A stretch of 64,000 nt of DNA. Origin: Burkholderia catarinensis. GTDB taxonomy: Bacteria > Pseudomonadota > Gammaproteobacteria > Burkholderiales > Burkholderiaceae. Both the position numbers and the translations under genes were made by a program. Under the pieces are notes generated by a model that searched no databases, was not told the origin of the DNA, and worked only from the letters and a program-made list of their open reading frames with translations. Numbering within the stretch: position 1 is the first letter of the stretch; each line of letters opens with the position of its first letter. This document shows positions 1 to 64,000 of this stretch, piece after piece. The DNA lies in contig NZ_MDEQ02000008.1 of NCBI RefSeq assembly GCF_001883705.2, positions 186,001 to 250,000 on the forward strand, in the 5' to 3' direction.

Positions 1-1448
1 TTCAATGCATCGTCGAGCAGCGCGCTCGGCAGGCTGACTTCGTCGAAGAAACGGCGGATGCGCTCGATCGGCAGCAGCATCAGGTCGTGCACGGTCAGGC
101 CCGGCAGCGCCTCGAGCTGCGCGCGGCTCCAGTCGACGCCGCGCGGCATGAAGCGGCTGGCCGGCGCGAGCACGCCGTCGGCATTCGCCTTCGAGCCGAG
201 CCGCCACTGCAGCGATTCGGTCTTCAGGCGCGCGCCGCCGCACACGTCGCACGGCGTGTAGCTGCGGTATTTCGACAGCAGCACGCGGATATGCATCTTG
301 TACGCTTTCGATTCGAGGTAGCCGAAGAAGCGCTTCACGCCGTACCACTGGCTCTGCCACTTGCCGTTCCAGTCCGGCGAACCGTTGACGACCCAGTCGC
401 GTTCGGCGTCCGACAATTCGGCCCACGGCGTATCGCGCGGGATGCCGGCCTTCGCCGCGTAACGCATCAGGTCGTCCTGGCACTCCTTCCATGCGGGCGT
501 CTGCATCGGCTTGATCGCGCCGCCGCGCAGCGTCTTGCGCGCATCGGGAATCACGAGGCCGAGATCGACGCCGATCACGCGGCCGAAGCCGCGGCAGGTT
601 TCGCACGCGCCGTACGCCGAGTTGAACGAGAACATGGCCGCCTGCGGCTCCGCATAGCGCAGGTCGCTGTCGGGATCGTGGAGCCCGGTGGAGAAGCGCC
701 ACACCTGCGGCTCCGCGGCCGCTGCGTTTTCCGCCTCCGGTGCCAGCACGTACACGTTCACGCGCCCGCCGCCGCGCTTCAGCGACGCCTCGATCGCCTC
801 GACGACGCGCACCTTGTCGGCCTGCTGCACGCGGAAACGGTCGGCCACCACGTCGAGCACCTTGCGCGGCCCGGTGGGCGACGCGACTTCGCGCTGCGCC
901 TGCACGCGCGTGTAGCCGCTCGCCGACAGCCATTGCGTGACTTCGTCGTCGGATGCCGTTTCCGGCAACTCGACCGGGAACGTGACGACGACGCGCGGAT
1001 CGTCCGCCCGCGTGCGCGCGACGAGATCCGCGTAGATCGTCTCCGGCGTGTCGTGCCGCACCTGCCGCGCGGTCTTGCGGTCGAACAGCTCGGCCGCGCG
1101 CGCGTACAGCAGCTTCAGGTGATCGTTCAGCTCGGTCATCGTGCCGACGGTCGAGCGCGAACTGCGCACCGGGTTGGTCTGGTCGATCGCAATCGCGGGC
1201 GGCACGCCGTCGACCCGCTCGACCTGCGGACGATCCATCCGGTCGAGGAACTGCCGCGCGTACGCGCTGAACGTCTCGACGTAGCGCCGCTGGCCTTCCG
1301 CGTACAACGTGTCGAACACGAGACTCGACTTGCCGGAACCCGACGGGCCGGTGACGACCGTCATTTCGCCGGTGCGCAGGTCGAGATCGATATTCTTGAG
1401 ATTGTGCTGACGTGCTCCGCGAATGCGGATCAGATTGCTGGATGACAA
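1..1448 (-). CDS. uvrA: UvrA paralogue, excinuclease ABC subunit A (5' part; 3' end outside window)
   Basis: Damage-recognition ATPase of nucleotide excision repair, which loads UvrB on DNA; cytoplasmic. About 482 codons are visible. The N-terminus carries RGARQHNLKNID, then a Walker A GPSGSGKSS (residues 34-42), then YAEGQRRYVETFSAYARQFL, all UvrA hallmarks. A UvrB-binding-like segment follows (about residues 120-245), then FSFNSAYGACETCRGFG near residue 279 and CDVCGGARL near 398. The usual first CxxC of the first zinc module is absent: the matching place reads LHDPDSD. The start is a TTG at 1446-1448; a stop lies 12 codons upstream in frame and no ATG is available. A LexA box lies about 125 bp upstream. 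The sequence resembles the extra UvrA copies carried by many Burkholderia rather than the E. coli-like housekeeping protein; that distinction is inferred. Confidence 0.93.
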   Translation of the reverse strand, partial: MSSSNLIRIRGARQHNLKNIDLDLRTGEMTVVTGPSGSGKSSLVFDTLYAEGQRRYVETFSAYARQFLDRMDRPQVERVDGVPPAIAIDQTNPVRSSRSTVGTMTELNDHLKLLYARAAELFDRKTARQVRHDTPETIYADLVARTRADDPRVVVTFPVELPETASDDEVTQWLSASGYTRVQAQREVASPTGPRKVLDVVADRFRVQQADKVRVVEAIEASLKRGGGRVNVYVLAPEAENAAAAEPQVWRFSTGLHDPDSDLRYAEPQAAMFSFNSAYGACETCRGFGRVIGVDLGLVIPDARKTLRGGAIKPMQTPAWKECQDDLMRYAAKAGIPRDTPWAELSDAERDWVVNGSPDWNGKWQSQWYGVKRFFGYLESKAYKMHIRVLLSKYRSYTPCDVCGGARLKTESLQWRLGSKANADGVLAPASRFMPRGVDWSRAQLEALPGLTVHDLMLLPIERIRRFFDEVSLPSALLDDAL

Positions 1449-1872
1449 TTTGCCTGCCCGTCTGAATGAGTTAGCCGGAATTCACGGTGCCGGAACGCTG
1501 CGGCGGATGCCCGCAGGCGCGGCGCACGTGCCGCGAGGGTTGCACCTGTGCGGCTCGATTTCGACGGCTACTATACTGTATATTCATACAGTTTTCCATG
1601 ACGACCCTGGGGCCGTCATGGGCAGGCGGCCGGGGGAACGCCGGGCGCATGCCCGTGTTCGTCGTCAATCGCACGCACAGCGTGCTGAACGAGGTTGTGG
1701 CAGCGGGCCGGATGGTCTCCGCCCCTGACACTGCCCCCCGTTTTCGATGCCGCTACCCGGCTATTGCGGCAACGAGCCTCGCTCGCGCGCCGATCACTGG
1801 AACAATCTGGCCGTGATCAACGTCTGCTCGCATCCGCGCGGCGCCGGCAGCACGGCCGCCACGCCGTCCCTG
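1449..1872. other. intergenic region upstream of uvrA paralogue
   Basis: About 420 bp between the uvrA start and the 3' end of the HiPIP gene. It holds the LexA box and presumably the uvrA promoter. Short open frames on both strands (for example 1471-1731 minus and 1598-1816 plus) have no recognisable product and Arg/Pro-rich compositions typical of GC-rich noise. Confidence 0.6.
1574..1593. promoter_or_regulatory. LexA (SOS) box
   Basis: TACTGTATATTCATACAGTT matches the E. coli-type LexA operator (CTGT-N8-ACAG; CTGT 1576-1579, ACAG 1588-1591). It sits about 125 bp upstream of the TTG start of the UvrA paralogue and overlaps an AT-rich stretch that could serve as a promoter. It probably makes that gene damage-inducible. 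No convincing gene reads away from it on the plus strand. Confidence 0.8.
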
Positions 1873-2193
1873 CTACGCCTTTTTCACATAGGCGTTGCAC
1901 CAGCCTTTTGCATGGACCTGCTTGCCGCTGAAAATGGTGCACGGCGCCATCGCGGCGCCGGTCTTGCCCTGGAAGAACTGGCAGTTCGCACAGGCCTGGC
2001 CTGCCTGGAATTTCGGGAACTTCGCATGGTCGACCCGGCTTGCATCCGTCTTGTAGCCGAGGACCTGCGCGTTTGCATCGGATTCCTGCACGGCGCCGGC
2101 ACCGGCATCTGCCGCCGCCGCGCGGCGTCCCAAAGCCAGCGCGGATGCCAGAACGGTGGTGGTTGCAATAAAACGTCGGCGTGAAAATTTCAT
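1873..2193 (-). CDS. high-potential iron-sulfur protein (HiPIP), Tat-exported
   Basis: Periplasmic one-electron carrier with a [4Fe-4S] cluster. The 106-residue precursor starts MKFSRRRFIATTT, a twin-arginine signal with a hydrophobic stretch and an Ala-rich cleavage region near residue 28. The four cluster cysteines are in family order: CANC (68, 71), APC (85) and GWC (99), with the final GWCNAY typical of HiPIPs. The start ATG follows a strong GGGAGGA ribosome site. It is the last gene of the oxidase cluster, 110 bp after the subunit IV gene on the same strand, suggesting it passes electrons to this oxidase. Other periplasmic acceptors remain possible. Confidence 0.93.
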   Translation of the reverse strand: MKFSRRRFIATTTVLASALALGRRAAAADAGAGAVQESDANAQVLGYKTDASRVDHAKFPKFQAGQACANCQFFQGKTGAAMAPCTIFSGKQVHAKGWCNAYVKKA

Positions 2194-2303
2194 GGGGTCC
2201 TCCCTTCAAGTTTGCGTGAACGGATGTCCGGGAAGTCTCGTTCGGTGATGACGTGACGCCTTCCGTCCCGAAACGGCGTGCCGGGGAACGGCCGGCGAAG
2301 CGA

Positions 2304-2648
2304 TCAGTGGAAGAACAGTTCCCGCATCCCGAACGTGTGATGCGCTTCGGCAGCCATCAGCACCATGAGCACCAGCAGGCACAGCGGCGGTATCAGGATC
2401 GCGTACACCAGCGCCAGCCGCTCCCACAGCATGTGCATGAAAATCGATACGATCAGCCCGGCCTTGGCGATCATGAGCACGACGATCAGCACCCAGCGCA
2501 GCAGGCCCTGCACGTGGAAATAGTCCACCAGGTACGACAACGTGCTCAGCACGAACAGCAGGCCCCAGATCTTCAGGTAGAGGCCGATCGGATGCTGCTG
2601 GCCGTGTGCGGCGGCGTCGGGTCGATCGGCGGGATCGGTATGGTCCAT
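2304..2648 (-). CDS. cytochrome c oxidase subunit IV-like membrane protein
   Basis: Small accessory subunit of a heme-copper oxidase, 114 residues. A short hydrophilic N-terminus rich in Asp, Ala and His precedes three predicted membrane helices (about residues 20-45, 50-75, 80-105) with the conserved-looking IAKAGLIVSIFMHMLWE segment of the COX4-prokaryotic/CyoD-like family. It starts at the ATG just after the second subunit III gene (8 bp gap) and lies in the same transcription unit, which supports the assignment despite weak sequence conservation in this family. Confidence 0.82.
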   Translation of the reverse strand: MDHTDPADRPDAAAHGQQHPIGLYLKIWGLLFVLSTLSYLVDYFHVQGLLRWVLIVVLMIAKAGLIVSIFMHMLWERLALVYAILIPPLCLLVLMVLMAAEAHHTFGMRELFFH

Positions 2649-2656
2649 GGCCCCTC

Positions 2657-3412
2657 TCACCACAAATAGAACAGCGCGAAGATGAATACCCACACCAGGT
2701 CGACGAAGTGCCAGTACAAGCCGGCAATTTCGACGATCTGGAAGTTGCCGTGCGCGGTAAACCCCGGCTGCAGCACCTTGCGTGCGATCAGCAGCAGGTA
2801 GATCACGCCGCAGCTCACGTGAAAGCCGTGGAACCCGGTGATCGTGAAGAAGCACGCACCGAACTGCGCCGCGCCCAGCGGGTTGCCCCACGGGCGGATA
2901 CCTTCATGCATGATCAGCTTGGTCCATTCGAGGGCCTGCATCGACACGAAGGCCGCGCCCAGCAGCGCGGTCGCCAGCAACAGCGCGGCGGCGCGCCTCG
3001 CGTTGCGCCGGTAGCCGAAGTTGACGGCCATCGCCATGGTGCCGCTGCTGCTGATCAGGATGAACGTCATGATCGCGATCAGCAGCAACGGCACATCCAC
3101 GCCGCCCACCGTGAGCCCGAATACCTTCGACGTGTCGGGCCACGGCGCCGTGGTCGAGATGCGCACCGTCATGTAGCCGATCAGGAAGCTGCTGAAGACG
3201 AAGGTGTCCGACAGCAGGAAGATCCACATCATCGCCTTGCCCCACGGCACCTTGAAGGCTTCGCGGTCGGCCGCCCAGTCCGTGGCGATGCCGCGCCAGC
3301 CGTCAGGCCCGGCGTCAGGCCCGGCGTCGGCGGGCGCGACGGCAGCCGATTCGGTAGCGGATTCGGCAGAGGATTCGGCAGAGGATTCGGTGGGGAGCGT
3401 GGGCGAGGTCAT
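2657..3412 (-). CDS. cytochrome c oxidase subunit III (second subunit III-like gene)
   Basis: Membrane subunit of a heme-copper oxidase, 251 residues. After a low-complexity N-terminus (ESSAESSAESATESA), WGKAMMWIFLLSDTFVFSSFLIGY begins the COX3 fold, and FFTITGFHGFHVSCGVIYLLL and GLYWHFVDLVWVFIFALFYLW are the classic C-terminal subunit III signatures (Glu/His residues of helices V-VII). Seven helices are expected. The chosen ATG at 3412 overlaps the stop of the upstream subunit III gene (ATGA, 3409-3412), implying translational coupling. A longer frame upstream is only read-through of the previous gene in another frame. Confidence 0.93.
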   Translation of the reverse strand: MTSPTLPTESSAESSAESATESAAVAPADAGPDAGPDGWRGIATDWAADREAFKVPWGKAMMWIFLLSDTFVFSSFLIGYMTVRISTTAPWPDTSKVFGLTVGGVDVPLLLIAIMTFILISSSGTMAMAVNFGYRRNARRAAALLLATALLGAAFVSMQALEWTKLIMHEGIRPWGNPLGAAQFGACFFTITGFHGFHVSCGVIYLLLIARKVLQPGFTAHGNFQIVEIAGLYWHFVDLVWVFIFALFYLW

Positions 3413-4020
3413 GGCGCGGCTCCATACAGCGGCCCGCAGACGGCGGCGACGAACCCGGGGGTGAGCCACCACATCGCCGCCAGCAACACGAGCCAGACAG
3501 CCAGCAGGAAATGCCAGTAGAGGGCGCACAGCGCGATGGCACGCTGGGCACGGAACGGGTCCGCGCGCCGGAGATGCACGATCGTCACGGCCCAGGCCGC
3601 CAGCCCGCCCAGCACATGCATCCCATGCAGGCCGGTGAGCAGGTAGAGAAAACTGTTGGATGGATTGACGGTGACGGTCTGCCCGGCCGCCGACAGCAAG
3701 CGCCAGGCGGTCAGTTGCCCGATCACGAACAGGGCCGCCAGCACACCGCCGCACACCAGCCACGCCGCGCGGTGCAAGGTCATCCGCCGGGCGCGCTGCA
3801 TGGCGAGGCTTGCCAGCGCCAGCGCCCCGGTGTTCCACCACAGCAGCGCCGGATGCGGGATCGGCTGCCAGTCGGGCTCACGCATGCGCATTCCATAGGC
3901 GAGCAGCAGCAGCGAAAACAAGGTCGTGGCCACCGCCATGAAGACGATCAGGCCGGTGCGGCCCGCATTCGGCAAGACAGGTCGCTCGTCGGGAACGAAG
4001 GGGCGCGGCAGCGTGGTCAT
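3409..4020 (-). CDS. cytochrome c oxidase subunit III family protein (first copy)
   Basis: 203-residue membrane protein of the COX3 superfamily with five to six helices. It contains NPSNSFLYLLTGLHGMHVLGGLAAW and ALYWHFLLAVWLVLLAAMWWL, the shortened COX3 pattern. It overlaps the subunit I gene by 4 bp (4017-4020) and the next subunit III gene by 4 bp, so all three are tightly coupled. Two subunit III-like genes in tandem occur in some alternative aa3/caa3-like clusters. One may be structural and the other an assembly or stabilising subunit, but this cannot be decided from sequence. Confidence 0.88.
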   Translation of the reverse strand: MTTLPRPFVPDERPVLPNAGRTGLIVFMAVATTLFSLLLLAYGMRMREPDWQPIPHPALLWWNTGALALASLAMQRARRMTLHRAAWLVCGGVLAALFVIGQLTAWRLLSAAGQTVTVNPSNSFLYLLTGLHGMHVLGGLAAWAVTIVHLRRADPFRAQRAIALCALYWHFLLAVWLVLLAAMWWLTPGFVAAVCGPLYGAAP

Positions 4021-5777
4021 TCGCGTACCTCGCCGGGGTGAAGCGCCGGCCGGGCCGGCTCGGGCTCGGGCGCCGTCGCAGGCGGCTCGTTTTGCGGGAC
4101 GAAATCATCCTCTCGCCCCGGCGGGCTGTATTCGTATGCCCAGCGGTAGACGACGGGCAGCGCGGCGCCCCAGTTGCCGTGCACGGGCGGCGTTTGCGGC
4201 GTCTGCCATTCCAGCGTAGTGGCCCGCCACGGGTTGCCGTCGGCGCGCTTGCCGTGCGCGAGGCTCCACGCCAGGTTGAAAAGGAACAGCAACTGCGCGA
4301 CCGCGACGATCAGCGCAACGACGGTGATGAAGGTATTGAGCGTCTGCGCCGAATGCGGAATGAAGCTGAAGCCCTCATACGCGTAATACCGTCGCGGCAT
4401 GCCCAGGATGCCGAGATAGTGCATCGGGAAGTAGATCGCATAGGTGCCGACGAAGGTGACCCAGAAGTGCAGGCGCCCGAGCGTGTCGTTCAGCATGCGG
4501 CCCGTCACCTTCGGATACCAGTGGTAGAGACCGCCGAACACCACCAGGATCGGCGACACGGCCATCACCATATGGAAGTGCGCCACCACGAAATACGTGT
4601 TCGACAGCGGAATGTCCACGCTCACGTTGCCGAGGTAGAGCCCGGTCAGCCCGCCCAGGACGAAGGTGCTGATGAAGCCGATGGCGAACAGCATCGGCAC
4701 GGTCAGGTGGATATCGCCGCGCCACAGCGTCAGCACCCAGTTGTAGACCTTGAGGGCGGTCGGAACGGCGATGATGAGCGTGGTGGTGGCAAAGAAGAAG
4801 CCGAAGTACGGGTTCATGCCGGCGACGAACATGTGGTGCGCCCAGACCACGAAGCTCAGCGCGCCGATGATGACGATGGCCCACACCATCATCCTGTAGC
4901 CGAAGATGCTCTTGCGCGCGTGCGTGCTGATGAGGTCCGACGCGATGCCGAAGGCCGGCAGCGCGACGATGTAGACCTCCGGATGCCCGAAGAACCAGAA
5001 CAGGTGCTGGAACAGCAGCGGGCTGCCGCCGGCATGCTTGAGCGTCTGCCCCATCGACACCACGGCCGGTATGAAGAAACTGGTGCCGAGCGTCCTGTCG
5101 AGCAGCATCATCACCGCCGACACGAACAGCGCCGGAAACGCCAGCAGCGCCATGATGGTCGCGATGAAGATGCCCCACACCGTGAGCGGCATGCGCATCA
5201 GCGTCATGCCGCGCGCGCGCGCCTGCAGCGTCGTGGTGACGTAGTTCAGGCCGCCCATCGTCGCGGCGACGATGAAGATCGCCAGCGACACCAGCATCAG
5301 CACGATGCCCCATTCGACGCCCGGCGTGCCCGGCAGGATGGCCTGCGGTGGATACAGCGTCCAGCCCGCGCCGGTCGGCCCGCCCGGCACGAAGAAGCTT
5401 GCCGTCAGCACCAGCACGGCCAGCAGGTAGACCCAGTAGCTCAGCATGTTGAGAAACGGGAACACCATGTCGCGCGCGCCCAGCATCAGCGGGATCAGGT
5501 AGTTGCCGAAGCCGCCCAGGAACAGCGCCGTCAGCAGGTAGATCACCATGATCATCCCGTGCATGGTGACGAACTGGTAGTAGTGGTTCGCGTCGATGAA
5601 GCTGAACTTGCCCGGAAAGCCGAGCTGCAACCGCATCAGGTCCGACAACACGAGACCGACCAGGCCGATGGCGATGGCCGTCAGCGCGTACTGCACGGCG
5701 ATGACCTTGTGGTCCTGGCTCCAGACATAGCGGGTCCAGAAGCTTTGCGGGACGTGGTCGGTGTGCGCGTAGGGCAT
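4017..5777 (-). CDS. ctaD: cytochrome c oxidase subunit I (type A1 heme-copper oxidase)
   Basis: Catalytic subunit reducing O2 to water and pumping protons; inner membrane, twelve core helices. Visible ligands and motifs: HGMIMVIYLLT (low-spin heme His), WFFGHPEVYIVALPAFGI (CuB His, cross-linked Tyr and the D-channel Glu that marks type A1), HHMF (two CuB His) and HFHMVM (heme a3/a His pair). Length is 586 residues from the ATG at 5777, which has GGAG upstream. An in-frame ATG at 5807 would extend the protein by ten residues, but that codon lies inside the terminal repeat of an inserted element and lacks a good ribosome site. The C-terminal tail ends in Pro/Glu-rich sequence and overlaps the next gene by 4 bp. 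Confidence 0.97.
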   Translation of the reverse strand: MPYAHTDHVPQSFWTRYVWSQDHKVIAVQYALTAIAIGLVGLVLSDLMRLQLGFPGKFSFIDANHYYQFVTMHGMIMVIYLLTALFLGGFGNYLIPLMLGARDMVFPFLNMLSYWVYLLAVLVLTASFFVPGGPTGAGWTLYPPQAILPGTPGVEWGIVLMLVSLAIFIVAATMGGLNYVTTTLQARARGMTLMRMPLTVWGIFIATIMALLAFPALFVSAVMMLLDRTLGTSFFIPAVVSMGQTLKHAGGSPLLFQHLFWFFGHPEVYIVALPAFGIASDLISTHARKSIFGYRMMVWAIVIIGALSFVVWAHHMFVAGMNPYFGFFFATTTLIIAVPTALKVYNWVLTLWRGDIHLTVPMLFAIGFISTFVLGGLTGLYLGNVSVDIPLSNTYFVVAHFHMVMAVSPILVVFGGLYHWYPKVTGRMLNDTLGRLHFWVTFVGTYAIYFPMHYLGILGMPRRYYAYEGFSFIPHSAQTLNTFITVVALIVAVAQLLFLFNLAWSLAHGKRADGNPWRATTLEWQTPQTPPVHGNWGAALPVVYRWAYEYSPPGREDDFVPQNEPPATAPEPEPARPALHPGEVRE

Positions 5778-5790
5778 CGCGTCTGCTCCG

Positions 5791-6080
5791 TTAGGGTCTG
5801 TTTCCATATGGAACGCACATGCGTTGCCACGAGAACGGCCGCTCGCGAGGCGCGCGACGCCGCGAATACTGGACGTATTCGCAAGGAGCGCAACGCGGCG
5901 AGCGGCCGTTCTCGTGGCAACCCCAAATTAAAAAATTCATGTCACGGGAATGCCCGAAATCGCCCGTATGGCGGCGTCGCTCGTCGCTTGTTTGGCTCGG
6001 CCAAACGGCGCTTCTCACTTCTTGCCCTACGAGCGATTTCGGGCATTCGCATGTGTGTTCCATATGGAAACAGACCCTAA
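5791..6080. repeat. MITE-like palindromic element with 33-bp terminal inverted repeats
   Basis: The left end 5791-5823 and right end 6048-6080 are inverted copies with one mismatch, starting TTAGGGTCTGTTTCCATATG. Inside is a long hairpin (arms 5823-5846 and 5898-5921, loop-proximal CGAATAC/GTATTCG) and a second inverted pair (GAATGCCCGAAATCGC at 5948-5963 against 6033-6048) enclosing TTTGGC-TCG-GCCAAA (5991-6005). No transposase is encoded; the 90-residue minus frame across it is not a recognisable protein. The structure suggests a non-autonomous element mobilised in trans. A TA-containing target duplication (TTA/TAA at the ends) is possible but ambiguous. It separates ctaC from ctaD. Confidence 0.75.
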
Positions 6081-7225
6081 GGTTGTGCCGCGCTGCTGGC
6101 GGCCGGCCCGCCTTGCGCCTTGATATAGGCCACCAGCGCGGTCAGCTCCTGCTCGCTCAGGTCGAAGTGCGGCATGATCGGGGAGAAGCCTTTCACGACA
6201 CGGGCCGTCGGGTCGCGGATGAACGCGCGCAGATAGGCGTCGTCCACTTTCGCGGTGCTGCCGTCGGCCATCGTTTCGGTCTTGCCGTACAGCCCCTTCC
6301 AGGTGGGGCCCACACGCGGCGTGCCGTCCACGGTATGGCAGGCGACGCAGCCCTTGGCCGCGGCGAGCGCCTTGCCCTGGTCGGCCAGCGCCTGGGCGCT
6401 GCCGCCCGCGGCGGCGGATGCGGCCTGTACCTTGGCCTGCTGCCGCAGCGCGAACGTGCTCTGCTGCGCCAGCCAGCGCGAGAACGACGCTTCGTCTTCC
6501 ACCACCACCACGCCGCGCATGTTGGAGTGTCCGATACCGCAGAGCTGCGCGCACAGGATGTCGTAACGCCCTGCCTTGGTCGGCGTGAACCAGAAGGTGG
6601 TCACCATGCCGGGCACCATGTTCATGCGCGCCCGGAACGGCGGGACGTAGAAGTCGTGCAGCACGTCGCGCGACCGTGTCAGGACCTGGACCGGCCGGTT
6701 GAGCGGCAAGTGCACCTCGGGCGTGTCGATCAGGTAGTTGTCACGGCCGTTGGGGTCGCCGGGGTTCAGGCCGAACGGGTTGTCGTTGCTGATGTAGCGC
6801 ACGTCCGTCGTGCCCAGCTTGCCGCCGGGGCCGGCAAAGCGGAAGCGCCATTGCCATTGCTGGCCGAGCACTTCCATCCGCAGCACGTTGCTCGGCGGCC
6901 GTATGTAGTCCGCGTAGACGAACAGGCCCGGCGCCAGCAACGCGGCCACGCCGACAGCGGTCAGGCCGATCAGCCACCATTCCAGCCGCTTGTTGTGAGG
7001 CTCGTAGGCAGCGCGATGACCGCTGCGGTGGCGGTAGCGCACCAGTGCGACCACGATGAACAGGTTGATCGCGATGAAGAATACGCCGGTGATCACGAGC
7101 GTGATCGTCAGCATGTCGTCCATGCGCACCCAGTTCGACGCGATCGGCGTGATCCACCACGGACTGGCAAAGTGAAACCCCACCGCCAATACGATGATCA
7201 GGAACAGAGCAATCGCAAGCGCCAT
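6077..7225 (-). CDS. ctaC: cytochrome c oxidase subunit II fused to cytochrome c (caa3 type)
   Basis: CuA-carrying subunit that accepts electrons at the periplasmic side, 382 residues. Two N-terminal helices (about 1-20 and 40-65, then 85-105) precede the cupredoxin domain with WQWRF and the CuA motif CAQLCGIGHSNM near residue 223. A C-terminal cytochrome c domain follows, with CVACH near residue 290 and the Met ligand probably in SPIMPHF. Start ATG at 7225 has GAGG upstream; the longer open frame to 7444 lacks family similarity. The TAG stop (6077-6079) lies inside the end of the palindromic element, so the final residues may have been altered by its insertion. First gene of the oxidase cluster. 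Confidence 0.95.
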   Translation of the reverse strand: MALAIALFLIIVLAVGFHFASPWWITPIASNWVRMDDMLTITLVITGVFFIAINLFIVVALVRYRHRSGHRAAYEPHNKRLEWWLIGLTAVGVAALLAPGLFVYADYIRPPSNVLRMEVLGQQWQWRFRFAGPGGKLGTTDVRYISNDNPFGLNPGDPNGRDNYLIDTPEVHLPLNRPVQVLTRSRDVLHDFYVPPFRARMNMVPGMVTTFWFTPTKAGRYDILCAQLCGIGHSNMRGVVVVEDEASFSRWLAQQSTFALRQQAKVQAASAAAGGSAQALADQGKALAAAKGCVACHTVDGTPRVGPTWKGLYGKTETMADGSTAKVDDAYLRAFIRDPTARVVKGFSPIMPHFDLSEQELTALVAYIKAQGGPAASSAAQP

Positions 7226-7566
7226 AGGCTGCCTCGCTGCGTGCCACTCGCTGGAGCCGCCGACACAACGTGCCTGGCGTCGTCGTGCCGGGTTGCCGTA
7301 CTTCGTATTGTCTGCGCCGGCACGTCCGCCAGGACCGCTTCGCCAAGCGTTGTACACGACGGCTTTAAAGAAAAGGTAGTCCTCTCCCCCGCATCGTGCA
7401 AGGCAGCGCCTGGGGGAAGCGCGCCCCCTGTACGGACCGCGCAAACGGCGGCGTCACCTGCGGCGATGCCATGCAAGACGGCCGCCTCCGGCATGGGTTG
7501 CCGAGGCGGCCGTTTCCCGATGGCGCCGGGTGTTCAGGGCCGGCGCAGCGGGGGAAAAGCGACCCG
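7226..7566. other. promoter region of oxidase operon
   Basis: About 340 bp upstream of ctaC. It contains the hairpin at 7478-7513 and a 16-bp sequence (7421-7436) that recurs at 10280-10295. No gene is supported here. Confidence 0.5.
7478..7513 (-). terminator. hairpin terminator after the membrane-protein gene
   Basis: ACGGCCGCCTC (7478-7488) pairs perfectly with GAGGCGGCCGT (7503-7513), with an inner GGCA/TGCC extension separated by one bulged base. It lies about 55 bp past the stop of the minus-strand gene ending at 7567. There is only a weak T tract on either strand, so termination efficiency is uncertain. Confidence 0.5.
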
Positions 7567-8082
7567 TCAGTCCGCCGCGTTCTGCCTGCGCCACCGCTCC
7601 AGCATGCCGTAGGTGACGGCGGTGACCACACCGAACAACAGGTTGGCCAGCAAGGGCCCGGAACCCCGCTCCGAGACGAACCACGGGAACACGGCCGTCA
7701 TGACGTAGAAGTTCCACCCATACGCGACGATCCCGAACGCCAGCCCGATGACCGCCTCCATGCCCACACTCGAATCGAAGCGGAACGGCGCCATGATCGC
7801 GGCGAGCATCATCCCCATGATCGCGCCGAGCACGTAGTGCAGCAGCAGCGCCATCGCCACGATTTCGAGGCTGAATTGCGACATCTGACCGAGCGCACTG
7901 CGACCCATCACCATCGCCGCGATCTTGTGAGTCGGTTGCCACGGGCTTTCACCGATCACCAGGGTCGACCAGAAGAATTCCAGCGCGATCACCAGCGCAC
8001 CGCCCGCAAGACCGGCCACGGCAGCGGAGATCCAGTCGGGCGTGCGTCGTTCCCAATGGTGTGATTGAATGTGCAGTTCCAT
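7567..8082 (-). CDS. hypothetical multi-helix membrane protein
   Basis: 171-residue integral membrane protein with four predicted helices (about residues 18-38, 66-88, 105-125, 140-160). A short N-terminus MELHIQSHHWERRTPDW leads into an Ala/Gly-rich helix. The start at 8082 is preceded by GAGGAG at good spacing; an upstream alternative at 8115 has no such site. I do not recognise the family. It is convergent with nothing and lies in a run of minus-strand small genes downstream of a DUF1269 gene, hinting at an envelope or stress role, but no function can be assigned. Confidence 0.75.
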   Translation of the reverse strand: MELHIQSHHWERRTPDWISAAVAGLAGGALVIALEFFWSTLVIGESPWQPTHKIAAMVMGRSALGQMSQFSLEIVAMALLLHYVLGAIMGMMLAAIMAPFRFDSSVGMEAVIGLAFGIVAYGWNFYVMTAVFPWFVSERGSGPLLANLLFGVVTAVTYGMLERWRRQNAAD

Positions 8083-8164
8083 ACGATCTCCTCGCTGACG
8101 GTTCAACTTCAGCACTCGGGTTCAGAAGACGCCACTCGCGTCAAAAGTACGCCGCTTGTGCAAT

Positions 8165-8407
8165 TCAGAATAGCCGATAGCGCGGTGCCAGCGCACGGCG
8201 CAAAAACCCGCAAATTGCATGGCACCACGGCGTTCTGCTCGCCTCGGCATCAGCGTGTCGGCAGGCAAGCAGTTGATACACGGCGGCGATTTCCTCTTCG
8301 CTCACGGGGCGGGGAAAAGGCCACTGCGCGGTGACGAACACGGCCCGCGTCGCCGGTGCCTGTGCGAACCATGCAGCCACGCCAGGGGCGGCCGCATCGA
8401 GACGCAA
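8165..8407 (-). CDS. hypothetical protein, start uncertain
   Basis: The open frame continues upstream without an ATG or GTG; TTG at 8407 is the first plausible start, giving 80 residues, and the frame remains open beyond it into the 3' end of the next gene. The composition (EEEIAAVYQLLACRHADAEASRTPWCHAICGFLRRAL) looks protein-like rather than antisense. It could be the 3' remnant of a longer gene whose start was lost. No domain recognised. Confidence 0.4.
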   Translation of the reverse strand: MRLDAAAPGVAAWFAQAPATRAVFVTAQWPFPRPVSEEEIAAVYQLLACRHADAEASRTPWCHAICGFLRRALAPRYRLF

Positions 8408-8498
8408 CAGCAGGTCGCCCGCGGTCGCGGCAATGCGATCGCGCGCCCGGCGATACGCGTCGATGAACTCGGGTATTGCGTATGCCGGCTTTCGAGTG

Positions 8499-9008
8499 TC
8501 AGGGGAAGATCGGTGTCGTAGGCTCGGCGCCCTCCAGATCCGCCTTCGGAAAATGCTGGGCGACCATCTCCTCGATTTCCTGCTCTCGTAATGCCGGGAC
8601 GTCGGCCATGATCAGGATCTGGCCTTCGCGTATCGCGTCACGAAATCGCTCGAGTCGCGCGTTCGGCTCGGCGATGCCGATCATCGCGGCCGTCCACGCG
8701 CCGAAGCCCGCTCCCGCCACCGTCAAGGCGACGACGGCGCCGCCCGCGATCACGAGCTCCGCAGGCGGGAAAACCAGCGCGACGAGGCCGATCAGCGCGC
8801 CCGTCGCACCGCCGAATGCGACGCCGCGCTCGAGCGCGTGCACGACATCGCTGCTTTGCAGCAAAGATGCTTCGGGTAACTGATCAAGCGTGACACTGTG
8901 ATCGGCGAGGACGTGGATATGGCGCCAGATGATGCGCGCGCGCAGCAAGTCATCGACGATCGCCTTCGCCATCTGCGTATCAGGTACGAGGAAATAAAGG
9001 CGTCTCAT
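8499..9008 (-). CDS. DUF1269-family membrane protein
   Basis: 169 residues. The N-terminal MRRLYFLVPDTQMAKAIVDDLLRARI and the central Gly/Ala-rich double helix (FGGATGALIGLVALVFPPAELVIAGGAVVALTVAGAGFGAWTAAMIG, quoted here only by its ends near residues 64-112) followed by RDAIREGQILIMADVP fit the DUF1269 family. Function is unknown; the glycine-zipper-like hydrophobic core suggests membrane association. Start ATG at 9008 has AAGGGGTG upstream. Confidence 0.85.
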   Translation of the reverse strand: MRRLYFLVPDTQMAKAIVDDLLRARIIWRHIHVLADHSVTLDQLPEASLLQSSDVVHALERGVAFGGATGALIGLVALVFPPAELVIAGGAVVALTVAGAGFGAWTAAMIGIAEPNARLERFRDAIREGQILIMADVPALREQEIEEMVAQHFPKADLEGAEPTTPIFP

Positions 9009-9403
9009 ATTGGCACCCCTTCTTTGCCATCAGATCATGCTCAACGGAGCACGTTTCATTTTATGTCAGCATCGGCCACGCGCCAGTGCGCGCTTACGAG
9101 CATAGGGGCCGAATGCCCAGACTCGTTCGTTGCCTGCCGCAGCGCGTGCACGACACGATCGGGCGACGCCGGGTACAGGGCCGGCGCCATGCGCAACGTC
9201 GAGCCTGAATCTGCAGACCAAACGGCACACGCCGCAATGCTCCCTGATTTTTTCGAGCGTCCGATCACGGCCCCGGTGCGGTCGTTCGACACGCGTGGCA
9301 CGTGAGATTGAAGGGGAACGGTTGTCGTCGATCACAACCGGCGACAACCGCCGAATCGATGCAGGGCCCGAGCGGCGCGCTGCGTCGATGGCATCTGTCG
9401 GCG
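9009..9403. other. intergenic region, no supported gene
   Basis: About 395 bp. A minus-strand frame at 9056-9301 (81 residues, MPRVSNDRTGAVIGRSKK start) has no recognisable domain and no strong ribosome site, so it is not called. Confidence 0.4.
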
Positions 9404-9619
9404 CTATCCGCGTTTGCGCAGCGGCTCCAGCAAGTCCCTCAGGCCGTTATGGTCGATTTCATGCATCAGCGCGAGCTGCCGGCCGAGTTCGCCGCGCGGG
9501 AACCCTTCACGGGCCATCCAGTTGAGGTAAGGCCCGGGCAGGTCGGCAATGAGCCGGCCCTGGTATTTTCCGAAGGGCATGGTGACGGTGACAAGGCATT
9601 CAAGGTCTGGGGTTTGCAT
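9404..9619 (-). CDS. DUF3820-family protein
   Basis: About 71 residues. MPFGKYQGRLIADLPGPYLNWMAREGFPRGELGRQL, followed by LMHEIDHNGL, is the characteristic DUF3820 sequence (small bacterial proteins once linked to quorum-sensing-regulated virulence). The start is chosen at ATG 9619; a GTG at 9634 would add five residues. Biochemical function is unknown. Confidence 0.85.
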   Translation of the reverse strand: MQTPDLECLVTVTMPFGKYQGRLIADLPGPYLNWMAREGFPRGELGRQLALMHEIDHNGLRDLLEPLRKRG

Positions 9620-9917
9620 GCGGGTATTGTGCACGGCTTTCCGCTCCGCACGCGCGCCGCCGAAACTGGCCCTTCACGGAATGCCGAAACAAGAGACCGA
9701 TCCGCGTTGGCGTCAGTCTTTCGCGTCCGGCGGGCGGCAGCCTGCTGGCCGTCGGATCGAGCCCTGGCGAATACGGATGAACCCGTCGGATTGACGCACG
9801 GAAAATCGAGGCGGACGTGCCTCCGGCGGGGATCTCACGAAAATGGCTCGGCGAACCGCCCGCCCCCTTTCCGGCCTGCTAGACTGGAATTTCCCCCTGC
9901 AAACCATGGAGGGAATC

Positions 9918-10106
9918 ATGATGTCCGTCTACGTCGTGAAGACCGGTGAGCAGTTCCTCTGCACTGCAGAAGATGGCGACATCGGTATGGCACCGGCGGT
10001 TGAAGATGCCGCGTCCTTTGGTTCGTATGAGGAAGCGGAAAAAGTGGCGAACGTGCACGCCGACCCCGGATACGAAATCGTGGCCGTCTGCGTGATCAGG
10101 CACTGA
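9918..10106 (+). CDS. small hypothetical protein
   Basis: 62 residues starting MMSVYVVKTGEQFLCTAEDGDIG and ending GYEIVAVCVIRH. GGAGGG (9908-9913) lies just before the ATGATG pair, so the true start may be 9918 or 9921. The acidic, helix-and-strand composition with conserved-looking SYEEAEKVANVHADPGY resembles small cytoplasmic proteins annotated as hypothetical in Burkholderia. No function recognised. Confidence 0.7.
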   Translation: MMSVYVVKTGEQFLCTAEDGDIGMAPAVEDAASFGSYEEAEKVANVHADPGYEIVAVCVIRH

Positions 10107-10357
10107 TCCGCTGCTCGGTGCGGGTGATGGCCTGTTGTCGAACAAGCGGCTGAGGACGTCTTCGGCCGTCTCGCGAAACAACCGGCCCCCCGGCGTGGCA
10201 CCGGCGGAAGCATCGTCGTTCATGCGCCCCCAACGGCGGCACCGCACACGCACCTCGTGACGCGTTGCCTTCCTCCAAGGCGCCCCCTGTACGGAACCGC
10301 TACCGCAAGCGAGCCGTCAGGTGGGTCCCGACGGCCACGCCTGCGGCAGCCCGATCG

Positions 10358-11020
10358 CTACTTCTGCAGCGAAATTTCCACTCGGCGATTACGTGCCCGC
10401 CCTTCGGCGGTATCGTTCGAGGCTGCCGGGTTGGCTTCGCCATGCCCCGTCGCGTCAAACGAATCCGCCTTCAGCCCGTGTTCGCGCAAATACGCCGCGA
10501 CAGCAGCGGCCCGGCGCTGCGACAGCGCCTGGTTGTGCGCATCCGAGCCGGTCGCGTCGGTATAGCCGTCCACTTCCACGCGCGAGAAATGCATGTCGCC
10601 TTGCCGGTTCAGCAACTTGTCGAGCGCGGCGCCGGCTGCGGGCGTCAGCACGGCCGAATCGGTCGCGAAGTACGCATCGCCGGTCAGGCTCACCTTCTCG
10701 ACCGGGGCGGGCGCCGGCGCAACAGCCGAGGCGACCGGCGCGGGTGCCGCACCGCACTGAAACGCGATCGAGTGCGGATCGGCGCCGTCGCGGTACGGCG
10801 TCGTGGAATCGACCAGGCGCACGGCCTCGTTGCCGCACATGCGCGTCGCGACCTTCATGCAGGTCTTCGCGCTCGACAGGATGCCGTGGCAGTCGACGCG
10901 GAAGGTCCGGATACCGTCGCGGGGCTGCAGTTCGTAGGCGTTGTACGTCGGCCCCGATGCGCTCGAACAGGCAGCGAGGGAAACGACGGACGCCAGCAGT
11001 GCAAGATGTACGTTTTTCAC
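10358..11020 (-). CDS. OmpA-family outer-membrane lipoprotein
   Basis: 220 residues. A type II signal peptide with lipobox LAAC (Cys18) precedes a Cys-containing linker (VDCHGILSSAKTCMKVATRMCG) and an Ala/Pro hinge near residues 95-107. The C-terminal OmpA/peptidoglycan-binding domain (about 112-220) shows VEVDGYTDATGSDAHNQALSQRRA and the closing GRARNRRVEI. It lies 134 bp downstream of the trimeric autotransporter on the same strand, a pairing also seen near other Burkholderia trimeric adhesins, so a role in adhesin surface assembly is plausible but inferred. Confidence 0.93.
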   Translation of the reverse strand: MKNVHLALLASVVSLAACSSASGPTYNAYELQPRDGIRTFRVDCHGILSSAKTCMKVATRMCGNEAVRLVDSTTPYRDGADPHSIAFQCGAAPAPVASAVAPAPAPVEKVSLTGDAYFATDSAVLTPAAGAALDKLLNRQGDMHFSRVEVDGYTDATGSDAHNQALSQRRAAAVAAYLREHGLKADSFDATGHGEANPAASNDTAEGRARNRRVEISLQK

Positions 11021-11105
11021 TTGATTACTCCGAAAATGCGATGGGTGCGGCGCGTGCGGCGCGATGGCACAGCCGCATGCGCGTGCGCGTGCTGTTGCGT
11101 TCGGC

Positions 11106-11142
11106 GCGGTCCGCTCCGGCCGTGCGTGCCGGAACGGACCGC
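11106..11142 (-). terminator. hairpin after the autotransporter gene
   Basis: GCGGTCCG-c-TCCGGC (11106-11120) pairs with GCCGGA-a-CGGACCGC (11128-11142) around a 7-nt loop. It sits 12 bp past the autotransporter stop. There is no T tract, so it may act as an mRNA-stabilising hairpin or partial terminator between the adhesin and lipoprotein genes. Confidence 0.45.
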
Positions 11143-11153
11143 TGCACGCTCTG

Positions 11154-14100
11154 TCACTTCCACTGATACAACACGCCCGCGCCGACGACGCGCTGGCTGC
11201 CGGCGAAGCCGCCGTTCAGCGTCGCTTTCAGGTTCTCCGTGACGCGCGCCTGCACGCCGACGGCCATGGCCTTCTGACCCTGGAACGTCGCCATACCGAC
11301 ACCCATCGCGAAATTCGAATCGCGGTCCATGTGCGGAATCGATGCCATCGCGGCAGTTGCGGCGATCCCCTCACGCGCCATCGAATCGGTCTGATCGATC
11401 TGCTTCTGCATCTGCGTGAGCTGGTTGTTGACCGTGTTCAGCGACTGCGTGAACTGGTTCGATACCGCATTCAGCTGGTTCACGTTCACCGCATCCGTGC
11501 CCTGCGTGCCCGCCGCGACGTTGACGACCTGCCGCGCCGATTCCGCCGTGCCGACCGCGACGACGTTCGCCCGGCCGCCGTCGTTGCTGCCCGAGCCGAC
11601 TGCGGCCGAGTTGCTGCCCGACGCGGTCGACCCGACGCCGATCGCGGTCGAGCCGCTGCCGGACGCCGTCGAACCGTTGCCGACCGCCGTGCTGTTCGAG
11701 CCCGATGCCACCGAACCCGAGCCGCCCGCCGACGAGTTCGACCCGGTCGGCACCGGCGGTACGTTCGTGCCGCCCGGGTTCGACGTGTACGAGCCGCCGA
11801 GATTCGACGTGCGCTTGTCGATCAGCGTAGTCAGTTGATTCGCGACAGAGTCGAGCTGCGACACGTTCACCGCGTCCGTGCCGTTCTTGCCGGCTGCGAG
11901 GCCGGTGATCTGCCGGTTGCCGATGTTGACCTCGCCGGCCGACGATTGCGGGCTCGTCAGGCCGTAGGCGATGTAGTTGGTCAGCGCGCCGACCGTCGTC
12001 AGGGAACCCGCGCCGAGCGCCACGCTGTTCGCGAACGTCGCCGACGCACCGGCCCCCAGCGCGAGTGCATCGGTCGCATTGCTATGCGCGCCGGAACCGA
12101 GCGCGACACTGCCTACGCTGACCGCGGAAGCGTTGGCGCCCTGCGCGACCGACTGCGCGCCGATGGCCGACGCACCGCTGCCGAGCGCGATCGCGTCGGC
12201 CTGCGCGGCGCTCGCCGCCTGGCCGATCGCCACGCCGCCGGGGGCGGTCTGGTCGACGATCGCACCGTTGCCGATGCCCACGCCGTTATCGCCGTTGACG
12301 ACCGTCGTCGGGCCCACCGCCACCGAATCCGCGCCGACCGCGAGCGAATCCACCGCCGTCGAGTTCGCATGGAAATACTTCTGGCTCGTGACCGCGAACG
12401 ACTGCAACGCGCCGGCCAGCTGCCGTACCGTCACCGCATCCTGCTGCCCGGTGCCGTCCGCGACGTTGGTGATCTGGCGATACGTCTTGCTGGCCGCGTC
12501 GCCTATCGACACCGCGCCGAGCAGCGTCTGGTCGGTCGTGTTGAACGGAATCGACGCGCTGCCGTTGCGGATGATGCCCGATGCCGGCGTCGTCGCGCGG
12601 TCGGATACCGACCCCGAACCGAGCGCGATGCTGCCGTCCACCCTCGAGATCGCGTTCGGGCCGATCGCGACGCTGTCGACGCCGAGCGCCTGGCTGTCCG
12701 GCGCGGTCGAGTTCGCATGGAAATACTTGATGCCGTGCGTGTTGATGTTCTCGATCGCCGAGCCGACGTTGTTGTTGATCGTCGTCGAGCCGTCGCTGTT
12801 GTACGTCACGTACGACGGCGCCGAAATCGTGCCGGTCGTCGGATCGTAGGTGGCCCCGCCGCCGATCGCGCCTGCCGTGCTGTTGCCGAGGTTGGTGTTG
12901 TTCGATGCGATCGAGCTGAGGCTGGTCGACAGCGAACCGATGCCGGTCGACGTCGCGGTGGACAGCGACGTCAGGTTGCTGTTGGTGCTCGACAGGCCGG
13001 TGGACAGCGAGCCGACGGTCGTCGACGTCGACGTCGACAGCGACGCGATCGAACTCGTCGTCGAACTGAGGCCGGTGGACAGCGAACCGATGCTCGTCGA
13101 CGTGGCGGTCGACAGCGACGTCACGTTGCTGTTCGTCGTGCTCAGGCCGGTCGACAGCGAAGCGACGCCGGTGGACGTCGAGGTCGACAGCGACGTGATC
13201 GAACTGTTCGTGCTCGACAGGCCGGTGGACAACGAGCTGATGCCGGTCGATGTCGATGTGGACAGCGACGTGACCGTGCTGTTCGTCGAACTCAAGCCGG
13301 TGGACAACGAACCGACGGCCGTCGACGTGGATGTGGACAGCGACGTGACCGCGCTGTTGGTCGAGCTCAGGCCGGTGGACAAAGAGGTGATGCCTGTCGA
13401 CGTCGACGTGGACAGCGACGTAATCGCGCTGTTCGCCGACGACAGACCCGTCGACGTGGAAGTCGACAGCGACGTGACCGAGCTGTTGGTCGAGCTCAGG
13501 CCGGTCGACAGCGAGGTGATGCCGGTCGACGTCGATGTGGACAGTGACGTAATCGCGCTGTTGGCGGACGACAGACCCGTCGACGTCGATGTGGACAGCG
13601 ACGTAATCGCGCTGTTCGCCGACGACAATCCCGTCGACGTGGACGTCGACAGCGAAGTCACCGTGCTATTGGTCGAGCTCAGGCCGGTGGACAGCGAGTT
13701 GATGCCGGTCGACGTCGAGGTGGACAGTGACGTAATCGCGCTGTTCGCCGACGACAGACCCGTCGACGTCGAAGTCGACAGCGAAGTGACCGAGCTGTTG
13801 GTCGAACTCAGGCCGGTGGACAACGAAGTGATGCCTGTCGACGTCGACGTGGACAGCGACGTAATCGCACTGTTGGCCGACGACAATCCCGTCGACGTGG
13901 AAGTCGACAGCGACGTCACCGTGCTATTAGTCGAACTCAGGCCGGTGGACAGCGAGGTGATGCCGGTCGACGTCGACGTGGACAACGACGTAATCGCACT
14001 GTTGGCCGACGACAATCCCGTCGACGTGGAAGTCGACAGCGACGTGACCGAGCTGTTGGTCGAGCTCAGGCCGGTGGACAACGAGGTGATGCCGGTCGAC

Positions 14101-16139
14101 GTCGACGTGGACAGCGACGTAATCGCACTGTTGGCCGACGACAAACCCGTCGACGTGGACGTCGACAGCGAAGTCACCGTGCTGTTGGTCGAGCTCAGGC
14201 CGGTGGACAACGAGCTGATTCCCGTCGAAGTCGATGTGGACAGCGAAGTCACCGAACTGTTGGTCGAACTCAGCCCCGTCGACAGCGAACTGATACCAGT
14301 CGACGTCGACGTGGACAGCGACGTCACCGAGCTGTTGGTCGAACTCAACCCCGTCGACAACGACGACACCCCGGTGGACAACGACGTGATGCTCGACGCC
14401 GTCGACGTCGACAGCGAATCGACCGCCGTGTTCGTCGCAGCGAGCTGCGACCCGTTGATCGCGTCCGTGCTCGCCGAATTCACGCGCCCAGCCGCGACGT
14501 TGGTGATCTGGCGCTCGGCATTCGGCGCGCCGACGCTCACGACGCTGGTGGGATTGGTACCGGCATAGTTGAAGGTCGTACCGCCGACCGTCCCGGTCGC
14601 CGTAGGATGCGGCACGTCCGTCACCGAACCCGAGCCGAGCGCGACATCGCCCGCATTGTTTGCGACGGCCGATGCGCCGAACGCCACCGCGCCCGCCGCC
14701 GCGGCGGTCGACGTGTTGCCGAGCGCGAGCGAACCGGTGCCCTGCGCGTTGTTCGAATTGCCGATCGCCACCGCACCGTTGCCGTTCGCCGTGTTGTTCG
14801 ACCCGGCCGTGACCGCGCCGGTGCCGATCGCGGTGCTCGGATCGCCGATCGCCACCGCGCCGTTGCCGCTCACCGTCTGGCCTTCGCCGAGCGCGACGGC
14901 GCCGGTACCGGCCAGCACCTTCGAGTTGTTGCCGCCGGCGATCGAGCCCGCGCCTGCGGCCGCGGCGACCGAGTTGGTATCGCCGATGGCGATGGTGGAA
15001 CCCGCCGCCGCGACGCTGTTGATGCCGATTGCGGTCGCATTCGTGGCAGACGCCGTCGCACCGGACCCCAGTGCGGTCGCCGATATGCCCGTCGCGAGCG
15101 CGAGGTCGCCGAGCGCGACAGCGAACTGCTGCGTCGAGGTCGACTGCACGCCCATCGCCATCGAACTGACGCCCGACGCGTTGGCACTCAGGCCGAATGC
15201 CATCGCCTGATTGGCGCCGGCCGTGGTGTTCGAGCCCAGCGCGATCGAACTGGTGCCGAGCGACTGCGTGCCCGAGCCGGGTACGCCCGCGACGCCGCCC
15301 CAGCCGATCGCGATCGACGACGTACCCTTCGCGCCGCTGTTCACCCCCATTGCCAGGCCCGAATTGCCGGAAGCCAGCGCGCCGCTGCCCACCGCGACAC
15401 CAGACGCGCCCGAACTCGTCGACTGGTTGCCGATCGCGACGTTGCCCGTGTTGGTCGCAGTCGACGCATAGCCGACTGCGACGCTTTGGGCCCCAACTGC
15501 GCTCGCCCCCAGGCCGAGCGCAGCCGCGTACTGACCGGAAGCGAGTGCGTTGTTGCCGAGCCCGATCGCCGACACACCGGTCGCCGCCGCGCCGCTGCCC
15601 ATCGCCACCGACCCGCTTTGCGTCGCACTCGACAGGTTGCCGACGGCAACCGAGTAGGCGCCCGAGCCGATTGCCTGCACACCCAGCGCCGAGCTATTGA
15701 CGCCGGTCGCCTGCGAGTTGATGCCGACGGCCGTCGAAGCGTCGGCCATCGCATGCGCACCCGGGCCGAGTGCCGTGGCCGACAGGCCCTGCGCTGTCGA
15801 CAGGTTGCCCAACGCAGTGGAATTCTGCTGCGCGGCGCTCGACCCGACGCCGATCGAGATCGACGTGACGCCGCCGTTTGCGGCGCCGCCATCTTGCGCG
15901 TACTGCGCATGCGCGCCCACATGAAGCAACCCGAGATAAGCGGTCGCCATCAGCACGGCCAGCCGTCGTAGCGAAAGCGCCAGCGGCACGCCCGCGTGCG
16001 TCGCCGCGCCTCCGTGCGCGGCTTGCTCCGATGCGCTCCTCGACGACGCAACGCGCTTGCCGCGTGCCCGATCAAGTTCCGAAGCCGCAACCCAGGCTCC
16101 CAATGCTTCGTTCCAGATCGACTTGAACGACTTGTTCAT
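11154..16139 (-). CDS. trimeric autotransporter adhesin (YadA/Hia type)
   Basis: 1661-residue surface adhesin. The N-terminus [21 protein letters not shown] is an extended signal peptide region (ESPR); hydrophobic core and AHA cleavage site fall near residue 78. The head (about 90-520) is built of YadA-type SxAxGxxAxAxG repeats. A neck ([24 protein letters not shown], near 535-565) leads to a stalk of SLSTSTSTG-type repeats (about 570-1078). Further head and neck modules follow, each with KYFHANST or DAVNVNQL signatures. The C-terminal anchor (last about 75 residues, ending VLYQWK) trimerises into a 12-strand barrel. Expected roles are adhesion and serum resistance. The gene is monocistronic or linked to the downstream OmpA lipoprotein. 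Confidence 0.96.
12905..14420 (-). repeat. tandem repeats encoding the adhesin stalk
   Basis: About 1.5 kb made of two interleaved units: a 75-bp unit encoding [19 protein letters not shown] plus TNSSVT (25 residues), and a 54-bp unit encoding [18 protein letters not shown] (18 residues). They alternate through the middle of the array and the ends hold only diverged 25-residue units. High identity between units makes copy-number change by recombination likely. This is not a CRISPR array: there are no unique spacers. Confidence 0.9.
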
Positions 16140-17620
16140 CTTGTATTCCCTCGGTTCTCATGTGCTGGATGACGCAACAGCGAACGCGGCCGCAGGCGAA
16201 GAGCGCATCCGCTCCACTTTCCCCACCCCGCGACGCTCCCATACTCGATTCGCACCACTAACCAAACCAATCAACAGCGTTGCACGACACTCGCGATGCA
16301 AATCGCGATCGCACGATCGATCGCCGCACGTACCCGTCCGGCACGATGCGCGACGAAGAATCGCGGTTATCGGATCATGGAAGTCGACGTCGCCGGCCCG
16401 GCGGCGACACGACGCGAGACGCACCGCGAATCCGCGCGTGCGTGCACCGTCGCGCCGGACAGCGGGCGACTTCGAATCTCATGGGAAGGCGTCGTTCAGA
16501 CGCCGGATGGACGGATGCCTGCCCGCATCGCGGGCGGCCCGTCAGGTGTCATTCGGGAGGAGGATGGCGCTGCGTGGTCCCCGGGTCTGAAGCATGCGCC
16601 GCAGGATCGCCGGCGCTGACAGCCGGCCGCGGTTCGCTCGAACCGGTGCCCTGACCTGCCATGCTAGTCGTGTTCATATTTTTCGTGCCCGCCTGATTCG
16701 ATAGAGCACCGCGCGCGACCGCCTCCGGATGGATCGAACTGCCGGCGGCCAACGCGACGTCACTCACCCTTTCCGTCCGGCCGCCCGACGAATTTTCCGG
16801 ATTTCCGGAAAAACACCGACGGCTTGCCGAACGACCCCTGCATCGAATTAATCGATCGAATTTCCTGGACGATTTCGATTTTTCTCGTTCGATGCGTCAC
16901 ACCCTGACAAACTTCACAATTCCATGGTTCATCTTATATATCAACGTATTCGACGAATTATGAAGTTTGCATTACCCTCGCGCCAATTATTCAACCGCTG
17001 CCGCATGCCCATATCTTGAGAGTGCCATCGTTCAATGGCACATTGAATATCGCTTGCATCGGGATGCGACAACGACAATCCATGCACCGGAATCGGACCG
17101 CCTCGAAAGAACCGATTCCAGCCTCGTCGGGCCTAGTGTGCGGGCATTCGTCCAAACAAACCTTTTCCCGAGCGGAAAAAACTTTTTCCGGAGCGGACGG
17201 TATTTACATTCATACGAGCCGGCATGAAATCCGGCTTCCACGAGAAAGAAATTTCGACCGACCATCGACAAAATCTTATTCAGTCAGCCAATGGATTGAC
17301 ACATTCAATTCACGCTGTACGACCAGCGATTTTCGATACATCGCGAACGAATTCATCATTCGGGCCAATTACATTTCAATATCATTGAAACGGAAATAAA
17401 GACCGATATCAAGACATTAAATCCGGCATATTTTTCCAGTTCTTTCCTTCCAGCCGGGCGCCGCTGCCGCGACACGCGCAGCGCCCCGCCGGACATGCCC
17501 CCACGGGTCGCACGGAATCCTCACAACCGCGCTTCAGCCGGCATATAATTTTTCGCAACAATCGCGCAGATCACGATGCTTTCAATCTGACAGGCCACCC
17601 CTTCCCACGCATTCGCAACC
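16140..17620. other. 1.48-kb non-coding region, partly AT-rich
   Basis: Lies between the divergent autotransporter and two-component genes. The part from about 16790 to 17440 is clearly more AT-rich than its surroundings and contains several palindromes: TTTTCCGGATTTCCGGAAAA (near 16794), CGGAAAAAACTTTTTCCG (near 17174) and AGCCGG/CCGGCT (near 17218-17238). Open frames here are short and compositionally odd, so none is called. It probably holds the adhesin promoter and a long leader; a TATAAT at 17544-17549 may serve the regulator gene. Confidence 0.55.
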
Positions 17621-18454
17621 ATGCCATTCCGCTCGCCCAGCCCGGCCCCGCCTCGCACCACGCCGGATCTCGGTGACGCACATATTCTTGTCGTCGACGA
17701 TCGCCCGAACGACCTGCGGCTCCTGACCGAGATCCTGCGCGCCGCGCGGTGCCGGATCAGTGTCGCGTTCGACGGGCTGCAGGCCTATCATCGTGCGCAG
17801 GCGATCGCGCCCGACCTGATCCTGATGGACGTCCGCATGCCGCGCATGGACGGCTTCGCCGCGTGCCGGCTGCTGGCATCGACGCCTTCGACGCAATCCA
17901 TCCCGGTCATCATCCTGACCGCCGCGGGCGATCTCGAGGATCGCATCGCGGGGCTCGAAACCGGCGCGATCGACTACATCGTCAAGCCGTTCGAGCCGGC
18001 GGAAGTGCTTGCCCGGATCCGCAATCACCTGAAACGGGCGCGGCGCAGCCGGCCGTTCGCGCATCTGCCCGAACTGCCCGACAACCCTGACGCGGCCCTC
18101 GTGCGCGCGGCGAGCGAGGTGCTGCTGCGCGACCTGCGCCATCCGCCAGCGCTCGAGGATCTCGCCCGACAGGTCGGCACGCACGAAAAGCGCCTGTCGC
18201 GGGTGTTCCGCGACCATCTCGGCCAGACCGTGTTCGAATATCTGCGCGACACGCGCCTGCGCGCCGCGATGCACTTCCTCGCGGATACGTCGATGGGGAT
18301 CGGCGACATCGCCGAGGAAATCGGCTTTTCCACGCCCGGCAATTTCGCGACGGCGTTCCGCGAACGCTTCGGCATCACGCCGTCCGACTGGCGACGCCAG
18401 CGCCATGCGGTCAACGCGCCCGCCGCACCCGCGAAGCACCACCACGATGCGTAG
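17621..18454 (+). CDS. response regulator with receiver and AraC-type DNA-binding domains
   Basis: 277-residue cytoplasmic transcription factor. The receiver domain (about 20-135) has acidic residues D26/D27, phosphoacceptor D70 (LILMDVRMPRMDGF), T100 and K122 (IVKPFEP). After a linker, an AraC/XylS helix-turn-helix pair (about 165-262) shows LEDLARQVGTHEKRLSRVF and IGDIAEEIGFSTPGNFATAFRERFGITPSDWR. Its stop overlaps the start of the sensor kinase by 8 bp, so both are co-translated and are presumably cognate partners. Target genes are not known; the divergent autotransporter is the nearest candidate (inference). Confidence 0.94.
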   Translation: MPFRSPSPAPPRTTPDLGDAHILVVDDRPNDLRLLTEILRAARCRISVAFDGLQAYHRAQAIAPDLILMDVRMPRMDGFAACRLLASTPSTQSIPVIILTAAGDLEDRIAGLETGAIDYIVKPFEPAEVLARIRNHLKRARRSRPFAHLPELPDNPDAALVRAASEVLLRDLRHPPALEDLARQVGTHEKRLSRVFRDHLGQTVFEYLRDTRLRAAMHFLADTSMGIGDIAEEIGFSTPGNFATAFRERFGITPSDWRRQRHAVNAPAAPAKHHHDA

Positions 18455-20789
18455 GCGCTACGCGGCGTGGGCAGCCGGATGGCGCGCGGTGCTGCTGCTT
18501 CTGACGGCGCTGGCCGTCACCTGCACCGCGGCCCGGGCCGCGGCGACGCCCAACCCCGCGCAACTCGAAGTCATATCGGTATTCGAAGACGCCGGCACGA
18601 CAATGTCCGCCGACGCGGTCGCCGCCCGGCTTGCGGACTCGCGTCACGGCCCTGCGCCGGCCGCCGCCACTTCGCTCAACGTGTCGTTTTCCCGGTCGGC
18701 ATGGTGGGTGCGCGCGACGCTGGTCAACCGCGACAGCGAAGCGCGCACGCTGGTGCTGGTGATTCGCGACGCGCGCATCGACCATGCCGACTTCTATGTC
18801 GGCCATGACGGCCAGTGGACGCTCGGCAGCCGCTTCCCCGCCGACCGCGGCGACGCGGACCACCGGCCTGCCCGCTACCCGGCACTCGACGTGACGCTGC
18901 GCGCGGGCGAGCAGGTGCCCGTGCTGATCCGCGTCACGTCGCGCAAGGAAATGCATCTCGCGCCGACCGCGTTCACCCGCGCAGCATGGGATGCGCAGGA
19001 ATTGCGCGCCGCAATGTGGGATTTCGGTTTCTTCGGCGGGCTGCTTGCGCTCGTGTGGTGCGCGCTGCTGATCGGGTTCTTCTCGCGCAGCAGCGTATTC
19101 CACGTGCTGGCCGCGATAGGCTTGAGCACGGCGCTGTTCGAAGCGGCGGCGCGCGGCTATACCGCGTTGTACCTGTGGCCCGGCGCGCACGAATGGGCCG
19201 CGCGCAGCGGGGTGATCTTCGCGTACCTGGCGGTTGCGCTCTTCATCGTGTTCATCCTGATGGTCGCGCATCGCGAGAAGGCGCGGTTGCCACTGCGCGC
19301 CGTCTACGTGACGATCCTCGCCCTCGAGTGCGCGGGAATGGCCGGTGCCGCGTTCGGCGATCTGCTGACCTTCACGTGGTTCTGCCTGCGCCTGAACGCC
19401 GTGCTGTCGGTTGTGAACATCGGCCTCGCGCTGACGCTCGCGATCCGCCGCACGCCGACCGGCCGCGTGATGCTGATCGCGGTCACGTTCGCCAGCTTCA
19501 ACATCCTGCTGCGCACGCTCGACGGCCTGGACGCGCTGCCGCCGATGCTGTCCTGGCTGAAATCCGACATCACGCCCAACCCCGTCATCGCAATCATCGG
19601 GCTCGCGACGCACCTGCTGGTGCTGGCCGCGTGGATCCACCACGTCGGCCGCCAGCGCACCGAGGCAAGAAAGCGGCTCGAACACTGGCAACTCACCGAG
19701 CAGGATCGCCTGCGCGACGAAGTCGCGAGACGCACGGTCGCGCTCAACGACGCGCTGCAACAGGTGACGACCCACATGCAGCAGAAGATCGAGACGCTCG
19801 GCTATGTCAGCCACGACCTGCGCGCGCCGCTGTCCACCATCAACGGCTACGCGAAGCTGCTGCTGCAAGGCGCGACGCACGGCCAGGCGCGGTTGATCCG
19901 GTCGATCGACCGCAGCATCCGCTACCAGCTCGCGCTGATCGACGAACTGCTCGCGTTCACGAAGAGCGAGCTGCAGCCGCTCGGTGTTACGCCGGACTCG
20001 ACCGACCTGCCCGGCCTGCTCGACGACATCGGCCACTACGCGCTCGCGCTGTGCGCGCAGCAGGACAACCGGTTCGTCTACCGGCCGGCCACGCCGCTGC
20101 CGCGCACGGTGTCGATCGACGGCATGCGGCTGCAGCAGGTGCTGCTCAACCTGTTGTCCAACGCATCGAAATTCACGCGCGACGGCACGGTCACGCTGTC
20201 GGTCCATGCGTCACGCGAAGGCGATACGTGGCGCCTGCTGTTCGAGGTCGCCGATACGGGCATCGGGATCGACATCAGCGGGACCCGCGACATCTTCCGC
20301 GCGTACCAGCAGGTGCAGGCCGTGAACGGCGGAACCGGGCTCGGCCTGTTCATCGCGCAGCGCATCGTCGGCGCGATGGGCGGCGAGCTGGCCGTCGCCA
20401 GCCAGCCGGGCGTCGGCACGTCGTTCTCGTTCGCGATCGTCGCGCCGGCCGTCGGGCACGCGCTCGTGCCGGCGTCGGAACTCGTCCGGCGGTTTCATCC
20501 GGGCGACGCCGCGGCGGCGGAAATCGCCGCGCCCGTGCCGCACGGCCCGCCCGACGAGGCGCTCGACGCGTTGATCCTGCTTGCCGGCGAAGGCCGGCTC
20601 ACCGATCTCGAGGAATGGCTCGCCCAGTATGCGGACGAGCCGGATTACGCGGCCTTCGTGCAGCATGTGCGCGAGCACCTCGATACGCTGGACCTGCACG
20701 CGATCGGGAAACTGGCCGGCTCGCTCAAACGCGCGCGCAGCGCGGCTGCGTCATTCGACGCGGAGACGGACGCGGCCAGGCCGGCCTGA
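18447..20789 (+). CDS. 7TMR-DISM sensor histidine kinase
   Basis: 780-residue inner-membrane kinase. Signal-like N-terminus (1-31), a periplasmic DISMED2-type jelly-roll sensor (about 40-175), seven transmembrane helices (about 190-405), a coiled linker (about 405-445), a HisKA domain with YVSHDLRAPLSTINGYAKLL (His456) and a HATPase domain with N box LLNLLSNASKF, DTGIGID and GGTGLGLFIA. The C-terminal tail of about 105 residues has no receiver or clear HPt histidine. The start ATG overlaps the regulator's stop. DISMED2 sensors are thought to bind carbohydrate-like ligands; the ligand here is unknown. Confidence 0.94.
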   Translation: MRRRYAAWAAGWRAVLLLLTALAVTCTAARAAATPNPAQLEVISVFEDAGTTMSADAVAARLADSRHGPAPAAATSLNVSFSRSAWWVRATLVNRDSEARTLVLVIRDARIDHADFYVGHDGQWTLGSRFPADRGDADHRPARYPALDVTLRAGEQVPVLIRVTSRKEMHLAPTAFTRAAWDAQELRAAMWDFGFFGGLLALVWCALLIGFFSRSSVFHVLAAIGLSTALFEAAARGYTALYLWPGAHEWAARSGVIFAYLAVALFIVFILMVAHREKARLPLRAVYVTILALECAGMAGAAFGDLLTFTWFCLRLNAVLSVVNIGLALTLAIRRTPTGRVMLIAVTFASFNILLRTLDGLDALPPMLSWLKSDITPNPVIAIIGLATHLLVLAAWIHHVGRQRTEARKRLEHWQLTEQDRLRDEVARRTVALNDALQQVTTHMQQKIETLGYVSHDLRAPLSTINGYAKLLLQGATHGQARLIRSIDRSIRYQLALIDELLAFTKSELQPLGVTPDSTDLPGLLDDIGHYALALCAQQDNRFVYRPATPLPRTVSIDGMRLQQVLLNLLSNASKFTRDGTVTLSVHASREGDTWRLLFEVADTGIGIDISGTRDIFRAYQQVQAVNGGTGLGLFIAQRIVGAMGGELAVASQPGVGTSFSFAIVAPAVGHALVPASELVRRFHPGDAAAAEIAAPVPHGPPDEALDALILLAGEGRLTDLEEWLAQYADEPDYAAFVQHVREHLDTLDLHAIGKLAGSLKRARSAAASFDAETDAARPA

Positions 20790-20846
20790 TCACGCAGCCA
20801 CCGCGCGACCGGCACGCTGCCCCGTGCGTCGTTCGACCGCGATTCG

Positions 20847-21116
20847 CTATCGCTGCCGATCGCCCCGCTCGACGGCCCGGGCAAGACGAATGATGTCGGT
20901 CAGCCCGAAATCGCCGGGATCCGGACGCGGGCGGCCGTGCTCGTCGGCCACGCGCAGCGCGAATGCCAGCGCCTCCGAACGTTCGCGCAGCAGCACGCGC
21001 AGCGCGTCGGCCACGATCCGGCAGTCGCGCGTGTCGCTCAGGTCGAGCATCGGCCGGCGTCCCGCCTCGACGGCAAACAAGTCGACACCGCCCGCCGTTA
21101 CGTCATTGCGCTTCAT
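20847..21116 (-). CDS. hypothetical protein at the end of the sugar ABC operon
   Basis: 89 residues starting MKRNDVTAGGVDLFAVEAGRRPMLDLSDTRDC and containing ADALRVLLRERSEALAFALRVADEHGR. It follows the last permease gene by 29 bp on the same strand with GAGGGCAACAGC before the ATG, so it is probably co-transcribed. It has no recognisable domain. The acidic/amphipathic character suggests a small cytoplasmic protein. Confidence 0.7.
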   Translation of the reverse strand: MKRNDVTAGGVDLFAVEAGRRPMLDLSDTRDCRIVADALRVLLRERSEALAFALRVADEHGRPRPDPGDFGLTDIIRLARAVERGDRQR

Positions 21117-21145
21117 GCTGTTGCCCTCGTGAAACGGCCGGCGCT

Positions 21146-22234
21146 CTATAGCCGCCGCATCGTCGATACCAGCGCCGCGTCCTCTTCGGGCGGCGCCGGC
21201 CGCACGCGCGCGGCGTCGCGCTTCGGCGGCCGCGCGCCGAGCCCGGTGCCGCCCGTGCGCCGCCGTGTCGCGTGCCGTTCGATGATCCGCTGCAGCACGC
21301 AGAACACGCACAGCAGCGCGCCGATCACGATCCGCGTCCACCACGAACTCAACGTGCCATCGAACGTGATCAGCACCTGGATCGTGCCGAGGATGCCGAC
21401 GCCGAACACCGAGCCGACCACGTAGCCGACGCCGCCCGTGAGCAGCGTGCCGCCGATCACGGTCGCGGCGATCGCGTCGAGTTCCATCCCTTGCGCCTGC
21501 AGCCCGTAGCCCGACAGCACGTACAGCGTGAACACCACGCCGCCGAGCGCCGAACACAGCCCGCTCAGCGCGTAGACGCCGATCTTCGTGCGCGCGACCG
21601 GCAGCCCCATCAGCAGCGCCGAACGCTCGTTGCCGCCGATCGCATAGGCGTTGCGGCCGAAGCGCGTGAAATGCGCGACGTAGATCGCGACGGCCAGCGT
21701 CGCGAGCGCGATCAGCGCGCCCGCGCTCAGCGTGCCGCCGCCGAGCGGCACGCTGATGCCCGCGATCGCATGAAACGTCGGCTCGTTGATCGTGATCGAT
21801 TGCGTCGTGATCAGGAAGCACGCGCCGCGCGCGAGAAACATCCCGGCCAGCGTGACGATGAACGGCTGCAGCCGGAAATAATGGATCAGCGCGCCCATCG
21901 CCGCGCCGTACAGCGCGCCGAACGCGAGCACCAGCGGCACGATCACCCACACGGGCCAGTGCAGCCGCTCGGCGCCGACCGCGCAGAAGATCGTTGTCAG
22001 CGCAACGACCGAGCCGACCGACAGGTCGATGCCGCCCGACACGATCACGAACGTCATCCCGATCGCGACGATCAGCAGGAATGCGTTGTCGACGAAGAGC
22101 CCGGTGAGCACCTGCATCGAGAAGAAGCCCGTGTACATCACGGATCCGAAGCCGAACAGCGCGGCGAACAACACGATCGTCACGACGATCGGCAGCGTGC
22201 GCGGGTCGGCGAGCCGGCCAAGGAAACGGTTCAT
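21146..22234 (-). CDS. yjfF: sugar ABC transporter permease, YjfF type
   Basis: 362-residue BPD_transp_2 permease with about nine helices. The hallmark IVSGGIDLSVGSVVAL and the EAA-like region GRNAYAIGGNERSALLMGLPVARTKIGVY are present, plus ATVIGGTLLTGGVGYVVGSVFG. The C-terminus carries a longer Arg/Pro-rich tail (about 335-362) than typical. It overlaps ytfT by 4 bp (ATGA). Together with ytfQ, ytfR and ytfT it forms a four-gene importer that in E. coli takes up furanose galactose; substrate here is inferred by gene order and family. Confidence 0.92.
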   Translation of the reverse strand: MNRFLGRLADPRTLPIVVTIVLFAALFGFGSVMYTGFFSMQVLTGLFVDNAFLLIVAIGMTFVIVSGGIDLSVGSVVALTTIFCAVGAERLHWPVWVIVPLVLAFGALYGAAMGALIHYFRLQPFIVTLAGMFLARGACFLITTQSITINEPTFHAIAGISVPLGGGTLSAGALIALATLAVAIYVAHFTRFGRNAYAIGGNERSALLMGLPVARTKIGVYALSGLCSALGGVVFTLYVLSGYGLQAQGMELDAIAATVIGGTLLTGGVGYVVGSVFGVGILGTIQVLITFDGTLSSWWTRIVIGALLCVFCVLQRIIERHATRRRTGGTGLGARPPKRDAARVRPAPPEEDAALVSTMRRL

Positions 22235-23271
22235 CGAGGCGTCGCTCCGGAAGTGGCGCGCGAACGCGCGGAAGGCCACAGCCGCGACGCGTGCCGGACG
22301 ACCAGCGCACGCGCCGCGTCCGACTGGATCAGCGTCACGACGATCACGACGACCGCCTTGACGACGAGCGTCGCCTCCGGCGGCACGCCGATCGAATAGG
22401 TCGTGTAGGTGAGCGTCTGGATGATCAGCGCGCCGAGCACCGAGCCGGCCAGGCTGAAGCGGCCGCCGAGCAGCGACGTGCCGCCGAGCGTCACCGCGAG
22501 GATCGCGTCGAGTTCGAGCAGCAGCCCCGCGTTGTTGCCGTCGGCGCTGCGCACGTTCGAGCTCGCGAGGACGCCCGCGAGCGCCGACATCACGCCGGAA
22601 CACAGATACACGCCGAACACGACCGCGCCCGAGCGCAGCCCGACGAGCCGGGTCGCGACCGGATTCACGCCGATCGCGCGGATGAACAGCCCGAGTGCCG
22701 TGCGGTTCACCAGCAGCGCGGTCGCGGCGATCGTCGCGAGCGCGATCCACACCGAGCACGGCACCGTCGCGAGATAGCCGCCGCCGAGCGCGAGGTAGCC
22801 CGGCGCGCCGATTGGGATGATCTGGCCGCCCGTCAGCAGTTGCGCGACGCCGCGGCCGGCCACCATCAGGATCAGCGTCGCGATGATCGGCTGCATCCCG
22901 ACGAACGCGACCAGCAGGCCGTTCCACGCGCCCGCCAGCAGCCCGACGCCGAGCGCGGCGGCGAGCGCCGTGCCGACCCGCGACGGGTCCGCATCGAGCA
23001 CGATCGCCGCGGCAGCGCCTGCGATCGCGACGATCGCGCCGACCGAGATGTCGATCCCGCGCGTCGCGATCACGAGCGTCATCCCGAGCGACACGATCAC
23101 GAGCGGCGCCGCGCGGTTCAGGATGTCGATCGGCGCGCCGAACAGGTGGCCGTCGAGCAGCGCGATCGACAGGAAGCCGGGACGATGCGCGACGTCGAGC
23201 GCGAACAGCAGCGCGAGCGTCAGCACCGGCCACGCGAGCGAATGACGAAACAGTGCGCGCAGCCGCATCAT
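22231..23271 (-). CDS. ytfT: sugar ABC transporter permease, YtfT type
   Basis: 346-residue inner-membrane permease. It has IATRGIDISVGAIVAIAGA and AIGVNPVATRLVGLRSGAVVFGVY, typical for the Rbs/Ytf permease family, and about ten helices. The ATG at 23271 overlaps the stop of the ATPase gene (ATGA); a second ATG follows directly at 23268. It probably pairs with YjfF as a heterodimeric channel. Confidence 0.92.
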   Translation of the reverse strand: MMRLRALFRHSLAWPVLTLALLFALDVAHRPGFLSIALLDGHLFGAPIDILNRAAPLVIVSLGMTLVIATRGIDISVGAIVAIAGAAAAIVLDADPSRVGTALAAALGVGLLAGAWNGLLVAFVGMQPIIATLILMVAGRGVAQLLTGGQIIPIGAPGYLALGGGYLATVPCSVWIALATIAATALLVNRTALGLFIRAIGVNPVATRLVGLRSGAVVFGVYLCSGVMSALAGVLASSNVRSADGNNAGLLLELDAILAVTLGGTSLLGGRFSLAGSVLGALIIQTLTYTTYSIGVPPEATLVVKAVVVIVVTLIQSDAARALVVRHASRLWPSARSRATSGATPR

Positions 23272-24782
23272 GACTGGCCTCCCGCGATCAGCCGGTAAAC
23301 CTGCTCCTCCGACGCATCGGCGCCGGTCAGTTCGGCCACCTTGCGCCGGTCGCGCAGCACCGCGATCCGGTGACTCACGCGCACGACCTCGCCGATCTCC
23401 GACGAGATGAACAGGATCGCAAGCCCGGTCGCGCACAGCGCGAGCACGCGCTCCATGATGTCGAACTTCGCGGCGACGTCGATGCCGCGCGTCGGCTCGT
23501 CGAGAATCAGCAGCTTCGGGTCCGTCGCGAGCCAGCGCGCGAGCAGCACCTTCTGCTGGTTGCCGCCCGACAGCAGGCCGATCGGCTGCTCCGCGTCGCG
23601 CGCCTTGATGCCGAGCCGCGCGATGTACGTGTCGGCGATCTCGCGCTGGCGCGCGCGCCCGATCAGCCGCCACCAGCCGCGCCGCGCCTGCAGCGCGAGG
23701 ATGATGTTCTCGCGGATCGACAGCGCGGCGACGATGCCTTCCTTCTTGCGGTCTTCGGGGCAGTAGGCGATCCCGTGCCGGACCGCATCGTGCGGCGACG
23801 CCAATCGCTTGCGCGCGCCGTCGATCTCGATCGCGCCGGTATCCGAGCGCTCCGCGGCGAACGCGAGCCGCGCGGTTTCGGTGCGCCCCGAGCCGAGCAG
23901 CCCGGCGAGCCCGACGATTTCGCCGGGCCGCACGTCGAGATCGAGCGCGCCCATCATCCCGCGCCGGCCGACCTGCTGCATCGACAGGAACGGCGCGGCG
24001 TCGCCAGCGGCGGGCTCGACGGCCGCCGCGCCCGCCTGCAGCGTGTCGGACATCCGTTCGCGGCCGGTCATCTTCGCGACCAGCACATCGACCGGCAGGT
24101 CGCGCGCCAGGTATTCGCCTTCGCGCTCGCCGTTGCGCATCACGGTGATCCGGTCGGACACCGCATAGGTCTGCTCGAGAAAGTGCGTGACGAACAGGAT
24201 CGCGATGCCCGACGCCTTCAGCCGGCGCAGCACGTCGAACAGCCGTGCGACCTCGCCGTCGTCGAGGCTCGACGTCGGCTCGTCGAGAATCAGCACGCGC
24301 GCGTCGACCGAAACGGCCCGCGCGATCGCGACCATCTGCTGCACCGCGATCGGATACGCGTCGAGCGAGCGCGTGACGTCGAGCGACAGGTCGAGTTCGG
24401 CCAGCGCCGCGCGCGAGCGCGCATGGATCGTGTTCCAGTCGATCGCGCCGCGCCGCATCGGCTGCCGGCCCGCGAAGATGTTCTCGGCGACCGACAGGTT
24501 CGCGCACAGGTTCACTTCCTGGTAGAGCGTCTGGATCCCGGCCGCCTCGGCTTCACGCGGCGCGGCGAAGTGCACGGGCCGGCCGCCGACACGAATCTCG
24601 CCCGCGTCGTGCGCATGCACGCCGGTGAGCACGTTGATCAGCGTCGACTTGCCCGCGCCGTTCTGGCCCATCAGCGCGTGGATCTCGCCCGGAAACAGCC
24701 GGAAGCTCACGCGCTGCAGCGCGCTGACGCCCGGAAACGACTTGTCGATGCCGATCATCTCGACCACCGGCGGATTCGTCAT
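23268..24782 (-). CDS. ytfR: sugar ABC transporter ATP-binding protein, YtfR type
   Basis: 504-residue tandem ABC ATPase energising sugar import. Domain 1 has Walker A GQNGAGKST (about residue 40) and Walker B VLILDEPTSSLD with the usual degenerate signature PIAVQQM. Domain 2 has a degenerate Walker A GLLGSGRTE, then LLSGGNQQKVLLARWL and LLILDEPTRGID. This asymmetric pattern is normal for the carbohydrate uptake CUT2 family. It lies 61 bp after the binding-protein gene. Confidence 0.95.
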   Translation of the reverse strand: MTNPPVVEMIGIDKSFPGVSALQRVSFRLFPGEIHALMGQNGAGKSTLINVLTGVHAHDAGEIRVGGRPVHFAAPREAEAAGIQTLYQEVNLCANLSVAENIFAGRQPMRRGAIDWNTIHARSRAALAELDLSLDVTRSLDAYPIAVQQMVAIARAVSVDARVLILDEPTSSLDDGEVARLFDVLRRLKASGIAILFVTHFLEQTYAVSDRITVMRNGEREGEYLARDLPVDVLVAKMTGRERMSDTLQAGAAAVEPAAGDAAPFLSMQQVGRRGMMGALDLDVRPGEIVGLAGLLGSGRTETARLAFAAERSDTGAIEIDGARKRLASPHDAVRHGIAYCPEDRKKEGIVAALSIRENIILALQARRGWWRLIGRARQREIADTYIARLGIKARDAEQPIGLLSGGNQQKVLLARWLATDPKLLILDEPTRGIDVAAKFDIMERVLALCATGLAILFISSEIGEVVRVSHRIAVLRDRRKVAELTGADASEEQVYRLIAGGQS

Positions 24783-24843
24783 GAAGCTTCCCTCGAAACG
24801 GTTGCGCGGACGGCGGCGCGACGCCGCCGCTCGTGCGCACAGG

Positions 24844-25806
24844 TCAGTACTTGCGGGTCGGCATCACCTGCGCCGCGACGTTCATCGGGAACACCGTCTC
24901 GTTCGTGACGATGCGCTTGGGCAGCGGCTTGCCGGCGACGACGTCCTTCACCGCGCTCATCAGCTGCGGGCCGAGCAGCGGGCTGCATTCGACGTCGACG
25001 TTGATCTTGCCGGCGACCATCGCCTGGAAGCCGCCCTTCGTCGCATCGAACGACACGACGCTCACGTCCTTGCCCGGCTTGATCCCGGCCTCTTCCATCG
25101 CCTGGATCGCGCCGAGCGCCATGTCGTCGTTGTGCGCGTAGACGACGTTGATCTGCTTGCCGTAGGTCTTCGCGAACGCTTCCATCACCTGCTTGCCGCC
25201 GGCGAGCGTGAAGTCGCCGCTCTGCGACGCGATCACCTTGAATTTCGGATTGCTCTTGATCACTTCGAGCAGGCCCGCGCGGCGATCGTTGGCCGGCGCC
25301 GAACCGACCGTGCCCTGCAGCTCGACGATGTTGATCGGGCCCGCGTCGTTCTTGTAATGCTCTTCCATCCAGTGGCCCGCGCGCCGCCCTTCCTCGAGGA
25401 AGTCCGAACCGATCATCGTCACGTACAGCGACGGGTCCTTCACGTCGACCGCGCGGTCGGTCAGGATCACCGGGATGTGCGCGGCCTTCGCCTCGGTCAG
25501 CACCGGCTCCCAGCCCGATTCGACGACCGGCGAGAACGCGATCACGTCGACCTTCTGCGCGATGAACGAGCGGATCGCGCGGATCTGGTTCTCCTGCTTC
25601 TGCTGCGCGTCCGAGAACTTCAGGTTGATGCCGGCGTCCTTCGCCGCGCCCTTCACCGACACGGTGTTCGCGGTGCGCCACGCGCTTTCGGCGCCCACCT
25701 GCGAGAACCCGAGCGTGATCGGCTTTTGCTGTGCGTGCGCGCCCGGCGCCAGTACCGTCGCCGCAGCGACGATCGCACCGGCCGCCAGCTTCCTGATGAA
25801 TGTCAT
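24844..25806 (-). CDS. ytfQ: periplasmic sugar-binding protein, YtfQ type
   Basis: 320 residues with a Sec signal peptide cleaved after AHA (about residue 25). The mature part begins QQKPITLGFSQVGAESAWRTANT, close to galactofuranose-binding YtfQ, and includes VIAFSPVVESGWEPVL, LTDRAV, VYAHNDDMALGAIQAMEEAG and VECSPLLGPQLM. These match the ligand-binding periplasmic-binding-protein type 1 fold. First gene of the ABC operon; the start follows GGAGACGG. The substrate is probably furanose galactose or a related sugar (family knowledge). Confidence 0.94.
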   Translation of the reverse strand: MTFIRKLAAGAIVAAATVLAPGAHAQQKPITLGFSQVGAESAWRTANTVSVKGAAKDAGINLKFSDAQQKQENQIRAIRSFIAQKVDVIAFSPVVESGWEPVLTEAKAAHIPVILTDRAVDVKDPSLYVTMIGSDFLEEGRRAGHWMEEHYKNDAGPINIVELQGTVGSAPANDRRAGLLEVIKSNPKFKVIASQSGDFTLAGGKQVMEAFAKTYGKQINVVYAHNDDMALGAIQAMEEAGIKPGKDVSVVSFDATKGGFQAMVAGKINVDVECSPLLGPQLMSAVKDVVAGKPLPKRIVTNETVFPMNVAAQVMPTRKY

Positions 25807-25952
25807 GGTCCGTCTCCGATGATGTCGTTGTATGTCGCTGCGCTGTTCTGTTTCTGCATGGCGCTGGCGCGGGTCGGGGCTGCGCGGGCCGGCGTGTCCA
25901 GCCGGCCCGGTCTGCAGGCCCCGCATCAGTCTAGGAACAAGTCCGATAACCT

Positions 25953-25969
25953 TCCAATGAAATATTGGA
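25953..25969. promoter_or_regulatory. candidate operator upstream of ytfQ
   Basis: TCCAAT-N5-ATTGGA, a perfect 6+6 inverted repeat about 150 bp upstream of the ytfQ start. It could be a LysR- or LacI-type site. No regulator gene lies next to the operon in this window. Confidence 0.35.
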
Positions 25970-26130
25970 TTGGGGCGATATCGGAATCGGCATACGTATA
26001 AACACCTAAACACGCGGAGAGGCCCGGCGGGCGCGGCGCACGGTTCTTGCCCCCGCACCGGAAAGGCTGCTCGCACCCCGTGGTGGTGGCCGATGGCACG
26101 AACGGACAGGAGAAAAAAGCAGGGTTGCAG

Positions 26131-26283
26131 CGCGTGCGCGCCGCGACGATGATCATGATGGCCGCCGGCACGTTCGCGAGCGGCCTGATCCCGAGCTACG
26201 CATCGATCGGCATCATGGCGCCTATGCGGCTGCTCGTCGCGCGCCTCGTGCAGGGTTTCTCCACCGGCGGCGAGTACCGCGGC
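26131..26283 (+). pseudogene. fragment of an MFS (metabolite:H+ symporter) transporter
   Basis: About 51 codons read RVRAATMIMMAAGTFASG, then LIPSYASIGIMAPMRLLVARLVQGFSTGGEY, which matches the helix II-IV region of the proline/betaine and citrate MHS family (typical LIPSYATIG...LARLxQGFSxGGE). Upstream and downstream sequence in the frame has no transporter similarity, and the whole gene would be over 1.2 kb. It is a degraded remnant directly abutting the alpha/beta hydrolase 3' end. Confidence 0.75.
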
Positions 26284-26317
26284 ACGGCGCCCGCCGCCGG
26301 CATCGCGCGCCGGTGTG

Positions 26318-27142
26318 TCAGCGCGTGGCGAGCTGTTGTTCGTCGAACCAGTCGAGCAGCGCACGCGTGACGAACGCAGCGTTCTCCAGGTTCGAGATAT
26401 GGCCGGCGTCCGGCACCAGCGCGTGGCGGCAGCCGATCACGCTCGCCATCTTCACCGTTTCCGATGGCGGGCGCGCCATGTCGCCCGCGCCGCACATCAG
26501 CAGCGTGTGTTCGGCGTCGAGTTCCGCGAGCGCCGCGAGCGTGTCCGGCCGACCGAAGATCAAGCGGCCGAGCGGGACGATCGATTGCCGCAGCCGGTCG
26601 GCGGGCAGGTTCGCCAGCGCATCGCGAAACGCCATCGGCACCGGGTCCGCCAGATTGACATCCGGCCGGAAGAACAGCGGCACGATCGCATCGAGCAGCG
26701 GCGGCGCGATGCAGCCCGCGGCGGCGATCGCATCGAGCAGCCCGAAGTAGCGCAGGCGCGTCGCAGCGGGCTCGGCCTCGAGCGACGCATCCATCAGCAC
26801 GAGCGAGCGCACGCGCTGCGGTTCGCGCAACGCGAGCCGCGCGCCCCACATGCCGCCGACGCTGAGCCCGACGACCGCGCACTGCTCGATCTCCAGCGCG
26901 TCGAGCAGCGCACTCGCCTGTGCGGCGAGATCGTCGAGCGTGTGCGTGCCTTCCGGCAATGCGCCCGATGCGCCATGCCCCCACAGGTCCGGCACGATCA
27001 CGCGATACCGGCTCGACAGCGCGTCGATCTGCGGCGCCCACATCGCCGCGTCCCACAGATAGCTGTGCCCGAGCAGCACCGGAAACCCGGCGCCGTGGTC
27101 CTGGTAATGCAGGGTACTGCCTTGAACGATTCGAGTGGGCAT
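26318..27142 (-). CDS. alpha/beta hydrolase
   Basis: 274-residue cytoplasmic hydrolase. FPVLLGHSYLWDAAMW carries the oxyanion region, GLSVGGMWG the nucleophile elbow (GxSxG), LLMCGAGD the acid strand, and DAGHISNLE the catalytic His. The pattern resembles 3-oxoadipate enol-lactonase/haloperoxidase-like enzymes. The start ATG at 27142 has GGAGACC directly upstream; a longer frame to 27211 is unlikely. It lies downstream of the TRAP operon on the same strand, so it may process an imported ester or lactone (inference). Confidence 0.9.
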   Translation of the reverse strand: MPTRIVQGSTLHYQDHGAGFPVLLGHSYLWDAAMWAPQIDALSSRYRVIVPDLWGHGASGALPEGTHTLDDLAAQASALLDALEIEQCAVVGLSVGGMWGARLALREPQRVRSLVLMDASLEAEPAATRLRYFGLLDAIAAAGCIAPPLLDAIVPLFFRPDVNLADPVPMAFRDALANLPADRLRQSIVPLGRLIFGRPDTLAALAELDAEHTLLMCGAGDMARPPSETVKMASVIGCRHALVPDAGHISNLENAAFVTRALLDWFDEQQLATR

Positions 27143-27347
27143 CGGGTCTCCGGGTATGACGACGATCGGCAGCCGCCCGCAAGCAGGCGCTGCGTCAGTG
27201 GCGCGTTGCAAAAAACGCGACGCCGCGCATCATCGCACAGGTCGGCGACGATGCAGACGACAAATCGCCGCCCGGTTTGCGACGCAGCGCATCCGTTCGC
27301 GAGCGGCCGCGACACGATCCCGCGCAGCGCGAAGTGCGTCGCGACGA

Positions 27348-28700
27348 TCAGAACACCGCGTGCCCGCTGATCAGGCTCGGCAGCCAGGTCGAGAAGAACG
27401 GCAGGTACGTGACGACGTTGATCGCACTGAAGATCGCGAGATAGTACGGCCACGCCATCTTCGTGGTCTCGCCGATCGACACGTTGCCGATCGCGCATCC
27501 GACGAACTGCACCGACCCGATCGGCGGGTGCACGAGACCGAGCGAGCAGTTCAGCAGCAGCATGATCCCGAACTGCACCGGCCCGACGCCGCACGCCATC
27601 GCGATCGGCAGGAACAGCGGCGTCGTGATCAGGATGTGCGCCGCCATGTCGACGAACGTGCCGAGGAACACCTGGATGATGTTGATGTACAGCAGCATCA
27701 GCCACGGCGCGGCGGTCGACTGCTTCAGCAGCCCTTCGATCGCATCCGGAATCTCCAGGTACGACATCTGGAAGCGCAGCATGTTGGACACCGCGATCAG
27801 CAGCAGCACGACGCCCGTCGTGCGCGCCGCATGCGACAGCGCGCGGCGCAGCTTCTCGAGCGTCAGCGTCCGGTAGACGATCGCGGTCAGCACGAGCGAG
27901 TACACGACGGCGATCGCGGCCGCTTCCGTCGCGGTCGCAATCCCCTTCGCGACGCATACGAGGATGATCGCGATCACCATCAGCCCCGGCACCGCGCCGA
28001 CGAAGCTGCGCAGCACCGCATACCAGCCGGGAAACGCGGGCAGCGCGGACGAGCCGTCCGCGCGGCGCGGATAGCCGTGACGCACGGCCTGCCAGTACGC
28101 GGCGGCGAGCACGAAGCCCATCACCCACAACACCGGCAGCAGCCCCGAGAACAGCAGGTCGCCGATCGACACGCCGCTCACCGGCTGGCCGTGCAGCATC
28201 CCTGTGATCCCCTGCGCGGCGAACGCGTAGATGATCATGTTGGTCGACGTCGGCATCAGCGCGCCGGCGAGCGACGCATGCGTCGTCACGTTGACCGCGT
28301 ACGCGGCGCTGTAGCCTTCGCGCTTCATCAGCGGGATCACCACGCCGCCCATCGCCGACGTATCGGCGGTCGGCGAGCCCGACACGCCGCCGAACAGCGT
28401 GCACGCGACGACGTTCGCCATCCCGAGGCCGCCGCGGAAATGGCCGACGCTCGCCTGCGCGAAGCGCAGGATCCGGTCCGCGATGCCGCCGTGCAGCATC
28501 AACTCGCCGGAGAAGATGAAGAACGGCACCGCGAGGAACGAGAACGCGTTCATCCCCGAAATCATGGCCTGCATCGCGGTTGCGATCGGCAGGCCTTCGA
28601 CCATATAGGTCAGCACGCAGGCTATCCCGAGCGCGAACGACACGGGCACGCCGAGCACGAGGAAAATCAGAAAACTGACGGACAGGATCGCGAGTTCCAT
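27348..28700 (-). CDS. dctM: TRAP transporter large permease (DctM)
   Basis: 450-residue membrane permease with about twelve helices. VPFFIFSGELMLHGGIADRI and CTLFGGVSGSPTADTSAMG are the defining DctM signatures, and HPPIGSVQFVGCAIG the second substrate/ion-site loop. It starts four bases after the small permease gene and belongs to the dctPQM operon. It exchanges substrate with Na+ in the inner membrane. Confidence 0.95.
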   Translation of the reverse strand: MELAILSVSFLIFLVLGVPVSFALGIACVLTYMVEGLPIATAMQAMISGMNAFSFLAVPFFIFSGELMLHGGIADRILRFAQASVGHFRGGLGMANVVACTLFGGVSGSPTADTSAMGGVVIPLMKREGYSAAYAVNVTTHASLAGALMPTSTNMIIYAFAAQGITGMLHGQPVSGVSIGDLLFSGLLPVLWVMGFVLAAAYWQAVRHGYPRRADGSSALPAFPGWYAVLRSFVGAVPGLMVIAIILVCVAKGIATATEAAAIAVVYSLVLTAIVYRTLTLEKLRRALSHAARTTGVVLLLIAVSNMLRFQMSYLEIPDAIEGLLKQSTAAPWLMLLYINIIQVFLGTFVDMAAHILITTPLFLPIAMACGVGPVQFGIMLLLNCSLGLVHPPIGSVQFVGCAIGNVSIGETTKMAWPYYLAIFSAINVVTYLPFFSTWLPSLISGHAVF

Positions 28701-28704
28701 GGCG

Positions 28705-30708
<2,004 letters not shown>

Positions 30709-31800
30709 TCAGGTCTGCATGACCAGCGACGTCAGTTGCGCCGCGCGCGCCACTTCCGTCTTCGCATAGATCGATTTGATCTGCGTGCGGACCGTGCCGA
30801 TCGACACGCCGCGCAGCGCCGCGCATTCCTGCGGCGACCGCCCGTCGCAGCACAGCAGCACGGCCAGATCGGCTTCGGCCAACGACAGCCCGTAGAACAC
30901 GCGCAGCCGCTGCGCGCGGGCCGACGGCGAACGCAGGTCGGCGGCCGTCATCAGCGCCGCGACGCCGGACCGCTCGCGCGCGAGGCGCGACTGCTCCGGA
31001 ACCAGCATCAGCGCCAGCGGCAGCGGTTCGCCCGTCGTACGCCGCAGCAGCAACCCGCCGCGCGTGAACGCGTGCCGCCATTGCGCATCGTCGACGTAGC
31101 CTTCCGGCGCGAAACGCCCGTTCACGACCCGCAGCGCCGGTTCCGCCGCGATCAGCCGATCGGCCGCGCGATTCGTATAGCGCAGTTCGCGTTGCGCGCC
31201 GAGCAGGAACACCGGCACCGGAATCGCATCGAGCGCCGATTCCGCGGCGGCCACGCGCGCTTCGAGTTCGCCGATGCGTGCCTGGATCCGCAGTGCGCGG
31301 CTGATGTGCGCGCCCATGATTTCGATCGTGCGGCGCTGATCGTCGGAAAGACCTTGCGATTCGGGGCCGCCCTGTACGCTGAGGAATGCGCCGGCGCCCT
31401 CGTCACGATGGATATACAGGCCCGAGATGCTGCCGAGCCCGTAAGGACGCAGGAATTCCTGATAGAACAAGCCGTGCGTGCGCTGTTGCGCGGACAGGTG
31501 CTTGACGTCCTCGAACCAGCGGCCTGCCGGCCAGTTGCCGGCAATCGGCACGACGGGATCGTACCGGTAGAACTCGGTGTTGTAGGTGCGGTAGCACGCG
31601 GCGACCCATGACGCGTCGTCGCCCGCCGCCTGCTCGATCGCCGGCACCCTCGCCACCTCGTCGAATGACAGCAGCGTGACCATGCGCACGCCGACCGACG
31701 ATCGCAGCCCGTGCAGCACCGTTTCCCATCGTTGGTCGCCCAGTGCCGCGGCGTAGACGTCATCGACCCATGCCGATGGGATCAATCCGTTCAGTTGCAT
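30709..31800 (-). CDS. LuxR-family transcriptional regulator
   Basis: 363 residues. The C-terminal GerE/LuxR helix-turn-helix (about 295-355) contains LSLAEADLAVLLCCDGRSPQECAALRGVSIGTVRTQIKSIYAKT. The N-terminal part (about 20-270) is PAS-like (DAIPVPVFLLGAQRELRYTNRAADRLI near 190-215) with no autoinducer-binding domain. It sits upstream of and parallel to the TRAP operon and divergent from the hisC leader; it could regulate either, which is unproven. Start ATG at 31800. Confidence 0.88.
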   Translation of the reverse strand: MQLNGLIPSAWVDDVYAAALGDQRWETVLHGLRSSVGVRMVTLLSFDEVARVPAIEQAAGDDASWVAACYRTYNTEFYRYDPVVPIAGNWPAGRWFEDVKHLSAQQRTHGLFYQEFLRPYGLGSISGLYIHRDEGAGAFLSVQGGPESQGLSDDQRRTIEIMGAHISRALRIQARIGELEARVAAAESALDAIPVPVFLLGAQRELRYTNRAADRLIAAEPALRVVNGRFAPEGYVDDAQWRHAFTRGGLLLRRTTGEPLPLALMLVPEQSRLARERSGVAALMTAADLRSPSARAQRLRVFYGLSLAEADLAVLLCCDGRSPQECAALRGVSIGTVRTQIKSIYAKTEVARAAQLTSLVMQT

Positions 31801-32013
31801 CTGGCTACCCCGCGCCGTGCGTTTTTGTCGAACGTCTTTTGCGAATCTTACTCAATCGGCGGCATCGTTCAAATTACCGGTGCGCGTTTGATTGAAAAAC
31901 CACGTTTGTTACCGTTTCTCGTCAGACGTAATGGCCATTCTCGACACGGAAGCGCAATCGACGTCGGCGCCCAGGGTGACGTGGCCGGCTTTTCATCCGG
32001 GTCAGGGTATGCC
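31801..32013. other. divergent promoter region: LuxR gene and histidine leader
   Basis: Non-coding, relatively AT-rich between 31830 and 31930. The hisC leader promoter must lie here; no clear consensus -35/-10 pair stands out. Confidence 0.4.
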
Positions 32014-32106
32014 ATGATGCGGCGCATGAAGATCCGAAACATCACGACCTCGCTGCACCATCACCACGGACGCCCTCTGTTGCGCCGTGGTTCGTTTCGC
32101 ATCTAG
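32014..32106 (+). CDS. histidine leader peptide
   Basis: 30 codons (ATG 32014; in-frame ATGs also at 32017 and 32026), reading MKIRNITTSLHHHHGRPLLR in its middle and ending GSFRI. The four consecutive His codons are CAC-CAT-CAC-CAC (32056-32067). Typical size and placement for a his-type leader ahead of a biosynthetic gene. The true start is uncertain because no strong Shine-Dalgarno is seen. Translation stalling at the His run when charged tRNA-His is scarce should control the downstream attenuator. Confidence 0.85.
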   Translation: MMRRMKIRNITTSLHHHHGRPLLRRGSFRI

Positions 32107-32167
32107 TCATTGCATCGGGACCTTTCCCGATCAAGACGACAACCAAGGCGCCTCCGGCGCCTTTTTT
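32063..32167 (+). promoter_or_regulatory. histidine transcription attenuator
   Basis: Mutually exclusive pairings are visible. Segment 1 ACCACGG (32063-32069, inside the His codons) pairs with CCGTGGT (32085-32091) of segment 2. Segment 2 GCGCCGTGGTT (32082-32092) pairs with AACCAAGGCGC (32141-32151, segment 3; 10 of 11 bp). Segment 3 AAGGCGCC pairs with segment 4 GGCGCCTT followed by a T run, making the terminator. An additional hairpin ATCGGG/CCCGAT (32114-32131) lies between. This is the classical 1:2, 2:3, 3:4 attenuator layout. Confidence 0.85.
32145..32167 (+). terminator. attenuator terminator before hisC
   Basis: AAGGCGCC (32145-32152), loop TCC, GGCGCCTT (32156-32163) then TTTT. A textbook intrinsic terminator located between the leader peptide stop (32106) and hisC start (32238). 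Confidence 0.9.
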
Positions 32168-32237
32168 GTTTTCTGCCGCATTAAAAACCTGCTGCGCCGA
32201 TCCATCGGATCCATCGATAACGTACGGAGTGCTTTCA

Positions 32238-33350
32238 ATGCAACCACCCTGGAAAGAAGTCTCCTTGTCGGATTTGCCGCTCAGGGAAGATCTCAGGTCG
32301 CAGCACGCGTACGGGGCGCCGCAGCTCGACGTGCCGATTTGCCTGAACGTCAACGAGAATCCCTATCCGCCGTCGCCCACGCTCGTCGAGCGCATCGCGG
32401 CCGCGGTGGCCGACGCGGCGCGCGCGGCGAACCGCTATCCCGACCGCGACTTTGCCGAACTGCGAGCCCATCTGGCCGCCTACCTGACGCACGACACCGG
32501 CGTATCGGTCGACGCGTCGAGCGTCTGGGCAGCCAACGGCTCGAACGAAGTGATCCAGCAGATTCTCCAGGCCTTCGGCGGCCCGGGGCGTTCGGCGCTG
32601 GCCTTTACGCCCGCGTATCCGATGTATGACGAATACTGCCGGACGACCTTCACGCGCCTGCATACGTTGCCGCGCACCGACGATTTCGCGCTGGATCTGG
32701 ATCAGGCGCTCGACAGCATCCGCGCGCATCGGCCGAGCGTGATCCTGCTCACTTCGCCGAACAATCCGACCGGGACCGCACTGCCTGTCGACGACATCCG
32801 CGCGATACTCGACATCGCGCCGGGCGTGGTCGTCGTCGACGAAGCCTATGCGGAGTTCCGGCGCCACGGGGTCCGCAGCGCGGTAACGCTGCTGCCCGAC
32901 CATCCGCGGCTGATCGTCACCCGCACATTGAGCAAGGCGTTCAAGTTCGCGGGCGGCCGCGTCGGGTATTGCGCGTGTGCGCCGGCGATCGTGGCGGCGC
33001 TGAAGCTGGTTCGACTGCCGTATCACCTGTCCGCTTTCACCCAGGCGGCTGCGTGCGCGGCACTGGTCGCGCGTGACGAGATGCTGTCGCAGGTTGAAGC
33101 GATCAAGACCGAGCGCGACGCAACCGTTTGCTGGCTGCGCAGCCTGGGGCTCGCAGTGGCCGATTCGGACGCCAACTTCGTGATGTTCGGCGAGTTTGCG
33201 GATCGCCACCGGATATGGAGCGGGCTCCTGCGCCACGGGGTCCTGATTCGCGAATCCGGGCCGCCGGCATACCTTCGCGTATCCATCGGCACCGCGGCGG
33301 AGATGGCCGCGTTTCGCGCGGCCCTGCTTGACGTGATGGCGCCCGGGTAA
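32238..33350 (+). CDS. hisC: histidinol-phosphate aminotransferase
   Basis: 370-residue PLP-dependent class I/II aminotransferase converting imidazole-acetol phosphate to histidinol phosphate in histidine synthesis. Visible: CLNVNENPYPPSP (HisC N-terminus), YPDRDFAELRAHLA, AANGSNEVIQQIL, SPNNPTGT, VVVDEAYAEF and the PLP lysine in TRTLSKAFKFAGGRVGY. Stand-alone copy, not with hisG/hisD, but carrying a histidine attenuator, which independently supports the histidine-specific assignment over aromatic aminotransferases. Start at ATG 32238 with CGGAG upstream. Confidence 0.94.
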   Translation: MQPPWKEVSLSDLPLREDLRSQHAYGAPQLDVPICLNVNENPYPPSPTLVERIAAAVADAARAANRYPDRDFAELRAHLAAYLTHDTGVSVDASSVWAANGSNEVIQQILQAFGGPGRSALAFTPAYPMYDEYCRTTFTRLHTLPRTDDFALDLDQALDSIRAHRPSVILLTSPNNPTGTALPVDDIRAILDIAPGVVVVDEAYAEFRRHGVRSAVTLLPDHPRLIVTRTLSKAFKFAGGRVGYCACAPAIVAALKLVRLPYHLSAFTQAAACAALVARDEMLSQVEAIKTERDATVCWLRSLGLAVADSDANFVMFGEFADRHRIWSGLLRHGVLIRESGPPAYLRVSIGTAAEMAAFRAALLDVMAPG

Positions 33351-33403
33351 GCAACGGGCACGACGCGATGGAACGCGTGTCGGCGCGGTATCCGACGATG
33401 CGC

Positions 33404-33754
33404 TTACTTCATTGTCGCAAACCGCGATTCCATCTCGTCGATCTTCGCGAGCACCGCTTCGCTGAGCTTCCTGACGTGACGCGGCACATCGGGCGTCGAC
33501 AGCAGTTCCTCGATCCGCCCTCGCCAGTAACTCGGGTGCCTGACGCGCCCCGCGCCCGACATCGACACATCGTCAGCGATCGTCTCGCTGCCCAGGAGAG
33601 CCACCATTCTCTGTATGTGAGAGAGCTCTCGTTCCACATAGTCTCGTGCCAGCATATTGATTGAAATTCCCCCGAAATACGACACCAGGCCTTCCGTCAT
33701 CAACACGCGATCGTGCCGCGATGCAAACAACGCACCGTACCCGTCGATCGTCAT
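33404..33754 (-). CDS. hypothetical protein
   Basis: About 116 residues from the ATG at 33754 (MTIDGYGALFASRHDRVLMTEGL). The frame is open upstream to 33901, so a longer form is possible. The C-terminal half, PSYWRGRIEELLSTPDVPRHVRKLSEAVLAKIDEME, is amphipathic and helical. No domain recognised and no linked operon: convergent with hisC. Confidence 0.55.
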   Translation of the reverse strand: MTIDGYGALFASRHDRVLMTEGLVSYFGGISINMLARDYVERELSHIQRMVALLGSETIADDVSMSGAGRVRHPSYWRGRIEELLSTPDVPRHVRKLSEAVLAKIDEMESRFATMK

Positions 33755-34076
33755 CGTATGCAGAAGCTGTGTCAGTAAACTGCGTGGACATTGGCAGAAT
33801 TCGACACGGAATGGCAGACCTGTCAGCTTGTAATGATTGCAACCGGTTCCCGGCGCCCTGCCGTCAATCGTAGGCGTACCGTCCGGCGAAGGCATCCCCA
33901 AAAGTGGGGATGCCGGCCGATATTGACGAAGCGGCGGTTTCCGGAAATGACGGAGGGGCTGGCATGGCCGGCAGGCACGTGGATGGCCGCCGGCGCAATT
34001 TGAATGTTATGCAGCCGGTGCGCTGCTGCCGCGCAGATCCGACGCGAGGATTTGCTGCGTGCACGACGGTGCGTGG

Positions 34077-35129
34077 CTAGCGCCGATAAGACGGCGGCCC
34101 GAGTTCGAGCGGATCGGGGTTCAGACGCACCCATTCGACCGCGAACCGGCACAGTTGCGCCGCGTCGCCGGATTGGCGCTTCACGTCTTGCACGACGGCT
34201 TCCAGGTCCGACAAATCGGCCGCCGGCAGCGACGTGCCGATGCGCATGAATGCCGCGAACGCATCGGCCATCTTCCGGAAGCCCGAATCCCAGTTGCAGC
34301 CGCCGTTGTGATCGAGCTCATGCGCAATGCGGCCCGAGATCCGGATGACTTCGCCCTGCACCGTCGCCGCATGCCCCGTCCCCGGCACCAGTTGCGTCCA
34401 CAATGCCTGATGCTGCGCCTGCCAAGTGCCGGCGCCGACGACGATCGGCGACCGGCCGTCGTGCAGTTGACGGCGCGGCACCGGCGGCACGTCGAACAGT
34501 GCGTAGAGCCGGTCCAGCGCGGCGCTCGCCGCGTCGACGGCTTCCGGATTGAAGCGCTCGCGCATGAACTCGAAACGCTCGCCGATCTCGGTGACGCTGG
34601 TTTGCATGCGCGGCGTTTTCGCCGCGCCGGCGTCGAGCAATACGTCGGCGAGCGCCACCATGTGCTCCAGATCCGCATTGCCGCAGGTGCGCAGCGCGCG
34701 CTCGAGCGGCGTCTGCCCGTCGCGGTCCAGTGCGTCGACGCGCGCGCCGTGCTCGAGCAGCAGGCGGGCGGACAGCGCATGGCGCGAGTCGGCCGCCGCG
34801 TGCAGCGCGGTGCCGATCGACGCACCGTCGTCGTGCACGTCCGCGCCCAGTTCGAACAGCACGTCGAAGCGGCTGCGCCGGCTGCGGGCGCGAACGTGCA
34901 GCGCGGTATTGCCGTACGCGTCGGCCGCGCCAACGTCCGCGCCCTGCGCGACGAGCCAGCGCGCAAGCTCATCGGGACAACGATCGAACGACAGTGCGGT
35001 CCGCTTGCTGATTCCGCCGCGCGCATTCACGTCGCAGGTATCGAACACCGCCTGCAGCTTCGCGAGATCCCCTTCGTCGAGCAAGGTCTCGAAGTCCTTC
35101 GGCAGCAGTTTCTTTTTTGCTTTCGGCAT
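34077..35129 (-). CDS. ankyrin-repeat protein
   Basis: 350 residues. An ankyrin array at about residues 15-165 includes DEGDLAKLQAVFDTCDVNARGG, DAYGNTALHVRARS and DRDGQTPLERALRTCGNADLEH, each with the TALH/TPLE helix-turn pattern. The C-terminal half (about 170-350) has no recognised domain but contains GRIAHELDHNGGCNWDSGFRKMADAFAAFM. Starts MPKAKKKLLPK after GGAGACTTGC. Protein-protein interaction role inferred; target unknown. Confidence 0.88.
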   Translation of the reverse strand: MPKAKKKLLPKDFETLLDEGDLAKLQAVFDTCDVNARGGISKRTALSFDRCPDELARWLVAQGADVGAADAYGNTALHVRARSRRSRFDVLFELGADVHDDGASIGTALHAAADSRHALSARLLLEHGARVDALDRDGQTPLERALRTCGNADLEHMVALADVLLDAGAAKTPRMQTSVTEIGERFEFMRERFNPEAVDAASAALDRLYALFDVPPVPRRQLHDGRSPIVVGAGTWQAQHQALWTQLVPGTGHAATVQGEVIRISGRIAHELDHNGGCNWDSGFRKMADAFAAFMRIGTSLPAADLSDLEAVVQDVKRQSGDAAQLCRFAVEWVRLNPDPLELGPPSYRR

Positions 35130-35233
35130 TGCAAGTCTCCGGCATCGCGGGAATACGCATCATGCGTCGGCTTCCTGAATGTTTCGCGAAGCTTCACACC
35201 CGCGAGATTCCGCGCGCCGACGCATCAACTGCA

Positions 35234-35722
35234 TCAGCTACCGGCATAGCCGCGGTTCAGCCCGAAAATGAAGTCGGCTTCCACCGAAGCGCCCTTGGGC
35301 AATTGCAGCACGCCGACCGACGAACGCGTATGAACGCCGGCGTCGCCGAGCACCGCATACAGGACGTCGGAGGCGCCGTCGGCCACTTCGCTTTGCATCG
35401 TGAAGCCGGGCGCGCTCCGCACATACACGGTGATGCGCGGAACCGTCGCGATCGCGTCGAGCGTGCCGCAGTGCTTGCGAATCAGCGACAGCGCACGCAG
35501 CGCCGATATGCCGGCCGCACGGCGACCGTCGTCCAGCGAAACGGATTCGCCCACGACGCCGACGAAGCGCACGACGTCCCCTACTCGCGGAATCTGGCCG
35601 GAAAGGTAGGCCGTGCTCCCGTCGACCAGGACGGGCGTGTACTTTCCGCCGATCCTGATTTCCTCGTCCGGATCGAATTCGAATTCGGCCGCGACCTGTC
35701 TCAGCTTATCGTCCCTGTTCAT
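35234..35722 (-). CDS. RidA/YjgF/YER057c-family protein
   Basis: 162 residues, slightly longer than the 130-residue core family. VDGSTAYLSGQIPRVGD and VYVRSAPGFTMQSEVADGASDVLYAVLGDAGVHTRSSVGVLQLPKGASVEADFIF (central residues about 90-155) match the Rid fold; the catalytic-type Arg-Ser-Ser near the C-terminal VGVxxLPxGAxVE is present. Expected activity: hydrolysis of reactive enamine/imine intermediates, or an archetype lacking it. Start ATG at 35722. Confidence 0.85.
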   Translation of the reverse strand: MNRDDKLRQVAAEFEFDPDEEIRIGGKYTPVLVDGSTAYLSGQIPRVGDVVRFVGVVGESVSLDDGRRAAGISALRALSLIRKHCGTLDAIATVPRITVYVRSAPGFTMQSEVADGASDVLYAVLGDAGVHTRSSVGVLQLPKGASVEADFIFGLNRGYAGS

Positions 35723-35940
35723 CAGTGAATTCCCCGATCCTTCTGAAAAAAGATAAAGAATAATTGAGCCTGTCCTGAAGGAGAAGAACTGTCGAGAGCG
35801 ATGCAGGCGACACACTTTTCAGGTGTTCGAAGCAGTGCTGCATGGCCATATCGACGGTCGAATTCGTAGTCCGCGAGATTTTCTCCATCATTTCCTGTTG
35901 AAACCGCTATCATATGTGTACACAACCTGAAGAGCGATAT

Positions 35941-36240
35941 ATGGCGACTTACAAGGAACTGAAGGCCCAAATGGACGCTTTGGCCGAGAAAGCCGAAGCA
36001 GCGCGTGCCGCTGAATTCCAGGCGATCGTCGACGACATCCGCACCAAAGTCGCGGAATTCGGAATTACCGAAAAAGACATCTTCGGCACACGCCGAGGTC
36101 GGCCGGCCAAGCAAGCGGCGGCCCCCGTGCAGGCGAAGTATCGCGATCCGAAGACCGGTGCGACCTGGTCCGGCCGCGGTCGCGCGCCCGCATGGATCAA
36201 GGATGCGAAGAATCGCAATCGATTCCTGATCCAGGAATAA
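35941..36240 (+). CDS. H-NS family nucleoid protein (HvrA/Bv3F-like)
   Basis: 99 residues. The N-terminal coiled-coil (about 1-48) reads MATYKELKAQMDALAEKAEAARAAE. The C-terminal DNA-binding domain contains TRRGRPAK as linker and YRDPKTGATWSGRGRAPAWI, the diagnostic H-NS C-terminal motif. Length matches the family. It likely binds and silences AT-rich DNA; AT-rich regions in this window (for example 16.8-17.4 kb) are obvious candidates. Start chosen at ATG 35941, where GAGCG precedes. Confidence 0.92.
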   Translation: MATYKELKAQMDALAEKAEAARAAEFQAIVDDIRTKVAEFGITEKDIFGTRRGRPAKQAAAPVQAKYRDPKTGATWSGRGRAPAWIKDAKNRNRFLIQE

Positions 36241-36397
36241 GATTCCCGACGCGCACCGGCGCGCGGTACAGCGCGCTGTCCGGCGATGTGGGCATTGATA
36301 CCGGCGGTATTCAAAGACCGCTCCGGGTTGATGAAGTTTTGTCTTATTCGGTGCGCGGCGCCGCCGACTAATCGGCCGTCGCGCGCCAATACTTTCT

Positions 36398-36730
36398 TCA
36401 GCGTTCGTAATAGATAGCAAGCCAGACGGTTTGCTCTTTTTCGTGCGTCCACGCGACGCGATGGCGGCAATGCGGTTCAATCAGCACGTAGTCGCCGGGA
36501 CGCATATCGTGCCGCGTCGAACCCTCGTCGAATTCGAGCACGGCCGCCCCCGACAGCAACACGACCCATTCGGCGCGCGAATCGTCGTACCAGAACCCGT
36601 CGGGACTCGCGTGTCCCATCGACACGATCCGCTCGACGTTCAAACGCTGCCCCGTGACGAGGATGTCGATACGCTCGTCGCCGCCACGTTGGCCTTCGAC
36701 GTTGAACAGGTTACCGGTTTGAAGCTGCAT
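36398..36730 (-). CDS. cupin-domain protein
   Basis: 110-residue single-domain cupin. Motif 1 is altered but metal-ligand positions are seen in SPDGFWYDDSRAEWVVLLSGAAVLEF and MRPGDYVLIEPHCRHRVAWT (second motif His residues). Such small cupins are often sugar-isomerase or phosphomannose-isomerase-like with unknown substrate. Isolated gene divergent from the zinc-ribbon protein. Start ATG at 36730. Confidence 0.82.
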   Translation of the reverse strand: MQLQTGNLFNVEGQRGGDERIDILVTGQRLNVERIVSMGHASPDGFWYDDSRAEWVVLLSGAAVLEFDEGSTRHDMRPGDYVLIEPHCRHRVAWTHEKEQTVWLAIYYER

Positions 36731-37028
36731 GGCTCGACCTCGTTGGTAAAGGCAACGCGTTCATTTTCTCTCCCCCGGCGCAGCCGATAAAAGTCATTGT
36801 GCTGTCGCGCGGCGTGGACAGGGTTCTGGCGTTACATGTGTCGGCACCCGCAGTGATCGAAGCCATCCATGAATTCCTTCGGTGGTTCGACGAGTCAGCC
36901 GCGTTTCTTTCCGGTGCTGGCCCGACCTGACGTATGGCGCCAGTCATGTGGCCGGCGGCGCTCGAATGAAGTGGAGGCCGTTGTTCGCGACGGTCCGCTT
37001 ATATAACCATTCCAACAAAGGCAAAACA

Positions 37029-38099
37029 ATGATGACTTCCAGCGACGGCCTGACCAGCCCGGCACGTCTCCTGCGACTCGCCTCATGGGTGATTGCGATC
37101 ATCTTCGCCGTCTTTCTGAACATGCTCGGCAGTCTCGTGATTCGCGACATGGCCTTCGCCCCGAGGGGCGGGGCGCCCGTCGTCGAGCAATTCGCGGATG
37201 CTCCAGTGAAGGCGCGGCTGGACGCAGCGCGGCGCGATCTGCAGGCGCAGCACGACACGCTTGCCGAGAAGGCTGAGGCAATGGAGGTGGCACGCGGACG
37301 TGCCGCGAAGGAGTACGCGGCCGAGAAAGAAAGCTTCCGCAACTGGCTGGCAACCCGCTCGGTGACGGGAGACGGTGCGAGGGACCCGGACATTCTGGCG
37401 AGAACTCGCAAGCTGGATACGCTCCAGGCCGTGGTCATCAACTGGCAGCATCAGATCGATGCGATCGGCGACCAGCAACGGGCACTGGCATCGAAGCAGA
37501 CCCAAGTGGACACGCAAATCGCCGACGCGGACGCAGCAGCCGAACGGCGCTTCGAAGAGGCGACCCGGCATTACGAGTTGCAGGTGTTCGGACTGCGGCT
37601 TGCGCTCACGTTACCGATACTGCTGATTGCGATCTGGCTGTTCATACGCTATCGCAAGGTGCGCTACTGGCCTTTCGTGTATGGTTTTGGCCTGTTTTCA
37701 CTGAGTGCGTTTTTCATCGAACTGGTCCCGTATTTGCCGAATTTCGGCGGCTATGTCCGGGTCCTGGTCGGCATTGCGCTCACGGTATTCGCCGGCCTTT
37801 ACATGCTGAAGGCCTTTCAACGCTATGCCGAACGCAAGCGGCTCGAATTGCAGCAGGATCAGGGAGAACGGGCGCGCACGATCGGATACGAAAAGGCCGT
37901 TCGCTCACTCGAAAAAAAGCGCTGCCCGTCATGCGACAAACAATGGAATCTCGGCGGCGACGACTCCACGTTCTGCGTGCATTGCGGATTGAGGCTCTTC
38001 AATATATGCGGATGCGGTGGCCGGAATTTCTTCTTCTTCCCGCACTGCCATCAATGCGGTGCCACGCAGGGCAATGAGTCGCCAACGGCATCCGACTGA
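37029..38099 (+). CDS. membrane protein with coiled coil and C-terminal zinc ribbons
   Basis: 356 residues; family not recognised. An N-terminal helix (about 15-38) is followed by a long charged coiled coil (about 55-190: RLDAARRDLQAQHDTLAEKAEA...), then three helices (about 190-275), then a basic linker. The C-terminus has two cysteine pairs CPSCDKQWN...CVHCG, and CGCGGRNFFFFPHCHQCG, typical of zinc ribbons, at about residues 300-345. The start ATGATG at 37029 has AAAGGC upstream. The layout suggests a membrane-anchored sensor or assembly factor but function is unknown. Confidence 0.85.
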   Translation: MMTSSDGLTSPARLLRLASWVIAIIFAVFLNMLGSLVIRDMAFAPRGGAPVVEQFADAPVKARLDAARRDLQAQHDTLAEKAEAMEVARGRAAKEYAAEKESFRNWLATRSVTGDGARDPDILARTRKLDTLQAVVINWQHQIDAIGDQQRALASKQTQVDTQIADADAAAERRFEEATRHYELQVFGLRLALTLPILLIAIWLFIRYRKVRYWPFVYGFGLFSLSAFFIELVPYLPNFGGYVRVLVGIALTVFAGLYMLKAFQRYAERKRLELQQDQGERARTIGYEKAVRSLEKKRCPSCDKQWNLGGDDSTFCVHCGLRLFNICGCGGRNFFFFPHCHQCGATQGNESPTASD

Positions 38100-38431
38100 C
38101 GGTCAGCGTGTTTGCAACACGCACTGGCTGGATGCAGGCTTTTACCTCTAGTGTCGAGATCTATTTAATCTCTGAACTGTTTACGTCACCAGGATAAGGC
38201 GTCCGGGGAATGCTGCTAAGACAACTTTTGCATCGAAGGCCTGCACTAGCGCCGGCCTATGATCGCTTTGGAGAGTTGTCGATGCCGGGTTGAGCCGGCC
38301 GCCGATCATCGGGGCGGGCACCGGCCGGTTGAATCCGCCGTCAGTTCCGGGCACTCGGCATGGTTGTGTAATTCGTCGACAATCGACCTTCATAAAGCTG
38401 GTTGCGCTTCTTAATTGGCCTATTCTCCGCC
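38100..38431. other. intergenic region, nothing recognised
   Basis: About 330 bp of moderately AT-rich sequence between two plus-strand genes. I see no gene, RNA or clear terminator. Confidence 0.5.
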
Positions 38432-38881
38432 ATGACCACTATCTACGACACAATCTTATGGTTACAGTCGAACACCAGCGCGAAGCAATTCCCCATCGTT
38501 GAATTTTGTGCTGACACCGACATGGCGACTCTCGGATGGGTGTCTTTAACGAGCACGGATCGACCGGAAATCGTTGTTACTCAGGTAACGGCAGAAGAGT
38601 TCCGAGCAATAGCAAATGGCCCAGATGGTTACTTGGCAGTTGAACGCCGAGTAAATGCCGCGCTTAAACGATCCGACCTCAAGTGTTCATGGCTGGCTCG
38701 TGTTGAAGAAGTAACCCCGACCGCCAAAGGCCTCTCGTTCCAAGAATTCCGGAAAGCATATCAGCCCCCAAAACTGTCTTTTCGAGACATTCTTCACCCC
38801 GACTCGTTAGCGCGCGAAGTCAGTCGTACGACCCGCTCTGAATTTGAGCGCAACGGTGGGAAGGTCGTTATTCTCCAATGA
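38432..38881 (+). CDS. hypothetical protein of lower GC content
   Basis: 149 residues starting MTTIYDTILWLQSNTSAKQFPIVEF. Base composition and codon choice (many A/T-ending codons such as AAT, ATT, ACT) differ from the neighbours, pointing to acquisition. No domain recognised; a soluble helical/strand protein. The start could also be the TTG at 38402, which would add ten residues. It stands alone between intergenic stretches. Confidence 0.6.
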   Translation: MTTIYDTILWLQSNTSAKQFPIVEFCADTDMATLGWVSLTSTDRPEIVVTQVTAEEFRAIANGPDGYLAVERRVNAALKRSDLKCSWLARVEEVTPTAKGLSFQEFRKAYQPPKLSFRDILHPDSLAREVSRTTRSEFERNGGKVVILQ

Positions 38882-39044
38882 CCCATCTAACAATCTAGCT
38901 TGGCGCTGCATACTGTCGAACGTCAGCTTCCGAGAATGTTGATTGACCGCTCCGGATCAGCAGCAACCGACCGCGTTCGTCATCAACCACCGATCTCCGG
39001 GCACCCGCCGCTCTTTGCCGCCCATCTGAATTTCCATCCCCCCA

Positions 39045-39968
39045 TCAAACCACCGCCCTCAACCACGCAAGCAAATCCGCCTGCGCGCTTCCGTCCGCCA
39101 CGAGCGCCGGCGTCAGCAAACAGTAATGCGAGCCGTCCTCGACAAACCCCATCGGCGCAACCAGCACACCGCTTTCAATATCATCGCGCACGAGATGCCA
39201 CGGGCCGATGGCAACCCCCAACCCCGCGACAGCCGCCTGCAGACTGAAGTAGAAATGGTCGAACACCTGCCCGCGCCCGCTCCCGTCCGCCTGATTCGCC
39301 GCCACCGCCCATTCCTTCCACGCGTCCGGCCGTGTCCGCGTATGCAATAGCGGAGCGCCGTGCTTCAGCGAGCGACCGTCGCGACGCGCGGCAAACCACG
39401 CATCGACTTTATCCGGCCGGCAAACCGGCCCCACCCGCTCGGCGAACAGCTGCTCCGCGTGATAACCCGCCGGCCATGCAAAATCGTTGCGGCGGATGGC
39501 CATGTCGATGCCGCTGTCGAACGAGAACGGGCCGCCCGCGGCGGCCAGGTGGATATCGACGCCCGCGTATCGCGCCTGGAAATCCGGCCAGCGCGGAATC
39601 AGCCAGCGCATCAGAAGCGTCGGTTCGCACGACAGCACCCAGCGTCGCGCACGGGCGGCCTCGGTGCGCAATTCTTGCGCGGCATCACGCATCAGGCCCA
39701 GTCCGTCATGGACCGCCCGGGCCAGCTTGCGGCCCGCATCGGTCAGGAACACACGACGGCTGCGCCGCTCGAACAACGCGACGCCCAGGTCATCCTCGAG
39801 CACACGCACTGCGCGGCTGACCGCGCCGTGGGTCAGGCACAGCTCGTCGGCGGCACGGCTGAAATTCTCGTGACGCGCCGCCGCCTCGAAACAGCGCAGC
39901 GCCACCAGCGACGGCAGGTTTGTGCGGATCGATTGTGAGTCAATCTCACCATTCTGGTCAGAAATCAT
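39045..39968 (-). CDS. LysR-family transcriptional regulator
   Basis: 307 residues. N-terminal winged helix-turn-helix (about 18-78): LVALRCFEAAARHENFSRAADELCLTHGAVSRAVRVLEDDLGVALFER. The effector domain includes AVAGLGVAIGPWHLVRDDI near 255-275, the GcvA-like type. It is divergent from a LysE/RhtB exporter with a 67-bp gap, so it probably regulates that exporter. Confidence 0.93.
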   Translation of the reverse strand: MISDQNGEIDSQSIRTNLPSLVALRCFEAAARHENFSRAADELCLTHGAVSRAVRVLEDDLGVALFERRSRRVFLTDAGRKLARAVHDGLGLMRDAAQELRTEAARARRWVLSCEPTLLMRWLIPRWPDFQARYAGVDIHLAAAGGPFSFDSGIDMAIRRNDFAWPAGYHAEQLFAERVGPVCRPDKVDAWFAARRDGRSLKHGAPLLHTRTRPDAWKEWAVAANQADGSGRGQVFDHFYFSLQAAVAGLGVAIGPWHLVRDDIESGVLVAPMGFVEDGSHYCLLTPALVADGSAQADLLAWLRAVV

Positions 39969-40035
39969 CGTTTTTCTTGATGAAACATGTTCCCTAAGAT
40001 TGCCCCATCAAGACATCAATCGCAAGGGAAAGACA

Positions 40036-40653
40036 ATGACCGAACTGATAGTTGTAGTCACCATTACGCTGCTGGCCGTCATCAGCCCGGGGCCGGACTT
40101 CGCGATGGTCACGCGCAACAGCCTGATGCTGTCGCGCCGATCGGGCGTGCTCACCGCGCTGGGTATCGGGCTGGGCGTGACAGTCCACGTGAGCTACACG
40201 CTGCTGGGCGTCGGCCTGCTGATCCGCCAATCCCTGTGGCTCTTCAATGCCGTCAAGCTGATCGGCGCGATCTACCTGATCTACCTGGGCGCGAAGATGC
40301 TCATGACGAAGGCCGGCGACGGGCAACCCGCCGCAAACGCAGCGCCGCTGTCCGATCTCGCCGCGCTGCGCACCGGCTTCCTGACCAATGCGCTGAATCC
40401 CAAAACCACGGTGTTCATCGTCAGCCTGTTCATGCAGGCAGTGCGGCCCGACACGCCGTTGATCGTGCAGATCGGCTACGGCGCCTTCATCGCAGCGGCG
40501 CATGCCGGCTGGTTCAGCCTGGTGGCCGTGTGTTTCTCCGCCACGGCCGTCCGTGATCGCTTGCTGTCGCTGCGGCACTGGATCGATCGCACCTTCGGAT
40601 GCCTGCTCATGGGCTTCGGCGTCGCGCTCGCCATCGCGCGCGGCGGGCGCTGA
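40036..40653 (+). CDS. LysE/RhtB-family amino-acid exporter
   Basis: 205-residue inner-membrane exporter with six helices. ISPGPDFAMVTRNSLMLSRRSGVLTALGIGLG is the signature of the RhtB family, followed by LGAKMLM and FLTNALNPKTTVFIVSLFMQ. It exports amino acids (homoserine/threonine-like) or related compounds. Divergent from the LysR gene. Start ATG at 40036 with AAGGGAAAG. Confidence 0.94.
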   Translation: MTELIVVVTITLLAVISPGPDFAMVTRNSLMLSRRSGVLTALGIGLGVTVHVSYTLLGVGLLIRQSLWLFNAVKLIGAIYLIYLGAKMLMTKAGDGQPAANAAPLSDLAALRTGFLTNALNPKTTVFIVSLFMQAVRPDTPLIVQIGYGAFIAAAHAGWFSLVAVCFSATAVRDRLLSLRHWIDRTFGCLLMGFGVALAIARGGR

Positions 40654-40728
40654 CCCGAGTCCGCGGCCCGCGCCTCGAAGCAACCGGCGCGCGATCCGGC
40701 GGCGCGCCGGATGCGAAGCGCGGCAGCG

Positions 40729-41361
40729 TCAGAACGCGCGCGCAATCGTGCGGGCTTCGTCGATCGCACGATTGCGATCAACCTTTCCGTCGGGACCGAA
40801 CAACGTGCGCTCGACGACGATGCCGGTGACATCTTTCACGCCGACGAACCTGAGCCAGGTTTCCATGTACGGACGCTGAAGGTCGAACTCGCCGGCCGGC
40901 GTAAACGAACCCGGCGACTGGTAGCCGAGCCCGCGCGCATAGACGACTGCCGCCTTTTTCCCGGCCAGCTTCCCGGCGAAACCCGACCCGTCGAACGTGA
41001 ACAGCACGTCCTTCTGCGAGATCGCATCGATCAGGTGCTTGAGCTTGTACGGAATGCTGAAATTCCACAGCGGCACGCCGAACAGGAACTTGTCTGCCTC
41101 GTGGAACGGCGCCGCGAGCTGTTCGATCCCCTGCCATGCAGCCGCCTGCGCCGGCGTCAACGCCGTGCCGCTCAGCCCGGCATATTTCGCGGCCAGCGCG
41201 GCTTCGTCGAATTCAGGCATCGCCAGATCCCAGATGTCGAGCGTCCGTATTTCATGATCGGGATGGGCGTGCCGGTACGCATCGAGAAATGCATTGCACA
41301 CCTCGATGGACGCCGAATATTCCTTGTTGGGTGAGCCTTCGATATAGAGCACGCGTGTCAT
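40729..41361 (-). CDS. azoR: FMN-dependent NADH-azoreductase
   Basis: 210-residue flavodoxin-fold reductase. MTRVLYIEGSPNKEYSAS begins the FMN phosphate loop, FGVPLWNFSIPYKLKHLIDAI is the conserved AzoR/WrbA-like FMN-binding motif, and FTFDGSGFAGKLAGKKAAVVYARG follows. It reduces azo and quinone compounds using NADH. Divergent from a LysR gene at 41494 (132-bp gap), which probably regulates it. Confidence 0.94.
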   Translation of the reverse strand: MTRVLYIEGSPNKEYSASIEVCNAFLDAYRHAHPDHEIRTLDIWDLAMPEFDEAALAAKYAGLSGTALTPAQAAAWQGIEQLAAPFHEADKFLFGVPLWNFSIPYKLKHLIDAISQKDVLFTFDGSGFAGKLAGKKAAVVYARGLGYQSPGSFTPAGEFDLQRPYMETWLRFVGVKDVTGIVVERTLFGPDGKVDRNRAIDEARTIARAF

Positions 41362-41460
41362 GGAGCCGGTCCTTGCCGAAAGTGACGGCGACGCGCGGGA
41401 TGCGCGCTCGCCCACCGAGATTCGCAGCCTATCGAGCCGGCTTATAATTTGGAAACGATA

Positions 41461-41472
41461 TTAATTGATTAA
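41461..41472. promoter_or_regulatory. candidate LysR operator
   Basis: TTAAT-TG-ATTAA, a perfect inverted repeat in the azoR/LysR divergent promoter region, 22 bp upstream of the LysR start. LysR sites often have this AT-rich dyad form. Confidence 0.4.
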
Positions 41473-41493
41473 ATTAACCCGAATCGGTGATCA

Positions 41494-42372
41494 ATGGACC
41501 ATCCCCTCGACACGGCGCTGCTTCATACGTTTGTTGCGGTCGCCGACGTGCGAAGCTTTACCGGCGCCGGCCATCGGCTGAATCTCAGCCAATCCGCGGT
41601 GAGCGCGCAGATCGTTCGTCTCGAACAACAGGTCGGCCGGGCGCTGCTCGTGCGCAATACGCGCAGCGTCACGCTCACCGGGCATGGCCAGACGCTGCTC
41701 GGCTACGCGCGCGCGATGCTCAATCTGAGCGAGGAAGCGAGAACGAGGCTGGGAACGGGCGACGCAGTCGACATCAAGCTGCGTATCGGTGCGTCCGAGG
41801 ACTTTGCGGGCGGCTGGCTTCCCGACGTGATGCGCCGCTATAGCGCCGCGCGACGCGGCTTGCGGCTGGACCTGACGGTCGACATCGGCGACAGTCTGTT
41901 TCGGCGGCACGCAAACGGCGAATTCGATCTCGTGGTCGGCAGCCGGTGTTCGCACCCGGGCCAGGGCACGACGTTGTGGCAAGAGCCGCTCGTCTGGGCA
42001 TTTGCGCGCCACGAGCCGCTTCCCGAAGGCGAGGTGCCGCTCGCGTGTTTCCCCGATCCGTGTCCGTACCGGGGCGCCGCCATCAAGGCGCTCGCGCTGG
42101 CCGGCATGCGCTACCGGATCGCATGCGAAAGCCCGAGCGTCACGGGCATCCGGACGTTCGCGCGGGCCGGTATCGCGATCGCCCCGGTGCCGCGCAGCGC
42201 GATCGACGACACGCTCCGTGAACTGGGCGTGTCCGAAGGTTTGCCGGAACTGCCTGAAATCGAATTCGTGATGATGCACGACGCCCAAATGCCGGCCGCC
42301 GTTGAATTCGCCGCGACGATTTTCGATGAAACGGCCGTTCGCACGGGGGCAGGCAAACGCAACAGGCTGTAG
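41494..42372 (+). CDS. LysR-family transcriptional regulator
   Basis: 292 residues. HTH: LLHTFVAVADVRSFTGAGHRLNLSQSAVSAQIVRLEQQVG (about 8-48). Effector part contains LRIGASEDFAGGWLPDVMRRY and FARAGIAIAPVPRSAI. Divergent from azoR, so likely its regulator. Start ATG at 41494. Confidence 0.93.
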   Translation: MDHPLDTALLHTFVAVADVRSFTGAGHRLNLSQSAVSAQIVRLEQQVGRALLVRNTRSVTLTGHGQTLLGYARAMLNLSEEARTRLGTGDAVDIKLRIGASEDFAGGWLPDVMRRYSAARRGLRLDLTVDIGDSLFRRHANGEFDLVVGSRCSHPGQGTTLWQEPLVWAFARHEPLPEGEVPLACFPDPCPYRGAAIKALALAGMRYRIACESPSVTGIRTFARAGIAIAPVPRSAIDDTLRELGVSEGLPELPEIEFVMMHDAQMPAAVEFAATIFDETAVRTGAGKRNRL

Positions 42373-42534
42373 CGGGCATCCTTCGCGCTCGATGCAATGC
42401 GGCAGCCGGCGGCGCACGTCGGCAACCGGACTTCAAGCGCCGTTCGACCCGCCGCGACAGCAAGCCGCCTCCTCACGTTGATTCGCCATCCGATATTGTT
42501 CGGCTTTCTGACGAATGGCGGATACGGCGCGCGC

Positions 42535-43779
42535 TCAAATCACCTCGAAACGCAACCCCGCATGGCGAACCAGGCGCTCGACAAAGCGTTCGTCGAACAT
42601 CGTCGCGGGCGTCCAGAAGCCGCCGCCGCGTCCGGTCTTGTTGCCGGCGCCGCCGCAATCCAGCGCGAGACTGATCGCGGCCTGGCCGAGCATCTTGCCG
42701 GTGGAGCCGTAGCCCGGGTCGCGGTCGCCGGTGACTTTCACGCGCAAGGTCCGTCCGTCGTCGGCACGGCCAAAGAAACGCAAATCGTAGCGACCGGCCA
42801 GTTGGGCCTCGACGCTCGGCCCCTCGCCGGGCTTCGGCAGCAGGAAGCGCTCCATCAGGCTGCGCACCGGCTTGATGACGACACCCACCATGAACGCGCC
42901 GAGGCCGGCCACCATCGTCAGCGCGGCCAGGCGGCCCTTGAAGCCCGTGCCCGTCATCACGGCTTCGTCATAGGTGAAGCGGCTGCCATAGGCATTGCCG
43001 GCCAGCGCATTGGAGCGGTGCACGACGCGCTCGTTGACGGCCGCCATCACGAAAGGCGCGATCCACGCGTCGCAGTCGCGATCGAATTCGGCCGACCTGA
43101 CCGCGTGCTGCCGCACCGTGAAGCCATGCCCTTTCGGACACAGCGAATAAGGATCGAGCAGTTCCCTGCGCAATGCGGGATCGGCCGCGGCCTCCCGCAC
43201 GACGTTGATCACGCTCGCCACCGTGCCGCCCGACGCGCCGCCCTTCAGCGTTCTGACGCGCATCTTCACCTGTCCGGCCGGCGCGCCCCACTGCTGCCGC
43301 GCCTGTTGCTGCAGGAAGAAAACGCCCATGTCCGACGGCACCGAATCGAAGCCGCAGCAATGGACGATGCGCGCGCCCGATTGCCGGGCCGCGGGCTCGT
43401 ATTTTTCGATCATCCGCTTGATCCACTGCGTCTCGCCGGTGAGGTCGCAATAGTCGGTGCCGGTTTGCGCGCAGACCCGGACCAACGGCTCCCCGTAAAG
43501 CGCATAGGGGCCGACAGTGGACACGACCACCCGCGTTTGCGCGCAGAGCGCCTGGAGCTGCGCTTCGTCGGCCGCGTCGGCGACGATGATCGGCAACGAC
43601 TGCCCCGCGGCACCCAGCGAATCCCTGACCTGCCGGAGCTTCGCTTCTGACCGGCCGGCGATGGCCCAGCGCAGCGTCTCGCCGGTGCCCGACAAGGTGT
43701 CGGACAGGTAGCGGGTCAGGATCTGCCCGACAAAACTGGTGGCGCCAAATACGACGAGATCATGGGTCGGCTGGGTCAT
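42535..43779 (-). CDS. saccharopine dehydrogenase-like NADP-binding oxidoreductase
   Basis: 414 residues. MTQPTHDLVVFGATSFVGQILTRYL carries the Rossmann GxTxFVG fold (about 8-30); VVSTVGPYALYGEPLVRVCAQTGTDYCDLTGE and GFDSVPSDMG match the trans-acting enoyl reductase/saccharopine dehydrogenase group. The helix near residues 300-320 may be membrane-associated. Start ATG at 43779 follows GAAGGAA. A small gene 44 bp upstream on the same strand and a MerR-type promoter at 44135-44165 probably control it. Confidence 0.87.
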   Translation of the reverse strand: MTQPTHDLVVFGATSFVGQILTRYLSDTLSGTGETLRWAIAGRSEAKLRQVRDSLGAAGQSLPIIVADAADEAQLQALCAQTRVVVSTVGPYALYGEPLVRVCAQTGTDYCDLTGETQWIKRMIEKYEPAARQSGARIVHCCGFDSVPSDMGVFFLQQQARQQWGAPAGQVKMRVRTLKGGASGGTVASVINVVREAAADPALRRELLDPYSLCPKGHGFTVRQHAVRSAEFDRDCDAWIAPFVMAAVNERVVHRSNALAGNAYGSRFTYDEAVMTGTGFKGRLAALTMVAGLGAFMVGVVIKPVRSLMERFLLPKPGEGPSVEAQLAGRYDLRFFGRADDGRTLRVKVTGDRDPGYGSTGKMLGQAAISLALDCGGAGNKTGRGGGFWTPATMFDERFVERLVRHAGLRFEVI

Positions 43780-43822
43780 GGACGATTCCTTCGGCGCGAG
43801 CGTGTCGCGGGTATCCGTACCG

Positions 43823-44065
43823 TTAGCGTTGCTTTCCGGGTTCATCGAAGGCCTTCAAGGGTGTCGGCAGGTTCAGGACCCGTTGCGCGTCCTTCCCCAC
43901 GTCGAGACGCACGATGATGGACGCGCCGAGCCCGTCGAGCAACTGGCTCGGCGGGCCGCCGTGCCGCACGAATTCGACATCGCGCGGCAACGGGCGCTGG
44001 GCAAACGATAGCGTATTGGCCTGCACCGATGTCTGGTGCCATTCGCCATCGATGCGATTGATCAT
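43823..44065 (-). CDS. small hypothetical protein
   Basis: About 80 residues from the ATG at 44065 (MINRIDGEWHQTSVQANTLSF); the frame is open to 44101, which would add 12 residues. Charged C-terminus LDVGKDAQRVLNLPTPLKAFDEPGKQR. No domain recognised. It lies between a MerR-type promoter and the saccharopine-dehydrogenase-like gene, so it is probably the first gene of that transcript. Confidence 0.5.
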   Translation of the reverse strand: MINRIDGEWHQTSVQANTLSFAQRPLPRDVEFVRHGGPPSQLLDGLGASIIVRLDVGKDAQRVLNLPTPLKAFDEPGKQR

Positions 44066-44134
44066 CGTCGTCGCGCCCATGCGCGATTGCGCAGGCAACA
44101 CCCGGAGCCTGCTGATTCGCTGCCGTCAGCAGGC

Positions 44135-44165
44135 ACTCTAGGATTGAAGTCGACTTTAAGGTCAA
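44135..44165 (-). promoter_or_regulatory. MerR-type promoter with 19-bp spacer
   Basis: Reading on the minus strand: -35 TTGACC (44165-44160), a 19-bp spacer holding the dyad TTAAAGTCGACTTCAA centred between the elements, and -10 TAGAGT (44140-44135). Overlong spacers with a central dyad are the hallmark of MerR-family activation. It points at the small ORF and saccharopine-dehydrogenase-like gene. No MerR gene is adjacent. Confidence 0.65.
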
Positions 44166-44381
44166 GAACTCGAATAGAGGAACAAGTCGGTCTTCGCTTG
44201 CGCGACTTGCCGACAATCGTTTCGTGCTCGAATCGTCTGGCGGTCGCGCGACGGCCCTCGCCGCATATCGACACCACGCCGCGATCGCGCGGCCGATCCA
44301 TCACCCGGCGCGTGCGTTCGGAGCAGTCCTGCATCTGAAATCGCAGGCTGAAGGCCGTCCGCTACGCACTGCCGAAGGCCG

Positions 44382-45044
44382 CTAATCAAGCTCGCGAAGA
44401 AAATCGGGAACCGCTTCTCCGATCGACACGAGATATCCCGCCATCGCGCCGGCCACCGTCCGCACGGCGGGACGGGCGGACATCCGCGCACGCCACGCCA
44501 GCAGATTGGGCGTGTCCGCCGTCATCGGCGCCCCCTTGCGCGCGCCGAACAACTGCGCCATGTAGAACGCGATATCGGCGTAAGAATACGTCTCGGCCAG
44601 AAATTCCCGATCCGCGAGCACGCCCTCCATGCGTCGATAGTATTGCGACGCTGCGGCGCGCGCCGCCTGCGCCGCCGGATCGTCCGGCGACTCTTCAAGC
44701 CCCATCAGCCGGATGATGTGCGGGAAATAGATTTCATCGCTGCAATGTTCGAGCTGACGCGCGATGGCGCGCGCCGCCGGACTTGCCGGCCATAACGCGG
44801 GAGCGGGCTTCACATCTTCGAGATACTCGAAGATTTGCGTGGAATCGAAGATCTCCAGCTCGCCGTCGATCAGCACCGGCACCTGCCGCTTCGGGTTGAT
44901 GCGCAGTACGTCCGGATGTTTCGGGTCGTAGCCGCGCAGCTGGCTGAACGGCGCCATCACCCGCTCGAAGTCGATGCCCTTCTCGTGCGCCGCAATCTCG
45001 ACCTTGGCACCAAACATGCTCAGCGGTCCGGAAATGATCTTCAT
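44382..45044 (-). CDS. glutathione S-transferase family protein
   Basis: 220 residues. Thioredoxin-like N-domain (1-80): MKIISGPLSMFGAKVEIAAHEKGIDFERV, then NPKRQVPVLIDGELEIFDSTQIFEYLED (cis-Pro and the glutathione Asp/Ser). The helical C-domain (about 90-215) includes YSYADIAFYMAQLFGARKG. Detoxification by glutathione conjugation or a related reaction. Divergent from a WYL-domain regulator. Confidence 0.92.
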   Translation of the reverse strand: MKIISGPLSMFGAKVEIAAHEKGIDFERVMAPFSQLRGYDPKHPDVLRINPKRQVPVLIDGELEIFDSTQIFEYLEDVKPAPALWPASPAARAIARQLEHCSDEIYFPHIIRLMGLEESPDDPAAQAARAAASQYYRRMEGVLADREFLAETYSYADIAFYMAQLFGARKGAPMTADTPNLLAWRARMSARPAVRTVAGAMAGYLVSIGEAVPDFLRELD

Positions 45045-45143
45045 GGTTTGTCTTCGCTTCGATGGAACGGATCAGGGATGCGACAAAGCATAAGTCCAAA
45101 AACACGACACCTTATGTCAGGTATTTGAGGTAACGTGTCGCTC

Positions 45144-46124
45144 ATGAAAGCGAGCCGCCTGTTGTCGATCATGATGATGCTGCAGGCGCGCGGCCGGATG
45201 ACCGCGCCGGCGCTGGCCCAAGCGCTGGAGGTGTCCGAGCGCACGATCCTGCGCGATATCGACCAGCTCTCCACGGCCGGCGTGCCCATCTGGGGCGATC
45301 GCGGCCGCAACGGCGGCTTTCAGTTACGTGACGGCTGGAGTACCGATCTCACGGGGCTCACCGAGCACGAAGCGCACGCGCTGATTCTGGCGGGCTTGCC
45401 CGGGCCGGCGAGGGAACTGGGCCTCGACGGCATGGCGACCTCCGCGCGGCTGAAGATGATGGCCAGCCTGCCGCCCGGCTCGCGCGAGCACGCCGATCGC
45501 GTTGCCAGCCGGCTGCACGTCGATACCGTGGATTGGTATCGGGCACAGGAAACGCCGGCGTTTCTGCGTGAAGTCGCCGATGCGGTGTGGAGCTCGACCC
45601 GTATCGAAGTGACGTATCAAAGCTGGCGCGGTTTGTCCCGCCGCGCACTCGAACCGCTCGGCCTGGTGCTCAAGGGTGGCGCGTGGTACCTGATTGCCAA
45701 GGTGGCCGGCAAACCCGGCGCACTCACCTTCCGGCTGGCGAATATCCGCGAACTCGACGTGTCGCGCCGCCGCTTCAAACGCCCTGCGCGATTCGATCTG
45801 GCGACGCACTGGCGTGACGCGATGAGCCGGTACGAGACCGATCTGTATCGACTGACCGCCCATATCGCCGTGTCGCCGCGCGGCGAAACCTGGCTGGCCA
45901 ACGCGCGGATCAAAACCGCGCCGGTCTCGCCGGATGCAAATAGCACGGAGGTGCCGTCAGGATGGAAAGCGTTCCTGATGCCCATCGAATCCATCGAGCA
46001 CGGCGCGCGCAAGCTGCTGGGGTACGGTGCACACGTGAAAATCCTCGGGCCGCAGGCGCTCAAGGATCAATTCATCGAAGAGTTGTCGCAGTTGAAAACG
46101 CTTTATCGGACAGGCGACGATTGA
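45144..46124 (+). CDS. WYL-domain transcriptional regulator with DeoR-type HTH
   Basis: 326 residues. HTH_11: MKASRLLSIMMMLQARGRMTAPALAQALEVSERTILRDIDQLS (about 1-45). The C-terminal WYL domain (about 145-320) shows SWRGLSRRALEPLGLVLKGGAWYLIAKVAG. Divergent from the GST gene with a 99-bp gap containing partial inverted repeats, so it likely regulates GST. A GTG at 45135 could add three residues. Confidence 0.93.
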   Translation: MKASRLLSIMMMLQARGRMTAPALAQALEVSERTILRDIDQLSTAGVPIWGDRGRNGGFQLRDGWSTDLTGLTEHEAHALILAGLPGPARELGLDGMATSARLKMMASLPPGSREHADRVASRLHVDTVDWYRAQETPAFLREVADAVWSSTRIEVTYQSWRGLSRRALEPLGLVLKGGAWYLIAKVAGKPGALTFRLANIRELDVSRRRFKRPARFDLATHWRDAMSRYETDLYRLTAHIAVSPRGETWLANARIKTAPVSPDANSTEVPSGWKAFLMPIESIEHGARKLLGYGAHVKILGPQALKDQFIEELSQLKTLYRTGDD

Positions 46125-46312
46125 AGCGATGCGTTGTGCGTCGATGCGGTCGGTGCGTGCATCCACCGCATGCAGCAGCGGCCGTGCTCGCCGGTCAATG
46201 ACGCATCGCAGTCACATTCGGTATCGACGCCGACACGGCAGGCAAATCGTTACCTCCGACAGAACCCGGCTGGCTTATAGTGCGGAGTGTCCATTCAACA
46301 AGGAGAGCGACA

Positions 46313-46720
46313 ATGAAACTGCTGGCCAACGGTCCGTTCGAAGTAAAGCTGAATCCGGAGTCGCTCAGTAGCGTCGCGGAACATACCGGGCTCGGCCGCA
46401 TGTCGCTGGACAAGCAATTTCACGGCGACCTGGAAGCCGTCAGCCACGGAGAGATGCTCGCGTTTCGCAGCAGTGTCCAGGGCTCCGCGGGCTATGTGGC
46501 CATGGAAACCGTGCACGGCGTGCTCGGCGGACATAAAGGCAGCTTCGTCCTGCAGCACAGCTCCACCATGACCCGTGGGCAGCCGACGCAGTCGATCACC
46601 GTCGTGCCCGATTCCGGGACGGGAGAATTGCTGGGGCTGTCCGGCTCGATGATCATCCACATCGACAACGGCCAGCATTCGTACAGCTTCGACTACGCGT
46701 TGCCGGAATCTTCGCAGTGA
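46313..46720 (+). CDS. DUF3224-family protein
   Basis: 135 residues. GRMSLDKQFHGDLEAVSHGEML, YVAMETVHGVLGGHKGSFVLQHSSTM, and HIDNGQHSYSFDYALP fit the DUF3224 lipocalin-like family. Function unknown. AAGGAGA lies at good distance before the ATG at 46313. Isolated gene. Confidence 0.9.
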   Translation: MKLLANGPFEVKLNPESLSSVAEHTGLGRMSLDKQFHGDLEAVSHGEMLAFRSSVQGSAGYVAMETVHGVLGGHKGSFVLQHSSTMTRGQPTQSITVVPDSGTGELLGLSGSMIIHIDNGQHSYSFDYALPESSQ

Positions 46721-46862
46721 GTCGACTCGCCTGGATGCGGCGGCTTCATCGTGTCGCCGACCAGGGGCGGTGACGCGTTCCAGTCGCTCGCGCGCCATTC
46801 ATCGGCGCGTCACCGAAACATTCTCCATCGACGCTCCGGCTGCGCCCGCAAGTACGCGTGCG

Positions 46863-48428
46863 TCACGCGACAGCCGCGTCACGCAGACGGAACTGCGCGA
46901 CCGCCGCGCTCAGCCGTGAGCCCTGTTCGTCGAGCGACAGCGCCGCGGCCGCCGCCTCCTCGACCAGCGCGGCATTGCGTTGCATCGTCTGCTCCATCTG
47001 GATCACCGCGGCGTTCACCTGCTCGATGCCCGAAGACTGCTCTTCGAATGCGTTGCTGGTTTCGCTCATGATCGCGGTGACACGCTCGACCGCAGCGACG
47101 AGTTCGGCCATCGCCGAGCCGGCCCGTGCGACGAGACCGCTGCCGTCCTCGACGCGCCGTGCGGAATTGCCGATCAGGTCGCGGATTTCCTTCGCCGCCG
47201 ACGCGCTGCGCTGCGCGAGCCCGCGAACCTCGGTCGCGACGACCGCGAAGCCGCGCCCCTGCTCGCCTGCTCGCGCGGCCTCGACCGCGGCGTTCAACGC
47301 GAGGATGTTCGTCTGAAACGCGATGCTCTCGATCACGCCGACGATGCCGGAGATCCGCGCGGAGCTGTGCGAGATCTCGGACATCGTCTCGACGACGCGC
47401 TGCATCGCCTCGCCACCGCGCGACGCGATGCCGGCCGCGCCCTCGACGTAAGTGCGTGCGTCGCGCGCATTGTCCGCGTTCTGGCGCACGGCCGCTGTCA
47501 GTTGCTCGACGCTCGCGGCCGCCTGCTGCAGCGACACGGCCTGCTGCTCGGTGCGCGCGGACAGGTCGACGTTGCCGCTCGCGATCGTGCGCACGTCGCC
47601 GACGATCGTCTCGGTGCTCGCGCGTACCTGGCTCACGGTATCGACGAGGCCGTCCTGCATTCGCTTCAGCGCATTCAGCAGATAGGCCATTTCGTTTTTG
47701 CCCGGGATGACGACGGTTCCGGTCAGGTCGCCTTTCGAGATTTTGTCGAACTGGCCGACCGCGAGATTGATCGGTTCGATGATCGCCTTCGCGAGCAGGC
47801 GCTGCGCAAAGAAACCGACGACGAGCGCCAGCACCGCGACCGCCCCCATCCCCCACACGATGCGGTGGAAATGCTCACCGGCCGCATCGTAGCGGGCCTT
47901 CTGGCGCGCGACCTGAAACGCTTCGAGCGCGTCGATCGCCTCCTGGTAGGCGGCAAACAACGCAGGCGGTGCCGTGCGCTGCGTGTCGAGGAAGTTGAAC
48001 GCGTCGTCGCCGTCGAGCTGCGACAGCGCCTTCAGGAACACGCGGTCGAGCAGTGCGCGGCGGCGGTTCTGCAGCGTGTCGAACAGCGCCTGCTCGCTGG
48101 CGTCGCGCGCATGCAGGCGCGTGTAAGCGTCCAGTTCGTCGTTGCTCTGCTTGAGGAGCGTGTGGAGTTGCGCGATTCCCTCCTTGCCCGACTGGCCGGC
48201 GCTGATGACCTGCGCGACGTCGCTCATGCGTTCGCGCAGCACGAGCATCCGCTCGGAGCTGGTCTTCAGGTGCAGCAGCGACGCGGTGTCGTCGCGGTAC
48301 ATCGCCTCGAGCGAACCGTTGCCCACATAGAGGGCCGCGATGCACGCACCGACCACCAGCACGAGCAGCACGGTATAGCCGGCGATGGTCGCAACGAGTC
48401 CACCGCGGATTGTGAGTTGTTTTCGCAT
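46863..48428 (-). CDS. methyl-accepting chemotaxis protein
   Basis: 521-residue membrane chemoreceptor. TM1 about residues 10-35; a periplasmic four-helix-bundle sensor about 36-190 ([25 protein letters not shown]); TM2 about 190-215; HAMP about 215-265; signalling domain with the hairpin tip [43 protein letters not shown] in its usual form near 360-405. No C-terminal NWETF pentapeptide. Start at ATG 48428; a longer frame starts upstream without a good site. Ligand unknown. Confidence 0.95.
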
Positions 48429-48781
48429 GACGTTCCCTTGCGCTGGCCGGGCTCGGCCAGCGGCGGATATGGATGCCGGATCACGAACGACGAGCGCCAC
48501 GTCGCAACACGTGGCGCGGGGGGCTGCGAACGGGTTAACGGCGGGAGGAACGGGCGGGTTTTATCTGTACGCGACGCGAATCTTGACGATTGCGACAGAC
48601 GGGGTTGGCGGAAGACGTGCGGCTACGCGCTGTCGCGGAGCCTGGAGCGAATCTCGTCAGCCGACAGGTCGCGCTGGTGCGTGGCAATCTGCCAAACGTT
48701 TCCCCACGCATCCGTCACCCGGCGCGGGAGGTCTGCAAACGAGCGCGCGGTATCAGACCACGAACGTTTCCACTCGCGGTC
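48429..48781. other. intergenic region holding a VOC gene remnant
   Basis: Between the chemoreceptor start and the MBL hydrolase 3' end. Includes the C-terminal VOC fragment at 48623-48741; the rest (48430-48620) is non-coding and presumably the chemoreceptor promoter. Confidence 0.55.
48623..48741 (-). pseudogene. C-terminal fragment of a VOC/glyoxalase (PhnB-like) gene
   Basis: Reads RRVTDAWGNVWQIATHQRDLSADEIRSRL and ends in a stop, the well-known C-terminus of PhnB-like VOC proteins (DPFGHVWxIATHxEDLSxEE). No matching upstream part exists here; sequence 5' of it runs into the MBL hydrolase 3' end. A matching N-terminal fragment lies at 53060-53131. Confidence 0.75.
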
Positions 48782-49627
48782 TCACGACTCGGCCTCGTAA
48801 ATCAGGCCGTATTCGCCCTTCGTTCGCTGGATTCGCGCGAAACCGGGTTCTCCCAGATGCATGCCGGCGATCAACAGTCCTTCCGAGCTGACCCTGTCCA
48901 GCAGCCGGGATCGCGTGACCGCTGCCTGCGACGAATCCTGATCGAACGCAATCGATACGTCCGGCCGTTTGATCTGGATGTGCGGAAAATGAACGATATC
49001 GCCCCACACAAGCAGGCCCTGATCGCCGGATTCGAGGACATACCCGGTGTGTCCGTCGGTGTGCCCCGGTAGCGGCATTGCGCTGATTCCCGGAAGCACC
49101 TCTCCTGCGTCGAAAGTCCGGAGCGCGTCGCTATAGCCGTCGAACACCTGACGCGCGATCTGGAAGTTGCCGCGTGCCCGCTCGCTGGCACGGCTCAGGT
49201 TTCCATCGTCCCGCCAAAATTTGACCTCTCGCTGATGAGCAACCAGCTCCACATTCGGAAACGCCGCTTGTCCGGCAGCATTCACCAGCCCGCCGACGTG
49301 GTCGGGATGGGCGTGCGTAAGCAGGATGGTGTCGATCGCGGCAGGTTCGATGCCGGCAAGCAGTAAATTGGCTTTCAGGCGACCGCCCCATTGCTTGATG
49401 CCGCCGGCCCCGGCGTCGATGAGAATGGTGCGGCCCGCTCCGCATACCACGTAGCAGTTGATATGGACTGCAGAAGGCTCATTCTGCCCTGCCGCACGCT
49501 GCATCCCGGATGCCTCGGATACGTCGATATTCGACAGGAAGTCGAGGCTGGCAGTGAGGTAGCCATCGCTTATCGCGGTAATCTTGAAATCCCCGACTTG
49601 CTGACTTGGAAAGGTAACGGTGGACAC
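48782..49627 (-). CDS. MBL-fold metallohydrolase
   Basis: 281 residues. Zinc motif THAHPDHVGG (about 105-114), an additional His in PLPGHTDGH and Asp in LVWGDIVHF complete the metallo-beta-lactamase ligand set. The N-terminal ISDGYLTASLDFLSN and C-terminal HLGEPGFARI resemble the quorum-quenching/lactonase-like or general MBL group. No signal peptide, so cytoplasmic. Start ATG at 49627 after AGGAGAAAAACC. Substrate unknown. Confidence 0.93.
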   Translation of the reverse strand: MSTVTFPSQQVGDFKITAISDGYLTASLDFLSNIDVSEASGMQRAAGQNEPSAVHINCYVVCGAGRTILIDAGAGGIKQWGGRLKANLLLAGIEPAAIDTILLTHAHPDHVGGLVNAAGQAAFPNVELVAHQREVKFWRDDGNLSRASERARGNFQIARQVFDGYSDALRTFDAGEVLPGISAMPLPGHTDGHTGYVLESGDQGLLVWGDIVHFPHIQIKRPDVSIAFDQDSSQAAVTRSRLLDRVSSEGLLIAGMHLGEPGFARIQRTKGEYGLIYEAES

Positions 49628-49645
49628 GGTTTTTCTCCTGACCGG

Positions 49646-49972
49646 CTAGTTTCGGGCGTGAATGTTCGGCACGACATGACCAAAGCAACGGATGCGCGCC
49701 GTCAGGCCGGTGCGGCGAACGATGGCGTGATCCAACGCCTCCATGAACGCATTCATGACCGCGGGCGGGCGAAACGACTCGACGCGATACTGGACTTCCG
49801 CGAAAACGGGATGCCCGTGTCCGTGCCGAACACTCACGTAAATGACGTGGACGTTCTTGAGCTCTGCCTGAAGGACATGCGTACAGAGTTCGATGCAGTC
49901 GCCGGAAAGCTCGACGAGCCCCTCGTCAGATGGCATGTGCTCCGCATCGATATGGAAAGTCACGTTCGGCAT
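49646..49972 (-). CDS. tautomerase-superfamily protein
   Basis: 108 residues beginning MPNVTFHIDAEHMPSDEGL: a Pro after the initiator Met is the catalytic base of tautomerases. The middle and C-terminal parts resemble the MIF/CHMI-like fold. Lies 18 bp upstream of the MBL gene and 7 bp after a hypothetical gene, so these three are probably co-transcribed. Reaction unknown. Confidence 0.65.
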   Translation of the reverse strand: MPNVTFHIDAEHMPSDEGLVELSGDCIELCTHVLQAELKNVHVIYVSVRHGHGHPVFAEVQYRVESFRPPAVMNAFMEALDHAIVRRTGLTARIRCFGHVVPNIHARN

Positions 49973-49979
49973 CGGAGGC

Positions 49980-50495
49980 CTACTTTGTCAGTTGTTCCGT
50001 CATCGGCGAGTAAAGGTAAACGCCTTCCGGAACGTTCTCGACAAGCCGGGCGTCGCTTCGCGGAAGCACGGCGAGCCAACGGCGTTCCGGAAACTTCTCC
50101 AGCGCAACGGCCTGCATCGCCAGCGGTTTCAAGCCGATCCCGATCAGCGCATCGGGGCCGCTTGCGCAGAGCACGAGAAGTTCGTCGGACTCGACCGACG
50201 GCGCAAGACCGATATCGCTGTAGAGATTGCGGTGCCAGTCGGTGATGTGTTGCTGCCACCTCGCGAAATTGCCGCCACCTTTCCGCCGATATTCCTCCCC
50301 GGTCAGCACGTCGAGACCGTCGATCGTGTGGACGGCCAGATAAACGGGGCAACCCTCGCTTATCGACCTGAAACGCTGCGACGTGTGAAAGCCCGTCACC
50401 GAGATGAGGGCCGGCAGCTTTTCAAGGCTGTAGAAGTCGTTCCATTCGGCTTCGCTGCCAGGGTCGGCGAAGCTGCATTCCACGGTGTAGATCAT
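49980..50495 (-). CDS. hypothetical protein, possible ferredoxin-like fold
   Basis: 171 residues, MIYTVECSFADPGSEAEWNDFYSLEKLPALISVTGFHTSQRF. The opening strand-helix-strand pattern with WNDFYSLEKLPALISVTGF resembles dimeric alpha-beta barrel (DUF4286/EthD-like) proteins. First gene of the three-gene minus-strand unit and divergent from a LysR gene, which may control it. No specific function can be given. Confidence 0.6.
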   Translation of the reverse strand: MIYTVECSFADPGSEAEWNDFYSLEKLPALISVTGFHTSQRFRSISEGCPVYLAVHTIDGLDVLTGEEYRRKGGGNFARWQQHITDWHRNLYSDIGLAPSVESDELLVLCASGPDALIGIGLKPLAMQAVALEKFPERRWLAVLPRSDARLVENVPEGVYLYSPMTEQLTK

Positions 50496-50663
50496 CGGAT
50501 TGTCCTTCGTGACGGATGAGCATCCTGCTCTTCGAACGCTTGATGTTCAGTGCAGTGACGTAATGCTAATCTGCTGTTTCCCGCGTATATATCGACTTAA
50601 AGTCAGCCTTCAGTGATATTTGATCAAGCTGACGTCGAACGCATTCCGACCGGCGAGACTCCG

Positions 50664-51557
50664 ATGCGACGCAAGATTCCGAGCAATTCCGCGCTCCTGG
50701 CCTTCGAGGCGGCGGCCCGACACGGCAGCTTCGCGCGCGCCGCCGACGAGCTGGCACGCACCGAGGGCGCCGTCAGTCGCCAGATTGGCCGGCTGGAGGC
50801 GTTTCTGGGTGTGACGCTGTTCGAGCGCGTCGGGAACCGGGTACGGCTTGCACCGAACGGCACGCGATACGCGGTGCAGGTGCGCGAGATTCTGGATCGG
50901 CTGGAACGGGACAGCCTGTATTTGATGGGGCAGCCCGTCGAGGGCGCGAGCATCGACATCGCCGCGATTCCGACCTTCGCCACCCGCTGGCTGATCCCCC
51001 GGCTGAAGCGCTTTCAGGATCGGCACCCGAACATCACCGTGCATATCGCCGAGCGGATGGAACCCTTCCTCCTTGCGGGCAGCGGTTTCGACGCAGCCAT
51101 TCATTTCGAGCATCCGGCATGGACGGGCATGCATCTGCATCGCTTGCTGGAGGAGGTGCTGGTGCCCGTCTGCAGTCCGGCGCTCCTCGAGGGCGTCGGT
51201 GCGAACCCGTCGCTGGATGAGCTGCCGCGCCTTCACCGGCGACAGAATCCGGATGCGTGGCAGATTTATGCGCAGGAGTCGGGCATCGTGCTGACCAATT
51301 CGGCGGTCGGCCCGCGATACGATCTCCATGCCATGCTGATCGAGGCGGCGCTGGCCGGCCTGGGTGTGGCACTGGTGCCGCGTCTTTATATTGGGGCAGA
51401 GCTTGAACAAGGCCGTTTGGTCGCGCCCTGGCCCGATGGCAAAGCGATTACCAAGAACTTCTGCCTCGTGCTTCCCGAGCCGATCGAATTGAGCGAGGCG
51501 CCGATGCAGGCGTTTGCGGAATGGATGCTTGGCGAGGCCGGGGGGTTGGCGTCTTGA
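50664..51557 (+). CDS. LysR-family transcriptional regulator
   Basis: 297 residues from ATG 50664. HTH: ALLAFEAAARHGSFARAADELARTEGAVSRQIGRLEAFLGVTLFER (about 8-55). GcvA-like effector domain: FATRWLIPRLKRFQDRHPNITVHI and AALAGLGVALVPRLYIGAEL. Divergent from the hypothetical/tautomerase/MBL unit, 168-bp gap. A GTG at 50613 could add 17 residues. Confidence 0.93.
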   Translation: MRRKIPSNSALLAFEAAARHGSFARAADELARTEGAVSRQIGRLEAFLGVTLFERVGNRVRLAPNGTRYAVQVREILDRLERDSLYLMGQPVEGASIDIAAIPTFATRWLIPRLKRFQDRHPNITVHIAERMEPFLLAGSGFDAAIHFEHPAWTGMHLHRLLEEVLVPVCSPALLEGVGANPSLDELPRLHRRQNPDAWQIYAQESGIVLTNSAVGPRYDLHAMLIEAALAGLGVALVPRLYIGAELEQGRLVAPWPDGKAITKNFCLVLPEPIELSEAPMQAFAEWMLGEAGGLAS

Positions 51558-51602
51558 TGCCGTGGCTGAGGGTCATCGCAGGACAGTCATCCGTCCGTGA
51601 GA

Positions 51603-52616
51603 ATGTCGATGACGATTCTCGCAGGTATCGCCATGGCGGCAGCCCTTCATTCGGGAAGTCCTTTACACATGATGCAGACAGACATCGAAGCACCGGGGCC
51701 GGCCGGCCCACTGCGAGGCACGCTGTTATCTCCGGCTGCGGGCGACGCTCCGGTGGTGCTGATCGTGCCGGGATCGGGTCCGACCGACCGGAATGGCAAC
51801 AATCCATACGGCATTCAGGCATCGACCTACCGGTTGCTAGCCGAAGGATTGCTTGATAACGGTATCGCGTCGGTTCGAATCGACAAGCGCGGCATGTACG
51901 GTAGCGTGTCGGCGATAGCGGACGCGGATGACGTCACGATCGACGACTATGCGGCGGACGTCCACTCGTGGGTGACGACCATCCGGAGGCAGACTGGTGC
52001 GTCCTGCGTATGGGTGCTGGGGCATAGCGAGGGAGGATGGGTGGCGTTGTCGGCTGCACGGCAAACCGCCGACATTTGCGGTTTGATCCTGGTGGCCACG
52101 GCAGGACGACCGCTCGGGCAAGTATTGAAGCAGCAACTGCAGTCGAACCCGGCAAATGCCCCTGTTCTGGGCAACGCCCTGTCGATACTCGAATCGCTCG
52201 ATGCCGGAAAGACGGTAGACGCTGCCGGGATCGATCCTGCACTGATGCCGTTGTTCAGGCCGCAGGTTCAGCGGTTTCTGATGAGCGAATTGACCGTCGA
52301 TCCGGCGGCCCTCCTGGCGGGTTATACGAAGCCGGTGCTGATCATTCAGGGCACTCGGGATATTCAGGTTGGCCTGCAGGACGCGCAACTTTTGAAGGAT
52401 GCCAATCCTCGCGCTGAACTGGCGCTTGTCGCGAATGCCAATCATGTCCTCAAAGCCGTCCATACGGAGGCTCGGGACGAAAACCTTGCCGCGTATTCGG
52501 ATCCGCGCCGTCCTCTGGCAAACGACGTGGTGGAAGCGATTTCGGCGTTCGTGCAGGAATCGGCGGTCAATCGGCATGCTTGCCGCGCGCTTTCGAAACA
52601 GAAAAACGAGCCATGA
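51603..52616 (+). CDS. exported alpha/beta hydrolase
   Basis: 337 residues with a signal-like N-terminus (about 1-20). VLIVPGSGPTDRNGNNPYG matches the oxyanion region of the BAAT/esterase-like group, GHSEGGWVAL is the nucleophile elbow, IIQGTRDIQV gives the acid and NANHVLKAV the His. Periplasmic hydrolase expected. A downstream gene overlaps its stop by 4 bp (ATGA). Starts at 51597 (GTG) or 51609 are also possible. Confidence 0.9.
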   Translation: MSMTILAGIAMAAALHSGSPLHMMQTDIEAPGPAGPLRGTLLSPAAGDAPVVLIVPGSGPTDRNGNNPYGIQASTYRLLAEGLLDNGIASVRIDKRGMYGSVSAIADADDVTIDDYAADVHSWVTTIRRQTGASCVWVLGHSEGGWVALSAARQTADICGLILVATAGRPLGQVLKQQLQSNPANAPVLGNALSILESLDAGKTVDAAGIDPALMPLFRPQVQRFLMSELTVDPAALLAGYTKPVLIIQGTRDIQVGLQDAQLLKDANPRAELALVANANHVLKAVHTEARDENLAAYSDPRRPLANDVVEAISAFVQESAVNRHACRALSKQKNEP

Positions 52617-52978
52617 CAAACCTGATTCGATTCCGGGTTCGGCCGGTATATCACGGCAGCGATCTTCTGGTCGAGATACTTGAAGACCATCGTGCAGTCG
52701 AATTTCCGAGCATCGCTGCGATCCTGCAGGGTGCGCTGCATTCTGTCCGCGTGCCGCATCCGGACGGCGTTGATGACCAGCAGGTCGCATTGTCTCAGGA
52801 TCGATATTTCAGCTATTGGACGTATGCTCAGGGTGACTATGAAATAGACGACGATATCTGGGGATTGTTCGTCACCGCGTCAGTCAACAACTCGGCCATC
52901 GTCGCGGATATCGAGCGAGCGCTTCTGTTGACAGGGGAGTTTGTGAAGGAAGCAGTCGATTTCGGCAAGTTCGAGTGA
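52613..52978 (+). CDS. hypothetical protein
   Basis: 121 residues MTNLIRFRVRPVYHGSDLLVEILEDHR, with WTYAQGDYEIDDDIWGLFVTASVNNS and a helical C-terminus. Translationally coupled to the hydrolase (ATGA overlap). No domain recognised; small soluble protein. Confidence 0.65.
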   Translation: MTNLIRFRVRPVYHGSDLLVEILEDHRAVEFPSIAAILQGALHSVRVPHPDGVDDQQVALSQDRYFSYWTYAQGDYEIDDDIWGLFVTASVNNSAIVADIERALLLTGEFVKEAVDFGKFE

Positions 52979-53059
52979 GGCAAAAGGGGGCCGGTAAACT
53001 CACGCAACAACAATGAACGACAGATCTTGGCAGCCTGCAAGGACCGCCCCAGGTCGACC

Positions 53060-53131
53060 CAGGTCGTCCGGATCCGGTACGACAATCCGGGGCGTGACGG
53101 TATGCCATCCATCAGGCTGGAACTTGGCCAT
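53060..53131 (-). pseudogene. N-terminal fragment of a VOC/glyoxalase (PhnB-like) gene
   Basis: Begins MAKFQPDGWHTVTPRIVVPDPDDL, matching the N-terminus of PhnB-like VOC proteins (MAxPxPDGYHTVTPxLIVDD). After about 24 residues the similarity ends and the frame stops at 53000. The complementary C-terminal fragment is at 48623-48741 on the same strand, with the 48.8-53.0 kb genes in between. Confidence 0.7.
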
Positions 53132-53220
53132 ATCGGGCAGCCTCCGAAGAGATTTTCGGGGTATTGTCCTCCGGGCACCGGAGGTCTGCAAACGGTCGCC
53201 CGCGTCCGGCGGCAGCCGCT

Positions 53221-53553
53221 TCAATCAACGATGAACAATTTCGCCCCTGTCCGGGTGGACGACCGGTGCGCTTCCGCATTGTCGGCGACCTGGTAGCTCA
53301 TACCCGGCCGAAGGGTGAACTGCCGCCCATCGTCGAGCTCCGTCAGCAATTCGCCTTCAAGGCAATAAAGGATATGTCCTTTCACGCACCAGTGATCGGC
53401 TACGTAATCGGCCGAATACTCGACATGCCTGACCCGGATATCCCCGAATTGAAGCGTGCGCCAGCGGGCAACCCCGCGTTCTCCGCTGTATTCGGTCGGT
53501 TCTATCGTGTCCCAGTCGGTCGTCCCAAACGGGATGTCGGTCATTTTCATCAT
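53221..53553 (-). CDS. DHCW-motif cupin-fold protein
   Basis: 110 residues. SADYVADHWCVKGHILYCLEGELLTEL is the family hallmark (here DHWC rather than DHCW), and LRPGMSYQVADNAEAHRSST gives the second cupin motif. Function unknown. Isolated minus-strand gene with GGGAGTTG upstream of the ATG pair at 53553/53550. Confidence 0.85.
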   Translation of the reverse strand: MMKMTDIPFGTTDWDTIEPTEYSGERGVARWRTLQFGDIRVRHVEYSADYVADHWCVKGHILYCLEGELLTELDDGRQFTLRPGMSYQVADNAEAHRSSTRTGAKLFIVD

Positions 53554-53679
53554 TCAACTCCCTGACACAGCGTTGCTCGCGTGGCTATCGCGAGCACCAG
53601 GACGGCGGCCCCGAATACGATGCCGGCGCATTTCGATCGAGCCATGAAATTTGCCCGCGGCTCTTTTTCAACGTACGCC

Positions 53680-53967
53680 TCAGAGAATCTCCACTTCGAC
53701 AAACACCACTTCGCGGTCAGTCGCGTTGACGACGTTGTGTTCGACGCCCTTCAACCCCGCATAGCTGCTCCCGGCGCGCAGTTGCGACTCGCGGTTGCCC
53801 TGCTTGGTCTCGAGGAGAAGCTGACCGTCCGTTTGCGGCACGACGACATAGTCATGTTGATGGATATGCCAGCCGGTCTCGGCACCGGGTGCAAATCGCC
53901 ATTCGGTGACGATCACGCGCTCGTTCAATACCTGCTGCGTCGGGACTGCTTTCGGACGGTGGTGCAT
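53680..53967 (-). CDS. cupin-domain protein
   Basis: 95 residues from ATG 53967 (MHHRPKAVPTQQVLN). Cupin motif 1: FAPGAETGWHIHQHDYVVVP with HxH metal ligands; LRAGSSYAGLKGVEHNVVN forms motif 2. GGGGAAAA precedes the start. A longer reading frame upstream (to 54231) includes MGVEKIELRKTSS but has no better start. Possible acetylacetone- or dioxygenase-like cupin; no substrate assigned. Confidence 0.78.
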   Translation of the reverse strand: MHHRPKAVPTQQVLNERVIVTEWRFAPGAETGWHIHQHDYVVVPQTDGQLLLETKQGNRESQLRAGSSYAGLKGVEHNVVNATDREVVFVEVEIL

Positions 53968-54154
53968 CGTATTTTCCCCAAAGTATGGAAGCCCGTCGGC
54001 GGCCGTGTGCGATGAAGTCTTCCGGAGCTCAATCTTCTCGACGCCCATTCTAGAGACAAAGCGCATCTTTCGACACACACAGTTCCGGTGCGCTATCCCG
54101 CCCATCTGTTTTCGTCGATGACGCAAAAGGGCCGAGCATCGCCCCGGCGAGCGC

Positions 54155-54394
54155 GTGGTGGAAGATACCGGTCTCCGGTATCCGCGGTCCCGGGACGTCG
54201 TGCTTCTGACCGCAGTGAGCCGCAAGCGCACCGAGCCGCAGGAAATCGCGTTCTATTGTCTGCTCGTCGAGAACCTGCAAACGAAATGCGGCATTTCTCC
54301 GGACGACGCAATCGTGTCCATCGTCGAAAACGGCGACGCGGACTGGTCGTTTGGTCGGGGGCGTGCGCAGTTCATCACCCGGGAACTCACCTGA
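54155..54394 (+). pseudogene. tautomerase-family protein, probably N-terminally truncated
   Basis: 79-residue frame starting GTG. RKRTEPQEIAFYCLLVENL, GISPDDAIVSIVENGDADWSFGRGRAQF matches the C-terminal half of tautomerase_3-like proteins (usual: RxxxQKxALYRxIxxxL, PEDVxxxLVExxxENWSFGxGxAQY). The N-terminal half with the catalytic Pro is not found upstream in this frame, so this looks like a remnant. Confidence 0.55.
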
Positions 54395-54479
54395 TCGCCG
54401 ACGTCGAAACGTCGGCTGCAATCACCTGCCGTCCCGCCCCTCAGCGGTTGCAGCCGGGGCGGGACGATTGCCGATCCGC

Positions 54480-55172
54480 TCACGCATGACCGGCGTCGAG
54501 CGACCTGGCAACGCGAAAACCAAGATCGTCGATTGCAAATGTCGGGTGACTGCGCCGGCGATTCGTGGCGAGGCAGCCTCTTTCGGCATCGGCCCACCCC
54601 CCGCCGCGAAACACGCGATACGCACCGTAGACCTCCGGGTCGTATTGATCCGCGCACCACTCCCACACATTGCCCAGCGTGTCATGAAGCCCCCAGTCAT
54701 TCGGTTGCTTCTGACCGATCTCATGCGTGCGGCCACCGGAATTCTCCCGGTACCACGCGATCGCATCGAGGTCGCCATACCTCGGGCCGTTCGTTCCGGC
54801 GCGGCACGCGTATTCCCATTCCGCTTCGGTAGGCAGCCGGTAGCCGTTGCTGCCGGGAACCGCGGAGGCGCCCGTTCCGTCCTCATGGATTTCGTAACAG
54901 GCGAGAAGACCGCCAGCCGTCGACAACCTGTTGCAGAACCGAATGGCGTCCATCCACGATACGTTCTCCACCGGGCATTGCGCGCTGACGCACGACGACG
55001 GCCATTGCCCCGTTACCGCGGCATATTGCGCGTGAGTGACCGGATAGCGGCCGATCGCAAAGCGTTGCAGATTGACGCTCCATGTACGGCCGATCCTGTC
55101 GTCCCTCAATGCAATCGTTCCAGCGGGAACCTGCACCATTTGCATCTCAAGCGTGTCGGACGGATATTCCAT
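54480..55172 (-). CDS. formylglycine-generating-enzyme (SUMF1) family protein
   Basis: 230 residues. GRYPVTHAQYAAVTG, YRLPTEAEWEYACRAG, NDWGLHDTLGNVWEWCADQYDP and VFRGGGWADAERGCLATNRR give the full FGE-sulfatase signature. The family includes sulfatase activators and non-catalytic carbohydrate/tRNA-linked modules; no sulfatase gene is nearby. Start ATG 55172 (GGAG upstream); GTG 55181 is an alternative. Confidence 0.88.
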   Translation of the reverse strand: MEYPSDTLEMQMVQVPAGTIALRDDRIGRTWSVNLQRFAIGRYPVTHAQYAAVTGQWPSSCVSAQCPVENVSWMDAIRFCNRLSTAGGLLACYEIHEDGTGASAVPGSNGYRLPTEAEWEYACRAGTNGPRYGDLDAIAWYRENSGGRTHEIGQKQPNDWGLHDTLGNVWEWCADQYDPEVYGAYRVFRGGGWADAERGCLATNRRRSHPTFAIDDLGFRVARSLDAGHA

Positions 55173-55193
55173 GTTCTCCACTCTGCCGCACCG

Positions 55194-55739
55194 TTACGAC
55201 TCCAGCCTGACGGAACCTGCTTCGTCATAGGCCACGATATTTAATCCTTCCGCCGGATCCGGCGCGACGAAGTAGCGCGTGATCTGCTCGAACTCGGCTT
55301 CCGATGCGTGGAACGGATGCTCCCCTCGCGCATTGCGCACGCGCAGACGCGCCTTGCAAACCGCATCGCCGACGTCAAGGTAATGGAGTCGATGGTCGCA
55401 GCCGGCGGCCTGCGAAACGTCGCGCCCCCACGCACGCGCGGCGACGGTATTGAACGGAAGATCGAGAACCACCGACACGCCGGCCTGCAGCAATGCACGA
55501 GCGTGATCGGCAATCACATCCTTGATGCGCGTTGCACATCGGACATAGTCGTCGATCGACAGAATCTCGCCCGGATAGAGGTGGGCGAGCCAGACGTCTT
55601 CGCTGATCGATACGGTTCGCGCGGCGCTTGCGAGCCGCGCGACCAGCGTCGATTTTCCGGACGCGATTTTGCCGCATGCCATATGGAGCAATACCGCGTC
55701 GTTCGATGCTGTCGTGTGAAGCGACTTCTCAGTCTGCAT
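55194..55739 (-). CDS. AAA/zeta-toxin-like P-loop ATPase
   Basis: 181 residues. Walker A ACGKIASGKST (about residues 21-32) followed by LARLASAARTVSISEDVWL, VVLDLPFNTVAARAWGRDV, typical of AAA_33 small kinase-like proteins. It lies 21 bp upstream of the FGE-like gene on the same strand and is probably co-transcribed. Could be a kinase or phosphotransferase; substrate unknown. Confidence 0.82.
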   Translation of the reverse strand: MQTEKSLHTTASNDAVLLHMACGKIASGKSTLVARLASAARTVSISEDVWLAHLYPGEILSIDDYVRCATRIKDVIADHARALLQAGVSVVLDLPFNTVAARAWGRDVSQAAGCDHRLHYLDVGDAVCKARLRVRNARGEHPFHASEAEFEQITRYFVAPDPAEGLNIVAYDEAGSVRLES

Positions 55740-55770
55740 TTCCAGGTTTCTCCATCGATAGCCCAGAAAG

Positions 55771-55795
55771 CAAAAACCCGCCTTCCGGGCGGGTT
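55771..55795 (-). terminator. intrinsic terminator after the TetR gene
   Basis: On the minus strand GGCGGGTT/AACCCGCC (55795-55788 with 55782-55775; CCGGAA-type loop) is followed by a TTTTTG tract. It ends the TetR transcript and separates it from the ATPase gene, which must have its own promoter. Confidence 0.8.
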
Positions 55796-55934
55796 GTGAC
55801 GACATGCATTCAGTCGATGACTACCCCGCCGGCGAAATTGCGGCGCAAATCATCGAATGGGGTTGCGATCGGTTCATGCGCATCAGAATAACCAACCGCC
55901 CGATCGTGAGCAAGCGGGTTCGAGACGGCACGCG

Positions 55935-56636
55935 TCACGCGGCCCCGTTGCGCCCCTCCGGAAACACGCCCTTGCTCATCGCATCGAGCTGCCGAACAAT
56001 CTCCGCGCGCAACTCAGCCGATACCTCGACGCTGTCGAGCAATTCCGAAATCCACAGCCCGTCGGCCGCGAGCCGGCAGATCATCAGCGTCGCGGCCTGC
56101 CCGAGCGGCACGGGATCGGCCCGCGTCCACTCGCGCATCGGCACCGACCATCGCGCGCGCGTGTCCTGCTCGGTAATCATCGACGCGACCAGCACGCGCA
56201 GCACATCGGTACTCGCCGCCGGATGCGACTCGTCGAGCACCGCGTGCATGTAGGCCCGCGCCGCCGCGCCGTCGCCGCCGGAATCCGCCGCCATGCGCGC
56301 GGCCATCTGCGCGCCGAACCGCTCGGTCGCCTGCCCGAACAGCGCATCCAGCAGCCCCTGCTTGTTCGCGAAGTGATACTGCAGCGCGCCTTTCGTCACG
56401 CCGGCACGCTCGGCCACCGCATCGAGCGTCAACGCGGCCACGCCGTGATGCGTCGCGATCTCCGACGCGGCGGCCAGCAACTGCGCGCGCACCTGATCCG
56501 GCGCTTTTTTTCGTCGCACGCCGGCGGTGGCAGCCGCCGGCGCCGGTGATCCCTCAGGCGCCTGCGCACCGGCCGTTCCAGCCGGTTCGACAGGCGCGGA
56601 CACATCGTGCGGCGCAGGTTCGAGGCGTTTTTTCAT
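55935..56636 (-). CDS. TetR-family transcriptional regulator
   Basis: 233 residues. A 45-residue Pro/Ala-rich N-terminal extension precedes the HTH: QLLAAASEIATHHGVAALTLDAVAERAGVTKGALQYHFANKQGLLDALF (about 52-100). The C-terminal ligand domain is typical (TetR_C-like, ending LRAEIVRQLDAMSKG). Divergent from the squalene-hopene cyclase gene with a 65-bp gap, so it most likely represses that gene and itself. A start at 56675 is possible but would lie within the operator. Confidence 0.92.
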   Translation of the reverse strand: MKKRLEPAPHDVSAPVEPAGTAGAQAPEGSPAPAAATAGVRRKKAPDQVRAQLLAAASEIATHHGVAALTLDAVAERAGVTKGALQYHFANKQGLLDALFGQATERFGAQMAARMAADSGGDGAAARAYMHAVLDESHPAASTDVLRVLVASMITEQDTRARWSVPMREWTRADPVPLGQAATLMICRLAADGLWISELLDSVEVSAELRAEIVRQLDAMSKGVFPEGRNGAA

Positions 56637-56672
56637 GATGCGGATGGTAGCACCCGGGGGTCTCGATATAAA

Positions 56673-56692
56673 CATTCCGTCCGGATGGTATG
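56673..56692. promoter_or_regulatory. TetR-type operator at the shc promoter
   Basis: CATTCCGTCCGGATGGTATG is an imperfect 20-bp palindrome (CAT.CC.TCCGGA.GG.ATG). It lies between the divergent TetR and cyclase genes, 9 bp before the cyclase start, where a bound repressor would block initiation. The ATGs at 56690 and 56702 both follow it. Confidence 0.6.
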
Positions 56693-56701
56693 ATCCGCCG
56701 C

Positions 56702-58744
56702 ATGAACAAACCCGCCCCCTCCCCCTGGTCCGCGCTCGACACCGCCATCGCCCGTGGACGCGACGCGCTCGTGCGCCTTCAGCAGCCCGACGGCAGCTGG
56801 TGTTTCGAACTCGAATCCGACGCGACGATCACCGCGGAATACATCCTGATGATGCATTTCATGGACAGGATCGACGACGTGCGCCAGGAGAAGATGGCGC
56901 GTTACCTGCGCGCGAACCAGCGGCTCGACACGCATGGCGGATGGGCGCTGTACGTCGACGGCGATCCGGACGTGTCGTGCAGCGTGAAGGCGTACTTCGC
57001 GCTGAAGGCGGCCGGCGACAGCGAACACGCGCCGCACATGGTCCGCGCGCGCGACGCGATCCTGAAGCTCGGCGGCGCGGCACGCTCGAACGTGTTCACG
57101 CGCATCCTGCTCGCGACGTTCGGCCAGGTGCCGTGGCGCGCGGCACCGTTCATGCCGATCGAATTCGTGCTGTTCCCGAAGTGGTTGCCGATCTCGATGT
57201 ACAAGGTCGCGTACTGGGCGCGCACGACGATGGTGCCGCTGCTCGTGCTGTGCTCGCTGAAGGCGCGCGCGCGCAATCCGCGCAACATCTCGATCCGCGA
57301 GCTGTTCGTCACGCCGCCGGACGAGGAGCGCCGCTACTTCCCGCCCGCGCGCGGCATGCGCAAGCTCTTCCTCGCGCTCGACCGCACGGTCCGTCATATC
57401 GAGCCGCTGATGCCGAAGCGCCTGCGGCAGCGCGCGATCCGGCATGCCGAGGCGTGGTGCGCGGAACGCATGAACGGCGAGGACGGGCTCGGCGGCATCT
57501 TCCCGCCGATCGTGTACAGCTATCAGATGATGGACGTGCTCGGCTACCCGGACGATCATCCGCTGCGGCGCGATTGCGAAAACGCGCTGGAAAAGCTGCT
57601 GGTCACGCGGCCGGACGGCAGCGTGTATTGCCAGCCGTGCCTGTCGCCGGTGTGGGATACCGCATGGAGCACGATGGCGCTCGAACAGGCACGCGGCGTG
57701 GCGGCGCCGGAAGCCGGCGAGCCGGACGGCGCGCGGCGCGAACTCGACGAACGCATCGCGCGCGCGTACGACTGGCTGGCCGAACGCCAGGTGAACGACC
57801 TGCGCGGCGACTGGATCGAGAACGCGCCGGCCGATACGGCGCCGGGCGGATGGGCATTCCAGTACGCGAACCCGTACTACCCCGACATCGACGACACCGC
57901 GGTCGTCACCGCGATGCTCGATCGCCGCGGCCGTACGCATCGCAACGCGGACGGCACGCACCCGTATGCGCGGCGCGTCGCGCGCGCACTCGACTGGATG
58001 CGCGGGCTGCAATCGCGCAACGGCGGCTTCGCGGCGTTCGACGCCGACTGCGACCGCATGTACCTGAACGCGATCCCGTTCGCCGATCACGGCGCGCTGC
58101 TCGACCCGCCGACCGAGGACGTGTCGGGCCGCGTGCTGCTGTGCTTCGGCGTGACGAAACGCGCGGACGACCACGCGTCGCTCGCGCGCTGCATCGACTA
58201 TGTGAAGCGCACGCAGCAACCCGACGGCAGTTGGTGGGGCCGCTGGGGCACGAACTACATCTACGGCACGTGGAGCGTGCTGGCCGGCCTCGCGCTCGCC
58301 GGCGAGGACAAGTCGCAACCCTATATCGCACGCGCGCTCGAATGGCTCCGCGCACGACAGCATGCGGACGGCGGCTGGGGCGAGACGAACGACAGCTACA
58401 TCGACCCGAAGCTGGCCGGCACCAATGCCGGCGAGAGCACGTCGAACTTCACCGCGTGGGCACTGCTCGCGCAGATGGCGTTCGGCGACTGCGAATCCGA
58501 TTCGGTGAAGCGCGGCATCGCGTATCTGCAGTCGGTGCAGCAGGACGACGGCTTCTGGTGGCACCGCTCGCACAATGCGCCGGGCTTTCCGCGCATCTTC
58601 TACCTGAAGTATCACGGCTACACCGCGTACTTCCCGCTGTGGGCGCTCGCGCGGTATCGGCGGCTGGCGAGCGCTGCGGCAGCGCCGGCTCCGGCCGTGC
58701 GCGGCGCGGCCGCAATCGCGGCAACGGACCCCGCGGTCGCCTGA
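56702..58744 (+). CDS. shc: squalene-hopene cyclase
   Basis: 680-residue membrane-associated class II terpene cyclase that turns squalene into hopene, for hopanoid synthesis. The catalytic DxDD motif DIDDTA is at about residue 393-398. QW repeats are clear: QQPDGSWCFELESDATI (N-term), GGFAAFDADCDRMYL, QQPDGSWWGRWGTNYIYGTW, ADGGWGETNDSY, QQDDGFWWHRSHNAPGFPRIFYLKYHGYTAYFPLWAL. Length matches the family (about 630-680). Start at ATG 56702 (MNKPAP); ATG 56690 would add four residues. Burkholderia hopanoids are linked to membrane and antibiotic resistance. Confidence 0.97.
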   Translation: MNKPAPSPWSALDTAIARGRDALVRLQQPDGSWCFELESDATITAEYILMMHFMDRIDDVRQEKMARYLRANQRLDTHGGWALYVDGDPDVSCSVKAYFALKAAGDSEHAPHMVRARDAILKLGGAARSNVFTRILLATFGQVPWRAAPFMPIEFVLFPKWLPISMYKVAYWARTTMVPLLVLCSLKARARNPRNISIRELFVTPPDEERRYFPPARGMRKLFLALDRTVRHIEPLMPKRLRQRAIRHAEAWCAERMNGEDGLGGIFPPIVYSYQMMDVLGYPDDHPLRRDCENALEKLLVTRPDGSVYCQPCLSPVWDTAWSTMALEQARGVAAPEAGEPDGARRELDERIARAYDWLAERQVNDLRGDWIENAPADTAPGGWAFQYANPYYPDIDDTAVVTAMLDRRGRTHRNADGTHPYARRVARALDWMRGLQSRNGGFAAFDADCDRMYLNAIPFADHGALLDPPTEDVSGRVLLCFGVTKRADDHASLARCIDYVKRTQQPDGSWWGRWGTNYIYGTWSVLAGLALAGEDKSQPYIARALEWLRARQHADGGWGETNDSYIDPKLAGTNAGESTSNFTAWALLAQMAFGDCESDSVKRGIAYLQSVQQDDGFWWHRSHNAPGFPRIFYLKYHGYTAYFPLWALARYRRLASAAAAPAPAVRGAAAIAATDPAVA

Positions 58745-58769
58745 GCGGCGACGCTCGGGCGCGTGCCCG

Positions 58770-59432
58770 TCACACGAAGCCCTCTTCGACCAGCGTGCAG
58801 CCGTTCGCCGTGATCTCGTGCCGCTGGCCCGAACCGCCGACCACGCGGCTCCAGCTCGCGGCAACGAGCACGGCCGCGTCGCCGTCGGTGCGCAGCGCAT
58901 AGCCGAACCCGCCGTACATGCCCGGCACCGCGAACCACATGCGTTCGGCCGACGCGTCGAGTTCGAGCAGCGGTTCGAGTTCGGGCAGGCGCAGTGCGTC
59001 GACACGCAGGTGTGCGATGCGGCCGCCAATCATGTTGTGGAAATGGCGCTGGATGGCGAGCAGTGTGACGTCGGGCACGAAGCGGCGCGGCTGTGGCGTC
59101 AACAGCGCAACCAGATGCCGATGCCCGCGCCGCACGGCGATATCGATCGCGCGCTCGCGTTTCGCATCGCGCAGCATCCGCCATGCACCGAGTCGCAGCA
59201 GTTCTGCGACGACCTCCTGCGGCGCACCGCCGTAAGCCGCCTGATGCAGCGGCGCAAAAAGCGACGTGCCGCCGAGCCGCGTCGCGTTGACGAGGCGAGG
59301 TTGCTTTGCAACGAGATCGAGCATCGTCGCCCATTCGCCCTGCCGCGCGGCGTCGGCCAATGCGTGCCGGCTCGCGACCTCCGCGTCGCCGAGCACGTCG
59401 GCGCCCGTGATTCCGTCCCATGCGATGCTCAA
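58770..59432 (-). CDS. ankyrin-repeat protein
   Basis: 220 residues from a TTG (59432) preceded by AAGGAG at 6-nt spacing; an ATG reading further upstream (59498) lacks this. ATMLDLVAKQPRLVNATRLGGTSLFAPLHQAAYGGAPQEVVAELLRLGAW holds two ankyrin units (about 30-80), followed by RERAIDIAVRRGHRHLVALLTP. The C-terminal half is a beta-rich unknown domain. Convergent with shc. Role unknown. Confidence 0.75.
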   Translation of the reverse strand: MSIAWDGITGADVLGDAEVASRHALADAARQGEWATMLDLVAKQPRLVNATRLGGTSLFAPLHQAAYGGAPQEVVAELLRLGAWRMLRDAKRERAIDIAVRRGHRHLVALLTPQPRRFVPDVTLLAIQRHFHNMIGGRIAHLRVDALRLPELEPLLELDASAERMWFAVPGMYGGFGYALRTDGDAAVLVAASWSRVVGGSGQRHEITANGCTLVEEGFV

Positions 59433-59522
59433 TCGGCTCTCCTTCGTCGACCGGTGTCTCGCTCGCCGCCCACCGGATTGCCCGCTCATCATAAGCATGT
59501 CCCGGCAGGCGGCGCGGAAACA

Positions 59523-60692
59523 TTACCGCCCGTCGCCGAGCGACCCGAGAATCCGGTACGCGGCCTTCACGCGGTCCTCGTTCGGATAGCTGCGATTCGC
59601 GAGCATCACGATCGCGATCCGCTTCGAGGGGACGAACGCGACATAGGTACTGAAGCCGTTGGTCGAGCCCGTCTTGTTGATCCACGTATCCGCGCTCGGC
59701 GCGAGCGGCGGCTTGATCGCGGTGGCCGGTAACCCGTCGCGCAGCATCTTCATCGAGTTGCCTTCGAGCAGCGTCGGCAGCGCGACCGGATACGGATACT
59801 GTTCCCAGATCAGGTCCTGCGTCAGCGGCCCCGCGCGGAAATAGCCGGTGTGCGTGCGTTCGATCGCGCGCTTCAGCCGCGGGGCGGTTTCGACCAGCCC
59901 CATGTTCGCCTGCACGAAACGCAGCAGGTCCGCCGCCGTGGTCCGCACGCCGTACGCCGGCTGCCACAACATGCCGCCCGTCATCCGGATCGGCTTGCCG
60001 TCCTGCGTATAGCCCTGCGCGTAGTCGGCCTGGCGCGCGCCGGGCACGTTGATGTACGTGTGCGTCATCCCGAGCGAGGGAAAGAGCCGCTGCTCCATCA
60101 GCGCCGAGAAATCCTTGTTCATCGCCTTCGCGGTCAGCCACCCGAGCATCCCGATCGCGACGTTCGAATACGTGCGGTACGTGCCCGGCGCATATGCGGG
60201 CCGCCACGCGTCGAGATAGCGGATCAGGCCCGCGTCGTCGCGGATGCTGTCCGGTACCTGCAGCGGCATCCCGCCGGGCGTGTGCGTGCCGAGCTGGAGC
60301 AGCGTGACGACGCCGAACGGCTTGCCCTGCAACGCGGGCAGGTACTTGGCCGCCGGATCCGCGAGCGACAGTTCGCCGCCTTCCTGCGCGTCCGCCGCGA
60401 GCGTCGCGGTCAGCGTCTTGCTGACCGAGCCGATCTCGAACAGCGTGTCGCCGGTGACGGGCTTGCCGGTTTGCGTCGACATCACGCCGTAGTCGAACAC
60501 GTAAGGCTTGCCGTCGGCCACGATGCCGATCGCCATGCCGGGAATCGCGTACTGCTTCATCAGCGGCGCGACGTGGCGGGTCACGGTGTCATGGATGTCG
60601 TCCTGCGTGACCGCGGCCGCGCGGCCGGCCGTGGCGGTAGCGCACGCGGCGACGAACAGGGTCGCGGCGAAGCGTGTCGCGTTGAATCGCAT
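59523..60692 (-). CDS. ampC: class C beta-lactamase (AmpC-like)
   Basis: 389-residue periplasmic serine hydrolase. Sec signal (cleavage near residue 27). Catalytic S89-V-S-K92 in EIGSVSK, second motif YSN in RTYSNVAIG and KTG in INKTGSTNGF, plus GYTQDGKPIRMTGG and LEGNSMKML. These features fit class C rather than carboxypeptidase homologues. No divergent ampR is present, so expression control differs from the classical pair. RBS AAAGGAA before ATG 60692. Confidence 0.93.
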   Translation of the reverse strand: MRFNATRFAATLFVAACATATAGRAAAVTQDDIHDTVTRHVAPLMKQYAIPGMAIGIVADGKPYVFDYGVMSTQTGKPVTGDTLFEIGSVSKTLTATLAADAQEGGELSLADPAAKYLPALQGKPFGVVTLLQLGTHTPGGMPLQVPDSIRDDAGLIRYLDAWRPAYAPGTYRTYSNVAIGMLGWLTAKAMNKDFSALMEQRLFPSLGMTHTYINVPGARQADYAQGYTQDGKPIRMTGGMLWQPAYGVRTTAADLLRFVQANMGLVETAPRLKRAIERTHTGYFRAGPLTQDLIWEQYPYPVALPTLLEGNSMKMLRDGLPATAIKPPLAPSADTWINKTGSTNGFSTYVAFVPSKRIAIVMLANRSYPNEDRVKAAYRILGSLGDGR

Positions 60693-61040
60693 GGTTGCGG
60701 TTCCTTTGATTTCGTATGGTTGCGTGGACAACAGATTCGGCGCGTCGCGCGAAGATCACGGCGGCCGGCCTGTCGAAGCAGGACTATCCACTGTCAACCG
60801 CCCGCCAACAATCGACGATATGTTGCGCGAGCCTAAAGAAAAACTAATGAGATACGCGAAGCGCCGGATGACGCCGCATCGAAGATCGATGGAAAATAGA
60901 CAAGTCTTGTCAGATCCGCGAACGCCGGCACGCCGCGCGTTGCTCGCCGGCGGCAGCGACAAGCCGCTCTGCAACTAGCGCGAAAGCGGGCACGGGATCA
61001 CAGGCGCGCGGACCATCGCGCCGGGCGACCCACGCGAACT
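60693..61040. other. intergenic region, no gene recognised
   Basis: About 350 bp between the beta-lactamase start and the next minus-strand hydrolase. It must contain the ampC promoter. No ampR-like gene and no convincing ORF. Confidence 0.5.
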
Positions 61041-61853
61041 TCATCCCGGCAGCCGGTCGAGGAAGGCCAGCATCGCCGCGTTGAACCGCGCGGGCCGCTG
61101 CAGCGGCGCGAAATGGCTCACGCCGGGCAGGATCGTCAGCGTCGCGCCCGGAATCGTACGCGCCAGATACGCCGCATGCTCGGGCCGGATGAATTCGTCG
61201 TGCTCGCCCTGCACGATCGCAACCGGCACGGCGATCGCCGCGAGATCCTGCGCGCTGTAATCCGGTTGCGTGCGCATCATTTCGCCGACGGCCGCGACGA
61301 ATGCGTCGAACTGCTCCGGCGTCGCGGACAATTGCGCGTAGTCCTTCCGGTGCCGCGCGAAGCAGCGGTCGAGCAGCGGGCTCGGCGCCATCTCCTTCGT
61401 GCCGCCCGGGTCCATGTTGCATGCGAAGAAGAACACGCCGACCGCGCGTTCCGGCGCGCGGGCGGCCAGCACGAGCGCGATGCACGCGCCGTCGCTCCAG
61501 CCGACGAAGCGCGCACGGTCGACATGCAGCGCGTCGAGGACGGCGAGCACGTCCGACGCCATGCGTTCGTAGGAATAGGGTTGATCGTCGCGCGTGCTGC
61601 GGCCGTGGCCGCGGCTGTCGATCACGATCGCGCGGTAGCCGGCCGCGAGCAGCGCCGGCACCTGGTTGCCCCAGTTGCCGCCGTGACCGAGGCCGCCGTG
61701 CAGCAGCACGACCGGCGGCCCGTGGCCGAACGACGCGTGCCAGATGCGCGCGCCGTCGTGTTCCAGCCATCCTTGCGCATTGGCCGCCGGCAGCGGCGTG
61801 CCGCCGTGCGCGTCGAAGCGCACGAGATCGTCGTCGTCGATTTCCGCATTCAT
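61041..61853 (-). CDS. alpha/beta hydrolase
   Basis: 270 residues. PPVVLLHGGLGHGGNWGNQVPALLAAGYRAIVIDSRGHGRST is the classic strand-3 to D-x-R-G-H-G-x-S region; GWSDGACIAL is the nucleophile elbow; VQGEHDEFI holds the acid and GVSHFAPLQ the His. Proline iminopeptidase/haloperoxidase-like. Minus-strand, isolated from neighbours by intergenic stretches. Substrate unknown. Confidence 0.92.
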   Translation of the reverse strand: MNAEIDDDDLVRFDAHGGTPLPAANAQGWLEHDGARIWHASFGHGPPVVLLHGGLGHGGNWGNQVPALLAAGYRAIVIDSRGHGRSTRDDQPYSYERMASDVLAVLDALHVDRARFVGWSDGACIALVLAARAPERAVGVFFFACNMDPGGTKEMAPSPLLDRCFARHRKDYAQLSATPEQFDAFVAAVGEMMRTQPDYSAQDLAAIAVPVAIVQGEHDEFIRPEHAAYLARTIPGATLTILPGVSHFAPLQRPARFNAAMLAFLDRLPG

Positions 61854-61923
61854 CGTTCTGCCGTCCTTTCGAGGGAGACGCGCTTGCGATTGTAATGCGT
61901 GCGGCCGACGCGGCCGTGAACCG

Positions 61924-62397
61924 TCAGGCCTGCGTCGACACCAGCCCGCCCGACGACGAGCCGCCCGTCTTCTCGATCGCCTGTGCGAGCTGCGAGATCG
62001 CGGCCTCGAGCGCTGCGGAGATCGCGCTGGCTTCCGCGCTCAGCGATTGCTGTTCGATCGCCGCGGACGGGTCGTCCTTCGCGCGCTGGGCCGCACTCGC
62101 CATCTGCCGCTCCAGCGTCGCGAGCTGCTTCTGCAGCCGCTCGATCAGCGCCTTCAACTGGCTGACCGCCGGGCTTTCCGACGACGCGCCCGATGCACCG
62201 AGCGTTTCGCCGGTGCCGCCGCTCGAACCCTTCGTGCCGGTGGTGCCGGTCGTGCCGGTGGTATCCGTTGCACTGTCGCTGGACGACGTCGCGGCGGGCG
62301 CGGCCGACGATGTCGCCGCAGCACCCGGCGACGTGTTCGCGGTCAGGCTGCCGTCCGCCAGCGGGGCTCGCGCGGTCGTGGAGAAATCGATCTGCAT
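61924..62397 (-). CDS. FlxA-like coiled-coil protein
   Basis: 157 residues. N-terminal low-complexity Ser/Thr/Gly region (about 10-70, TTGTTGTTGTKGSSGGTG) and a coiled coil (about 78-125): AVSQLKALIERLQKQLATLERQMASAAQRA. Resembles FlxA-family proteins of flagellar regulons. Ends KTGGSSSGGLVSTQA. Function unknown. Confidence 0.72.
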   Translation of the reverse strand: MQIDFSTTARAPLADGSLTANTSPGAAATSSAAPAATSSSDSATDTTGTTGTTGTKGSSGGTGETLGASGASSESPAVSQLKALIERLQKQLATLERQMASAAQRAKDDPSAAIEQQSLSAEASAISAALEAAISQLAQAIEKTGGSSSGGLVSTQA

Positions 62398-62811
62398 CGT
62401 GTCGGTCCGTGTGTCGGTAAGTGAATCGTGACGGGGCGGGAAATGCGTTCCAGCTCGCCTTCCAACTCGTTTACGGCATTCGTCACACGAAACTTGAGTA
62501 TCGGGGCCGGACTGATTTCCCGGAAAATCGCGTGTTTTAGCCGCGAAAGGGACAGATTGACGGCGAGACGACGCTGGTAAAATCGCAACTTCGCCGGCCG
62601 CATTCGTGCGTCGACGGCCTCCGGGCTCGATCGCGCAACGCCGCCGGGTTCGACTCCCGCCGTTTCGGGCGCGGCACGCAACGCGCGCCGACGCCGCGGT
62701 CGCGGCTTCGCGGGTCGCCTTTTCCGTCCGCCTTCGTGCCCCGCTCGCCGGTTCGAGCGGCGAACGCCGTGCGGCGCACGCTCACTTCATCACACATTCG
62801 AGGTACACACG
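62398..62811. other. intergenic region before a small membrane protein
   Basis: About 410 bp. TTGACG (62557-62562) and TAAAAT (62578-62583) with a 15-bp spacer could be a weak promoter. No gene recognised; frames crossing it are shadows. Confidence 0.4.
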
Positions 62812-62946
62812 ATGGCCCGCATCGGCGCCTTCTGCATCACGACGTGGCTTGCCGCCGCGATTCTCTACTTCGGCCAGCACTCCGTCGCGATGATGGCATT
62901 GAGCGGTGTCGTCGTCTTCGGCGGGTTCGATCTGCTGCGTCCGTAA
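62812..62946 (+). CDS. 44-residue predicted membrane protein
   Basis: MARIGAFCITTWLAAAILYF, then GQHSVAMMALSGVVVFGGFDLLRP, then stop. Two hydrophobic segments (about 5-21 and 26-38) make a helical hairpin. GAGG lies 7-8 nt before the ATG. Short enough to be missed by gene callers. No known family recognised; it lies between the FlxA-like gene and the GH92 gene, oppositely oriented to both. Confidence 0.6.
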   Translation: MARIGAFCITTWLAAAILYFGQHSVAMMALSGVVVFGGFDLLRP

Positions 62947-63062
62947 GCGCGCATCGCCCGCTCGCCGCATCGCGCGTTGACGCGGCGGCACCCGTGCCGG
63001 ACCGCGACGAACGACGAGTGCGCGTCGAGATCGTGGCTGTCCATCTGCCACACGAAGCTCGG

Positions 63063-64000
63063 TTATCGCGCGCCGGCCTGGCGCATGTGCATCGCGGAAG
63101 GCGAGACGCCGGCCGTCATCTGCGTATAGTCCGCGTTCGGCCCGGACGGCGGCGCCAGGTTGTCGGCGGCCGCCCATTGCGTCGGCGTTGCGGACAGCGC
63201 GTAGCGCATCGTCCCGCCGTTGGCGATCTTGCCCAGCGGCAGCCATGAACCCGCGTAGTCCGCGCCGTTGACCTTCAGCGACCGGATATACGCGAACGAC
63301 GGATGACCCGCCCCGTCCATCGCGACCTGCTTGTCGCTGTCGAGCCGCAGCGTCTTGCCGTTGCCGAGCCGGACGGTGATCCCGCTGAACTGCGGCGTGG
63401 ACAACGCGAGCCCGGCTTCCGACGGAATGACCGGGAACATGCCGAGCGTCGCCCACACGTACCAGCTCGACGTCGCGCCCATGTCGTCGTTGCCCGGCAG
63501 CCCGTCGCGGCCGGTCGTGAACGCCTTCGACATGATGATCGGCAGGATGTACTGCGCACCGCTCGGCTGCCCGGCCCAGTTGTATCCCCACGGCGACTGG
63601 AACGACGGTTCGTTGCCGATGTAGAGGCCATTGGACGATTCGCCGCCGTTCAGGTTGCCGGAGGTCGGCACGGTCGAGTATGGCGTCGTGATCGAGAACA
63701 GCTGATTCAGCCGCGTGACGGCCGCCTGCTTGCCGCCGATCGCATCGATCAGCGCGGTCCAGTCCTGCGCGAAGGTCCAGAAGTAGTTCGGCTCCGTCGA
63801 CTCATGGAACGAACCCGGCACGAGCGTGCCCAGCGTGCCGGGCGCCGCACCAGCCGGGGGCGCGTTGCGCGCGGCGATCACCTTGTTCGTGTCGTCGAAG
63901 ATGTTGCGCCACCATCCCGCCCGCGTGTACAGCGTGCCGATGTCGTCCGGCGTCACGCCGACCGACGGCGCGCTCAGCACGCTGGCGGGCAGCGCCTGCA
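63063..64000 (-). CDS. GH92-family alpha-mannosidase (C-terminal part; start outside window)
   Basis: About 312 codons of the C-terminal catalytic domain. Diagnostic: GLYIGNEPSFQSPWGYNWAGQPSG, GNDDMGATSSWYVWATLGMFPVIP (calcium and catalytic region) and FSGITVRLGNGKTLRL. GH92 enzymes are exo-alpha-1,2-mannosidases, usually exported, using a catalytic base in the ...DD.G... segment. Frame is open through the window end. Target glycan unknown. Confidence 0.93.
   Translation of the reverse strand, partial: QALPASVLSAPSVGVTPDDIGTLYTRAGWWRNIFDDTNKVIAARNAPPAGAAPGTLGTLVPGSFHESTEPNYFWTFAQDWTALIDAIGGKQAAVTRLNQLFSITTPYSTVPTSGNLNGGESSNGLYIGNEPSFQSPWGYNWAGQPSGAQYILPIIMSKAFTTGRDGLPGNDDMGATSSWYVWATLGMFPVIPSEAGLALSTPQFSGITVRLGNGKTLRLDSDKQVAMDGAGHPSFAYIRSLKVNGADYAGSWLPLGKIANGGTMRYALSATPTQWAAADNLAPPSGPNADYTQMTAGVSPSAMHMRQAGAR

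What the first reader, a model, noticed from the sequence alone, without database searches (positions are those of the whole stretch)
32014..32237. Complete histidine attenuator before a stand-alone hisC
A leader peptide with four consecutive His codons is followed by segments that can pair as 1:2 (ACCACGG with CCGTGGT), 2:3 (GCGCCGTGGTT with AACCAAGGCGC) and 3:4 (AAGGCGCC with GGCGCCTT plus T run). Histidine attenuation is well described for gamma-proteobacterial his operons; here it controls an isolated second hisC in a probable Burkholderia, possibly undescribed.
Basis: seen in the sequence. Interest (0 to 1): 0.85.

Follow-up and report, generated by a model that had tools for sequence, protein, structure and literature searches.

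The report
Histidine-sensing RNA switch before hisC
A short RNA stretch in front of a spare histidine-making gene in Burkholderia looks like a switch that opens only when the cell runs short of histidine, and relatives of the same switch sit before a mini histidyl-tRNA synthetase that seems to need a change of reading frame at a histidine codon to be made.

Summary
Window 32026-32167 holds a 26-residue leader peptide with four His codons and three mutually exclusive helices (1:2, 2:3, 3:4) ending in a terminator, 70 bases before an intact stand-alone hisC. It is conserved: a covariance model gives 54 strong matches in 49 of 398 family genomes, before hisC (25), a split mini-HisRS gene (19), GNAT genes (7) or decayed loci (3). 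A ribosome-mediated histidine attenuator is by far the best reading; no expression was measured. Corrections and additions: the leader probably starts at ATG 32026 and is leaderless, because a conserved -10 box ends 7 bases before it; hisC resembles actinobacterial HisC and is one of at least four HisC-like genes of this genome; Rfam does not match the element. The larger surprise lies outside the window. The mini-HisRS relatives change frame by +1 at a site, CUU-CAU/CAC behind a GGAG, kept in 27 of 27 loci that have both parts, and the protein is otherwise almost free of histidine. This suggests programmed frameshifting at a 'hungry' His codon, for which a 2016 review knew no natural example.

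The parts
31990..31995 (+). -35-like box TTTTCA
   Evidence: conserved register in 57 leaders
32013..32018 (+). -10-like box CATGAT, extended by TG at 32010-32011, 17 bases after the -35-like box and 7 bases before ATG 32026
32026..32106 (+). leader peptide ORF MKIRNITTSLHHHHGRPLLRRGSFRI and stop TAG; predicted leaderless
32056..32067 (+). four His codons (regulatory codons)
32063..32073 (+). segment 1
   Evidence: pairs with segment 2
32082..32096 (+). segment 2
   Evidence: pairs with 1 or 3
32106..32137 (+). hairpin between segments 2 and 3
   Evidence: on the family alignment 62.8% of cells paired, with two-sided changes
32138..32152 (+). segment 3
   Evidence: pairs with 2 (antiterminator) or 4 (terminator)
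32156..32167 (+). segment 4 and U run (intrinsic terminator)
32226..32229 (+). Shine-Dalgarno-like GGAG of hisC
32238..33350 (+). hisC, histidinol-phosphate transaminase, 370 residues, PRK03317 type
   Evidence: 577.6 bits with NF002877 (cut-off 409), 287.6 with TIGR01141 (cut-off 276.55)

Best explanation
Window 31990-32237 is a ribosome-mediated transcription attenuator that switches on a stand-alone hisC when charged tRNA-His is scarce. Transcription starts at or next to ATG 32026 and ribosomes begin directly on this leaderless AUG. With enough His-tRNA the ribosome reads the four His codons and reaches the stop at 32104; it covers segment 2, so 3 and 4 form the terminator before hisC. When His-tRNA is short the ribosome stalls at 32056-32067 and covers segment 1; segment 2 then pairs with 3, the terminator cannot form, and hisC is transcribed. 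Without translation 1:2 forms and leaves 3:4 free, so transcription ends. The leader is one member of a family in Burkholderiales that also precedes a mini-HisRS and GNAT acetyltransferases, as if one switch served several histidine-starvation genes. Shown: the anatomy, its conservation, the three exclusive foldings, the promoter register. Inferred: start site, leaderless translation, stalling, response to histidine.
For: Leader, His codons, segments and terminator kept together in 54 strong matches in 49 of 398 family genomes (genes behind them). His run of 3 or more in 53 of 59 leaders, with both His codons in use (133 CAC, 106 CAT). On 52 of 58 distinct leaders, 96.2% (1:2), 94.7% (outer 2:3 helix) and 98.6% (3:4) of cells are paired, against 21-54%, 32-51% and 26-74% when the partners are slid (the 2:3 control is for the whole structure, which itself is 78.8% paired). 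Alternative foldings by masking. Promoter register. Gene of the histidine pathway behind it in 25 of 54 matches, and HisRS-like in 19.
Against: No measurement of expression. The regulatory helices are nearly invariant: for 1:2, shuffles reach the observed covariation as often as not (219 of 500), for 3:4 in 13 of 500, so covariation does not prove the pairing there. With segment 1 masked and segment 4 present the predicted minimum is the terminator for two of three starts and, the antiterminator for one, so the switch must rely on the order of transcription. L023 and L024 have only three His codons in the run region, and 6 of 65 loci gave no leader by my rule. hisC may be redundant in this genome.
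Confidence: 0.92

Rival explanations
1. The leader RNA or its peptide mainly acts in trans (a small RNA or working peptide released by termination), and control of hisC is secondary, as described for rnTrpL/peTrpL of Sinorhizobium meliloti.
For: Leader peptide residues are kept in related loci; such dual roles exist (PMC7298713, passages).
Against: The conserved 3' part of the peptide is explained by segment 2 of the RNA; the 5' part varies between families; antiterminator pairing is kept, which a trans role does not need.
Confidence: 0.05
2. A constitutive terminator with a decoy ORF: hisC is silent or read through at a fixed low level, and the His codons do not matter.
For: The genome has other HisC-like genes, and several relatives have decayed (L071, L089, L090).
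Against: His run and antiterminator are kept in many genomes and three kinds of genes, and hisC is intact with all model cut-offs passed.
Confidence: 0.03
3. For the mini-HisRS relatives only: the second part is not reached by a frameshift but starts on its own at the AUU that overlaps the stop, with GGAG 8 bases upstream (reinitiation).
For: GGAG, AUU and the overlapping stop are present in 24 of 27 loci (all but L036, L039 and L087).
Against: L036 and L039 have CAC, which makes this codon ACU, not a start, yet keep His and an intact second part; L087 has AUC and its stop four codons later. The first part evolves as coding in frame 0 and aligns with the start of an unshifted Pseudomonas relative in contiguous register.
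Confidence: 0.2

Closest known systems
his operon leader of Escherichia coli and other gammaproteobacteria (Rfam His_leader; accession RF00514 recalled)
   Same: His-rich leader peptide, alternative RNA helices, intrinsic terminator before a histidine-pathway gene (described in PMC9413887, passages)
   Different: No Rfam match; other sequence and peptide; single gene instead of the operon; predicted leaderless; the same leader also precedes mini-HisRS and GNAT genes
His leader peptides before hisZ and hisS paralogues of bacilli (Naville and Gautheret 2010, PMC2965389, passages)
   Same: Histidine codon leader before HisRS-like genes
   Different: Firmicutes, no sequence likeness claimed with proteobacteria in that paper; no frame change described there
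Leaderless trpL attenuator of Sinorhizobium meliloti (PMC7298713, passages)
   Same: Attenuator transcript that begins with the ATG of the leader peptide
   Different: Tryptophan; here the leaderless start is inferred from promoter register only
Autoregulatory +1 frameshift of prfB (PMC5009743, passages; exact E. coli letters recalled)
   Same: For the mini-HisRS relatives: CUU slip codon, Shine-Dalgarno-like sequence in the same place, short first frame
   Different: A His codon follows CUU instead of a stop codon, so the signal would be uncharged tRNA-His

Membership tests
Ribosome-mediated amino-acid attenuators | Short leader ORF with clustered codons of the regulated amino acid | tested here: met
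   four His codons in a 26-codon ORF; run of 3 or more in 53 of 59 leaders
Ribosome-mediated amino-acid attenuators | Mutually exclusive 1:2, 2:3 and 3:4 helices, the last an intrinsic terminator | tested here: met
Ribosome-mediated amino-acid attenuators | Downstream gene of the same amino acid's pathway | tested here: met
   hisC
Ribosome-mediated amino-acid attenuators | Read-through rises when the amino acid is limiting | not testable with these tools
   needs an experiment
Rfam His_leader family | Match to the Rfam covariance model | tested here: not met
   no match at gathering score in the window; five unrelated weak matches at E up to 10 around the element
HisRS (hisS equivalog), for the mini-HisRS relatives | Score above the curated hisS cut-off | tested here: not met
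   second part alone: 108.1 bits against 286.75 for TIGR00442; Pfam tRNA-synt_His is passed, 49.5 against 25
Programmed +1 frameshifting, for the mini-HisRS relatives | Conserved shift site with both frames under coding constraint | tested here: met
   27 of 27 loci with both parts
Programmed +1 frameshifting, for the mini-HisRS relatives | A trans-frame product is made | not testable with these tools
   needs a reporter or mass spectrometry

The most novel reading that the evidence does not exclude
The leader family marks a histidine-starvation response with two stacked sensors of tRNA-His charging. The attenuator that guards hisC in the window also guards a mini-HisRS in relatives, and there a second sensor, a programmed +1 frameshift at a hungry His codon (GGAG, four bases, CUU, CAU/CAC), lets the protein be completed only while His-tRNA is scarce; the protein is almost free of histidine, so that it can be made then. 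This would be a first natural regulatory use of starvation ('hungry codon') frameshifting.
Probability: 0.6. Interest if true: 0.9.

Novelty: new variant of a known kind. Interest (0 to 1): 0.72.

Why it matters
For the window: a histidine attenuator in betaproteobacteria that Rfam does not match, on a lone hisC, with a promoter register that predicts a leaderless leader peptide; it also predicts which other genes answer to histidine shortage. For its relatives: Atkins et al. 2016 (PMC5009743, passage seen) write that hungry-codon frameshifting could serve to make trans-frame proteins specific for starvation, but that no examples are known. The mini-HisRS loci, found in several families of Burkholderiales, make that open question directly testable with a simple reporter.

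Tried and rejected
Rfam at gathering scores over the window and at E up to 10 around the element gave nothing relevant. Matches with only a GGCGCC terminator (L032, L095, L096, L098, L099) were rejected as chance; L094 was left undecided; L097 was fetched and not examined. A mini-HisRS in the window's own genome: the only match is the housekeeping HisRS. Samples: mini-HisRS in 1 of 398 phylum genomes (the other 22 matches are weaker, 52-58 bits, in frames of 412-782 codons) and in 5 of 300 order genomes, the one included. A tree meant to include the genome's other HisC copies failed, because wrong frames were picked for them, and one search lacked them; so transfer of hisC from actinomycetes rests on identities (56-64% to actinomycetes; 34-37% to the genome's own other copies). 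A pattern for prfB in the own genome gave one hit, no more than its control. The reading 'pseudogene' was rejected for the mini-HisRS except L037, whose second part has a further break; four loci without a first part (L071, L089, L090, L184) were dropped before the count of 27. His contents printed for other HisRS proteins are unreliable (some wrong frames); I use only the own genome's HisRS (8 of 446). Structure prediction and fold searches were not run.

Full report
Observation. Recomputed with ViennaRNA: 1:2 -16.3 and terminator -13.5 kcal/mol; 2:3 appears as the minimum as soon as segment 1 is masked and segment 4 not yet made (five of five starting points). With segment 4 present and segment 1 masked, the minimum is the terminator for two starting points and the antiterminator for one, and the terminator; the switch must therefore depend on the order of transcription. 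The leader folds more stably than each of 200 shuffles (z -4.85).

Conservation. A DNA search in 61 same-genus genomes, own included, matched 25: 18 hold the hisC leader, 6 a leader of a second family, 1 a chance terminator. A covariance model of 23 of these 24 leaders was run on 398 genomes of the family, drawn evenly from a larger group and with at most eight candidates scored in each. At E <= 1e-9 there are 54 matches in 49 genomes. The gene behind each: hisC 25; split HisRS-like gene 19; one kind of GNAT acetyltransferase 6 (two of them short, 98 and 119 codons); another GNAT 1 (L091, no clear leader peptide); decayed 3 (L071, L089, L090).

Helices. The alignment holds 52 of 58 distinct leaders; six of diverged geometry were left out (L084, L092, L185, L206, L207, L208). 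Paired cells: 96.2% for 1:2, 94.7% for the outer helix of 2:3, 98.6% for 3:4, against 21-54%, 32-51% (whole 2:3 structure, itself 78.8%) and 26-74% when partners are slid. There is next to no covariation in these helices (1:2: 219 of 500 shuffles reach the score; 3:4: 13 of 500), as expected where segments 2 and 3 must each fit two partners. The two-sided changes (86 cells, 0 of 500 shuffles) lie mostly in the hairpin between 2 and 3, which is paired in only 62.8% of cells.

Leader peptide. Of 65 loci examined, 59 gave a leader by my rule and 6 did not (L072, L081, L089, L090, L093, L184); L072 has a leader with interrupted His codons. A run of three or more His codons is present in 53 of 59, and CAC and CAT are both used (133 and 106). 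40 of 59 leaders have 26 residues.

Promoter and start. Aligned on the ATG that corresponds to 32026, 57 of the 59 (L084 and L104 left out) share TT(T/C)(T/A)CA-like letters at -36 to -31, a 17-base spacer, and an extended -10 ending at -8 (for example T at -16 and G at -15 in 46 of 57, A at -9 in 47, T at -8 in 46). Transcription should begin at the A of this ATG or beside it, so the leader would be leaderless; the upstream ATGs at 32014 and 32017 lie in the -10 box. This is inference; no 5' end was mapped.

The gene. HisC scores 577.6 bits with NF002877 (PRK03317, cut-off 409) and passes TIGR01141. The genome has three further HisC-like genes at 34-37% identity. The 8 Burkholderiales sequences used form one branch (100/100), but the tree has no outgroup. 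Transfer from actinomycetes is likely, not shown. 8 of 8 named or plasmid hisC loci looked at have the leader (L100-L104, L183, L210, L211). In Paraburkholderia ginsengisoli leader and hisC lie on a 214-kb plasmid between IS66 genes.

Mechanism. Anatomy and conservation fit classical ribosome-mediated attenuation (see best explanation). The His codons lie over segment 1 and the stop codon lies just behind segment 2, where a stalled and a terminating ribosome would block the one or the other.

A second family, outside the window. The same kind of leader (for example MELRNVPTRLHHHHGRLSSRRGSLRP, L035) precedes a HisRS-like gene whose reading frame changes. The first part, about 30 codons (for example MTMIRGTRFIVGKEAAQIRALESQFRSYLH), ends at a stop. 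The second, 187-207 codons in 26 loci, lies in the +1 frame, carries class II synthetase motifs (RCYRYERPQAGRYREF, GFGIGAERL) and aligns with solved HisRS in two stretches, without the part between them and without the C-terminal domain. 27 loci have both parts: 19 from the family search, L035, two plasmids (P. largidicola, P. sprentiae) and five from four other families of the order. They were found by leader, by second part or by the RGTRF motif, none of which asks for the junction. In 27 of 27 the junction reads (C/A)(G/A)GAG(C/T)-TNN-CTT-CA(T/C); the stop follows at once in 26, four codons later in L087.

Why a programmed frameshift. The first part varies as coding sequence only in frame 0 (non-synonymous to synonymous codon differences 0.73, against 9.0 and 12.2 in the other frames; 27 loci), the second only in the +1 frame (0.35 against 8.7 and 8.9; 26 loci, L037 too short). 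Differences were summed over related pairs, so they are not independent. An unshifted relative in Pseudomonas silesiensis, 39% identical over 75% of the query and with a His leader of its own, aligns with both parts in one contiguous register (nine loci tested; for the short first part 0 or 1 of 300 shuffles score as high in eight, 10 of 300 in L206). CTT makes 73 of 517 Leu codons elsewhere in these genes, but 27 of 27 at the junction. GGAG stands where prfB has its Shine-Dalgarno-like sequence (letters of prfB recalled); pairing energy about -6 against -8 kcal/mol, and -2.1 in L067, which lacks one G.

Why the His codon. It is His in 27 of 27, two of them CAC, while elsewhere the parts hold 2 His in 5,769 codons (0 of 783 and 2 of 4,986). 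The housekeeping HisRS of the window's genome has 8 in 446, the unshifted Pseudomonas relative 0 in 211. If tRNA-His is uncharged the ribosome would wait with CUU in the P site, the Leu tRNA could re-pair with UUC, and reading would go on in the +1 frame; with charged tRNA-His it would read the His codon and, in 26 loci, stop. This is inference. AUU reinitiation is the main rival. RefSeq annotates only the second part in two plasmids, as 'ATP phosphoribosyltransferase regulatory subunit'.

Literature. Searches of the held library: histidine attenuation in Burkholderia or betaproteobacteria, frameshifted HisRS, hungry-codon frameshifting, conserved frameshifts found by GeneTack, HisRS paralogues, leaderless attenuators. 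Among the papers listed, I recognised none on this element. Of seven papers I saw passages only: PMC2965389, PMC5009743 (300,000 of 475,107 characters are held), PMC3711429, PMC9413887, PMC7298713, PMC11818727, PMC8211752. PMC3711429 lists a 'tRNA synthetase' cluster of 215 frame transitions labelled phase variation; I could not tell whether it holds these genes. Vitreschak et al. 2004, on attenuation in proteobacteria, was seen only as a reference, so earlier mention of the leader cannot be excluded.

Verdict. The finding is confirmed and is a new variant of a known kind; much of its interest comes from where the leader family leads.

Noticed in passing
L034-L039, L066-L069, L072, L074-L076, L078, L080, L082, L087, L088, L092, L180, L181, L185, L205-L208: A truncated HisRS-like gene behind the same leader family is split by a conserved +1 frame change at CTT-CA(T/C) and is almost free of His codons elsewhere.
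   Followed up: partly
L182 (Pseudomonas silesiensis plasmid pPL1): An unshifted relative of the mini-HisRS, 211 residues without any His, behind a different His leader (MNTSTQFFALHHHQSHCRLGALLRVENTIS) and terminator.
   Followed up: partly
L077, L081, L084, L085, L086, L093: The leader family also precedes a GNAT acetyltransferase of unknown substrate (Pfam Acetyltransf_1); the leader is degenerate in L081 and L093 and the gene short in L077 and L084.
   Followed up: partly
L180, L181: RefSeq annotates only the +1-frame part of the mini-HisRS, as 'ATP phosphoribosyltransferase regulatory subunit'; the first part is not annotated.
   Followed up: yes
L211 (Paraburkholderia ginsengisoli plasmid): Leader and hisC lie between IS66-type insertion sequence genes on a 214-kb plasmid, which suggests that the unit moves.
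   Followed up: no
L073, L079: hisC genes whose leaders look like those of the mini-HisRS family (ending GSLRP), as if leaders had been exchanged between genes.
   Followed up: no
L089, L184: Leader joined directly to the second part of the mini-HisRS, without terminator and first part; looks decayed.
   Followed up: no
L094: Weak model match (40 bits): short ORF MNHHHVGKHVAVGKTS and a terminator before what looks like a CsoR-type regulator gene.
   Followed up: no
window 4563-5106 and 6500: Further runs of three or four His codons in long open frames, not leader-like.
   Followed up: no
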